Shown: one piece after another, positions 1 through 42,183 of the stretch
Layout: the number at the start of each line of letters is the position of its first letter
Position numbering within the stretch: the first letter of the stretch is position 1
Source of the DNA: an uncultured Sphingomonas sp.
GTDB taxonomy: Bacteria; Pseudomonadota; Alphaproteobacteria; Sphingomonadales; Sphingomonadaceae
Length of the DNA: 42,183 nt
Direction of reading: 5' to 3'
NCBI RefSeq assembly: GCF_913778135.1
Contig: NZ_CAJYVU010000026.1
Coordinates: 1 to 42,183 of the forward strand
The notes under the pieces: generated by a model
Database searches by the model: none
What the model was told of the DNA's origin: nothing
Seen by the model: only the letters and a program-made list of their open reading frames with translations
Position numbers and translations under genes: made by a program

Positions 1-138
1 GACGCGAAGGGTGGGCGTATCAGCTACAACTCGCCGCTGGGTCGCGCGTTGATCGGCCGAAGTGTCGACGACGAGGTCGAGGTGACGGTGCCGTCCGGCG
101 ACCGTTACTATCTCGTGTCCAAGATTGAATTCATCTGA
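1..138 (+). CDS. greA: Transcription elongation factor GreA, C-terminal end (partial)
   Basis: The window opens inside an open frame that reads 45 residues to a TGA at 136-138. The text contains [20 protein letters not shown] and ends [16 protein letters not shown], which matches the C-terminal FKBP-like domain of GreA. GreA stimulates transcript cleavage by RNA polymerase stalled in a backtracked state. The N-terminal coiled coil lies outside the window. The identification rests on recognising this short conserved tail. GreB is a less likely alternative, because alphaproteobacteria usually carry GreA and the SPLGRAL/GD..V pattern fits it well. Confidence 0.85.
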
Positions 139-317
139 TCGCCCCACGGTCGCGATCAGCGCGAGCTATTGGGGCGAGTACAGGTTGCAAAGTAGCAGTT
201 GCGGCTGGCGCTGTTTGTTTCTCTGTGCCGATCTGCAGGTCGGAACGCCATTCGCTAAAGATGCCCAGCACGGAACAGGTGCGCTATAACTCGTACTCTC
301 ACTGACGCTCTAATAAG

Positions 318-348
318 CAGACGCTGTCGCGTCGTGTGACAACGTCTG
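318..348 (-). terminator. Candidate hairpin terminator of the DUF4170 gene
   Basis: CAGACGCTGT (318-327) and ACAACGTCTG (339-348) can form a 10-bp stem with one G-T type pair and an 11-base loop. It lies just downstream of the minus-strand stop codon at 357. On the minus strand it is followed only by a weak CTTATT, not a true T-run, so termination strength is uncertain. Confidence 0.35.
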
Positions 349-356
349 CCTCATTG

Positions 357-581
357 TTACGTTTCGGATTTGAGCGACGGCTCCAGCAGGCGGTGAAGGT
401 GTACCACCACGTACTTCATCTCGGCGTCGTCAACTGTCCGCTGCGCGGCTCCGCGCCATGCCTTTTCTGCGCTGGCGTAATCAGGGAAGACGCCTACGAC
501 GTCGATCGACTTTAGATCGTTGAATTCCAGCGTGCGGGGGTCGCTGACGCGCCCGCCGAAGACGAGATGAAGCTTGCTCAT
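357..581 (-). CDS. DUF4170 domain-containing protein
   Basis: This is a 74-residue soluble protein starting MSKLHLVFGGRVSDPRTLEF and ending near VVVHLHRLLEP. It matches the small DUF4170 family that is widespread in alphaproteobacteria. The function is unknown. No signal peptide or membrane segment is visible. The ATG at 579-581 is preceded on the minus strand by GAGGGG, a good ribosome binding site. Only 39 bases separate it from the end of the DUF883-like gene at 621, so it may be the last gene of that minus-strand run, or it may have its own promoter. The family call is confident because nearly the whole length is conserved. The role is not known. Confidence 0.8.
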   Translation of the reverse strand: MSKLHLVFGGRVSDPRTLEFNDLKSIDVVGVFPDYASAEKAWRGAAQRTVDDAEMKYVVVHLHRLLEPSLKSET

Positions 582-620
582 GCTGGCCCCTCTAGCGTCC
601 TCGGCGGGTTAGGTGAAGGG

Positions 621-1097
621 TCAGGCTGCGCTCGTCTGCCCGGCCGGCTGATCGTCGGAGTGACGAAGCTCCTGCTTTCCCGCTGATGCTGCCGCCTTGC
701 CAGCGGTTGCCGCCGCACCGGCGACGTTTTGCAACAGGGTCTTTACCTGATCCTTTGCGGCACCCTTGGTGAAGCCGATGTTCTGAAGCTCGCTCTTCCC
801 GCTGTTGCGCGCTGCTGCGAAAGCGGCAACGGCGGTCGCGCCGAGCCGCTTGCCAACCGGGGCGAGCAGTTCCTTCTCTTTCGCGCTGCGCGGCACGATC
901 GCACCCACGAGTGCGCCGAGCGCGATACCGCCGGCGACGATCGCGAGCGGGTTGGTCTCCGCCGCATGCGCGGTCTGGTGCGCGAACTCACGCGTCTTCT
1001 CACGTGTCGTCTCGACGGCTTCGGTCACGGCCGATTTGGCGGTGTCGAGGCTCTCGCGGAATTTGCCGTGGTCGTCCGCATGATTGTGGTCGGTCAT
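621..1097 (-). CDS. Small membrane-associated protein, DUF883/ElaB-like (hypothetical)
   Basis: This 158-residue protein has a charged, helical N-terminus (about 1-48, rich in E, K, T and A) and one glycine/alanine-rich hydrophobic stretch at about 49-69 (NPLAIVAGGIALGALVGAIV). A second helical Ala/Gly-rich half follows (about 70-145). This layout resembles the ElaB/YqjD/DUF883 group of inner-membrane-anchored stress proteins, although the hydrophobic stretch is central rather than C-terminal. AAAGGAA lies about 7 bases before the ATG at 1095-1097. The gene sits 32 bases downstream of the DUF3618 gene on the same strand and probably belongs to the same stress-related transcript. I do not recognise a precise function. 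Confidence 0.6.
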   Translation of the reverse strand: MTDHNHADDHGKFRESLDTAKSAVTEAVETTREKTREFAHQTAHAAETNPLAIVAGGIALGALVGAIVPRSAKEKELLAPVGKRLGATAVAAFAAARNSGKSELQNIGFTKGAAKDQVKTLLQNVAGAAATAGKAAASAGKQELRHSDDQPAGQTSAA

Positions 1098-1129
1098 GTC
1101 GTCGTTCCTTTCGCGAACGGAAGAATGAG

Positions 1130-1450
1130 TTATCGAACGCGCCTGAGATGAGGCGGTTTCGCCGGTGATGGCGGTCGCTTGGAGAGGCCGAGCGCGCGGG
1201 CGAGTGGCTTACGGCACAGGAAGAGGACCACGGCTGCGACGCCGCCGGTCACCCCGCCAGGATGCTGCATCGCGGTCTTGATTGACGCGCGTGCTGCACT
1301 TTGCGCATTCTCTGTAACGCGATCGGCTGCGGTGCGAGCGAGCTTGCGCGGTGCAAGCTGCCCCTGCAACTGCTCCACCGTTCCGTTCAGTCGCGCTCGC
1401 GCCTCTGCGGCACGCGCCTCTGCTGCGGCCACGTCGGCAGGCGTACTCAC
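1130..1450 (-). CDS. DUF3618 domain-containing protein
   Basis: The 106-residue product starts with an alanine/arginine-rich amphipathic helix (AAAEARAAEARARLNGTVEQ), the typical DUF3618 opening in which repeated E/R..R..L..T/TV..L positions precede a membrane segment. A glycine/alanine/valine hydrophobic stretch follows at about 66-82 (GGVTGGVAAVVLFLC), and the tail is basic. DUF3618 proteins are small inner-membrane proteins of unknown function, usually next to phage-holin-like and DUF883 proteins, exactly as here. The start overlaps the stop of the upstream holin-like gene as ATGA, which suggests translational coupling. Confidence 0.7.
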   Translation of the reverse strand: MSTPADVAAAEARAAEARARLNGTVEQLQGQLAPRKLARTAADRVTENAQSAARASIKTAMQHPGGVTGGVAAVVLFLCRKPLARALGLSKRPPSPAKPPHLRRVR

Positions 1451-1830
1451 ACGCCAGCCTTGGGTGAAAGGCGGTTCTTGCCAACGATGCCAAGGATTGC
1501 GGCGATCAGCAATGTGCTGCCAACCACTACCAACGTCGCCAGACCGGGACCGATCAGCGTCGCCAGCGCCTCGATTGCGCCAACAAGCAGCGCAATCAGG
1601 CCCGCGAACGCGAGGACAGCCGCGATAACAAAAAAGATAATCGCGTTCTTATATCGTCCGACCGCCTCGCTGACTTTCGCCTTCTGCAAGTCGAACTCAG
1701 CACGCGCCAAGTCTTTCGCGTCGCCGGTCAAACGAGATACGAGATCGGTCAAGCCGGGTTCCGGCGCTATCCGTTCACGAACTGCCTCAGTCGTGCGCCT
1801 GATCGGCGTCACGTTGCTCGGGTCGCTCAT
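1447..1830 (-). CDS. Phage holin family / Holin-X-like small membrane protein
   Basis: This 127-residue protein has an amphipathic N-terminal half with GLTDLVSRLTGDAKDLARAE, then two hydrophobic helices at about 62-86 and 96-117, and a short basic tail. The architecture matches the 'putative actinobacterial Holin-X' family, which is usually a housekeeping envelope protein and not a phage holin. I chose the ATG at 1828-1830 (MSDPSN) because it lies 4 bases past the stop of the upstream gene. A longer frame to 1884 would overlap that gene by 50 bases. No strong Shine-Dalgarno is visible, so coupled translation is likely. No phage genes are nearby, so a lysis role is unlikely. Confidence 0.65.
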   Translation of the reverse strand: MSDPSNVTPIRRTTEAVRERIAPEPGLTDLVSRLTGDAKDLARAEFDLQKAKVSEAVGRYKNAIIFFVIAAVLAFAGLIALLVGAIEALATLIGPGLATLVVVGSTLLIAAILGIVGKNRLSPKAGV

Positions 1831-1834
1831 CGCG

Positions 1835-2365
1835 TCAGGCGCCGCGCTGCTCGACACCGGCGGAGACGAGGCGTGCGACGACAAAGCCTACCGCGGCCGC
1901 AATCCCAACGGCAACACCAGGGCTCTTCTTCACCAGTTCACGCGCTTCGTCGAAAATTTCGTCGACCGTCGTGTCGTCCAATTTGGTGCCGAACGCCTGC
2001 ACCTGATCCGCGGCGCTGCGGGCATATTGGCCGTACTGCTTGCCGAGCTTGTCATCGACCTGCGCCGCGGCATCGTTCAGAATCTGCGTCAATTGGCCTA
2101 GCGCGTCCGTTGCCTTCGACTTGCCGTCCTCAGCGAAAAGGCGCACGCGGTCGGTCGCTTGCCCGCGTAAGTCGGAGGCGCCCTGCTTGATTGTTTCGCC
2201 TGCCTCGCTCGCCTTCGACGACAGTGTGTCAGCGCCTCCCGCGTTGCTGCCCGGGTTTGCGTTCTTGAGTGGCGCTGCCTGCTGGAACGATGCGCTGCCG
2301 CTCGGCGTATCCATATCGCCGCTGGTCATCGGGGCCAAATCGTTGCGATCATTCGGGTCGGCCAT
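1835..2365 (-). CDS. DUF883/YqjD-like membrane-anchored stress protein
   Basis: The product is about 176 residues, with a disordered polar N-terminus, a long helical middle (SKASEAGETIKQGASDL and AAAQVDDKLGKQYGQYARSA) and a C-terminal membrane anchor (SPGVAVGIAAAVGFVVARL). This is the layout of ElaB/YqjD/DUF883 proteins, whose E. coli members are membrane-anchored and ribosome-associated in stationary phase. I prefer the start at 2363-2365 (MADPND) because AAGGA lies 10 bases upstream. An earlier ATG at 2383 would leave almost no leader after the EcfG-type promoter at 2396-2420. It is the first gene of the run 1835-1130 and probably 621. Confidence 0.65.
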   Translation of the reverse strand: MADPNDRNDLAPMTSGDMDTPSGSASFQQAAPLKNANPGSNAGGADTLSSKASEAGETIKQGASDLRGQATDRVRLFAEDGKSKATDALGQLTQILNDAAAQVDDKLGKQYGQYARSAADQVQAFGTKLDDTTVDEIFDEARELVKKSPGVAVGIAAAVGFVVARLVSAGVEQRGA

Positions 2366-2395
2366 CGTGGTCATGTCCTTCATGGTTTCGTCGTG

Positions 2396-2420
2396 AACCC
2401 CGCGCGTCGCCGCCGGTTCC
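2396..2420 (-). promoter_or_regulatory. Candidate EcfG (general stress response sigma factor) promoter
   Basis: On the minus strand GGAAC (2420-2416) is separated by exactly 16 bases from GGTT (2399-2396). The alphaproteobacterial EcfG consensus is GGAAC-N16/17-CGTT, so only the first base of the -10 deviates. A transcript from here would start near 2389 and lead into the DUF883/holin/DUF3618 genes. These are the type of small membrane proteins commonly found in EcfG regulons. Confidence 0.6.
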
Positions 2421-2487
2421 CTCGCGTTGCGGCATCACTCGCCGCTCGCTACAGCCGCCCACGACATTGCTTTGCCCGAACAGCTAG

Positions 2488-3780
<1,293 letters not shown>

Positions 3781-3823
3781 GCCGCCTTGCAAACGGGGCG
3801 CATCTGCGCGATTCTGTCGCGCG

Positions 3824-4138
3824 ATGCGCCGCAAGCCGACCCCTCCGCTCGTTCTTCTCCGCCGTGCGGCGGTACCCGCCGCGGCGCTGTCGGTCATGGC
3901 GTTCTTCGGCGCTTACGCCGTAACTGGTTCGAACGGCATCTTCGCGCTTGGTGACTACAAGCAGCAGATTGCGGTGCGTGAGCGGCAGTACCAGCAACTC
4001 GACGAGCGGCGGACGATGTTGCGCAACCGCGTGGCGCTGCTCGATCCGCGCCACGCCAATCCCGACCTAGTCGACGAGTTGGTTCGCAAGGAATTAAATG
4101 TCGCTCACCCGGACGAGGTGATCGTCCCCTTGAAGTAA
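3824..4138 (+). CDS. ftsB: Septum formation initiator, FtsB/DivIC family
   Basis: This 104-residue bitopic membrane protein has a short basic cytoplasmic N-terminus, one transmembrane helix at about 15-35 and a periplasmic coiled coil (QQIAVRERQYQQLDERRTML). It ends with a motif typical of the family (LVDELVRKELNVAHPDEVIV). FtsB/DivIC links FtsL and FtsQ in the division complex. The location directly after eno is the canonical place for this gene. The family call is firm. The symbol ftsB is by analogy, because alphaproteobacterial members are diverged. Confidence 0.85.
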   Translation: MRRKPTPPLVLLRRAAVPAAALSVMAFFGAYAVTGSNGIFALGDYKQQIAVRERQYQQLDERRTMLRNRVALLDPRHANPDLVDELVRKELNVAHPDEVIVPLK

Positions 4139-4140
4139 TC

Positions 4141-4167
4141 GGCGGAGCCGCGCCGAGCGGCCCCGCC
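4141..4167. terminator. Bidirectional hairpin between the ftsB-like gene and the hydrolase
   Basis: GGCGGaGCCGC (4141-4151) pairs with GCGGCcCCGCC (4157-4167) around a 5-base loop, giving a ten-pair stem with one internal mismatch. It sits between two convergent genes (stops at 4138 and 4176) and is followed on the plus strand by GTTATCTCT. The position and symmetry suggest it terminates transcription from both sides. Confidence 0.6.
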
Positions 4168-4175
4168 GTTATCTC

Positions 4176-4997
4176 TCAGCGCAGGAAGGTCAGCAGATCC
4201 TGCGTCAGGCGATCGCCCTCGGTTGCGAACAGACCGTGCGGCGCGCCGTCATATTCGACAAGCTGGCTGTTTGCGATGCCTGCCGCTGCTGCGCGACCTG
4301 CGGCATCGATCGGTACCGTCTTGTCCGACGTGCCATGCAGAACCAGCGTGGGCACACGAAACGCAGGCAGATCGGGCCGGAAGTCGGTGTTGCCGAAACT
4401 CTCGGCGCAGGCGAGCGTCGGCTTCAACCCGGCCTGCATCGCCAGCCGCCAAGCCCAATCGATCGTCGCACTGCTGACCGGGCTGGTCAGATAGCCTTCG
4501 CCGAAGAAGTCCTTGAAGAACGACTGAAAGAAGGCGGGGCGATCCTTTTTGATGCCGTCGGCGATCTCCTGCAGCTTTTCCGCGGGCGTGCCATCGGGAT
4601 TGTCGTCAGTCTTCAGCATGTATGGCACGACCGACGAGATCAGCCCGGCCGAGACCACGCCGCGGCCCTCATGCCGGCTCATGTAGCGTGCGACCTCGCC
4701 GCCGCCCATTGAGAAGCCGACGATGCTCGCATCGCTGTCCGCACCGGTCGCTTTCATCACGTCGGCCAGATCATCGGTGAGCGTGTCATAGTCGTATCCC
4801 GACCACGGTTGCCCCGAGCGCCCGAAGCCGCGACGATCGTATGCGATGACGCGGAAACCGGCGTCGGCGAGCGCCATCATCTGCGGGTCCCAGCTGTCCG
4901 ACGACAGCGGCCAGCCGTGGATCAGCACGACCGGGCGACCGGAACCCCAATCCTTGACGTAGATGTCGGTACCGTCGCGCGTTTTGAGGTAAGGCAT
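4176..4997 (-). CDS. Alpha/beta hydrolase, non-heme chloroperoxidase/arylesterase type
   Basis: This 273-residue alpha/beta hydrolase carries the oxyanion loop HGWPLSSDSWDPQM, the strand AYDRRGFGRS, the nucleophile elbow GFSMGGGE (Ser), an acidic residue in LVLHGTSDKTVPID and the catalytic His in YDGAPHGLFATE. This combination is typical of the cofactor-free haloperoxidase/arylesterase group. They act on small esters in the cytoplasm, and the halogenation activity is a side reaction. The ATG at 4995-4997 is preceded by GGAG 9 bases upstream. An open frame continues beyond it but has no family similarity. It lies downstream of aroB with a 68-base gap. The physiological substrate cannot be read from the sequence. 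Confidence 0.85.
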   Translation of the reverse strand: MPYLKTRDGTDIYVKDWGSGRPVVLIHGWPLSSDSWDPQMMALADAGFRVIAYDRRGFGRSGQPWSGYDYDTLTDDLADVMKATGADSDASIVGFSMGGGEVARYMSRHEGRGVVSAGLISSVVPYMLKTDDNPDGTPAEKLQEIADGIKKDRPAFFQSFFKDFFGEGYLTSPVSSATIDWAWRLAMQAGLKPTLACAESFGNTDFRPDLPAFRVPTLVLHGTSDKTVPIDAAGRAAAAGIANSQLVEYDGAPHGLFATEGDRLTQDLLTFLR

Positions 4998-5065
4998 GCG
5001 GGAAAACTCCAGCCGGTTGTTGCGCGCGATCAACGTGGCGCCGGCTCCGCTGTTCCTGCGCCCCC

Positions 5066-6166
5066 TCAGCGCGCCTTGTCGTTCAGGAATCGCTCCACCC
5101 GATCGAGCGAGACGGTCTTGTCGAGGAAGGTCCGCCCGATCCCGCGCGCGAGCAGAAAGGGAAGCGTGCCCGCTGTCATCTTCTTGTCGTGGCGCATGTG
5201 GTCGACCAGCCGTGCCGCTGGCGCGGTGATGCCCGATGCGGCAAGTCCGTCGGGCAGCCCGCTCTCGCGCCAGTGGGCCTTCACACGTTCGGCGTCTTCG
5301 TGCGTGCACAATCCCGTCGTCGCCGAATAGTCGAAGGCCAGTCCGCACCCGGCTGCAACCGCCTCGCCGTGTAGCAGGCGGTCACTGAATCCTGCCTCCG
5401 CCTCAAGCGCGTGGCCGAACGTATGGCCGAGGTTCAGGAGCGCGCGGCGACCAATCGTCTCGAACTCGTCCTCGCCGACGATCCTCGCCTTGGCCGCGAC
5501 CGCGTGCGCAATCGCGTGGGCGCGCGCCGCAGGATCGCCGGCGAGCAGCGCAGCGCCGTTCGCCTCGCACCAGGCAAAGAAATCGGCGTCATCGATCAGT
5601 CCGTATTTGACCACCTCAGCATAGCCGGCGCGCACTTGCCGTGCGGGCAAGGTATTGAGCACGTCGGGGTCGATCAGGACAACCGCCGGCTGGTGGAACG
5701 CACCGATCAAATTCTTGCCTGCGCGCGCGTTGATGCCAGTCTTGCCCCCGACCGAACTGTCGACCTGCGCCAGCAAAGTGGTGGGAATCTGTATGAAGCG
5801 GCACCCGCGCTTCAGGATCGCGGTCGCGAACCCGACCAAGTCGCCGATTACCCCGCCGCCGAGCGCGATCACGTGATCCTGCCGCTCGACACCATATTGG
5901 AGCAGCGCATCACACAAACGTTCGAGAACGGCCCAGCTCTTGGTGCCCTCGCCCGAGGGAAGCACGATCGCACGCGCGCTCACGCCGGCCGATGCGAGCG
6001 AGTGTTCGAGCGAGGCGAGATGCGGCGCGACATTTTCGTCCGCAACGATCACGACCGGTCGCGTGCCCACCAGCGGGGCGAGTTCGTCGCCGGCACGCGC
6101 GAGCAGCCCGCTCGCGATCCTGACCTCGTAACTGCGTGCGCCAAGCGCGACGGGCACCACCTTCAT
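5066..6166 (-). CDS. aroB: 3-dehydroquinate synthase
   Basis: The 366-residue product is full length. AroB converts DAHP to 3-dehydroquinate using NAD and a divalent metal, the second step of the shikimate pathway. Visible motifs include the nucleotide-binding GGGVIGDLVGF, PTTLLAQVDSSVGGKTGIN, GYAEVVKYGLI (metal-ligand Glu) and the His ligands in LLNLGHTFGHALE and LLHGEAVAAG. Its ATG overlaps the stop of aroK by 4 bases (ATGA), so the two are translationally coupled. The aroK-aroB order is common in proteobacteria. Confidence 0.97.
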   Translation of the reverse strand: MKVVPVALGARSYEVRIASGLLARAGDELAPLVGTRPVVIVADENVAPHLASLEHSLASAGVSARAIVLPSGEGTKSWAVLERLCDALLQYGVERQDHVIALGGGVIGDLVGFATAILKRGCRFIQIPTTLLAQVDSSVGGKTGINARAGKNLIGAFHQPAVVLIDPDVLNTLPARQVRAGYAEVVKYGLIDDADFFAWCEANGAALLAGDPAARAHAIAHAVAAKARIVGEDEFETIGRRALLNLGHTFGHALEAEAGFSDRLLHGEAVAAGCGLAFDYSATTGLCTHEDAERVKAHWRESGLPDGLAASGITAPAARLVDHMRHDKKMTAGTLPFLLARGIGRTFLDKTVSLDRVERFLNDKAR

Positions 6167-6702
6167 CGACCGATTGCCTCCAGAATGGCGCGCACCGTAT
6201 TCTCGTGCGGCGCATCTGCGCTCGCGACACGCAGGTGCGCGAGGCTGTAGAACGGGGTGCGCTTGGCGGCGAGATCGCGCAGCACGGCGCCGGCATCGCG
6301 GCCGCGTAGCAGCGGGCGCGTGTCGCGGCGACGCACGCGATCGACCAGCACCTCGACCGGCGCGTCGAGCCAGATCGACAGCGCGTCCGCCAGGATAAGC
6401 GCGCGGGTTTGATCGTTGATGAACGCGCCGCCGCCGGTCGCGATCACCTTCGGCTTGCCATCGATCAGCCGTGCGATCACGCGGCGTTCACCGTCGCGGA
6501 AATACGCCTCGCCGAAGCGGTCAAAGATGTCGGCGATCGTCATGCCCGCCGCATCCTCGATCTCGTGATCGGCATCGACGAAGGGCAGCTTCAGCCGGTT
6601 GGCGAGCCGTCGGCCGACGGTCGACTTGCCCACGCCCATCAGCCCGACCAGAACGATCGGTCGCCCCGTCCAGGCGGGGATCACGGGCGGGCTATGCAAC
6701 AT
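6163..6702 (-). CDS. aroK: Shikimate kinase
   Basis: The product is about 179 residues from the ATG at 6700-6702, close to the usual 170-180. It phosphorylates shikimate at O-3 with ATP. The sequence shows the Walker A loop GLMGVGKSTVG, the shikimate-binding DADHEIE, the GGGAF loop and the lid arginine region RDTRPLL. A GTG 63 bases upstream (6765) would extend it by 21 residues without recognisable sequence. Neither start has a clear Shine-Dalgarno. It is the first gene of the aroK-aroB pair. The promoter must lie between here and the divergent gene at 6789. Confidence 0.95.
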   Translation of the reverse strand: MLHSPPVIPAWTGRPIVLVGLMGVGKSTVGRRLANRLKLPFVDADHEIEDAAGMTIADIFDRFGEAYFRDGERRVIARLIDGKPKVIATGGGAFINDQTRALILADALSIWLDAPVEVLVDRVRRRDTRPLLRGRDAGAVLRDLAAKRTPFYSLAHLRVASADAPHENTVRAILEAIGR

Positions 6703-6788
6703 GATGGGGCGGGCTATACAGCGCACTTCGACACCGACGCCAGACCTAGCGCTCGGTGAGGTCACCCGTTCATGTGCAAGGTCCGGAT

Positions 6789-6923
6789 ATGCGTTTCATC
6801 GTCTCGCTCGTGGTGCTGATCGTCCTGGTCGTGGGTGCCTTGTTCTTCTTCGCCGGACGCGCGACCGAGCGGCCGGTGACGCAGATCGAGAAGCCGGTCG
6901 AGCTCGGCAACCTTGCCAATTAA
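6789..6923 (+). CDS. Small single-pass membrane protein of 44 residues
   Basis: The ATG at 6789 opens a 44-residue frame beginning MRFIVSLVVLIVLVVGALFF and ending VELGNLAN, with TAA at 6921-6923. The N-terminal 21 residues are a strong hydrophobic helix. The rest is a short polar, mildly charged tail. AAGG lies 6 bases before the ATG, which supports translation. The next gene starts with a TTG at 6913 inside the tail (11-base overlap), indicating a bicistronic unit. I know no named family. It is reported because the RBS, coding-like composition and coupling argue for a real gene that automatic calling would miss. Confidence 0.6.
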   Translation: MRFIVSLVVLIVLVVGALFFFAGRATERPVTQIEKPVELGNLAN

Positions 6924-8688
6924 GCACCTGCTGATCGGGGTCGCCGCGACAGCGATCACGGCGACGGCATTGGCGCAGGAGCGGCCGGAGTCGCTGCTGC
7001 CCCCCGGCTTCGGGCAGACACCGGCACCCGCGCCTGCACCGACGCCGACGCCTGGCAGCAGCAGTGACGCCGGAGCGACGCCGACTTCGAGCAACATCGC
7101 CGGCGCGCTGCCTGCGTTACCGCCGCTGGTGCTCCCCACTCCGACGCCTACGCCGTCGCCGACCCCTGACGCGGCGCAACTTGCGCTCTACGAGATGCCT
7201 GCATTCGCGCGGCGGTCGCTGACGCGGGTCGGTCCGATCGGAGCCGGTGACGGAGGAGTGAGCGCCGACGCGTTCGGTCGCGCCGACGGCCGTTACCTCG
7301 AAGTGCTGATGCGGCGCCTGTCGGCGCCGCTGCCGTCGCGCTGGATGTCGATCACGCTGCGTCGGCTGCTCGCCTCGCAACTGAACACGCCCTCACACGT
7401 GAACGGTGCCGATTTCGCGGCAGAGCGCGCATGGCTGCTGCTGCGAATGGGGGAGGCGGTGGCGGCGCGTGCGGTGGCGCATTCGGTCGACGTCGGCAAC
7501 GTCACGCCCAAGCTCGCGCAGGTGTGGATGCAGACCGCGCTCGCGACCGCCGACCCAGCCGGGCTGTGCACCTTGGCGCAATCGCCACGCGTGGCGGAAA
7601 GCGAGCCCGGCTGGATAGCCGCGCAGGCAATGTGTGCGGGCCTGACAGGCGAACCGACACGCCCGCTCGTTCAGAAGCTGCGCCGCCGCCGCATCGCGAG
7701 CGGAGTAGATCTGCAACTGGCACAGAAAGTGATCGGCGCAGGCGCCAACAGCGGGCAGGCGACCACGATCGAGTGGGATCCCGTATCTCAACTGACAGCG
7801 TGGCGCTGGGGCCTTGCGACCGCAACCGGTGTCGCCGTGCCGGACACGCTATACGAAACGGCCGGGCCGCAGGTCACCGGTTGGCGTGCGCTCGCCCCAG
7901 CCATTTCGCTAGCCGATCGGGCGAAGCCGGCCGAGCGCGCGGCGGCAATGGGGATCCTCTCCAATGCCGCGTTGGTCGATCTGTTCGCTGCCTCGCGTGA
8001 ACTGGAGGAAGCGCCCGCAGCATTGGCGCAGACCGCGAACGACCTGCAGGACGCTTATGTCGGCAGCGATCGCGCCACCCGGCTGAAAGCGATGACGGCG
8101 TTGTGGAACGGCGGCGACACGCCCGCCCTGCGCTATGCCCGGCTGATCCTGACGGCGCGCGCGGCGGGGCGTCTGACCGTGTTCGACGGGGTCGAGCAGG
8201 CGGACCAGCTGATCGCGTCGATGCTGTCGGCCGGTCTCGATCGCACCGCGATGCGCTGGCAGGGACACGTGCCGGCCGGCAGCGATGCCTGGGCGATGCT
8301 GCAGATCGCTGATCCGGATCGTTCGGGCAGTGGTTGGGGCAGCGTCGACGACTATGCGCCCACGGGCGCGAATGCGCAGCGTAAGAAGCAGCTGTTCTTC
8401 GCAAGCATGGCCGGGCTGGGTCGTATCGGCGCAAGCGAGGTCGAGGGGACAGCGCAGTCGCTCGACGTGCGCATTGGCGCGGCGAACGCGTGGACACGCG
8501 CACTCGATCGTGCGGCGGCGGAGGGGCAATCCGGCACCGTGGTGCTCCTATGTGCCGTTGGCATGCAGACGAACGACTGGGCAGGTGTTCCCCCCGCGGC
8601 CTTGTATCGCATCGTCGGCGCACTGCGCGCAGTTGGTCTGACAGGCGAGGCGCGCATGATCGCGGCGGAGGCGCTGACGCGCTTGTGA
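6913..8688 (+). CDS. Exported protein with Pro/Thr-rich linker, unknown function
   Basis: This 591-residue protein starts at TTG 6913 with a basic N-terminus and hydrophobic core (KHLLIGVAATAITATALAQE), consistent with a signal peptide cleaved near ALA. A low-complexity linker follows (about 35-90, repeated PAPAP, TPTPTPSPTP). A 500-residue Ala/Leu-rich helical domain then runs to the end, with a repeat-like solenoid feel (LAQVWMQTALATADPAGLCT, MTALWNGGDTPALRYARLIL). It therefore probably acts in the periplasm. It is tightly linked to the 44-residue membrane protein upstream and to xerD downstream, whose GTG overlaps this stop as GTGA. I do not recognise a characterised family. Confidence 0.75.
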   Translation: MPIKHLLIGVAATAITATALAQERPESLLPPGFGQTPAPAPAPTPTPGSSSDAGATPTSSNIAGALPALPPLVLPTPTPTPSPTPDAAQLALYEMPAFARRSLTRVGPIGAGDGGVSADAFGRADGRYLEVLMRRLSAPLPSRWMSITLRRLLASQLNTPSHVNGADFAAERAWLLLRMGEAVAARAVAHSVDVGNVTPKLAQVWMQTALATADPAGLCTLAQSPRVAESEPGWIAAQAMCAGLTGEPTRPLVQKLRRRRIASGVDLQLAQKVIGAGANSGQATTIEWDPVSQLTAWRWGLATATGVAVPDTLYETAGPQVTGWRALAPAISLADRAKPAERAAAMGILSNAALVDLFAASRELEEAPAALAQTANDLQDAYVGSDRATRLKAMTALWNGGDTPALRYARLILTARAAGRLTVFDGVEQADQLIASMLSAGLDRTAMRWQGHVPAGSDAWAMLQIADPDRSGSGWGSVDDYAPTGANAQRKKQLFFASMAGLGRIGASEVEGTAQSLDVRIGAANAWTRALDRAAAEGQSGTVVLLCAVGMQTNDWAGVPPAALYRIVGALRAVGLTGEARMIAAEALTRL

Positions 8689-9611
8689 CGCAAGCGCCAC
8701 CGCCCAGTGACCACGACGCGATCGATCGCTTTCTGGAGATGATGGCGGCGCAGGCGGGCGCAGCACGCAACACGCTGGCTGCATACCGGACCGACCTGCG
8801 GCTCGCGTCCGAACTGCTTAGCGGCGAGCTCGCGACCGCGCAGCCCGCGAGTTTGGAACGACTCTCGGCGAGCTGGCGCGATCTGTCGCGCGCCACGGTT
8901 GCGCGCAAGGCCGCGGCACTCCGACGCTTCTACGGCTTTTTGCTCGAGGAAGGTGACCGTGCCGACGATCCTTCATCCGCGCTCCCAAGACCGGGTACCG
9001 AACGCGGGTTGCCGCGCACCCTGTCGCACGATGAGGTCAACCGATTATTCTTGATTGTCGCCGAGCGGCTGCAACGCGATCCGCCGCTTGTACCCGACCT
9101 GCGGCTGTCGGCGCTGCTGGAACTGCTCTACGGCTCCGGCCTGCGCGCGAGCGAGTTGGTCGGCTTGCCGCGCGGTGCGGTGCAGGCGGACAAGCCGTTC
9201 CTGATCCTGCGCGGCAAGGGAGGGCGCGAGCGTCTGGTGCCTTTGTCCGATCGTGCCCGCGCCGCGGTTGCCGCATGGCGCGCTCATGTGCCGACCGATC
9301 AGGCGTTCCTGTTTCCTTCGGGAAAAACGCACCTCTCGCGCGTACGACTGTTTCAGATCGTTCGCGCCGTGGCGGCGGAGGCGGGGATCGCGCCCGAGCG
9401 CATGAGTCCGCACGTGCTGCGCCACGCCTTTGCCACGCATCTGCTCGAAGGCGGCGCCGACCTGCGCGCTTTACAATCCATGCTGGGGCACGCGGACATC
9501 GCCACGACTGAAATCTACACCCATGTCGACCGGCGTCGGCTGGTCGAGCTGGTGAACGAGCGCCACCCGCTACGCGAGGCGCTCGTTGACGCTGGCGCGC
9601 GCGCGTCCTAA
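8685..9611 (+). CDS. xerD: Site-specific tyrosine recombinase XerD
   Basis: The product is 308 residues from a GTG that overlaps the preceding stop by 4 bases. XerD, with XerC, resolves chromosome dimers at dif. The N-terminal SAM-like core-binding domain (about 10-95) contains NTLAAYRTDL and KAAALRRFYGFL. The catalytic domain has the full set of residues: R154 (YGSGLRASEL), K178 (RGKGGRERLVPL), H243 and R246 (SPHVLRHAFATHLLEGGADL), H269 (SMLGHADI) and nucleophile Y278 (TTEIYTHV). Adjacency to accA is the usual alphaproteobacterial order, which favours XerD over XerC. No integrase-like neighbours or att sites suggest a mobile element. Confidence 0.92.
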   Translation: MTQAPPPSDHDAIDRFLEMMAAQAGAARNTLAAYRTDLRLASELLSGELATAQPASLERLSASWRDLSRATVARKAAALRRFYGFLLEEGDRADDPSSALPRPGTERGLPRTLSHDEVNRLFLIVAERLQRDPPLVPDLRLSALLELLYGSGLRASELVGLPRGAVQADKPFLILRGKGGRERLVPLSDRARAAVAAWRAHVPTDQAFLFPSGKTHLSRVRLFQIVRAVAAEAGIAPERMSPHVLRHAFATHLLEGGADLRALQSMLGHADIATTEIYTHVDRRRLVELVNERHPLREALVDAGARAS

Positions 9612-9620
9612 CCGCGCGCG

Positions 9621-10568
<948 letters not shown>

Positions 10569-10589
10569 CGCGCGACGCACATGCGAAAA

Positions 10590-10613
10590 GGGCGGCGGAT
10601 CGCTCCGCCGCCC
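10590..10613 (-). terminator. Intrinsic terminator between accA and the pilin genes
   Basis: GGGCGGCGGA (10590-10599) and TCCGCCGCCC (10604-10613) form a perfect 10-bp stem with a 4-base loop. On the minus strand it is followed by TTTT (complement of 10586-10589), so it is a proper rho-independent terminator for the pilin gene that ends at 10649. On the plus strand it may also stop accA transcription, but no T-run follows there. Confidence 0.8.
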
Positions 10614-10648
10614 CCCAGCTCACGTCTAATCAGTGAGCGACGGCAATA

Positions 10649-10849
10649 TTACGACGTTGCGCCGTTCGTCGGGGCGGTACGGGCTGACGTGGTCAGCTTG
10701 GTTGCGGTGATCCCAAACGTGTCCTTGATGCCGTTACCAAGCTGCGTCATCGCACCCATGGCGGCGATGGCGATGAGCGCGGCGATCAGGCCGTATTCGA
10801 TGGCGGTGGCGCCCTTGTTGTTCTTCAGGAATGCGCGAATCTGCTGCAT
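10649..10849 (-). CDS. Flp family type IVb pilin
   Basis: The 66-residue prepilin has a short basic leader (MQQIRAFLKNNKG) and the Flp processing motif G-ATAIEYGLIAALIAIAA. Glu sits at +5 and Tyr at +6 after the predicted prepilin peptidase cut, followed by a hydrophobic helix and a short polar tail. Flp pilins are the major subunits of Tad pili for adhesion. GGAG lies 7 bases before the ATG. No tad/cpa assembly genes are in the window, so assembly must be encoded elsewhere. The intrinsic terminator at 10590-10613 follows the gene. Confidence 0.93.
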   Translation of the reverse strand: MQQIRAFLKNNKGATAIEYGLIAALIAIAAMGAMTQLGNGIKDTFGITATKLTTSARTAPTNGATS

Positions 10850-10964
10850 ATCGATCTCCGATGTCAGAAAGAGTAGTTTACCCGGCTGAACGACCGGGGG
10901 CCGGTATCCAGCAACGCCGTTCTACACGCCCGGCAGTTGCGAAATGCTTAAGAGCATTGGTAAA

Positions 10965-11177
10965 TTACGGCGTCTGCATCGCTTCGGCGAACTTGCCGCT
11001 CACGTCGTCCCAGATTGCTAGATTGGCGTCCGCCGTCTGAGAGATGGCGGCAGCCACGGCGAGGAAAATCACCGCAATGATCATCGCGTATTCGACTGCA
11101 GTGCCGCCGCGCCGCGACTGTGCAAGCAGTCGGACGTAACGACCAAGCTTCGCCCTTATGTACCTGGCATCGCTCAT
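10965..11177 (-). CDS. Second Flp-type pilin-like protein
   Basis: This 70-residue protein starts at the ATG 11175-11177 (MSDARYIRAKLGRYVRLLAQ). It carries a prepilin-like motif G-GTAVEYAMIIAVIFLAVAA with Glu at +5 and Tyr at +6, then a 20-residue polar tail. The leader is longer and more basic than in the neighbouring Flp pilin, and the mature part is diverged, so it may be a minor pilin or pseudopilin. An in-frame upstream extension to 11699 runs through the opposite-strand Nudix gene and is not believed. No Shine-Dalgarno is obvious. It is 115 bases upstream of the other pilin in the same direction. Confidence 0.75.
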   Translation of the reverse strand: MSDARYIRAKLGRYVRLLAQSRRGGTAVEYAMIIAVIFLAVAAAISQTADANLAIWDDVSGKFAEAMQTP

Positions 11178-11222
11178 GGAGCAAAGGAGTAGCAGCTGAG
11201 CCTTAACGATTCGCTCACCCAT

Positions 11223-11639
11223 GTGTCCTTGACCAACCGTACGCCGCTTCTCGTCGTCGCAGCTGCCTTGCAGGATGCGCGTGGGCGCGTGCTGATGCAG
11301 CAGCGACCTTTGAACAAGGCGCATGGCGGTTTGTGGGAGTTCCCAGGCGGCAAGGTCGAGCCGGGAGAGACTCCGACGCGCGCGCTGGCGCGTGAGTTGC
11401 GGGAGGAACTCGCGATCGATGTGGCGGAAGACGACCTCCTCCCGTTCGGCTTCGCGACCGACGTCGCAGGCGGGCGCTGCGTGATCCTGCTGCTGTTCTG
11501 CTGCCGGCGTTGGTCGGGCGTTCCGCGCGCGCTTGATGCAAGCGATCTGTGTTGGGGCCGTCCGCACGACCTCAGGCAACTGCCGATGCCGCCGCTCGAC
11601 GTCCCGCTTCTTGACCGGTTGATCGATCGTCGTCCCTGA
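11223..11639 (+). CDS. mutT: Nudix hydrolase, MutT-type 8-oxo-dGTP diphosphatase
   Basis: The product is 138 residues. MutT hydrolyses 8-oxo-dGTP to the monophosphate, cleaning the nucleotide pool. The Nudix box is intact: in GGKVEPGETPTRALARELRE followed by EL, the pattern GX5EX7REUXEEXGU is visible except that the final Gly is Ala (EELAID). The substrate-binding region LWEFPGG is also present. The start is uncertain. GTG at 11223 gives the normal N-terminus but has no Shine-Dalgarno, whereas AAGGAG at 11184-11189 is best placed for a CTG at 11196 in the same frame. The gene runs into a pseudogene region downstream. Another Nudix specificity cannot be excluded. Confidence 0.85.
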   Translation: MSLTNRTPLLVVAAALQDARGRVLMQQRPLNKAHGGLWEFPGGKVEPGETPTRALARELREELAIDVAEDDLLPFGFATDVAGGRCVILLLFCCRRWSGVPRALDASDLCWGRPHDLRQLPMPPLDVPLLDRLIDRRP

Positions 11640-11843
11640 TAGCTTGGCACCTCGTTGGAATGGCTCGGCCAGTCGTGACTTGCTCCGTCTACCCCGCAAG
11701 GCGAGGCCTGTGAGCGTGCTCCGCTATCTTCTCGCGCAACGTCATCCGCGGCGCTGATCTTGCGGCGTTGCTGATGAAGGTCGCGGTCCTGGCCGGCTAC
11801 ATGGTCAGCAACTCGCCGCGACCGGGCGCTCAGGCGGCACAAC

Positions 11844-12849
11844 TATAATCAGCTGGATTTTTATCCAGGATCGAATGAGACAACGCTACGCTCGCGCGTC
11901 CACTGGTAGATCGCCAGTGGCTGGACCGCGGAGCTCGACCTCACCGGCTACACGGTGAGATCGGGCCTTTCTGCTCGCGGTCACGCAGACGTTCGTAGCG
12001 CCGGATTACGCGTTTCCAAACGGCAGTTTTCGGCAGAGCTACCAGGATTTCCGCCACGATCATCGCTTTGGGAGTGCGCGACGGGTGGTCGTGCATGACG
12101 GTCATCTTGCGGGAATGTGCAACCGGGTGAGCCTCGGCCTCGAGCATAACGCCACGGACTTCGCCAGCCTTCGCCAACAGCTGGCGGCGAGCGCGCTCCC
12201 TGCGGTGGACGTGCGCGACCCGGCGGTGCTCGCCCTGCCAACATCGCCTGCGATCTTCACCAGCAGTAACGTCACTTTCGCCTGGCACGTCAGCGTGACG
12301 GGTGCCGCCTATTACATTGAGCACCGCGACATTATCGCGCGCGATCCTGCCAATAGGTCGCTCGCGGTTCAGGGTCGACGTTAGTCGTGCGCGGTGTCGA
12401 GCTGACCGCCGCACTCTCATCGTTCAGGTCGCTGCGACTGTCGGGCGGCGCATCGTACACGGACGCGCGCTACGATGAATTGAACGAGGTCGTGGCCGGC
12501 ACGGCGGTCAGCAGGCGCGGCAATCGCTCGATCGACCTGCCGTTGACGACGCTCAACGCCTTCGTGCTCTACACGATCGCTCACGAGGTTACGCGTGGCA
12601 GTTTCCTGCGCCGTGCAAGCAACTTCTACATCGACATGGCGAATACGATCTGCGTCGCCGGACATAGCACCTTGGACGCAAGCATCTCGTCCCGGTCGCG
12701 CGCGCCGTCAGACTGACCACGATTGGGCGCAACCTGGCCCATGTTTTTCACGGCGATTATTCGGCTACCCCACCACCAACGTCTATATTGGCGCGACGCA
12801 AGCGTTCGAGAACGCGCTGGCGTCGCGGCTGAGGGCGCAACCGGTATGA
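11844..12849 (+). pseudogene. Decayed TonB-dependent siderophore receptor
   Basis: Pieces of a TonB-dependent receptor barrel can be read in several frames. Frame at 11844: YNQLDFYPGSNETTLRSRV, then an in-frame TAG at 11907 and ASGWTAELDLTGYTV. After a frameshift the text continues around 11960-12384 (TQTFVAPDYAFPNGSFRQSY, SPAIFTSSNVTFAW). A further piece lies at 12387-12716 (SLRLSGGASYTDARYDELNE, RRASNFYIDMANTI). The C-terminal end is in another frame (GYPTTNVYIGATQAFENALA, stop 12847-12849). The plug domain and signal peptide are missing. The 204 bases between the mutT stop and 11844 hold no recognisable gene. Such receptors import ferric siderophores. This copy cannot be functional. Confidence 0.75.
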
Positions 12850-14166
12850 TAAGGAAGGCACGAGCCGCTGCATTTCACCGCGCCGTGTGGCGCGGGCATT
12901 TCTGGGCAGGGCTGATCGTCGCACCGTTCCTACTGCGCTGAGTGCGATCGGCGCGATCTACCTGTCTATCCACGAGCTGAACGACCTGATCTATCCATAG
13001 CTGCGACTGGTGCTGCCGCACGACCGCAGCGTGCCGGTATGGTGCATGATCGGAGCGGCGCTGGCAACCTATTCGGGAGCGATGTTGCGCATCGATGTGC
13101 CAGCAACAAACTAGCGTGCGACGTTGGTCTATGTCGCGCCCGACAATACCGCGCCTCCGCGCGTCCATGTCGATCCGGCACACGAGCGCGTGTTCGGCAG
13201 CCTCGTGTACGAGCGTACCCTAGTCGGCATCGCAGAAGAGTTAAACGAATCGTTGCTGATCGGAGCCGTCGGCGACCGGCTGGTCGAGCTGGCAGCGTGC
13301 CGGGGAGTTGGTGCTGCTCGTCGCCAGTACAACCCTGTGACGGCCGCGCGGGACGAGGCCTCGGCGGAGGCGTGGAGCAGAGTTGATGTGGCCGCATTTC
13401 GACCTGCGCGGTCGGCGCTTCCGGCGTGCGCTACACGGCCCAGTCGGATTCTGGAGTGGCGGCCTGATCGGCTTCCCGATCGTCACCGGCCTGCCGTGGG
13501 CGGGCGTGAGCCGAGACCTGCTCCAGCGTGCTAGTGCGGCGGTGGGCGTCGGCTATCCGTCGTCGTTCCGTCCCACAGCGTGCCGATATAGCAATCCTCG
13601 TTGACGTCCCTTGAAGGCTGAAGGCGGCACCAATGCCGCGATCCCAGCGCGCCCGATCAGCACGTCGGCCATGCGGGGCATAAGGCCTCAGCTACGGCGA
13701 ACGACGTGAGGGCGATCCCGCAGATTGATCGCGTGACGCAATTGCTGGCGGAACGCCACCTTTACGGGCGTTATTGGCTCTATCTGCCGCGCGGCTCAGA
13801 GAGTGTCGACGTCGCGAGGACCTATCCCGTTCGGCCTCAGGGCCAGGGCATAAGCTACGCCGAACTCTACAGCCTGCGCCAGATCGGACCGGAGGTACGC
13901 TTCGCTGACTACGGAAGCGTCGGAAAAGCGGTCGAGCTCGGCGTGCAACTGCACAGGTGCTGACAAATTAACGGTGTGGCGATGACATGGATTCGACGGC
14001 CATCGCGGGCGCGCGAGCGAACGGACTGCTGGCGGCGCTCGTGGTCGGCGGACTGGTACTGCCGCTGTTCGGCGGGTCGCTGCTGGTGGTTGCAGCCGTC
14101 GATCTGTTGCTCGATCGCGCCCGCAGTTGGGGAAGGCGGGAACCGGCATCGGCGCTGGCGCGCTAG
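12846..14166 (+). pseudogene. Decayed PepSY-domain iron-regulated membrane protein (PiuB-like)
   Basis: An ATG at 12846 overlaps the receptor remnant's stop (ATGA) and reads RAVWRGHFWAGLIVAPFLL, the first membrane helix of PepSY-associated TM proteins, then meets TGA at 12939. In other frames the family continues: LSAIGAIYLSIHELNDLIYP with TAG after it, APDNTAPPRVHVDPAHERVF, WPHFDLRGRRFRRALHGPVG, FADYGSVGKAVELGVQLH and the last helix ANGLLAALVVGGLVLPLFGG, ending at TAG 14164-14166. At least four stops or frameshifts are present. Intact homologues sit beside TonB-dependent siderophore receptors and help release or reduce iron at the inner membrane. The pair decayed together. Confidence 0.72.
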
Positions 14167-14197
14167 GCGACACGAAGGGGAGGTTCGCCGTTTGCTA

Positions 14198-15283
14198 ATG
14201 CATCGTGAAGAGAGCGAACCGAGGACAGTCGTGGAGCGGCTGCGCCCGGTCGTTAGCGCCTGGGATCAGGTGAACAGCGACGAGGACTTCCCGACCGAGC
14301 GACTGCAGACGCTGGTCGCACTCGGCGCGACGAGCGCCTTTGTCTCGCTAGGTGACGAAGATGCCGCGGCCGATCTACTGACGACGCTGCGCTTCATCGG
14401 TGGCGCCGACCTAAGCCTTGGGCGCATCTACGAAGGTCATGTTAACGCAGCGCAACTTGTCCAGGCCTACGGTTCCGCCGCACAACGCGAGATGCTCGCG
14501 CATGATTTGGTGGCGGGGCGCATCTACGGCGTTTGGAATACCGAGCCGGCGCCCGGCATGCAGATCGAGCAGGTCGCGGGCGGGCACCGTTTGTCGGGTG
14601 CAAAGAGCTTCGCGACCGGTGCCGGGCATATCGACAAGGCACTCATCACCGCCAGCCGCGCGGACGGTCGCAAGCAGATGGTGCTCGCCAATCTGTCCGA
14701 CACCGCTGCGCGTGTCGATAACAGCGCGTGGCAGGTGCGCGGCATGCGCGGCACCAAGAGCGGAACGCTCGATTTCGACGGCATGGTCGTCGGCGACGAC
14801 GCGCTGATCGGACGAGCGGGCGATTACGAGCAGGAACCGCGCTTCTCCGCCGGCGCTTGGCGGTTCACCGCGGTGCAGCTGGGCGCGGTCGAGGCGTTGG
14901 TGCGGCACTGGCGCGATCACCTCGTCGCGACCAACAAAGCCGATGACCCGATCCAGCGCGCGCGCATCGGCGCAGCGATCGTCGCGACGCGCTCTGCCGG
15001 GCTTTGGGTCGAGCGCGCTGCCCGGCTGGCGGAAAGCGGCTCGCCGCACGCGATCGCACACGTGCTGATGACGCGCGGCGTTGTCGAGGAGGCGGGGCTG
15101 CTGGTGATGGAGGGCGCCGCGCGATCGATCGGCACCGCGTCATTCTTCGCGAACAGCCGCGTCGACCGGATCACTCGCGATCTCGGCCTGTACCTGCGTC
15201 AGCCGGTGCCCGATCAGGCGCGTGACCGGGCGGCGGCGGCGTGGATCAAGGCGGATCGCTGGGGCGACGACTCGTGGTGGTGA
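14198..15283 (+). CDS. Acyl-CoA/acyl-ACP dehydrogenase-like protein of a sugar-modification cluster
   Basis: This 361-residue protein belongs to the acyl-CoA dehydrogenase fold: an N-terminal helical part (RTVVERLRPVVSAWDQ, FIGGADLSLGRIYEGHVNAA), a middle beta domain (VWNTEPAPGMQIEQVAGGHR, LSGAKSFATGAGHI) and a C-terminal helical domain. GAKSFATGAG replaces the common GxKxWITNG. The start is the ATG at 14198. A TTG at 14192 is better spaced from GGGGAGG (14177-14183), so it may be the true start. The stop overlaps the PIG-L gene as GTGA. The position ahead of a PIG-L deacetylase and a NodS-like methyltransferase suggests it works on an acyl group of a lipid or glycan precursor and not in beta-oxidation. 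The substrate is unknown. Confidence 0.8.
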   Translation: MHREESEPRTVVERLRPVVSAWDQVNSDEDFPTERLQTLVALGATSAFVSLGDEDAAADLLTTLRFIGGADLSLGRIYEGHVNAAQLVQAYGSAAQREMLAHDLVAGRIYGVWNTEPAPGMQIEQVAGGHRLSGAKSFATGAGHIDKALITASRADGRKQMVLANLSDTAARVDNSAWQVRGMRGTKSGTLDFDGMVVGDDALIGRAGDYEQEPRFSAGAWRFTAVQLGAVEALVRHWRDHLVATNKADDPIQRARIGAAIVATRSAGLWVERAARLAESGSPHAIAHVLMTRGVVEEAGLLVMEGAARSIGTASFFANSRVDRITRDLGLYLRQPVPDQARDRAAAAWIKADRWGDDSWW

Positions 15284-16023
15284 TCCCGGGCCAGGCGCAT
15301 TGGCGTCGCACGGTGCTGCGCGCGCGTCGGCTGCCGATCACGCAGGCCGCGCGTAACGGCTGGCTGATCCTCGCGCCCCATCCCGACGACGAGGCGCTCG
15401 GGGCTGGTGGGTTGATCGCCGGGCTGTCGCGCGCGGGCGCTAGGCTTCAGGTCGCCTTTCTCACCGATGGTGCCGCGAGCCACGTCGATGCGCCGGGGTG
15501 GACTGCGCGGCGCGTTGCCGCACTTCGCGCGGCCGAGGCTAAGGCTGCTCTACGCGTGCTCGGCGCCTCCGCGCCGCCAGCCTGGTGCGGCTGGCGTGAC
15601 GCGGCGCCGTTCACCGCCGATGACCCGCGATTGGTACGCACAGTCGACCGGTTGGTGGCAATGTGTCGCCGTCAGGGTCTGACCCGCATCGCAACGACTT
15701 GGTCCGCCGACCCGCATTGCGATCATCAGGCGGCGGCGGCGGTGGCGCGCGCCGTGGCGGGGCGTCTCGGCACCGTGCCGCTGTTCTACTGCGTCTGGGG
15801 ATGGACGCGCGGCGACATCGCGGAGCAGCTGGCGACGATGCGGCCGATCGTCATCTCCTCGCAGGGGCGTCGCGGCGTCGAGCGACGCGCGCTCGCGTGT
15901 CACCGCAGCCAGTTGGGTGGGCGGATCGCCGGCGCACGCGACCGTTTCGTGCTGCCCCGCGCGATGCGTCGCCTCGCCGATCGCCGGCTGACGCTCTTGC
16001 TGGAGGAACGCGATGAGGCGTGA
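15280..16023 (+). CDS. PIG-L family deacetylase
   Basis: The product is about 247 residues from a GTG overlapping the upstream stop (two further GTGs at 15274 and 15277 are equivalent). PIG-L/LmbE enzymes are zinc hydrolases that remove acetyl from N-acetylglucosamine-type sugars. The zinc and catalytic motif PHPDDEALG (His34, Asp36, Asp37) and the third ligand region PHCDHQAA (His146, His149) are intact. No signal peptide is seen, so it acts in the cytoplasm or on the inner membrane face. Its end overlaps the methyltransferase start by 11 bases. It may deacetylate the sugar that the methyltransferase and glycosyltransferase handle next (inference). Confidence 0.9.
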   Translation: MIPGQAHWRRTVLRARRLPITQAARNGWLILAPHPDDEALGAGGLIAGLSRAGARLQVAFLTDGAASHVDAPGWTARRVAALRAAEAKAALRVLGASAPPAWCGWRDAAPFTADDPRLVRTVDRLVAMCRRQGLTRIATTWSADPHCDHQAAAAVARAVAGRLGTVPLFYCVWGWTRGDIAEQLATMRPIVISSQGRRGVERRALACHRSQLGGRIAGARDRFVLPRAMRRLADRRLTLLLEERDEA

Positions 16024-16594
16024 ACGATCGATCGAACCCGCTTGGTTCGAGGCGCTGTTCAAGCAGCAGGGCGACCCGTGGCAGTTCGAGACGAGCGATT
16101 ACGAGCACGCAAAGTACGACCACACACTCGCAAGCCTGCCGCGCGCGCATTTCGAGTCCGCGCTCGAGGTCGGCTGCGCCAACGGCGTGCTGACGCAGCG
16201 ACTGGCGCCGCGCTGCGACGCGTTGCTGGCGATCGACGTCTCTCCGACCGCACTCGCCGCTGCGCACGCACGCTGCGCCGATCTGCATCAGGTTCGGTTC
16301 GAGCAGCGGCAGATGCCGGGCGACGCGCCGGCAGGAGCCTTCGATCTCGTCGTGCTGTCCGAAGTGATCTATTACTGGGATCAGGACGACCTGGCCCGCA
16401 GCGCGGAGTACCTGCGCGATCATGTGAACAAGGGCGGCGACATGCTGCTGGTCCATTGGACCGGCGACACAGACTATCCGATGTCAGGTGACGACGCTGT
16501 CGAGCGGCTCCGATCGCTGCTGGGAGACGCGATCGACGTGATCGGCGCGGAGCGGCGCGAGCGCTACCGGCTCGACCTTTTTCGTCGGCGCTGA
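16013..16594 (+). CDS. NodS-like SAM-dependent methyltransferase
   Basis: This 193-residue class I methyltransferase has motif I ALEVGCANGVLTQRLAP, the acidic loop LLAIDVSPTALAAA and motif IV FDLVVLSEVIYYWDQ. The overall layout (FEALFKQQGDPWQFETSDYE at the start) is characteristic of the NodS family, named after the Nod-factor N-methyltransferase that acts on the deacetylated glucosamine of rhizobial lipochitooligosaccharides. GGAGG at 16002-16006 precedes the ATG, which lies inside the PIG-L gene. The last 111 bases overlap the convergent glycosyltransferase. The pairing with a deacetylase supports N-methylation of a freed amine, but other acceptors are possible. Confidence 0.85.
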   Translation: MRRERSIEPAWFEALFKQQGDPWQFETSDYEHAKYDHTLASLPRAHFESALEVGCANGVLTQRLAPRCDALLAIDVSPTALAAAHARCADLHQVRFEQRQMPGDAPAGAFDLVVLSEVIYYWDQDDLARSAEYLRDHVNKGGDMLLVHWTGDTDYPMSGDDAVERLRSLLGDAIDVIGAERRERYRLDLFRRR

Positions 16595-17500
16595 TCGCCG
16601 TGCACGAACCATCGCGCCGGCGCATCGAACCGCTGCCGGCAGTGTCTCGAACGTGAGCCGGTCTTCCGCGGTCGCTCGCGCGGGATCGAGCGCGGCGGGG
16701 AAGGCGTAGGTTTCGTGTAGCGGCTCGTCGATCGGCTGCGCGATCCAGCGCGCGAACGCGTCGGCCATGCCTCCTGGCGCCCGTCCGTCAAGCCTGCTGG
16801 AGGTGAAGACGCGAACGTCGAGCGGGTGACGTACCATGCCGCCTGCAACGCGCACCGCTGCAAAAAGCGCCCGGTCCTCCGCGATCGGAGGTGTCGGTGC
16901 GCCGCCAATCCGGCGGTAGGTGCCAAGCGTCAGCGCAATGCTCGCGCCCCCTTCGTAGAAGTGACGCGGCCACGGATCGTGCGGCGAAGGCGCCGCATCG
17001 GCGCGCAGCCAGTCGAGCGCGGTATAGTAGCGACCGAGCAGATTGAGCCGCCGCATCGCCTCGACACCTAGCGAGCGGCGATCGTCGCGACGCGTCAGCG
17101 CACGACCCGCAACAGCGTCTATCCCGCCGCGAAGATGCCCGACCGCCCGCACGATCCATTCGGGTGACACGCGGGTATCCGCGTCGGTCGACATGAGAAC
17201 GTCGTCAGAATCTTTCAGCGTCGCGGCGGCGGCGTCGAAGGCCAAGCGGCGCGCCCAGCCAGCGTGGCGGAACGCCGGCAGCAACGAAACAGAGATCGGC
17301 AGCAGCGCGGCGTTGCGCATGCGCGCTTCCTCCAGCACGAGCGCGGTCGCGTCGGTGCAATTGTTCGCCACGACCACGACGGTCACCTTGCCGGCAAAGC
17401 GCGCGGCGGCGCAATCTAGCGCGTCGAGGCAGGCGGGCAGGTCGCCCGCCTCGTTCTTCGCCGGCAGTGCAACCGCGACGCGTGGCGACAGATCGCTCAT
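16484..17500 (-). CDS. Glycosyltransferase family 2
   Basis: The product is about 338 residues from the ATG at 17498-17500. The GT-A fold is visible in VAVALPAKNEAGDLPACLDA, VVVVANNCTDAT and the metal-binding DxD motif in MSTDADTRVSPEWIV, followed by an acceptor-side region (FYEGGASIALTLGTYRRIGG, IAEDRALFAAVRVAGG). No membrane helix is seen. The frame continues through the end of the convergent methyltransferase gene, giving a basic tail (RARRSAPTKKVEPVALAPLR) that lacks family character, so the ancestral stop may have been lost. An upstream extension to 17557 is less likely. It probably completes the dehydrogenase/PIG-L/NodS set and may transfer the sugar those enzymes modify. Confidence 0.85.
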   Translation of the reverse strand: MSDLSPRVAVALPAKNEAGDLPACLDALDCAAARFAGKVTVVVVANNCTDATALVLEEARMRNAALLPISVSLLPAFRHAGWARRLAFDAAAATLKDSDDVLMSTDADTRVSPEWIVRAVGHLRGGIDAVAGRALTRRDDRRSLGVEAMRRLNLLGRYYTALDWLRADAAPSPHDPWPRHFYEGGASIALTLGTYRRIGGAPTPPIAEDRALFAAVRVAGGMVRHPLDVRVFTSSRLDGRAPGGMADAFARWIAQPIDEPLHETYAFPAALDPARATAEDRLTFETLPAAVRCAGAMVRARRSAPTKKVEPVALAPLRADHVDRVSQQRSEPLDSVVT

Positions 17501-17633
17501 GGCAGACAAGCTGGCATTGCCGACCGGCCTAGAGCGGCGACGTAATCTCGACAACAAACGTGGATCAAGCGTCGGACTTGTCGCTGACGCTCGGGATCGT
17601 CATAGCGCGTCGCTCTCTGGCGGGCCTTTCCTC

Positions 17634-18923
17634 ATGACGAACCTTCGCGCCGTCGGGCTGGATTTCGGCACCACCAACACGGTCGTCGCCGTGGCCGACC
17701 GCGCCGCGCGTTCCGCACGGCTGCTGACACTTGATTGCGACGGTGGAAGCGAGGTGTTCCGCTCGGCCCTGTGTTTCTGGCAGGATGAGGACGCGCGCGG
17801 TGGTTTGATGGTGGAGGCCGGACCGGCCGCGATCCGCGAGTATCTGGAATATCCGGACGGCAGCCGCTTCCTGCAATCCTTCAAATCGGTCGCGGCGAGT
17901 GCCTCCTTCGACACCGCCCCCGTCTTCAACAAGCGCTATCGCTTTGAGGAACTCGGACATGCCTTCCTCAACCGTTTGAGCGAGCATGCCGGCGACGCCT
18001 TCTCGCGCCTCGACCGTTTGGTGGTGGGACGGCCGGTCCGCTATGCCGGAGCGAGACCCGATGAGGCGCTTGCACGAGAACGCTACGACGCGATGTTCGC
18101 CGGACGCGCCGCCGACATCCATTACGTTTACGAACCGCTCGCTGCCGCGTATAGCTACGCTGCGCGCCTGGCCGATCCCGCCACGCTGCTGGTGGCTGAT
18201 TTTGGCGGCGGCACCAGCGACTTCTCGGTCGTGCGGATCGAGCCTGACGGAGGCGGGCCTCAATGCCGGCCGCTCGGCCATGCTGGTGTCGGCATCGCGG
18301 GTGACCGGTTCGACTATCGCATCGTCGATCGACTTATGCTGCCGTTGCTTGGCAAGGGCGGAGCCTATCGCTCGTTCGACAAGATCTTGGAGATCCCAGG
18401 CGGCTATTTTGCCGATTTCGGCGACTGGTCGAAGCTCGCGCTGATGCGCAATCGCCGGACGCTGGCGGAGCTCGAGCGACTGCAGCGCAGCGCAGTTGAC
18501 GCGCAAGCGATCGGGCGTATGATCGCGATCATCGAGCATGAACTCGGCTTTCCGCTTTACGATGCGGTTGGTCGGTTGAAGCGCGAGTTGTCGTTCGCGG
18601 ACGCAGCCGAGTTCCGCTTCGCGGGTGGCGAGCTGGATATCGTGGCGAGCGTCGAGCGCATTGAGTTCGAACGCTGGATCGCCGACGATGTCGCCCGCAT
18701 GGCGACCGCAGTCGATGAGGCGCTCGTCGATGCGAATATAGAGGCAGGCGCGATCGATCGCGTGTTCCTGACCGGCGGCACCTCGCTCGTCCCCGCGGTG
18801 CGACGGTTATTCGAGCAACGTTTCGGTGCTGACCGGATTGACGCGGGTGGTGAACTCACCTCGATCGCGCACGGCCTCGCGTTGATCGCGCAATCGGACG
18901 ATCTGTCCGGCTGGACGGTCTAA
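17634..18923 (+). CDS. Hsp70 family protein, YegD-like
   Basis: This 429-residue protein has the actin/Hsp70 ATPase fold: phosphate loop 1 GLDFGTTNTVVAVA, phosphate loop 2 LLVADFGGGTSDFSVV and the adenosine motif VFLTGGTSLVPAVRRLFEQ. It ends soon after the ATPase domain and lacks the substrate-binding domain of DnaK, as in the E. coli YegD group. It may be a chaperone-like regulator, but no client is known. The ATG at 17634 lies directly before the conserved N-terminus. The 133 bases to the divergent glycosyltransferase start must contain both promoters. The open frame upstream to 17043 is opposite that gene and is not used. Confidence 0.88.
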   Translation: MTNLRAVGLDFGTTNTVVAVADRAARSARLLTLDCDGGSEVFRSALCFWQDEDARGGLMVEAGPAAIREYLEYPDGSRFLQSFKSVAASASFDTAPVFNKRYRFEELGHAFLNRLSEHAGDAFSRLDRLVVGRPVRYAGARPDEALARERYDAMFAGRAADIHYVYEPLAAAYSYAARLADPATLLVADFGGGTSDFSVVRIEPDGGGPQCRPLGHAGVGIAGDRFDYRIVDRLMLPLLGKGGAYRSFDKILEIPGGYFADFGDWSKLALMRNRRTLAELERLQRSAVDAQAIGRMIAIIEHELGFPLYDAVGRLKRELSFADAAEFRFAGGELDIVASVERIEFERWIADDVARMATAVDEALVDANIEAGAIDRVFLTGGTSLVPAVRRLFEQRFGADRIDAGGELTSIAHGLALIAQSDDLSGWTV

Positions 18924-19412
18924 AGCTGCTACAAAGAAAGATGTAGACTTTCACGCCAAGCTGCTCGGCTACGCCACTACGAGGCCATGTTTTTCACAAA
19001 CCGAGCAGCCACGTTGATTTCACTTAAATCGCTCATCTCGTCGTCGTTTGAAGGCGCAACTGCGCGGTCCGCTGGGCTTTCACGTAAGTGCTGTCGATGG
19101 CGGTGCTCCTCATCACCGCGCCAGAGCGGGCAGCAGATCGCGCGAGCATCTCGGTGCGAGCAGCGGTTGAACCAATTGTAGACCGTGGTCGCGCACCCCT
19201 TTTCAGCCGGGCAGTCGCATCAGCTGCAGCCAACCTTCAGCGTACGCCGATTATACCCGAGATTACCGGCCGATAATAAAAGCGTTCAGTTCTGTTTTGT
19301 TTGTTCGCCAGGTGCGGCTCTGTCACTTTATCGGACAATTAGAACAACGCCATGTGCGCTCTCTCGTGAATCACCTAAACCTTGTGTCATATAGATGCAA
19401 TTCTCACCGAAG
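18924..19412. mobile_element. Intergenic stretch with a truncated IS5-type transposase remnant
   Basis: This 489-base gap holds no intact gene. On the minus strand (about 19233-19033), two frames together give GCATTVYNWFNR and AIDSTYVKAQRTA, which resemble IS5-group DDE transposases (the second is the region around the first catalytic Asp). The remainder of the transposase, the ends and target-site duplications are not recognisable, so this is a dead fragment. Positions 19260-19400 are noticeably AT-richer than the surroundings. The stretch separates core-like genes on the left from the catabolic island on the right. Confidence 0.5.
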
Positions 19413-20672
19413 TCAGGCGGGCGATGCGGAGGTATGACGACTTAAGGGCACTGATGCATCTGCCAACACGCCAGGATTGAGGGATGTACCTGCCTCGATT
19501 AATTTGCGGCCCTGAACATAGTCTTTGACGCTGTTTACAGCATCTATTGCGATCAAGTGATCGTCTTTGAAATACAAAACAGAGAACGACCGCGTTGCCA
19601 AATCGCCGCGTATAAGGCTTCGATCGTAGCCGATAGACAGGCCTGCGGTCTGAAGTTTCAAATCGTATTGGTTCGACCAGAACCAGGGGAACGCGGCATA
19701 GGGCAGGGCATCGCCCACGATGTCGCGCGCGACGCAGCTAGCCTGATCGTTGGCGTTCTGTACTGACTCGACCCGCATCCGAAGCCCACCTGCATGGACG
19801 TTCGCGAATGCGGCGCAGTCGCCAATGGCGTAGATGTTGGCGAGCGATGTTCTGCAATATTCATCAACGTCAACGCCGTTGCTGCCCGCCGCTCCGGCGA
19901 CGAGAAGCGGCTCGACCGACGGAACGATGCCGATGCCGACGATGACCGCATCGGCGGGCAGCACACTGCCGTCAGCCAATAGCACCCCGTCAACGCGCTT
20001 GTTCCCAACGAGGCAGTCTACAGCGACGCCGGTTCGCAGGTCGACACCTTGGTCACGATGTTGCTGTTCGTAGAACGAAGATAGTTCAGGGCCTGCGACG
20101 CGCGCTAGAACACGTGGTAATGCTTCGAGCAAGGTAACCCGGCAGCCGAGCTTTCTCAGGACTGCGGCGGCTTCCAGACCGATATAGCCGCCGCCGATCA
20201 CGACAAAGGTACGCGCGCCTTCGTCGATTTCACGCATCAGTTGGTCGCAGTCGGCACGCGACCTTACCGTATGCACCCCTTCCAAATTGGCTCCGGAGCA
20301 TGTCAGCCGACGCGGTTGCCCGCCGGTTGCCCATACAAGCTTCGAATAACCGATGCTCCGCCCGTCGGATAGCGTCAGCAACCCCCGCGAGGGATCGACC
20401 GCGGTGACCGCGAAGCCAAGCTCCATTGCCACCGACTTGTTCTGCCAGAAGACGGCAGGGCGGATATAAAGCCGCTCGAAGCTTTTCTCGCCCGCCAGAT
20501 ATTCTTTCGACAGTGCCGGCCGTTCATAAGGCGGTTCGGGCTCGAGTCCGATCATGGCGATCGAACCGGCAAAACCCCGCTGACGCAACGCGATTGCACA
20601 CTGCGCACCGCCGTGGCCTGCGCCGACGATCACGACGTCGTACCGTGTATCGGACTTGGTCTGGGCGGTCAT
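19413..20672 (-). CDS. FAD-dependent ferredoxin reductase (class I P450 electron donor)
   Basis: The 419-residue flavoprotein has the FAD-binding [16 protein letters not shown] (GxGxxG at 17-22), [12 protein letters not shown] typical of putidaredoxin-reductase-like enzymes, the NADH-binding [15 protein letters not shown], and the second FAD motif [10 protein letters not shown]. Such reductases pass electrons from NADH to a [2Fe-2S] ferredoxin that reduces a P450. GAGAGGAG upstream supports the ATG at 20670-20672. The matching ferredoxin (27611) and two P450s (34232, 37550) lie further along the island, so the pieces of one chain are dispersed and not in one operon. The gene appears monocistronic. 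Confidence 0.9.
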
Positions 20673-21211
20673 GACGCTCCTCTCTCGGAATGTTGACGTC
20701 CAAGCTTTCCTGGCGCGTCTTAATCAGCTGGCGCAACGCGCCGCTACGAACAAGGCATTCTTATCGTCGGTGCGATCGAATGGCGCGTGTAACCGCCAAA
20801 TGCGTGATGATGGACGTCAATTCCGGCCTCCATGTCGTAGCATGTCAAGGCGACGCGCAGTGCCGTTGAGTTCGAGGGGGTCGCCGCTCGCCACTCAGGT
20901 AGCGATAGGCACGTTATGCACCCTGTCATCGCGTTGATGAAAGCAGCTGCGGGATACGCGTGGGTGATGCCATCGGAGGCCTAGACAACGCCAGTGCCGT
21001 AAGTGAGATTATCCTTCCAAACCGCTTATCGAGCTTCGGACATCGTCGCCGCGCCGCGAAAACTTCGGTGAGGGCCGCCGAATGCCAGGATTGATGAACC
21101 GATATCGCCATGCCGATGTCGCGGATCGCAGCAGCGATATGCCGCGCCGCCTCTCGTACGCCGCGGCCGTGATGCTACGAAGGTCCGAGAGGCATGTAAC
21201 GAAGGATCGCG
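20673..21211. other. Intergenic region, no gene recognised
   Basis: These 539 bases between two divergent genes must contain the promoters for the ferredoxin reductase (minus) and the crotonase operon (plus, AAGGA 6 bases before its ATG). A minus-strand 61-codon frame at 20744-20929 reads ALTCYDMEAGIDVHHHAFGG, which looks protein-like but matches no family I know. The stretch 21111-21180 also has coding-like text on the minus strand (AARHIAAAIRDIGMAISVHQ). They may be remnants of lost genes. I saw no clear repeats. Confidence 0.4.
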
Positions 21212-21982
21212 ATGTTGATCGATGTGCAGATTGAGGGCGGTGTCGCCATCGTCACCATCAACCGACCCGAGCGCAAGAATGCGATCACCATGGCGATGCG
21301 CGGGGCTTTTCAAACCATCTTTCAGCGACTCCAAGATGACGATGATGTTCGGGCCATCGTCCTGACCGGTGCGGGCGGTGATTTCGCGGCGGGCGCGGAT
21401 GTCGGTGAAATGGGCACCGGCGGCGTGCGCGGCAACATGGTGAAGGCGCGTACGCTGCACCGGATGGTGCGAAGCGTGGCGCATACGCAAAAGCCGGTGA
21501 TCGCAGCGGTCGAGGGGGTGTGCATCGGCGTCGCCTTCGCGCTGGCGCTGGCCTGCGATTTCGTGATCGCGGCGGAAAATGCGCGGTTCCAGTTCGCGTT
21601 CCGGCACATCGGCCTCGCGATGGACGGGGCCGCGGGCTGGCTGCTCGAGCGGCACGTTGGCGTGATGCGCGCCAAGGAGATCGCCTATTCGGGTCGCTTC
21701 GTCAGCGGCAGCGAAGCGGCGACGCTCGGCTTCGCGCTGGAAGCGGTGGCGCCCGGCGGTACGCTGGCGCGGGCGCAGGAGATGGCGGCAGGCTTCGCCA
21801 CCGCGCCGACGCTCGCATTGTCGCAGATCAAGCGCCAATTCTCGAACGCCCCCGGCCAGTCGCTCGACGATGCACTCGAATTCGAAGCGGCGGTGCAGGC
21901 GCTGATGACGTGGACCGACGATTTCCGCGAGGGAACCACTGCGTTCAAGGAAAAGCGCACGCCGGCGTATCGAGGCGCCTGA
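21212..21982 (+). CDS. Enoyl-CoA hydratase/isomerase (crotonase) family protein
   Basis: This 256-residue crotonase-fold enzyme has VAIVTINRPERKNAITMAM, the oxyanion-hole segment DFAAGADVGEMG and the active-site region FQFAFRHIGLAMDGAAGWLL. The usual two hydratase glutamates are not both present: His stands where the first is normally found, and Asp where the second is. An isomerase, hydrolase or lyase reaction on an acyl-CoA is therefore as likely as simple hydration. It is the first gene of a six-gene operon whose members overlap by 1-4 bases (21212-26591). The next is a DUF35 protein and a thiolase-fold protein. The substrate is unknown. Confidence 0.88.
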   Translation: MLIDVQIEGGVAIVTINRPERKNAITMAMRGAFQTIFQRLQDDDDVRAIVLTGAGGDFAAGADVGEMGTGGVRGNMVKARTLHRMVRSVAHTQKPVIAAVEGVCIGVAFALALACDFVIAAENARFQFAFRHIGLAMDGAAGWLLERHVGVMRAKEIAYSGRFVSGSEAATLGFALEAVAPGGTLARAQEMAAGFATAPTLALSQIKRQFSNAPGQSLDDALEFEAAVQALMTWTDDFREGTTAFKEKRTPAYRGA

Positions 21983-22353
21983 TGCCGGTGCAACCCGACC
22001 ACGACTATCACGCGCATCTCGCTGCCGGTCGCTTCATGTTGCCCGCCGATGCCGACGGCGTCGCCTTTTATCCGCCGCGAGCCGTGGTGCCTGGTACGGC
22101 CGCCGACGCCGTACACTGGATCGCAGCATCGGGGCGAGGCGTCGTATACTCGTCGACGACCGTGCATAAGCGCGCGCCCGAGGCGAGCTACAATGTCGCG
22201 CTGATCGATCTGGCGGAAGGGCCGCGGATGATGAGCCGGGTGGAGGGCATCGACCCGAACGACGTCCGCATCGGCATGGCCGTCGTCGCCCGCATCGCGA
22301 CGCGTGACGACGGCGAGCCGTTCGTCGTGTTTGAACCGGAGGTTTCGGCATGA
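21982..22353 (+). CDS. DUF35 OB-fold protein lacking the zinc-ribbon cysteines
   Basis: The 123-residue product fits the DUF35 acyl-CoA-associated OB-fold family: an N-terminal helix, a rubredoxin-like part (AFYPPRAVVPGTAADAVHW) and an OB domain beginning ASGRGVVYSSTTVHKR. Usual members carry four cysteines in the rubredoxin-like part. This protein contains no cysteine at all, so zinc binding is lost. DUF35 partners of thiolase-fold proteins (for example ChsH2 with Ltp2 in steroid side-chain cleavage) are needed for the partner's activity. The gene overlaps the crotonase stop by 1 base and the thiolase start by 4. Confidence 0.8.
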   Translation: MPVQPDHDYHAHLAAGRFMLPADADGVAFYPPRAVVPGTAADAVHWIAASGRGVVYSSTTVHKRAPEASYNVALIDLAEGPRMMSRVEGIDPNDVRIGMAVVARIATRDDGEPFVVFEPEVSA

Positions 22354-23489
22354 GCCCGTTTCCACGTGGCCGGACCGCGATCGTCGGCACAGGCACCTTC
22401 GGCACGGTTCGCGCGCCGGGCTACTCGGCGTCGGACCTCGCCGCCGTCGCCGTCCACCGGGCACTCGATGAAGCGGGGCTGGCACTGTTCGATGTCGACG
22501 GATTGTTCTTCTGCCACGGCACCGATACGCTCGGCGGCCTCAGCTTCGCGCAATATCTCGGCATCCATCCCAAGGTTGTCGACAACAACCGCACCGGTGG
22601 GTCGGCGTTTCAGACCATGGTCGAGAATGCCGCTTGGCTGCTGGACGCGGGCGCGATCGATTGCGCGCTGATCGCCTATGGCTCGAACCAGGCATCGGCG
22701 GCGGGCAAGCTCGTCAATACGGTGATGCCCAACCCCTATGAGGCACCCTACCGTCCGATGACGCCGCTGACCTCCTATGCGCTGGCGGCGCAGCGCTATC
22801 TGCATCATTTCGGCGCGACCAAGGCGCAATTGGGCGAGGTGGCGCTGGCGGCGCGGAAATGGGCGCAGCTCAACCCCGAGGCGGCGGTCCGCGACGATCT
22901 GTCGATGCACGACTATCTAGCGGCGCGGCTCATCAACGATCCATTCGGAAAATACGATTGCTGCCTTGTCACCGACGGCGGAGCGGCGATCGTGATGACG
23001 CGCACCGACCGCGCACGCGACCTGAAGGCCAGGCCTGTCCGCGTCCTCGGTGCGGCGGCCGAAACCTCGCATCGGGAGATCATGTGCATGGCCGACCTGA
23101 CAGTGACGGCCGCTGCCGAAAGCGGGCGGCGTGCATATGCCGCGGCGGGGGTGGCGCCCGCCGATATCGACGTCGTGATGGTCTACGACGCCTTCACGAT
23201 CAACACGATCCTGTTCCTGGAGGATCTAGGCTTCTGTCCCAAGGGCGAAGGCGCGCGCTTCGTCGAGGGGGGACGGATCGCGCCGGGCGGCGACCTTGCC
23301 GTCAACACTAACGGCGGTGGTCTCTCCTGTACCCATCCGGGCATGTACGGTCTGTTCACCCTGATCGAAGCGACGCGACAGCTTCGTGGCGAATGTGGCG
23401 AGCGGCAGGTGGCCGACGCCGAGCTGGCGATCGCGCACGGCAATGGCGGCGTGCTATCGAGCCAAGCTACCGTGGTCCTCGGCCGATGA
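22350..23489 (+). CDS. Thiolase-fold protein (Ltp2/SCP-x-like aldolase or thiolase)
   Basis: The product is 379 residues of the thiolase superfamily. The position of the acylated cysteine reads NNRTGGSAFQTM (no Cys), and the second cysteine motif near the C-terminus reads IAHGNGGVLSSQATVVL (His instead of Cys), while the His of the GHP-like motif is kept (SCTHPGMYG). These substitutions match the Ltp2-type subgroup, which in steroid side-chain degradation catalyses retro-aldol release of a short acyl-CoA and not thiolysis. Together with the adjoining DUF35 protein, an aldolase complex is the most economical reading (inference). Its start and stop overlap its neighbours by 4 bases each. Confidence 0.85.
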   Translation: MSPFPRGRTAIVGTGTFGTVRAPGYSASDLAAVAVHRALDEAGLALFDVDGLFFCHGTDTLGGLSFAQYLGIHPKVVDNNRTGGSAFQTMVENAAWLLDAGAIDCALIAYGSNQASAAGKLVNTVMPNPYEAPYRPMTPLTSYALAAQRYLHHFGATKAQLGEVALAARKWAQLNPEAAVRDDLSMHDYLAARLINDPFGKYDCCLVTDGGAAIVMTRTDRARDLKARPVRVLGAAAETSHREIMCMADLTVTAAAESGRRAYAAAGVAPADIDVVMVYDAFTINTILFLEDLGFCPKGEGARFVEGGRIAPGGDLAVNTNGGGLSCTHPGMYGLFTLIEATRQLRGECGERQVADAELAIAHGNGGVLSSQATVVLGR

Positions 23490-23914
23490 ACCAGCAGGAG
23501 GCCGAGACGTGGGTCCGGGAGGCGATGACGGCCCCTTACGCTCACGAGCTCTTCGAACTCGAGGTGCTGTCGATCGCACCTGGCGCGGTGACGCTCGCGC
23601 TGCCGCATCGGCGCGCATACGAACATCAGCCGGGCTGGTTTCAGGGTGCGATCACCACCGCGCTTGGCGAATATGCCGCAAGCTATGCCGCCGCGACCGG
23701 CGCCGAACCGGGATCGGCGAACCTGACGCTCAGCCAGGCCATCCATTTCATTGGCCCCGCCCGCGGTGAGCGGCTGATCGCGGAGGCGAGGGTTATCGAA
23801 CCCGGCCGGACGATCACGCACGCACGGGCCGATATCCATGTCGAGGCGGACGGCGAGCGCCGGCTTTGCGCCACGCTGACGCTGACGATGCGGCACGTCC
23901 AGCCGCGCAAATGA
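23486..23914 (+). CDS. PaaI-like hotdog-fold thioesterase
   Basis: This 142-residue hotdog-fold protein contains AYEHQPGWFQGAITTALGEY and NLTLSQAIHFIGPARGERLI, the patterns of PaaI/4HBT thioesterases that hydrolyse acyl-CoA to free CoA. The central helix motif HQPGWFQGA replaces the commoner N..G..HGG..., so the catalytic residues need checking. It lies between the thiolase and the FAD oxidase with ATGA overlaps on both sides. In this setting it could rescue CoA from dead-end intermediates. Confidence 0.82.
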   Translation: MNQQEAETWVREAMTAPYAHELFELEVLSIAPGAVTLALPHRRAYEHQPGWFQGAITTALGEYAASYAAATGAEPGSANLTLSQAIHFIGPARGERLIAEARVIEPGRTITHARADIHVEADGERRLCATLTLTMRHVQPRK

Positions 23915-25014
23915 CTGAGCGCTACGACGCGATCGTCGTCGGGGCAGGGGTCGTCGGGCTGGCGATCGCACGTGCGCTGTCGCTGGCGGGCAAACCGCCG
24001 CTGATCGTTGAGGGCGAATCGCACTTCGGATCGTGGACCAGCAGCCGCAACAGCGAAGTAATCCACGCCGGCATCTACTACCCGCTGGGCTCGATGAAAG
24101 CCGATCTGTGCGTCGCCGGCCGCGAACGCCTCTACGTCTTTTGCGCCGAGCGGGGCGTGGCGCATCGGCGGACCGGAAAGCTCGTTTTCGCGCACGATGC
24201 CAGCCAACTGCCCGCGCTCGAGGCAATTCAGACGCATGCCCGCAACGCCGGGGTCGAGGACCTTCGCCTGATCGATGCCGCGGGCGTACGCGCGCTGGAG
24301 CCGGCCCTCCGATGTGCGGGGGCGTTGTTGTCCCCATCGACCGGCATCATCGACAGCCATGCGCTGATGCTGGCGTTGCTAGGCGAGGCCGAGGCAAACG
24401 GGGCGATGCTCGTGCCGTCCAGCCGGGTGACGCGCGTGACCCGCGAGGACAAGCTGTGGGCCATCCACCTCGACGACGAGAGTGGTCCCGTCGTCGCCGC
24501 GCCCATCCTGATCAACGCCGCCGGCCTCGACGCACAGCGGCTGGCCGCGGCGATCGAGGGGCTTGAGCCGCGGTACGTGCCGCCCCTGTTTCTGGCCCGT
24601 GGTGTCTATTTCACCTATTCGGGCCGCACACCGTTCTCGCGCCTCATCTATCCGGTGCCCGAGCCCGGTGGCCTCGGCACGCATCTGACGCTGGATCTCG
24701 CCGGGCAAGTGCGTTTCGGGCCCGATGTCGAATGGATCGACCATGTCGACTATACCGTCGATCCTGCCCGGCACAGCAAGTTCCTCGCCGCGGCACGCCG
24801 TATCTGGCCCGCGATCGAGGGCGAGCGCCTGCAGCCCGGCTATGCCGGCATCCGGCCGAAGGTTACGGGACCGGGGCAACCCGCCGGCGATTTCGTGATC
24901 GATGGTCCCGACACACACGGGCTGGAGGGGCTGGTCAACCTGTTCGGAATCGAATCGCCGGGGCTTACCGCCTCCCTTGCGATCGGCGATCTGGTCGTGG
25001 AGCGGTTGCGTTGA
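23911..25014 (+). CDS. FAD-dependent oxidoreductase, L-2-hydroxyglutarate oxidase-like
   Basis: This 367-residue DAO-family flavoprotein starts with the dinucleotide-binding YDAIVVGAGVVGLAIARAL and carries SRNSEVIHAGIYYPLGSMKA, a hallmark of the L-2-hydroxyglutarate oxidase/dehydrogenase group, plus ELQPGYAGIRPK-like text near the end (RLQPGYAGIRPKVTGPGQP). These enzymes oxidise 2-hydroxy acids at FAD. Here the true substrate may be a hydroxy acid or hydroxyacyl intermediate of the pathway (inference). The start overlaps the thioesterase stop (ATGA) and the stop overlaps the GMC gene (TTGA). Confidence 0.87.
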   Translation: MTERYDAIVVGAGVVGLAIARALSLAGKPPLIVEGESHFGSWTSSRNSEVIHAGIYYPLGSMKADLCVAGRERLYVFCAERGVAHRRTGKLVFAHDASQLPALEAIQTHARNAGVEDLRLIDAAGVRALEPALRCAGALLSPSTGIIDSHALMLALLGEAEANGAMLVPSSRVTRVTREDKLWAIHLDDESGPVVAAPILINAAGLDAQRLAAAIEGLEPRYVPPLFLARGVYFTYSGRTPFSRLIYPVPEPGGLGTHLTLDLAGQVRFGPDVEWIDHVDYTVDPARHSKFLAAARRIWPAIEGERLQPGYAGIRPKVTGPGQPAGDFVIDGPDTHGLEGLVNLFGIESPGLTASLAIGDLVVERLR

Positions 25015-26591
25015 GCTACGACTACATCGTCATCGGCGCGGGCAGCGCCGGCTGTGTGGTGGCCGCCCGGCTGAGCCAAGACCCGACGGTCCGCGTCCTG
25101 TTGCTGGAGGCCGGGCCGCCCGACACCAATCCATGGATCCACGTGCCGCTCGGCTACGGCAAGCTGTTCGACCATCCGGTGCTCAATTGGCGATACAAGA
25201 CCGAGCCCGAATCATACATGCACGATCGCCGGATCTCACAGCCGCGCGGTCGCGTGCTCGGCGGGTCGTCGTCGATCAACGGCCTCGTTTATGTGCGCGG
25301 ACAGCGCGAGGATTTCGACGATTGGGCTGCGGTCGGCAATGCGGGCTGGGGCTACGACGACCTGCTTCCGTATTTTCGCCGTGCGGAGGATCAACAGCGC
25401 GGGGCCGATCAATGGCATGGGGTAGGCGGGCCGCTTGCCGTTTCCGACGCGACCGGACCGCATCCGCTGTGCGATGCCTTTATCGCGGCCGCGGCAGAGG
25501 CGGGTCATCCGGTCAATCCCGACTTCAACGGCGCGACGCAGGAAGGGGCGGGCTATTTTCAGACCACGTCTCGTCGCGGTCGCCGTTGCAGCGCGGCGGT
25601 CGCCTATCTGCGACCTGCGCGCGATCGCCGCAATCTGGATATCGCGACCGGCGCGCATGTCCGGCGCATCCTGTTTGATGGACGGCGCGCGGTCGGTGTC
25701 GAATGGATCGGTGACGGGGCGAAGCGAGAAGCGCGGGCGACGCGCGAGGTGATCCTGTCGGCCGGCGCAATCGGATCGCCTCAGCTGCTGCAACTGTCGG
25801 GCGTCGGCGACGCCGCGCATCTCGCCGCGCTGGGCATCGCGCCCGTCCACCACAACCCGGAAGTGGGCGCCAACCTTCAGGACCATCTTCAGGTCCGCAC
25901 CGTCTTTCGCTCATCGCGCGCCAACACCTTCAACGACGACATGCGATCGCCACTGCGCATGGCGAAGGCGGGGCTCGACTATGCGCTGCGTCGCAAGGGA
26001 CCGTTGACGGTATCGGCGGGGTATGCCGGAGGGTTTTTCCGTTCGGCTCGTGCGGGCGATGGCAGGCCTGACGTGCAGGTCCATTTCATCACCTTCAGCA
26101 CCGACAAGATGGGTGATCGGCTACATCCCTTCTCTGCCTTTACCGCGTCGGTCTGTCCTCTGCGGCCCGACAGCCGCGGGCACGTGCGCATCACCTCGCC
26201 CGATGCGGCAACGGCACCCGAGATCCTCGTCAACTTCTTGTCGACGCAGAAAGACCGCGCCGACATCGTTGCCTCGCTCGAACTCCTGCGCGACATCATG
26301 GCGCAACCGGCGATTGCGCCCTTCATTGCGGGCGAACTGCTGCCCGGCGTTGGGGTCGCGGACGCGGCGCAGCTTCTCGATTATGCGCGCGAGACGGGCG
26401 GCTCGATCTATCACCCCAGCTGCACCGCCGCGATGGGGCGCGTTGTCGACGCGTCGCTTCGGGTCACTGGCGTCGACGGCCTCCGCGTCGTCGACGCCTC
26501 GATCATGCCGGCGGTCGTGTCGGGCAACACCAATGCCGCGGTCATCGCGATCGCGGAAAAGGGCGCCGAGCTGATCCGCCGCTCAGCGTAG
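25011..26591 (+). CDS. GMC-family oxidoreductase (alcohol/choline dehydrogenase type)
   Basis: This 526-residue flavoprotein begins at TTG 25011 with DYIVIGAGSAGCVVAARLSQ, then the GMC signatures RGRVLGGSSSINGLVYVRG (FAD) and ILSAGAIGSPQLLQLSGVGD. The C-terminal catalytic region IYHPSCTAAMG and VSGNTNAAVIAIAEKGAEL supplies the conserved His and Asn. It oxidises alcohols to aldehydes or ketones. A P450-made alcohol is an attractive substrate. The TTG start is supported by the 4-base overlap with the preceding gene and by the full N-terminus. It closes the six-gene operon. The last 9 bases overlap the convergent tesB gene. Confidence 0.92.
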   Translation: MSYDYIVIGAGSAGCVVAARLSQDPTVRVLLLEAGPPDTNPWIHVPLGYGKLFDHPVLNWRYKTEPESYMHDRRISQPRGRVLGGSSSINGLVYVRGQREDFDDWAAVGNAGWGYDDLLPYFRRAEDQQRGADQWHGVGGPLAVSDATGPHPLCDAFIAAAAEAGHPVNPDFNGATQEGAGYFQTTSRRGRRCSAAVAYLRPARDRRNLDIATGAHVRRILFDGRRAVGVEWIGDGAKREARATREVILSAGAIGSPQLLQLSGVGDAAHLAALGIAPVHHNPEVGANLQDHLQVRTVFRSSRANTFNDDMRSPLRMAKAGLDYALRRKGPLTVSAGYAGGFFRSARAGDGRPDVQVHFITFSTDKMGDRLHPFSAFTASVCPLRPDSRGHVRITSPDAATAPEILVNFLSTQKDRADIVASLELLRDIMAQPAIAPFIAGELLPGVGVADAAQLLDYARETGGSIYHPSCTAAMGRVVDASLRVTGVDGLRVVDASIMPAVVSGNTNAAVIAIAEKGAELIRRSA

Positions 26592-27473
26592 CCGCATGAG
26601 CGCTTCCTGCGCGGTGCTGGCGATCAGGTCACCGGCGCGGGTGTAGAGTGCTCCGCGGGCAAGGCCGCGCCCGTTGCCTGCCTGAGGACTGTCGCAGTCG
26701 TAGAGTAGCCAGTCGTCGACGCGGTGCGGCGCGTGGAACCACATCGCGTGATCGAGGCTGGCCATGAACAGCTCCGGCCCGGTCATGCGGACGGGATGCG
26801 GAACGAGCGTCGTGCCGGCCAGCCAATAGTCCGAAAGGTACGCGAGCAGCTGCTGGTGGACGGCTGGATCAGCGCTGTTCGCGGCGCTGGGCACGCGAAC
26901 CCAGAAACGGCGGCGGGCGGGGCGCTCCTGACGCAGCAGTTGCTCTGGATCGACGAGGCGCGCCTCGATCAGTCGCAGATATTTGAGAATGGATACCGTA
27001 TTTTCAGGCAATTGGTCGGCCATCATGTCCGCCGCTTCGGCCATCGTCGGCAGGTCATCCGGCGGTGGCACGTCTAGCGGCGGCGCCTCCTGGTGGTCGA
27101 ACCCGGGTTCGCCGCGGTGGAACGAACATTCGAGGTGGAAGATCGGAACGCGGCTCTGCATTGCCACGACCCGCCGGGTCGAAAAGCTGCGCCCGTTGCG
27201 CGTGCGCTCGACGTTGAAGATGATGCGCTGGCCGGCCGATCCCGCGCGCAGGAAATAGCCGTGGAGCGAGTGGGCGACACCCGCCTCGATCGTCGCGGTC
27301 GCAGCGGCCAGTGACTGCGCCATCACCTGTCCGCCGAACAGATGGTCGCTCCGCTCATATTCGCTGAATCGATTGCGGAACAGGTCGGTGTCGAGTTCCT
27401 CGAGCGCAACCAACCGGGTGGCGTCACCGTTCGGACCACCCTCGGGCGGATTGTCGTGGTTTCGATTGGTCAT
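26583..27473 (-). CDS. tesB: Acyl-CoA thioesterase II
   Basis: The 296-residue product is a double-hotdog TesB. It shows RNRFSEYERSDHLFGGQVMA, SLHGYFLRAGSAGQRIIFNV and RSFSTRRVVAMQ, and in the second half SLDHAMWFHAPHRVDDWLLY (family aspartate) and GRGLARGALYTRAGDLIAST. TesB releases free acid from medium and long acyl-CoA. It is on the opposite strand to the six-gene operon and convergent with it. No P450 cluster partner is strictly required for its function, so it could also be a general cellular enzyme. Confidence 0.92.
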   Translation of the reverse strand: MTNRNHDNPPEGGPNGDATRLVALEELDTDLFRNRFSEYERSDHLFGGQVMAQSLAAATATIEAGVAHSLHGYFLRAGSAGQRIIFNVERTRNGRSFSTRRVVAMQSRVPIFHLECSFHRGEPGFDHQEAPPLDVPPPDDLPTMAEAADMMADQLPENTVSILKYLRLIEARLVDPEQLLRQERPARRRFWVRVPSAANSADPAVHQQLLAYLSDYWLAGTTLVPHPVRMTGPELFMASLDHAMWFHAPHRVDDWLLYDCDSPQAGNGRGLARGALYTRAGDLIASTAQEALMRLR

Positions 27474-27610
27474 GCCGCGTTGTGGAGCGCTTCGCGAGCG
27501 TGCGCAAACGCATCATCGCCAGCACGATCCTTGCGCCGCGGGGATGCGGATCGGCTTTGGCTTTGGCATGGCTCGACACTCGCCCGACCGGGCCTAAGCT
27601 GGAGCCGAAC

Positions 27611-27928
27611 ATGCCGCGTCTGATTGTTGTAAACCGCGAGGGTGAAGAGCGCACGGTCGAGGGCGATGCCGGCTTGAGCGTGATGGAAGTGATCCGCGAA
27701 AACGGGTTCGACGAGCTGCTCGCGCTGTGTGGCGGCTGTTGCAGCTGTGCTACCTGTCACGTCCATGTCGATCCGTCGTTCGCGGGCGTTCTGCCGCCGA
27801 TGGGAGAGGACGAGAACGACCTGCTCGACTCGTCGGGACACCGCGACGACATGTCGCGTCTGTCGTGCCAGATTCCGTTCACCGACGCGCTTGACGGGCT
27901 GAAGGTCAGGATCGCCGAAGAGGATTAA
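27611..27928 (+). CDS. Putidaredoxin/adrenodoxin-type [2Fe-2S] ferredoxin
   Basis: The 105-residue ferredoxin has ligand cysteines at 40, 46, 49 and 86 (C-X5-C-X2-C-X36-C), the exact spacing of putidaredoxin. C43 and C44 are extra cysteines in the loop. GGAG lies 6 bases before the ATG at 27611. It is the natural electron carrier between the reductase at 19413 and the P450s at 34232 and 37550. It stands alone, 137 bases from tesB, and runs convergent with the flavin reductase gene at 27974. Confidence 0.93.
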   Translation: MPRLIVVNREGEERTVEGDAGLSVMEVIRENGFDELLALCGGCCSCATCHVHVDPSFAGVLPPMGEDENDLLDSSGHRDDMSRLSCQIPFTDALDGLKVRIAEED

Positions 27929-27973
27929 TGGAACGAGCCGGGGCGTCTCGCCATCTGGCGGACACCTATTGTT

Positions 27974-28909
27974 TCATGTCGTGGCGGACGGCGCCGCGAG
28001 CTTCTCGAGCAACTGGTGCAATAGCGCCATCTCAGCCGGAGTTAGCCGTTCGTCAAGCTCGCGCTGGGTCGTCTCCGCCACCGCGACCAATTGAGCCAGC
28101 TGCGCTCGGCCGTGCTCGGTCAGATGCAGTCGATCCCCCTCAGCCACGACCTCGCCGCGCGTGACGAGCCGGTCGATCGCGTCTTCCGGCAAGATGACGC
28201 CGCCATTGCCGGCGCGTGCTACCAAGCCGTCTCTCGTAAGCCCGTCACCAAGACCCAAGGAGGCGAGAACGGTGTAGTCCGAGCCGCGCATTCCGCGTTG
28301 CCGGTACTCATGCCGGATATCGGCAAAGGCAGCGTTGTAGGCTAGGCCGAGGAGGTGTCCGGTGAAGTAGCGCCCGAACTCACCGGCTTCGGCATCCTCG
28401 GGGCGGGCGGGCCGTTGCCCGGCCGGCATCATCTGGCCGTACTGGCCACCGTGGAAGACGAGCGGTGCTGCGGTGTCGATCGAAAGGTCGACGACCTCGC
28501 CCACGAAGATCGCGTGGTCGCCGCCCTCATGCTCGAACGCGGCACGGCAGGTGAAGCGCGCGGCGCATCCGTCAAGCAGCGGGACGCCACCCGGCCCGGT
28601 CGCATAGTCGAGCCCGGCGAACTTGTCGGCTCCGCGCGAGGCGAAGCGCTGCGAGAGATCGCGCTGGCCCGCGGCGAGGATATGAACCACCCAAAAGCCC
28701 GCGTCGCGAAAGGCGGGCAGGTTGAGGCTGTTGAGCGCGAGGCTCCAGAGCACCAGCGGCGGATCGAGCGATACCGAATTGAAGCTGTTAGCGGTGAGCC
28801 CGACGGGACGGCCGTCGGGATCACAGGTCGTGACGATCGTCACGCCCGTGACGAACGAGCCGAGCGCCTGTCGGAACAGGCGCGCGTCGATGGCGGCCGT
28901 CTGGGTCAT
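27974..28909 (-). CDS. Flavin reductase with C-terminal MarR-like domain
   Basis: The product is about 311 residues. The N-terminal half (about 1-165) is a flavin reductase-like FMN-binding split barrel (LGSFVTGVTIVTTCDPDGRP, LTANSFNSVSLDPPLVLWSL, FEHEGGDHAIFVGEVVDL). The C-terminal 140 residues form a winged-helix, MarR-like part (MRGSDYTVLASLGLGDGLT, AIDRLVTRGEVVAEGDRLHL, LTEHGRAQLAQL). The same fusion is known from the reductase (C1) of Acinetobacter p-hydroxyphenylacetate hydroxylase, where the tail senses the substrate. The start ATG overlaps the hydrolase stop (ATGA) and has GGAAG upstream. No matching flavin monooxygenase is in the window. Confidence 0.85.
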   Translation of the reverse strand: MTQTAAIDARLFRQALGSFVTGVTIVTTCDPDGRPVGLTANSFNSVSLDPPLVLWSLALNSLNLPAFRDAGFWVVHILAAGQRDLSQRFASRGADKFAGLDYATGPGGVPLLDGCAARFTCRAAFEHEGGDHAIFVGEVVDLSIDTAAPLVFHGGQYGQMMPAGQRPARPEDAEAGEFGRYFTGHLLGLAYNAAFADIRHEYRQRGMRGSDYTVLASLGLGDGLTRDGLVARAGNGGVILPEDAIDRLVTRGEVVAEGDRLHLTEHGRAQLAQLVAVAETTQRELDERLTPAEMALLHQLLEKLAAPSATT

Positions 28910-29901
28910 GTGGTCTTCCCATGATGCAATGGTTCCGGTCGCACCGCGCGCTGGCCTGCCCAACCCTCGATTAGCGCCCGCAGGGCGACGACAAGCGCGT
29001 GTGGCTGATCGACCATCACGTGATGGCCGGCGTCGGGTATGTCGAAGAAGATCGATCCGTGTGGCGCCTGCCGGCGCTGTGCATCGACATCGACGTCGAG
29101 GAGCACGATCGAATCTTCGCCGCGCAGAAAGGCGAGGGCACAGCTCGCCCGCGCGATTTCGTCCCAGCCGCTCGTAAAGTCCAGCCGGGCGTAGAAATCA
29201 GGGTCGAAGCGCCAGGTCCACCCGCCTCCCTCCTCGCGAAGCGAGGCGCGGGCGATGTCGTCGGCGATGCAGGCGTGTCCGGCGTCCTGATCGGGCGCGA
29301 AGCGGAACCGGCCGAGTGCGGCGGAGAGGCTTGCGTAACGGCGTTCACGATAAAGGCCGGGGTCGGGATGCAACTCGTCGGCGAGCAGCAGCGCGTCGAT
29401 GAAGACCGCGCCGGCCAGCCGGTCGCCATGGTCGGCGGCAAGCAGCGCACCCGCCTTGCTGCCGAAGCTGTGGCAGGCGATGACCGGCGGCGTATCGGCG
29501 GCAAACAGGTCGCCGGCATGCATCGCGGCCCACGCCTCGCGCGCGGTCTGGGCGACAGCGTAGCGGGGGCGCCGCGCCGATCCGCCGGTGCCCGACCATG
29601 AAAACGATGCAACGCGGTAGTCGCGCGCGAGCATCGGCGCGACCGGTCCCCACCAGCGCGCATGCGCGCCCGACCCATGGACCAGCAAGATACCCGGCTT
29701 GCCAACCTCGCCCCAGCAGAGGAGCTCGATATCGGCGCCTTCTACCTCGATACGGCGTTCCTCGACCGGCGCTGCCATCGCGGCCCTGTACCAGTTGGGA
29801 ACAGGCGGGCGTTCACCGCCGAACGCGGCGAGCGGCCAGGTCCGTCGCGTCGGATCGGACAGCCGCGCACGTGCGGCCGCTATCCCGAAGTCCGCGTTCA
29901 T
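28906..29901 (-). CDS. Alpha/beta hydrolase
   Basis: This 331-residue alpha/beta hydrolase has the oxyanion HGSGAHARWW, strand RVASFSWSGTGGS, nucleophile elbow IACHSFGSKAG (Ser; Cys takes the place of the first Gly), and a His in IPDAGHHVMVDQPHALV. It may be an ester or C-C bond hydrolase of the pathway. The ATG overlaps the end of the acyl-CoA dehydrogenase gene by 4 bases, and its stop overlaps the flavin reductase start, so these four minus-strand genes (32219 to 27974) form one translationally coupled operon. The substrate is unknown. Confidence 0.85.
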   Translation of the reverse strand: MNADFGIAAARARLSDPTRRTWPLAAFGGERPPVPNWYRAAMAAPVEERRIEVEGADIELLCWGEVGKPGILLVHGSGAHARWWGPVAPMLARDYRVASFSWSGTGGSARRPRYAVAQTAREAWAAMHAGDLFAADTPPVIACHSFGSKAGALLAADHGDRLAGAVFIDALLLADELHPDPGLYRERRYASLSAALGRFRFAPDQDAGHACIADDIARASLREEGGGWTWRFDPDFYARLDFTSGWDEIARASCALAFLRGEDSIVLLDVDVDAQRRQAPHGSIFFDIPDAGHHVMVDQPHALVVALRALIEGWAGQRAVRPEPLHHGKTT

Positions 29902-31010
29902 CCCGCGTCCAGCGACGCGATCCGGCGGATATGAAAGTCGATGTCGCCGTAGCTCTTTTCGAGCGTGAGCAGCCGGCGATAATGATGGCTGACCTCATAC
30001 TCGTCGGTCACGCCATAGCCGCCATGCAGCTGGATGGCGCTGCGGGAGACGAACTGCGACGCCTCGCCGATCGTGATTGCGGCGAGTGAGACGGCGCGCG
30101 CGCGCTCGCGCGCGCCAGCGGTCGCGACGGCAAGGGATTGGTACAGCGCAGAACGTGCCTGATGCGCCGCAACGAACATGTCCGCCATGATGTGCTGAAG
30201 CGCCTGAAACTTGCCGATCGCCTGGCCGAACTGCTGCCGTTCCTTGAGATAGGCGGCGCAGATCGAGAGTGTCGCCTCCATCGATCCGATCGCCTGCGCC
30301 ATTAAGGCGATCTTGGCCCGGTCGTGCGCGGCGTCGAGCACCGCCTGCCCGTGTTCTGCCGGAACGAGGATCGCGTCCGCCGTCACGTCCACTTCGTCCA
30401 ACCGGATATCGGCGGCGACGGTGCCGTCGATCAGCGGATAAGCCTCGCTCGCGACACGGTCCGCGTTCTTGTCGACCCGGACCAGCGCCGTGCCGTCTTC
30501 GCCCTCGATGCTGGCGGTGACGATCAGCGTGTCGGCCGATCCGGCATCGAGCACCAGCATCTTCTGCCCGGTCAGGGCGAACCCGTTGCCGCGGCGGACC
30601 AGCCGCGTGATGCGCGGTCCGCGCCCATAGCGCTCGCCGGGTTCGTCATGCGCCAGCGCGACGCGCCGCTCGCCCGCGGCGATTTCGGCCAGCAGGTTGG
30701 TATCATGACCGTCGGAAAGGATAGCAGGCGCGATAACGGCGTTGCTGACCAGCGGATCGACCACTAACCCGCCGCCGATCGCGATCATCAGCACGGCGAC
30801 ATCCTCAATACTGCCGCCGAGCCCATCCTTTTCCTCCGGCACGGCGAGCGCCAGCCAGCCAAGCTCGGCGAAACTGGCCCAGGCACCCGCATCGAACCCG
30901 TCATGATGATCGCGCAGTGCACGCCGATGCTCGAGCGAATAGCGGTCACTCACCAGCCGCTCTGCACTGTCGAGCAGCATCCGCTGCATGTCGGAAAGGT
31001 TGAAATCCAT
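29898..31010 (-). CDS. Acyl-CoA dehydrogenase family protein (first of a tandem pair)
   Basis: The 370-residue protein has the acyl-CoA dehydrogenase fold: N-terminal helices (MDFNLSDMQRMLLDSAERL), the middle domain (VRRGNGFALTGQKMLVLDAG) and the C-terminal helices (GQAIGKFQALQHIMADMFVA, AIQLHGGYGVTDEYEVSHHY). The two places where ACADs usually carry the catalytic Glu lack it: the G-helix region reads LDAAHDRAKIAL, and no YEGT-like motif follows HGGYGV. This suggests the non-catalytic half of a heteromeric enzyme. GAGGGG precedes the ATG. It follows the partner gene by 9 bases. Confidence 0.88.
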   Translation of the reverse strand: MDFNLSDMQRMLLDSAERLVSDRYSLEHRRALRDHHDGFDAGAWASFAELGWLALAVPEEKDGLGGSIEDVAVLMIAIGGGLVVDPLVSNAVIAPAILSDGHDTNLLAEIAAGERRVALAHDEPGERYGRGPRITRLVRRGNGFALTGQKMLVLDAGSADTLIVTASIEGEDGTALVRVDKNADRVASEAYPLIDGTVAADIRLDEVDVTADAILVPAEHGQAVLDAAHDRAKIALMAQAIGSMEATLSICAAYLKERQQFGQAIGKFQALQHIMADMFVAAHQARSALYQSLAVATAGARERARAVSLAAITIGEASQFVSRSAIQLHGGYGVTDEYEVSHHYRRLLTLEKSYGDIDFHIRRIASLDAG

Positions 31011-31019
31011 GTTTGCCCC

Positions 31020-32219
31020 TCAGAGCCCGAAGGCGAGTTTGGCGATGATCCCGCGCTGGATCTGGAGCGTTCCGCCGAAGATCGTCGCTGCTCGGCTGCC
31101 AAGCGCCGTCGCGGTGCGCCCCGCGATGTTCTCGGGCCACAGCGGTGTCGGGGTCTGATGGGCGAGTTCGATCGGAAACTGACGCATTGCCAGCGCACCG
31201 TACAGGTCGACTTGAAGCTCCGTGATCGCCTGCTGAAGCCGCGATCCCGAGACCTTGAGCGTGGAGGCAACCGCGGTGAGGTCATAGGCGAACTCTTCCG
31301 CGGCAAGGACGCGAAGCACCGACCATTCGAGTGCGGCGACCTCGGCTTCCAGCCGGGCGAGGCGCGACTGGAATTGCGGCAACTGCGCCAGCGGCACGCC
31401 GTCCAGCATCTCCGCTTCGGCGATCGCGCGCGCGCGGCGCAACTCCCGCTTGTTCCAATAGATGAAGGAACTCGTCGTCCGCTCGTGGTCGAGCAGGAAC
31501 TTGGCATAGGTCCAGCCCATGCCGGGTTCGCCGACGAGGTTCTCGGCGGGCACTTCGACATTGTCGAGGAAGGTTTCGCAGAGATCGGCCTCGCCGTTGA
31601 TCTCGGGGATCTGGCGGATGGTGATGCCGGGGCTCTTGAGATCGATCAGCAGGAACGAGATACCGCGCTGCGCCTTCACCGACGGATCGGTACGGACAAG
31701 GAAGAAACCCCATTCCGCGTCATGCGCGCCGCTGGTCCAGATCTTTTGCCCGTTGACGATGTAGCGGTCGCCCTGAAGAACCGCGGCGGTGCGCAGGTTG
31801 GCGAGGTCGGACCCGTTGCCCGGCTCCGAAAACCCTTGGGCCCAATAGTAGCGGCCTGCGCGGATGTCGGGCAGGAAGCGCGACTTCTGCTCCTCGGTGC
31901 CAAACGTGTAGATGACCGGGCCGACCATGTGGGTCGCGCCCCAGTTGACATCGGGCGCCCAGGCGCTGGCCAGCTCGTCCTCAAACACGAACTTTTGAAG
32001 CGGCGTCCAGTCCTGACCACCATGTTCGACTGGCCAGTGCGGCACCGACCAGCCTCGCTTGTGCAGGATCGCCGCCCATTTCAGTGCGTCCCCGTTCTCG
32101 CTTTGCAAGCCGCCGAATGCCTGTTGGCGCGCGCGCATGTCGGCGGGCAGATCCTGTGCCACCGCCGCGCGCACCATCTGCCGGAAATCGTCGAGCTCTC
32201 CGCCGAGCTTCAGGTCCAT
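31020..32219 (-). CDS. Acyl-CoA dehydrogenase family protein (second of a tandem pair)
   Basis: The product is about 399 residues from the ATG at 32217-32219, chosen because GGAG lies 6 bases upstream. Open frame continues to 32363 without family similarity. It has the FAD-contact text YYWAQGFSEPGNGSDLANLR, RYIVNGQKIWTSGAHDAEWG and the C-terminal IFGGTLQIQRGIIAKLAFGL, where Gly replaces the catalytic Glu of YEGT-type enzymes. The G-helix segment FLLDHERTTSSFIYW has Glu in the position used by isovaleryl-CoA dehydrogenase, so this half is probably catalytic. Adjacent unlike ACADs of this kind form alpha2beta2 enzymes in steroid degradation. Confidence 0.9.
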   Translation of the reverse strand: MDLKLGGELDDFRQMVRAAVAQDLPADMRARQQAFGGLQSENGDALKWAAILHKRGWSVPHWPVEHGGQDWTPLQKFVFEDELASAWAPDVNWGATHMVGPVIYTFGTEEQKSRFLPDIRAGRYYWAQGFSEPGNGSDLANLRTAAVLQGDRYIVNGQKIWTSGAHDAEWGFFLVRTDPSVKAQRGISFLLIDLKSPGITIRQIPEINGEADLCETFLDNVEVPAENLVGEPGMGWTYAKFLLDHERTTSSFIYWNKRELRRARAIAEAEMLDGVPLAQLPQFQSRLARLEAEVAALEWSVLRVLAAEEFAYDLTAVASTLKVSGSRLQQAITELQVDLYGALAMRQFPIELAHQTPTPLWPENIAGRTATALGSRAATIFGGTLQIQRGIIAKLAFGL

Positions 32220-32405
32220 GTCCATCTCCGCGCGGTGGCCGATCCGCTCTGGCCGCGTCCGCATCCGACTAGAAGCAATGGCGGTGGCCACGATCAAGCC
32301 CAATGGCTTCCCATCACGTATCCGATGCCCGCACCGCTCGCTCGACGCCCCATGAAGCGCCATGCATGGTCAGGGGTAGGTTCATTGAAAAAGGGGAGCG
32401 TGCCG

Positions 32406-33149
32406 GTGGCCGCCTATATCGATACGCTGGCTCCGTGGCCCGAACAGGATTTTGCGGCGTTCGGACCCGTGGAGGTCCGCAAGCTCGGTCGCATTCAGCA
32501 GCTCACCGCGAGCTTTCTAGGTCGCAACTGGGTCGCGATCCCGCACGTGACCCATCACGACGAGGTTGACGTAACCAACCTGGAGGTCGCGCGGAAGGCT
32601 TGGAACGCGGTCAATCCCGCTGCAAAGGCGACGTTGCTCGTGCCGGTGGTGAAGGCGGTCGCTGCCGCGCTGCGCGCCTATCCGGTGTTCAACACTTCGC
32701 TAATGGCCGATGGCAAGTCGCTCGTCTGGAAGGACTTCGTCCATATCGGCGTCGCGATCGACACGCCCGGCGGCCTGCTGGTCGGAGTCGTGCGCGATTG
32801 CGACACGAAAGCGTCGGCAGTGATCGCCGAGGAGATCGCCGGCCTGTCCGCGCGCGCGCGCGCAAAGGGCCTCTCCATGGCCGAAATGACGGGCGGCAGC
32901 ATGACGATTTCGTCGCTCGGGCATATTGGCGGGACGGCCTTCACGCCGATCGTCAACGCGCCCGAGGTTGCCATTCTAGGTATGACGCGTCTTCAGATGC
33001 GGCCGATGCCGGGGGAGGGGGGCGCCGTCGACTGGCGTCAGATGCTGCCGCTATCGCTCAGCTACGATCACCGGGTCATCAACGGTGCGGACGCGGCGCG
33101 CTTCGTCCGGCGCATCGGCGACGAACTGTTGAACTACCGTTTCGAATGA
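32406..33149 (+). CDS. Stand-alone 2-oxo acid dehydrogenase E2-type acyltransferase domain
   Basis: The product is about 247 residues and corresponds only to the catalytic (CAT) domain of dihydrolipoamide acyltransferases. Family text includes RNWVAIPHVTHHDEVDVTNL, TISSLGHIGGTAFTPIVNAP and the active-site motif LSYDHRVINGADAARF (HRVING; Asn for Asp also occurs in Azotobacter vinelandii E2p). The lipoyl and subunit-binding domains are absent, and no E1 or E3 gene is nearby. I place the start at GTG 32406, 7 bases after AAGGGGAG. An earlier ATG at 32352 is possible. It is divergent from the ACAD pair. It may transfer an acyl group between CoA and another acceptor, but this is inference. Confidence 0.85.
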   Translation: MAAYIDTLAPWPEQDFAAFGPVEVRKLGRIQQLTASFLGRNWVAIPHVTHHDEVDVTNLEVARKAWNAVNPAAKATLLVPVVKAVAAALRAYPVFNTSLMADGKSLVWKDFVHIGVAIDTPGGLLVGVVRDCDTKASAVIAEEIAGLSARARAKGLSMAEMTGGSMTISSLGHIGGTAFTPIVNAPEVAILGMTRLQMRPMPGEGGAVDWRQMLPLSLSYDHRVINGADAARFVRRIGDELLNYRFE

Positions 33150-33710
33150 CGAGGGCGGCGGGCGGGCATCGCCGTGTGCCTGGTGAGCGAATGCCTGCCG
33201 GCTAGGCCAGGCAGGCGGAGACTTGCACGCGCGGCCTGACCCTTTACGTCACCGCCGGCACAAGCTCCTGATGGCGGGAGCACCGAAATCGCATCGGCGA
33301 TCTTGAGCCTAGCGTGCTGGTCAAACGACCGATGATGGCGACAGTCGCGACCGTAGCCAGGACAATGACATGATCGCGCGTGAGTGCATCGGGGTGAGGG
33401 CGCGGGGGTGTGAAGAGACGACCATGTTTCATCACTGTGCCGGTCGTCACGCAGTTCGTCGCTGCCGGTACCGCCATCAGCCTCGATGTCAGGCTGCCAT
33501 CGACCTGTCCGCAGTTCGCGGCGCAGGCGGGTGTCGTTTTCCGGGGCATGGCCGGCTGCTTCCTGATCGCAAGCCAATGCGTGGCAGCGCGCAGGCGCGG
33601 TCAACAGCCGATCGCTTCGACTTTCCTTGGCTGTTGGCGGCTCCGGCCGTCATGGTTGAGACAATGGCGGTGGGCAAGGCCCGCTGCCGGCTTGTGGCAG
33701 GGAGCAGCAG
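33150..33710. other. Intergenic region of about 560 bases, no gene recognised
   Basis: Frames of 100-150 codons exist on both strands, but none carries a family motif I know, and the codon pattern is poor. One minus-strand frame at 33244-33549 contains a hydrophobic run (VIVLATVATVAIIGRL) that could be a membrane segment of a degraded gene. GGGAG at about 33702-33706 is the ribosome binding site of the following CMD-like gene. I see no clear repeats or terminators. Confidence 0.4.
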
Positions 33711-34133
33711 ATGACGATCGAGCGAACCGAGCGGGGGCTGAAGATCTTTGGCGAGATGATGGGGGAGGCGCGGGCGACCGAGATGCGCGCCGGCCTTTCG
33801 GGCGATCATTTCGGGGCCGCGATTGGTCAGCTCGCCGTGGACTACGCCTTTGGCGACGTCTGGGCGCGGGAGGGTCTGGCGCGCAAGCAACGCAGCCTTG
33901 TCGTCATCGGCATCCTGATCGCGCAACGACAGGTTGCCGAGTTGAAGAACCATGTCCGCATCGGCCTGGCCAACGGACTTACCGCGAGAGAGATCGAGGA
34001 AGCCTTGATCCAGGCCATTCCCTACACGGGCTTTCCAGCCGTCGCATCGGCGACGAGTGCCGTCCTTGAGGTGCTGCGCGAACAGGGCATCGATACGACC
34101 ACGCGTACCCCCGAGGAGCGCGGCATGCTCTGA
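33711..34133 (+). CDS. Carboxymuconolactone decarboxylase family protein
   Basis: This 140-residue all-helical protein matches the CMD family (RKQRSLVVIGILIAQRQVAE, LKNHVRIGLANGLTAREIEE, LIQAIPYTGFPAVASA). It lacks the CxxC of AhpD-type peroxidatic members, so it belongs with the lyase-like group typified by 4-carboxymuconolactone decarboxylase (PcaC). In catabolic clusters such proteins often decarboxylate or isomerise lactone intermediates, but the substrate here is unknown. GGGAG precedes the ATG. It is followed at 34232 by the P450 gene, 98 bases away. Confidence 0.85.
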   Translation: MTIERTERGLKIFGEMMGEARATEMRAGLSGDHFGAAIGQLAVDYAFGDVWAREGLARKQRSLVVIGILIAQRQVAELKNHVRIGLANGLTAREIEEALIQAIPYTGFPAVASATSAVLEVLREQGIDTTTRTPEERGML

Positions 34134-34231
34134 TGAGGCGGGCATCGCGGCTATGATGTCGTTGCATCGTGGCTTTGAAGGTGTCGCTACGCGGTTATGC
34201 TCGGGGCCTGCACGATAAAGGAGCGGATACG

Positions 34232-35461
34232 ATGACGGCGAACATCGGACCGGTGGCGCGACCGTCGCATGTTCCGCCCGAGCGTGTCGTCGACTTCGAT
34301 ATCTACGACCTGCCGGGCTCAGACGAGGATGTGCAATTGGCGTATCGGGCGTTCCAGCAATCGGCGCCCGCCGTGTTCTGGACGCCGCACAACGGCGGCC
34401 ACTGGGTCGCCACCCGGGCCGAGAATATCGAAGCGATCCAGAAAGACACCGCCACCTTCTCGCACCAACGGATCACATTGCCCCGCCTGCCCGACAGCGT
34501 GCCCAGGCAGATTCCGCTCGAACTCGATCCGCCCGAACATGCTCCCTACCGCCGTCCACTGATGCAGGCGCTGCTTCCTAAGGTCGTGAACGCGATGGAG
34601 GCGGCGGTCCGCGCCCGCGCGATTGAACTCATCGAGCCACTGATCGCGCGGGGCCGATGCGAATTCGTCGACGAGTTCGCAGCGATCTTCCCCGTGTCGG
34701 TTTTCCTCGAATTGGTAAACATTCCGCAGAGCGATCGCGGCACGCTGCGCGAAATGGCGGAGCGATCGGTACGGGCGAGCGACAATGCGGTGCGGATGTC
34801 CTCGTTCGAGGATCTGGGTGCCTACCTCGCGCCGATCGTCGCGGCGCGGCGCGAAAAGAAGGGCAACGACCTGCTCAGCACGATCGTCAATGCGGAGATC
34901 GGCGGCGAGAAGATCGCCTTTGACAAGGCGATATCCTTCTCGATGCTGGTCATGTTCGGCGGGCTCGACACGGTCGCATCGATGCTCGGCTTCATCGCGC
35001 GCTTTCTCGCAACGCACGACGAGGTGCGCGGACAGATCGTGGCGAGGCTCGACGATGCGGCATTCCTACGGCACGCGACCGAGGAATTGTTGCGCCGGCA
35101 CGGCGTTGCCAACACGGCGCGGGTCCTGACGCGCGACGTGGAGATGGACGGCGCGGTGCTGAAGGCGGGCGAGATGATCCTGCCGCCGAACATGCTCGTC
35201 GGCCTGGACGAAAGGAAGGTGAGCGACCCGATCACCGTTGATCTGTCTCGCCCTTTCCCGATTCGTCATGCCGTGTTCGGCAACGGTGTGCACACCTGTC
35301 CCGGCGCGGTGCTTGCCCGCCGCGAAATCCAGGTGTTCCTCGAGGAGTGGCTTCGCCGTATCCCCAACTTCCGGATTAGGGCGGGCACCCGCCCGGTGAT
35401 GGCGACGGGCATGGTGAACGGCATCCTGAAGCTCGAACTGGAATGGGAAACCGCCGCATGA
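34232..35461 (+). CDS. Cytochrome P450, CYP101 (P450cam)-like
   Basis: The 409-residue P450 aligns by eye with P450cam along its length. The N-terminus HVPPERVVDFDIYDLPGSDE and HNGGHWVATR match P450cam's HNGGHWIATR-type region. The I-helix is VMFGGLDTVASML (D246-T247, the proton-relay pair), the ExxR is EELLR (285-288) and the heme loop is FGNGVHTCPGAVLARREI (Cys356). The P450cam Tyr96 region differs (LPRLPDSVP), so the substrate should differ from camphor. The start at 34232 is set by AAAGGAG 8 bases upstream. Its stop overlaps the crotonase start. It probably hydroxylates a terpenoid-like substrate using the ferredoxin at 27611. Confidence 0.93.
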   Translation: MTANIGPVARPSHVPPERVVDFDIYDLPGSDEDVQLAYRAFQQSAPAVFWTPHNGGHWVATRAENIEAIQKDTATFSHQRITLPRLPDSVPRQIPLELDPPEHAPYRRPLMQALLPKVVNAMEAAVRARAIELIEPLIARGRCEFVDEFAAIFPVSVFLELVNIPQSDRGTLREMAERSVRASDNAVRMSSFEDLGAYLAPIVAARREKKGNDLLSTIVNAEIGGEKIAFDKAISFSMLVMFGGLDTVASMLGFIARFLATHDEVRGQIVARLDDAAFLRHATEELLRRHGVANTARVLTRDVEMDGAVLKAGEMILPPNMLVGLDERKVSDPITVDLSRPFPIRHAVFGNGVHTCPGAVLARREIQVFLEEWLRRIPNFRIRAGTRPVMATGMVNGILKLELEWETAA

Positions 35462-36267
35462 CGACCGAGACGATCCTGATCGACACACCCGAGGAAGGCG
35501 TTCGGCGCATCACTCTCAATCGACCGGAGGCGCTCAACGCCTTTACCTGGCCGATGTACCAGGCACTACTCGACGCATTCGCTGCGATCGGCGACGATCC
35601 TTCGGTCCGGGCGGTGATCCTGACGGGCAATGGGCGCGGTTTCTGTTCGGGGCACGATTTGCGCGCGGCCGGGGTCAACCCGCACGCCCGCGAGGATCGC
35701 GGCCGGATCTATAACAACCGCCAAAGCGTGAGCGCGCTGGGACGGATACCGGTCGCGATGAGAGGCCTGCCGCAGCCGATCATCTGCGCGGCGAACGGCG
35801 TGGTGGCGGGCGTCGGCTATACGCTGGCGCTGGCGTCGGACATGACCATCGCAGCGCGATCGGCGAAGTTCGTCAACACGATCCACAATGCTGCGACCGG
35901 GGCCGAACTCGGCCTGTCCTACATGATGTCGCGCGCGATCGGGAGCCAGCGCGCGGCGGAACTGCTGCTGACCGCACGGCCGGTGCCGGCCGACGAGGCC
36001 GAGCGGATCGGCCTGGTCCTGCGCACGGTGGATGACGATCGGCTGATAGACGAGGCGCTGTTGATCGCGCGCGCCGTCGCAGCCAACGTGCCGCTGGGCA
36101 TCGCGCTGACGAAGCAGTCGCTCTGGTTGAACCAGAGTGCGGGCAGCCTGGAGGCGGCGATCGAGCTGGAGGCTAGAGCGGTCCAGATCGCGCAATCGAC
36201 CGCCGACGCTGCCGAGAAGCGCAACGCATTCATCGAAAAGCGCGCTCCTCGGTTTACCATCGAATAG
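35458..36267 (+). CDS. Enoyl-CoA hydratase/isomerase family protein
   Basis: This 269-residue crotonase-fold enzyme has VRRITLNRPEALNAFTWPMY, an oxyanion segment GFCSGHDLRAAG and the active-site region NAATGAELGLSYMMSRAIGS. One glutamate (GAELG) lies at a plausible catalytic place. The ATG overlaps the P450 stop by 4 bases, so the two are made together and may act on the same substrate. Assignment to hydratase, isomerase or ring hydrolase is not possible from sequence alone. Confidence 0.87.
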   Translation: MTTETILIDTPEEGVRRITLNRPEALNAFTWPMYQALLDAFAAIGDDPSVRAVILTGNGRGFCSGHDLRAAGVNPHAREDRGRIYNNRQSVSALGRIPVAMRGLPQPIICAANGVVAGVGYTLALASDMTIAARSAKFVNTIHNAATGAELGLSYMMSRAIGSQRAAELLLTARPVPADEAERIGLVLRTVDDDRLIDEALLIARAVAANVPLGIALTKQSLWLNQSAGSLEAAIELEARAVQIAQSTADAAEKRNAFIEKRAPRFTIE

Positions 36268-36270
36268 GGA

Positions 36271-36293
36271 GGCGGCGGGCCGGCGTCCGCCGC
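36271..36293. terminator. Weak candidate bidirectional hairpin
   Basis: In the 35 bases between convergent genes, GCGGCG (36272-36277) can pair with CGCCGC (36288-36293). No T-run follows on either strand, so this is only a positional guess. Confidence 0.3.
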
Positions 36294-36302
36294 GCCCGGC
36301 AG

Positions 36303-37550
36303 CTAGTCGAAGCGCACGTGGATCGCCTTCGGTCCGCGTAGTGCCATGCCGCACACCTCGGGCGCCGCGAAATCCGTATCGAGCCGAAGGCGGGGCAGGC
36401 GGTCGAGCAGCGCGTTGAGCGCGTTGACCATTTCAAGACGGGCCAGGTGCTGGCCGATGCACATATGCGGACCGTATCCGAACGCCGCATGGTTGCGGGT
36501 CGCGCGGCTGATGTCGAACGCATCGGGGCGATCGAACGCCTTTTCGTCGCGATTTGCCGAGGCAAGGAAGACCATCATGTGGTCACCCGGATTGATCGTC
36601 ACGCCGCCAAGCTCGACGGTCTCGACGGGCGTGCGCGAAATACCCGGGACCGGGCAGTTCCAGCGTAGCCCTTCCTCGATTGCCTTGGGCACCAGCGTAC
36701 GGTCGGCCTTGACCTGTTCGAACTGGTCCGGATGCGTGAGGAGCGCCGTCAGCACGCTGGAGAACCCATTGAAGCTCGTGTCACCGCCGGCATTCATCAG
36801 CTGGCGGAAAAACGAGATAACGACATTGTCGGGTAGCCGCTCCCCATCGACCTCAGCGGTGGCGATCGTCGACATGAAATCACCCTCACGTGGATTGTCG
36901 CGGCGGTCGTGTACGACGGCCGTCAGATAATCCTTCAGCTTGGTGACGGCGTCCATGCCGTGTTCCGTGTCAAAGGTAATTGCGATCTGACCGAAGGCTA
37001 GCTTGTGGAAAACAGCCCGGTCCTCGATCGGTAGGCCCATCAACTCATGAATAAAATGGAACGGGAAATGGAGCGTGAATTCGCTGATCAGTTCGGCGCG
37101 GCCTCTTCCTTCAAAACCATCGATCAGGTCATTGATCATCCGGGGGATTAGATGTTCGCCCCAGCTGGCAATCATCTTGGGCATAAACGCCTTCTGGAAG
37201 AGCTGCCGGTACCTGGCGTGGTCCGGATTATCCATGATGGTGATCGAATCACCGAAGAAGACACCCATATTGTGTCCGTAGACCGTGTTCGAATACAGTT
37301 TCGGGGCGAGCAAGACGTCCTTGACCTCCTTGTAGCCGAGGACCGCCACATGCCGCAGGTGCGCCATCGTCAGGTCGCCATGCAGCCCGAAATGCCGGCG
37401 CAGATCGCCATCGAAAACCGGGCTTTGGTCACGCAGTCGCTTCAATTCCGGATAGAAGTCGCTGATCGATCCCTCGCCCGCGTCCTTCATCGCGGTGAAC
37501 GGATTATAGTGGGGGTCGTTGAAGTCCTGAATCTTGCTGATCGCGTTCAT
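36303..37550 (-). CDS. Cytochrome P450 (second P450 of the island)
   Basis: The 415-residue soluble bacterial P450 has the I-helix LMNAGGDTSFNG (Asp257-Thr258), the ExxR EEGLR (293-296) and the heme loop FGYGPHMCIGQHLARLEM (Cys364). It is not CYP101-like at the N-terminus and is only distantly related to the P450 at 34232. AAAGG lies upstream of the ATG at 37548-37550. It is the third gene of a minus-strand operon after the PF10118 protein (38353-39240) and the SDR (37587-38348). It should take electrons from the same ferredoxin system, but this needs testing. Confidence 0.93.
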   Translation of the reverse strand: MNAISKIQDFNDPHYNPFTAMKDAGEGSISDFYPELKRLRDQSPVFDGDLRRHFGLHGDLTMAHLRHVAVLGYKEVKDVLLAPKLYSNTVYGHNMGVFFGDSITIMDNPDHARYRQLFQKAFMPKMIASWGEHLIPRMINDLIDGFEGRGRAELISEFTLHFPFHFIHELMGLPIEDRAVFHKLAFGQIAITFDTEHGMDAVTKLKDYLTAVVHDRRDNPREGDFMSTIATAEVDGERLPDNVVISFFRQLMNAGGDTSFNGFSSVLTALLTHPDQFEQVKADRTLVPKAIEEGLRWNCPVPGISRTPVETVELGGVTINPGDHMMVFLASANRDEKAFDRPDAFDISRATRNHAAFGYGPHMCIGQHLARLEMVNALNALLDRLPRLRLDTDFAAPEVCGMALRGPKAIHVRFD

Positions 37551-37586
37551 TCGTTTCTACCTTTGGGAAGCGGTGTTTGATTTCGC

Positions 37587-38348
37587 TCAGCGCGCCTGCT
37601 GACCGCCGGCGACACAGATGTTCTCACCCGTCACCATCGCGGCGCCGGACGAGCATAGCCACATCACGGCGTCGGCGATTTCTGCTGGTTCGATGATCCG
37701 ACCGATCGGCTGGGTCTGCGCGGCCAGTTTGCGCTGCTGCTCGGCGTCGAGAAAGCGCTCAACCGCGGCAGTGCGGGTGAGGCCGGGGGACACGCAATTG
37801 ACGCGGATGCCATCGGCGGCGACCGCATTGGCGGCGTAGCGGGTCATCTGGATCACACCCGCCTTCGCCGCCGAATAGGCGATGTTGGCGTCGGGCGCAT
37901 AGGCGATCCCGGCCATCGATGCGGTGTTGACGATCGCGCCGCCGCCGCTTTCTCGCATCAATGGCAGCTCGTGCTTCATGCAGAGCCAGGGTGCGCGCAT
38001 CGAAACCGCGACCGTGCGGTCCCAATCCTTCACTGACAGCTCTCTGACTCCTTGCCCCCAGCTGAAGCCGACGTTGTTGAAGGCGAGGTGGAGGCCACCG
38101 AAGGTGGTCCGCGCACGGGCGACAAGTGCCACGGTATCGGCTTCCGCCGTCACATCGGCGCGCTGGAAGCAGGCGCGGCCGCCTGCCGTCTCGATTTCGG
38201 TCACGAGCGCTTCGCCGGCTCTGTCGTCGATGTCGCTGACGACGACTGCTGCGCCGCGCGCGGCAAACGCGAGTGTGGCCGCGCGGCCGATACCGGCGGC
38301 AGCGCCAGTGACAAGCGCCACCTTGCCGTCGAAGGGACGATCGGTCAT
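37587..38348 (-). CDS. Short-chain dehydrogenase/reductase (classical SDR)
   Basis: The 253-residue product has the cofactor motif VALVTGAAAGIGRAA, the NNVG region (FNNVGFSWGQG), the catalytic Ser in IVNTASMAGIAYAPD and the Tyr/Lys motif YSAAKAG, then the family PG motif. SDIDDR after strand 2 (Asp) favours NAD over NADP. It probably oxidises the hydroxyl made by a P450 to a ketone. The ATG lies 4 bases after the stop of the upstream PF10118 gene. Confidence 0.92.
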   Translation of the reverse strand: MTDRPFDGKVALVTGAAAGIGRAATLAFAARGAAVVVSDIDDRAGEALVTEIETAGGRACFQRADVTAEADTVALVARARTTFGGLHLAFNNVGFSWGQGVRELSVKDWDRTVAVSMRAPWLCMKHELPLMRESGGGAIVNTASMAGIAYAPDANIAYSAAKAGVIQMTRYAANAVAADGIRVNCVSPGLTRTAAVERFLDAEQQRKLAAQTQPIGRIIEPAEIADAVMWLCSSGAAMVTGENICVAGGQQAR

Positions 38349-38352
38349 CGCC

Positions 38353-39240
38353 TCAGGCTGTCGCGATCGCGCCATTTGCAGCGCTGCGCGACGGCCGGGC
38401 AAGGTCGCCACCCGGTTCGAAGCGACGTAGATATTCGAACATCCCCTTTGGCGTCCGCTTGCGCGCGGGATTGTACCACGGCAGGAACACCTTGAGCAGC
38501 TGCGGCAGGGTATGCCGCTTTTGAAAGTCCCTCAGCTCCTTGATGTCGGCGTCGAGCTTCGCCTTCTGCGCCTCGCTCATGGTCTGGCGATCGACGTCCA
38601 GCATGTAGGCGAACATGCGGTCCATATAGCCGTTCAAGTGCCGCATGGCGAAGATGGTGCCGTAGAGGCGGTAAAAATAGCCGTTCTTTACCGCATTCCA
38701 CAGACCGCGCCCGAACATCGCGTGGTAGAGGTTGAAGCACACTTCGCGATGCTCGAACTCTTCGGCCATGTGCCATTTCCACAGCGCGACGGCGTTGGGA
38801 TGCGCGCCTTCGAGCATCCCGTCGCTCCGCTCGAACCAGACGCCACCGGCAACGGCGCCGAGCGATTCGAACCCATCGGCATAAGCGAGCAGGAACTTGA
38901 GCGAGCGGTTGCGCAAAAAGCCGTTCAGGTCGTCGGTCAGTTGCTGCTCGAACTCGGCAAGCTTGGGGTAGCCTTGAGCGATCAATACCTTGTTGAACAA
39001 GCGATGCTGGCGGAAATGCTGTGATTCCTGACCAATGAAGCCGCGAACATCATCGCGCAGCGCGGCGTCTTCGGGAAGGAGATCTTCGATCGCGGCCTGA
39101 AGGATCTTGATCAGCCACGGTTCGATTGGCGTCGGGATGAGCGAGGTTGCGTTCTGATACTGCGCGAACGCGACGTTGCGCGCCCAGTGCGGGCGAACGC
39201 CGTTGTAGTCGACCTTAGGATAACGGACCACCAGCGACAT
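38353..39240 (-). CDS. Metal-dependent hydrolase-like protein (PF10118 family)
   Basis: This 295-residue helical protein is rich in potential metal-ligand motifs (GQESQHFRQH, WKWHMAEEFEHREVCFNLYH). This pattern matches the poorly characterised 'predicted metal-dependent hydrolase' PF10118 family, which looks like a ferritin-type di-metal helical bundle. No reaction is established for the family. It heads the operon with the SDR and the second P450, suggesting an oxidation or hydration on the same substrate. The start is the ATG at 39238-39240. Confidence 0.75.
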   Translation of the reverse strand: MSLVVRYPKVDYNGVRPHWARNVAFAQYQNATSLIPTPIEPWLIKILQAAIEDLLPEDAALRDDVRGFIGQESQHFRQHRLFNKVLIAQGYPKLAEFEQQLTDDLNGFLRNRSLKFLLAYADGFESLGAVAGGVWFERSDGMLEGAHPNAVALWKWHMAEEFEHREVCFNLYHAMFGRGLWNAVKNGYFYRLYGTIFAMRHLNGYMDRMFAYMLDVDRQTMSEAQKAKLDADIKELRDFQKRHTLPQLLKVFLPWYNPARKRTPKGMFEYLRRFEPGGDLARPSRSAANGAIATA

Positions 39241-39373
39241 CCTTGGCTCTCCTTATATTCTTCGACCGGATATAGCACCGCCGGCTCGGTTTGGCGCATC
39301 GCGCCTGCGATGTGTGACGAAGCCGCTGGCGGGCGGCGGCGAGCCGAAGGACCCTGCGGGCGAGGAGACGACG

Positions 39374-40090
39374 ATGACCCTGAGAATCGAAGAACCCGCA
39401 CCCGGCGTGATGCTGCTGACGCTTGATCGCCCGGCGCAGCGAAATGCGATTGACCTTGTGCTGGCAGATGCGCTGGCTGCGGCGCTGGCTGAATTCGATG
39501 CCGATCCGCGCTGGCGAGCGGGAATCATCACCGGGGCGCAGCCCGCCTTTTGCGCCGGGCTCGACCTTAAGGCGTTTTCCGCGCCCGATGCGCCGCGCAG
39601 CCGCGTGACTGAGGTGATCGTCGCATTCGCGAACCGGCACAAGCCGATGATCGCCGCGGTCAACGGCGCGGCTTACACCGGTGGGCTGGAAATCGCGCTT
39701 TCCTGCGATTTCATCATCGCGGCGGAGAGCGCGCGCTTCGCCGACACCCATGCCAAGATCGGCGCCCTGTCGGGAAGCGGCATGGGATCGCGCCTGCCAC
39801 GCGCGGTCGGTGCGCGCTTTGCCCGTCAGATGATGCTGACCTGTGCCCCGATCGATGCGGCGACGGCGCTTCGCGTCGGTCTGGCGAACGAGGTCGTGGC
39901 CGCCGACGCGCTGTTGTCCCGCGCGATCGACCTTGCGACGATGATGGCGGGCCACGACCCCGAGATCGTTGGGATCGCCAAACAGGTCGTCGACCGCGGG
40001 ACCGAGGCAACGCTGGCCGAAGCAATCGTGATCGAGCGTGAGGCGCTCGCCCGTCGCAAAGCGAAGGGAACAATGGCCTGGACGCGTTGA
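39374..40090 (+). CDS. Enoyl-CoA hydratase/isomerase family protein
   Basis: This 238-residue crotonase-fold protein has GVMLLTLDRPAQRNAIDLVL, the oxyanion segment FCAGLDLKAFSAPDAP and the active-site region HAKIGALSGSGMGSRLPRAV, where neither usual hydratase Glu is obvious. It starts at the ATG 39374, 6 bases after GAGGAG. It is convergent with a second crotonase-family gene 12 bases away (40103). Confidence 0.85.
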   Translation: MTLRIEEPAPGVMLLTLDRPAQRNAIDLVLADALAAALAEFDADPRWRAGIITGAQPAFCAGLDLKAFSAPDAPRSRVTEVIVAFANRHKPMIAAVNGAAYTGGLEIALSCDFIIAAESARFADTHAKIGALSGSGMGSRLPRAVGARFARQMMLTCAPIDAATALRVGLANEVVAADALLSRAIDLATMMAGHDPEIVGIAKQVVDRGTEATLAEAIVIEREALARRKAKGTMAWTR

Positions 40091-40102
40091 AACCTGACCT
40101 TG

Positions 40103-40906
40103 TCAGCCGCCAGTGAAGACCGGATCGCGCTTGTCGAGAAAGGCGTTCACCGCCTCCTGGTGATCGGCAGTTTCATGAGCGAGCGCCTGATAGGCGGCGG
40201 AGAGTTCGAGGATTTCCGACATGCGCTGGGTCTGGGCCTCGCGCAGCAGCCGCTTGGTCAGGCGCAATGCGCGGGCGGGATTGGCGGCGATCCGGCGAGC
40301 CAGGGTGAACGCCTCATCCATCAGCGCCTCGTCCGGCACAACGCGGCCCACCAGACCAAACTCCGCGGCCTCCTCGGCCGAATAGCGATCGCCGGTAAAG
40401 AACATCTCGGCCGCGCGCGCATAGCCGACGACGCGCTGGAGCGACCAGGCGCCGCCGTCACCGGGGACGATGCCGACCTTGATGAAGCTGGCGGAAAACT
40501 TCGCACTCGCCGCGGCAAGCCGCATGTCGCACAGGCAGGCGAGGTCGCAGCCTAGGCCGATTGCATGCCCGTTGACCGCGGCGATCAGCGGTATCTCGCA
40601 TGCCATGAAAGCCGCGGTGATCCGCTGAACACCGCGCCGGTAATTGTGGCGGGTCGAGTCGGGCTGGTCGAGCGGCCCGATCCCGTTGCGCTGCTGCATC
40701 GCCTTCAGGTTGCCGCCGGCCGAAAAGGCACGGCCGTTGCCCGTGACGATACCAACCGAGATTGAGCGATCGTCGGTCAGCGCCTCGATGGCGCGGACCA
40801 GATCGTCGCAGTCCTCGTGCGTCGCGATCGCATTAAGTGTGTCGGGCCGGTTGAGCCGGATGACGGCAATCGGTCCATCGACCGACATCTCGACGAAATC
40901 GCCCAT
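40103..40906 (-). CDS. Enoyl-CoA hydratase/isomerase family protein
   Basis: The product is about 267 residues from the ATG at 40904-40906, preceded by AGGGAG 8 bases upstream. A TTG at 40912 is a less likely start. Sequence marks are IAVIRLNRPDTLNAIATHED, the oxyanion segment AFSAGGNLKAM and FIKVGIVPGDGGAWSLQRVV, with Asp at the second catalytic position and none at the first. It belongs to the crotonase superfamily and is a likely isomerase or hydratase for a pathway acyl-CoA. The EthD-like gene (40927) lies just upstream on the same strand. Confidence 0.88.
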   Translation of the reverse strand: MGDFVEMSVDGPIAVIRLNRPDTLNAIATHEDCDDLVRAIEALTDDRSISVGIVTGNGRAFSAGGNLKAMQQRNGIGPLDQPDSTRHNYRRGVQRITAAFMACEIPLIAAVNGHAIGLGCDLACLCDMRLAAASAKFSASFIKVGIVPGDGGAWSLQRVVGYARAAEMFFTGDRYSAEEAAEFGLVGRVVPDEALMDEAFTLARRIAANPARALRLTKRLLREAQTQRMSEILELSAAYQALAHETADHQEAVNAFLDKRDPVFTGG

Positions 40907-40926
40907 CGACAATGCTCCCTTTTATC

Positions 40927-41238
40927 TTAGCCAGCCGCGACCGGCTGCCAGGTCACGACGCTGACCTGTGACGTATCAATCGCGTCGTTGATCGGCATCG
41001 CGTCGGTACCGGCGCGCTTGCCGATCTCGGCAAGCGTTTGGAAGATATCGTCGCTTTCGATCTCGTAGATGGCCAGGAATTGATAGGGCCTTTCGCCAAC
41101 AGCGGTGAAGCGCTCGGCTGAAATGAAACCCGGCACTGCGAGCATGTCGGGCATGTGCCGGCTCTCGTACCATCGTTCGAAATCAGCCTCTCGCCCCGCG
41201 ACGGCGTTGGAGTGAGCGACGAGTTTGTAGCGGGCCAT
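40927..41238 (-). CDS. Small dimeric alpha/beta-barrel (EthD/DUF4286-like) protein
   Basis: This 103-residue protein begins MARYKLVAHSNAVAGREADF, with WYESRHMPDMLAVPGFISAE and YQFLAIYEIES. The ferredoxin-like strands and the conserved WY..RH segment fit the dimeric alpha/beta-barrel family (EthD or DUF4286). Family members are small enzymes or accessory proteins in ring and ether degradation. AGGAG upstream supports the ATG at 41236-41238. It sits at the head of a two-gene minus-strand unit with the crotonase at 40103, and it is divergent from the GntR regulator. Confidence 0.65.
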   Translation of the reverse strand: MARYKLVAHSNAVAGREADFERWYESRHMPDMLAVPGFISAERFTAVGERPYQFLAIYEIESDDIFQTLAEIGKRAGTDAMPINDAIDTSQVSVVTWQPVAAG

Positions 41239-41309
41239 GAGCGATCTCCTCGTTTGATTGCTAACAGGGCGCGGGCGGGGCCGAAACCGAGGGGCGGAGG
41301 CATCGTTGA

Positions 41310-41318
41310 TGTGATACA
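41310..41318. promoter_or_regulatory. Possible operator, TGT-N3-ACA dyad
   Basis: TGTGATACA (41310-41318) is a short inverted repeat in the 142-base region between the divergent EthD-like gene (start 41238) and the GntR regulator (start 41381). GntR-type sites often contain GT..AC dyads. The match is weak and could arise by chance. Confidence 0.2.
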
Positions 41319-41380
41319 AACCGCGACGCGGGCCGAATGCCTTGCACGGTTGGCGACGTTGCCGGATATGTTGGCTCGTC

Positions 41381-42124
41381 ATGAAACTCGCGGCCGGCCC
41401 CATTCCGCTCTATCACCAGCTCGAACAGGATCTGGCCGCCCGTATCGTCGCCGGCGAATTCGGCGAGGGTCAGGCTCTTCCAACCGAGGAGCAGATCTGC
41501 CGTGACTACGGTGTCAGCCGCATTACGGTGCGAAAGGCGCTCGACACACTGATGTCGCAAGGGCTGATCCTGCGCCGACGCGGTGTCGGATCGTTTGTCG
41601 CCGAGCGGCGGCGCGGCGTCCACGCGATTCATCTTAGCGGATCGCTCGATGAATTCCTCTCGAGCGCGTCGCAACTTCGGCCCAAGGTCCTTTCGCTTGG
41701 CATATGCCCGGCGCCGAGCGAGATCGCCGCAGATTTCGGCCTTTCGCCGCGCGGGCACGTGCTGCGCCTCGAATTGCTCAGCCATGGCGAGGACGGACCG
41801 TTGGCGCATGCCTGCTTCTATTTCCGGCAGGAGGTCGACGCGGTGCTGACGGCAGAGGATCTGAGTCGTCAGGAACCGGTGATCCGCACCGTCGAGCGAA
41901 AGCTGGGCGTACGGATCGCGCGCGCTTCGCAGGTAATCGAAGCGGCGGCGGCGGCGGCGGTCACCGCGAGCCATCTCGAAGTAGAGATCAACCGGCCGCT
42001 GCTGAAGACGACGCGCCGCTACTACACCGCCGAGGGCGAATTGATCGAGGTCGCGCAGCTCCTCTATCACCCCGAGCGATATCGCTATGAGGTCGATCTG
42101 CGCGCCGCGCCCTTCGCGATCTGA
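41381..42124 (+). CDS. GntR family transcriptional regulator with UTRA domain
   Basis: This 247-residue regulator has a winged helix-turn-helix (PLYHQLEQDLAARIVAGEFG, ALPTEEQICRDYGVSRITVR) and a UTRA ligand-binding domain (LRLELLSHGEDGPLAHACFY, VAQLLYHPERYRYEVDLRA), as in the HutC/FarR subgroup. It probably binds a pathway acyl-CoA or acid and controls the island's operons, including its divergent neighbour (inference). The ATG at 41381 is followed immediately by the family start (MKLAAGPIPLYHQLEQ). Confidence 0.9.
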   Translation: MKLAAGPIPLYHQLEQDLAARIVAGEFGEGQALPTEEQICRDYGVSRITVRKALDTLMSQGLILRRRGVGSFVAERRRGVHAIHLSGSLDEFLSSASQLRPKVLSLGICPAPSEIAADFGLSPRGHVLRLELLSHGEDGPLAHACFYFRQEVDAVLTAEDLSRQEPVIRTVERKLGVRIARASQVIEAAAAAAVTASHLEVEINRPLLKTTRRYYTAEGELIEVAQLLYHPERYRYEVDLRAAPFAI

Positions 42125-42141
42125 CCCCTGGCCGGCGGGGA

Positions 42142-42183
42142 TCAACCCCGCCCGCGAACCTTCACGATACCGTCGCCATAGGG
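42142..42183 (-). CDS. C-terminal end of an unidentified minus-strand gene (partial)
   Basis: On the minus strand the window ends inside an open frame that reads PYGDGIVKVRGRG and stops at TGA (complement of 42142-42144). Thirteen residues are too few to identify. The stop is 17 bases from the convergent GntR stop, so it may be the first gene of a neighbouring unit. GGCGGGG (42134-42140) and CCCCGCC (42146-42152) flank the stop as a possible hairpin. Confidence 0.35.
   Translation of the reverse strand, partial: PYGDGIVKVRGRG

Follow-up and report, generated by a model that had tools for sequence, protein, structure and literature searches.

Among the closest described systems is the rhizobial nodB-nodC-nodS set. 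Like the four-gene cassette considered here, it combines a glycosyltransferase of the GT2 fold with an N-deacetylase and with a methyltransferase (MT) that has the NodS motifs DPW and E..YY. In contrast to nodB-nodC-nodS, the cassette encodes a PIG-L deacetylase and not the CE4 enzyme NodB, its GT2 is not NodC, and its MT is far from NodS (80.5 bits with the NodS equivalog NF041650, below the cut-off of 300; in an MT tree of 59 rows without outgroup, NodS forms a single clade on a long branch of 2.94, placement 86/74, and a descent of NodS from the cassette MT is not claimed). It also includes an additional enzyme of the acyl-CoA dehydrogenase (ACAD) fold, and its neighbourhoods are of a stress type in place of nodulation genes. 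The same three reaction types are annotated within one polypeptide in the trifunctional glycosyltransferase/NodS-type MT/polysaccharide deacetylase proteins of Sulfitobacter, Gloeothece and Rhizobium leguminosarum; the Pfam domains were confirmed for the Sulfitobacter protein. These proteins differ from the cassette in their CE4 deacetylase, in the absence of an annotated ACAD in the stretches examined, and in their surroundings; two of the three have glycosyltransferase genes and an ABC transporter nearby. Diacetylchitobiose deacetylase and BshB/MshB share the PIG-L sequence family and zinc-site motifs with the cassette enzyme but have other partners. Monooxygenases of the DszC, MsuC and nitrososynthase type are the best profile matches of the ACAD-fold protein (DszC, E 1.6e-24), a likeness drawn from profile and fold alone at about 20% identity. 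The trehalose operons otsAB and treZ-malQ-treY-glgX, which are not known to contain amino-sugar tailoring genes, are closely spaced and on the same strand with the cassette in some genomes.

The window, that is, the whole stretch of 42,183 nucleotides analysed here, contains the cassette genes listed in Table 1. The gene coordinates and overlap letters agree with the layout described in the earlier note, namely overlaps of 4 and 11 bases and a GT2 gene running convergently into the MT gene.

Table 1. Genes of the cassette and their overlaps, in window coordinates
Feature	Position	Strand	Remarks
ACAD-fold flavoenzyme gene	14198..15283	+	361 aa, without acyl-CoA dehydrogenase catalytic Glu
PIG-L (LmbE) family N-deacetylase gene	15280..16023	+	247 aa, GTG start; PHPDDE and HCDH intact
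NodS-like SAM-dependent methyltransferase (MT) gene	16013..16594	+	193 aa
GT2-family glycosyltransferase gene	16484..17500	-	338 aa, DxD, convergent with MT gene
ACAD/PIG-L overlap	15280..15283	+	4 bp, letters GTGA
PIG-L/MT overlap	16013..16023	+	11 bp, letters ATGAGGCGTGA
MT/GT2 reading-frame overlap, tail to tail	16484..16594	.	111 bp

At 25 other named convergent loci (L040-L055, L059-L064, L082, L101, L118) the MT and GT2 frames overlap by 4 to 372 bp; on plasmid records, there is a 35-bp overlap (L124) or gaps of 101 and 242 bp (L121, L122).

The four genes are one conserved unit that is widely shared among bacteria. All four families lie at most 5 kb apart in 71 of the 80 named relatives. 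Of the 398 Pseudomonadota genomes sampled, 35 carry the cassette ACAD, and 25 of these 35 have all four families within the same distance. The earlier note had expected the families to recur and had named a lack of co-occurrence as counter-evidence; these neighbourhood counts show them together. Among the 35 genomes, the ACAD is accompanied by MT in 32 and by PIG-L in 29 (one weak), and has no partner gene in two. The note's statement that PIG-L/MT pairs are sometimes fused is matched by one fusion (L181) in this sample. In 32 ACAD-centred windows, GT2 is present in 25, PIG-L in 27 and MT in 31, against 0/35 for each in control windows, which come from 26 of the 35 ACAD genomes and were placed at round, not random, coordinates. 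Furthermore, among 289 Alphaproteobacteria genomes the five with a GT2 match at E<=1e-8 are precisely the five that have a strong ACAD relative (Fisher p=6e-11; 3.6e-9 without the window's own genome), where strong means E<=5.9e-41, a limit chosen after seeing the gap to the next best match at 9.2e-12. Each family, taken broadly, is common, and one might think of chance neighbours with unrelated functions; the control-window and genome co-occurrence counts already refute this reading, to which we give practically no credence.

The layout of the cassette varies while its gene membership is kept. GT2 is convergent downstream in 26 of 80 loci and co-directional upstream in 46, and other loci have a compact order of ACAD, PIG-L, MT and a short GT2. 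Three or four cassette genes are also found together in Deinococcus, Kitasatospora and Nostoc; only ACAD and MT remain together in four Methylobacterium loci. The distribution is patchy and partly plasmid-borne.

Three of the gene identities given in the earlier note, PIG-L, NodS-like MT and GT2, pass the Pfam cut-offs. The PIG-L protein scores 78.1 bits with PF02585 (cut-off 28.2) and has the HPDDE and HxDH motifs of that family, with PHPDDE at residues 33-38 and HCDH at residues 146-149; seven tested motif letters are invariant in 110/110 aligned relatives (two low-scoring rows dropped beforehand, a few genomes present twice). The GT2 scores 30.5 bits with PF00535 (cut-off 23.3), matches the GT-A fold and has its DxD as DAD at residues 106-108. 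Five tested letters, including DxD, are invariant in 99/99 aligned relatives (eight low-scoring rows dropped beforehand, a few genomes present twice). The MT scores 66 bits with PF05401 (NodS; cut-off 24), and its profile search reaches NodS at 7e-28. The 'nodulation' GO terms attached to cassette-type methyltransferases are probably misleading.

The proposed logic of deacetylation followed by N-methylation is supported, with help from a Rubrobacter operon where the gene directly 5' of ACAD encodes a deacetylase of the CE4 (NodB) type and PIG-L was not recognised in a stretch of 16.5 kb. This is the only relative with a CE4 gene near the cassette in a search with one seed. The cassette PIG-L profile is nearest to 3wl4 (5e-23), which bears the name 'Uncharacterized protein', and to diacetylchitobiose deacetylase (1.4e-22). 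PIG-L enzymes also act as deacetylases in the mycothiol and bacillithiol pathways, and N-methyl-bacillithiol exists. An N-methylated low-molecular-weight thiol or redox cofactor of this kind would suit the catalase neighbourhood and the PIG-L scores with BshB1 (43 bits) and MshB (20.8 bits). However, all BshB/MshB equivalog scores are below the curated cut-offs (43 against 182.5, 33.6 against 195.25 and 20.8 against 224.35 bits), the core glycosyltransferase is GT2 and not GT4, and a cysteine ligase is not annotated beside the compact cassettes examined, going by annotations alone. We thus disfavour a mycothiol-type pathway and consider it improbable.

The label 'acyl dehydrogenase' proposed earlier for the first gene is doubtful, since its product lacks the dehydrogenase glutamate. 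Its whole-protein scores are below the Pfam cut-offs (22 against 33.3, 21.4 against 22.4 and 19.9 against 22.9), and the genome search gave 22.5 bits against a cut-off of 22.4. When aligned with one genuine ACAD from the same genome, it has YLRQxxPD in the place of YEGT, which, together with an alternative helix position, we take to be the site of the catalytic Glu. This residue is absent at P0001 positions 334-337 and 221-223, corresponding to both sites, in 123/123 aligned relatives, all of which have Gln at position 335 (three low-scoring rows, L170, L171 and L172, are omitted from the alignment, and positions were taken from it by eye). With the catalytic Glu missing from the family, neither the dehydrogenase identity nor the 'possibly acylated' product of the earlier note is supported. 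The missing Glu and the profile ranking suggest flavin-monooxygenase-like oxidation rather than acyl-CoA dehydrogenation. Fold comparison did not separate the two classes, dehydrogenases and DszC being level at Z 33-34.

KijD3, DnmZ and nitrososynthases are among the ACAD relatives in the profile and fold searches. Together with the patchy, partly plasmid-borne distribution and MFS genes near three plasmid cassettes, this would fit a secondary metabolite with an N-methyl amino sugar, secreted and akin to an antibiotic or a signal, for which the ACAD-fold protein would act as a nitrososynthase-like amino-sugar N-oxygenase. We consider this quite unlikely: DszC-type enzymes and dehydrogenases score equally high or higher against the ACAD, the neighbourhoods are of the stress type, and the neighbour clusters present in at least 12 loci, which are partly annotated, include no recognised scaffold-making gene.

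The gene at 19413-20672 was considered as a reductase partner and is not claimed, as it is near 6/92 loci and in 0/32 test windows. Rubrobacter alone has a ferredoxin-reductase-like gene within the operon itself, and such a gene is near 6/92 loci in all. A candidate GT2-ACAD fusion in Deinococcus radiodurans was rejected, its N-terminal 400 residues being unmatched in Pfam (E<=0.01) and in PDB sequences (E<=0.1).

The earlier note had cell-surface glycolipids in view. A lipid or lipo-oligosaccharide with an N-methylated and acylated amino sugar, its acyl chain desaturated by the ACAD, would follow the same reaction logic as the Nod factor. It is consistent with the GT2 model, whose matches include GT2 enzymes of the hyaluronan and chondroitin type, with the trifunctional CE4-containing proteins annotated outside nod clusters, and with the GT4, GT28-like and second GT2 genes that many cassette relatives add. 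Moreover, three plasmid records have an MFS transporter gene a few kb or less from the cassette, which could mean export. Nevertheless, such a glycolipid is rather doubtful. The ACAD lacks its catalytic Glu, none of the four cassette proteins has a hydrophobic stretch of membrane-helix strength by a simple measure, the GT2 is far below the NodC cut-off (TIGR04242, 16.6 against 550 bits), and no transporter was recognised among the neighbour clusters present in at least 12 of 91 loci (some of these clusters run against Pfam). The trehalose genes in line with the cassette would also be left unexplained. The additional GT4 and GT28-like glycosyltransferases were rejected as part of the window's pathway and treated as accessory, because in the window's genome the GT28-like family has no match and the best GT4 match is 32%.

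Genes for KatE, trehalose/glycogen metabolism, Ku, LigD or CsbD were found in 13/32 cassette windows and 1/35 controls (p=1.3e-4), or 10/23 against at most 1/19 when counted by genus (p=0.0054). KatE alone gives a marginal difference (4/32 against 0/35, p=0.047), and otsA alone is not significant (3/32 against 1/35, p=0.27). Seeds of this set have no match within the 42-kb window, and KatE has none in the window's genome (one query, without positive control). The cassette, often near stress-protection genes, probably builds a methylated amino-sugar compound. As a tentative reading, favoured with some reserve, we suggest that the pathway runs inside the cell and yields an N-methylated glycoside of an amino sugar for use in stress, with Nod-factor-like logic outside symbiosis. 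The chemical steps, acceptor and role that we infer would be as follows. The soluble GT2 would transfer an N-acetylhexosamine to a small acceptor inside the cell. The acetyl group of this product would then be removed by the PIG-L enzyme, and the NodS-like MT would methylate the freed amine. The ACAD-fold flavoenzyme, devoid of the dehydrogenase base, may carry out a further flavin-monooxygenase-like oxidation on the amine or sugar. The resulting glycoside, often made beside trehalose, might serve under desiccation, osmotic or oxidative stress. If so, amino-sugar chemistry known from Nod factors would enter general stress physiology. No product is named for the cassette in titles and abstract openings of open-licence literature among the matches listed, several queries being strict.

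Trehalose-synthesis genes are near the cassette in 9/32 windows against 2/35 controls (p=0.015, where some of the seeds come from a locus that is itself counted); by genus the difference is not significant (6/23 against at most 2/19, p=0.19). In Comamonas endophytica, the gene order is otsA-ACAD-PIG-L-MT-GT-otsB, and two loci (L173, L186) have otsB-otsA-ACAD-PIG-L-MT-GT. Four loci of a single genus (L184, L189, L190, L191) have treZ-malQ-treY-glgX-ACAD-PIG-L-MT on one strand. Our guess, the one that we favour, is that trehalose is the acceptor of the GT2. Conversion of trehalose to a stress solute of a new class, an N-methylated amino-trisaccharide whose hexosamine is added to trehalose, then deacetylated, N-methylated and oxidised by the flavoenzyme, whereby Nod-factor tailoring chemistry would serve intracellular desiccation protection in several phyla and partly on plasmids, is speculative and on balance unlikely. 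The proposed pathway would nonetheless provide concrete metabolites to seek, with the trehalose operons as a clue to the acceptor. Co-regulation alone could also explain the linkage of cassette and stress genes. Cassette rows were not found in the passages covered of the Acinetobacter Tol 5 desiccation transcriptome (PMC13130816) and of an imipenem transcriptome (PMC4192346). In another Acinetobacter dataset, the genes ACICU_02432-02435 (glycosyltransferase, SAM methyltransferase, LmbE and ACAD-related) are listed as one operon whose expression falls 31- to 62-fold (PMC5660220, Table 2); otsA, otsB and catalase go down together with it.

All four genes of the cassette, encoding an acyl-CoA-dehydrogenase-fold protein (ACAD), a PIG-L deacetylase, a NodS-like methyltransferase (MT) and a GT2 glycosyltransferase, are intact in the window. 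The arrangement described in the earlier note is correct: the ACAD and PIG-L genes overlap by 4 bp, the PIG-L and MT genes overlap by 11 bp, and the GT2 gene is convergent. Its tail-to-tail overlap with the MT gene amounts to 111 bp. The gene names agree with Pfam and NCBIfam with two qualifications: ACAD as a whole protein scores under the Pfam cut-offs, and MT, a member of the Pfam NodS family (66 bits vs a cut-off of 24), is far from the NCBIfam NodS equivalog (80.5 bits vs 300). The closest named ACAD relative is from Sphingomonas palmae (90%); the genome is apparently that of a sphingomonad. The MT and GT2 frames also overlap tail to tail, by 4 to 372 bp, in 25 of 25 loci (L040–L055, L059–L064, L082, L101 and L118). 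The ORFs directly 5' of the cassette are mostly short, as if genes in that stretch had decayed.

Coordinates of the cassette genes in the window and of related features
Record	Positions	Feature	Remark
Window	12387-12716	TonB-dependent-receptor barrel fragment	just 5' of the cassette; weak, under Pfam cut-off
Window	14198-15283	ACAD-fold gene	
Window	15280-16023	PIG-L gene	GTG start
Window	16013-16594	MT gene	
Window	16484-17500	GT2 gene	minus strand
Window	17634-18923	Hsp70-family protein	adjoins cassette
Window	19413-20672	ferredoxin-reductase-like flavoprotein	adjoins cassette; reductase near only 6/92 loci
L012	6700-9974	co-directional, very divergent cassette	same genus code as window; ACAD 38% identical
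L120	8546-10885	ACAD gene far longer than elsewhere	Deinococcus plasmid
L128	3445-5817	ACAD gene far longer than elsewhere	Deinococcus plasmid
L127	5969-10620	polysaccharide deacetylase-ACAD-MT-oxidoreductase-GT operon	Rubrobacter indicoceani plasmid
L131	6396-9476	annotated trifunctional GT/MT/polysaccharide deacetylase	outside nod clusters; the only one of the three with Pfam-confirmed domains
L241	2414-5416	annotated trifunctional GT/MT/polysaccharide deacetylase	outside nod clusters
L242	2958-6434	annotated trifunctional GT/MT/polysaccharide deacetylase	outside nod clusters
L184	12537-13223	second PIG-L-family match	just 3' of cassette
L189	6323-7006	second PIG-L-family match	just 3' of cassette
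L190	11931-12611	second PIG-L-family match	just 3' of cassette
L191	6535-7221	second PIG-L-family match	just 3' of cassette

The earlier note, right about the four genes and their overlaps, had proposed a check of their co-occurrence across genomes, which proved far stronger than could be known from the window. Among 289 evenly drawn Alphaproteobacteria genomes, five contain the GT2 family (E≤1e-8), and they are exactly those whose ACAD relative is strong (E≤5.9e-41). In four others, the ACAD matches are all weak (E 9e-12 to 8e-11). Besides the window's genome, three of the four strong-ACAD genomes carry GT2-ACAD-PIG-L-MT in line; in genome G283, ACAD and MT sit together, and PIG-L and a GT2 lie elsewhere, ~3 kb apart. 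PIG-L and MT are more broadly spread (7 and 12 genomes, respectively, at E≤1e-10). A scan of named genomes confirmed at least 506 ACAD relatives; the best 80 were retained, which tilts this sample towards the window's type. Of these 80 loci, 71 have all four families no further than 5 kb from ACAD. The nine exceptions are L056 and L057, whose contigs are short or cut, a locus without GT2 (L058), one without PIG-L (L059), four Methylobacterium loci in which MT alone stands beside ACAD (L104, L109, L112 and L114, of which two are on short contigs) and L116, with no cassette partner within 5 kb.

A second sample, less biased to the window's type, comprised 398 Pseudomonadota genomes, 35 of which contain ACAD (profile E≤1e-25). 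Within 5 kb of it, MT was found in 32 of the 35, PIG-L in 29 (including L169, by a weak match) and the complete set in 25. L171 and L172, with no partner family at this distance, are probably ordinary ACAD relatives. None of 35 control windows (20 kb, positioned by us elsewhere in 26 of the 35 genomes) contains any of the four families. Of the 80 named loci, 26 share the window's layout, with the GT2 gene downstream and convergent; in 46 it is co-directional and upstream. Genomes of other classes commonly have a compact form, in which GT2 is short (roughly 220–250 aa). Conserved membership without conserved synteny thus points to the genes sharing a pathway. ACAD, PIG-L and MT are also close together in Deinococcus (each of the two records read has one unrelated gene among them), in the actinobacterium Kitasatospora and, together with GT2, in Nostoc. 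The divergent copy L012 suggests that the cassette was acquired separately within the window's genus. The 400 N-terminal residues of the long L120 ACAD matched no Pfam family and no PDB sequence; by eye, they have the look of a glycoside-hydrolase barrel.

The motif residues tested in the deacetylase, methyltransferase and glycosyltransferase are conserved: the PIG-L letters tested are unchanged in 110/110 aligned relatives, D21, P22, E117 and Y120 of MT in 122/122, and DxD and ED of GT2 in 99/99, with a few genomes counted twice and rows under the score limits excluded (2 PIG-L, 8 GT2, mostly of the short form, 3 ACAD and no MT). The PIG-L profile first matches 3wl4 ('Uncharacterized protein') and diacetylchitobiose deacetylase, with BshB at 1.8e-16; the MT profile is closest to 4isc, followed by NodS. 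In the Rubrobacter operon the deacetylase preceding ACAD belongs to CE4, the family of NodB, the oxidoreductase between MT and GT is a ferredoxin-reductase-like flavoprotein, and no PIG-L was recognised in the 16.5-kb stretch. A single PIG-L/MT fusion was found (L181). The invariant residues, profile matches, CE4 operon and fusion support a core of deacetylation followed by N-methylation; at the level of gene logic, there is good support for the Nod-like scheme outside symbiosis proposed in the earlier note.

The acyl part of that proposal is unsupported, as ACAD has no catalytic glutamate. By comparison with one genuine acyl-CoA dehydrogenase of the same genome, YLRQxxPD stands where the YEGT glutamate sits, and Glu is absent from positions 334–337 and 221–223 in 123/123 aligned relatives. 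The family profile ranks DszC first (E 1.6e-24) and MsuC second (2.3e-21), followed by dehydrogenases from ~1e-18, KijD3 (3e-15) and a nitrososynthase (9e-15). The confident predicted model (pLDDT 89) aligns with dehydrogenases and monooxygenases alike (Z 33–34). The profile ranking and the missing glutamate make an acyl-CoA dehydrogenase unlikely; judged from sequence, flavin-dependent oxidation of another substrate is likely, if unproven. The GT2 model (pLDDT 87) matched GT-A enzymes only distantly and pointed to no particular donor.

The most economical reading is that the cassette makes a cytoplasmic N-methyl-amino-sugar glycoside under stress; no product is named in the titles and opening abstract lines listed from the open-licence literature. 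We guess that trehalose is the best candidate acceptor. Comamonas endophytica has otsA-ACAD-PIG-L-MT-GT-otsB in a single tight run, L173 and L186 have otsB-otsA-ACAD-PIG-L-MT-GT on the same strand, and four loci of one genus (L184, L189, L190 and L191, the same that carry a second PIG-L match) have treZ-malQ-treY-glgX-ACAD-PIG-L-MT on the same strand (family names checked for L189). OtsA, OtsB, TreY or TreZ, with seeds partly from L189, occur in 9/32 cassette windows vs 2/35 controls (p=0.015) and, by genus, in 6/23 vs at most 2/19 (p=0.19), so that the in-line arrangements rather than the enrichment carry the trehalose case. Genome-wide, OtsA (PF00982 over cut-off) is present in 11/11 named cassette genomes searched and in 26/33 cassette genomes vs 6/20 cassette-free ones (p=5.8e-4), the latter being drawn almost entirely from the window's order and compared for OtsA alone, not TreYZ/TreS. 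In the window genome, otsA is on another contig.

At least one of KatE, trehalose/glycogen enzymes, Ku, LigD and CsbD occurs in 13/32 cassette windows vs 1/35 controls (p=1.3e-4), and in 10/23 vs at most 1/19 when collapsed by genus (p=0.0054); these families were picked after viewing loci other than the test windows, and the count excludes L171 and L172, which have no cassette, and the window itself. KatE alone gives 4/32 vs 0/35 (p=0.047); of 92 loci, among which related strains recur, 34 have a KatE-type catalase nearby. The stress seeds had no match in the window's 42 kb, and one KatE query found nothing in its genome. Many named relatives carry extra in-line glycosyltransferases: of 91 loci, at least 43 have a GT4, at least 30 a GT28-like enzyme and at least 34 a second GT2, minimum counts because genes were called by a simple method. 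Neither GT4 nor the GT28-like enzyme has a comparable relative in the window genome, so the core does not need them. The earlier note saw no export gene in the window. No transporter was recognised among neighbour clusters common to at least 12 of the 91 loci, only some of which clusters were run against Pfam; three of the plasmid records read have an MFS transporter gene a few kb at most from the cassette, so the product may be exported.

ACICU_02432–02435 of Acinetobacter baumannii are listed as one operon of a glycosyltransferase, a SAM-dependent methyltransferase, an LmbE protein and a putative ACAD-related protein (PMC5660220, Table 2). Both colistin-dependent mutants express it at levels 31- to 62-fold lower, and otsA, otsB and a catalase fall with it; section 8 of that paper passes over the operon. 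We match this operon to the cassette by annotation rather than sequence comparison, and also because A. baumannii matches were found for the cassette methyltransferase and an A. johnsonii plasmid carries ACAD-PIG-L-MT-GT near otsAB and catalase.
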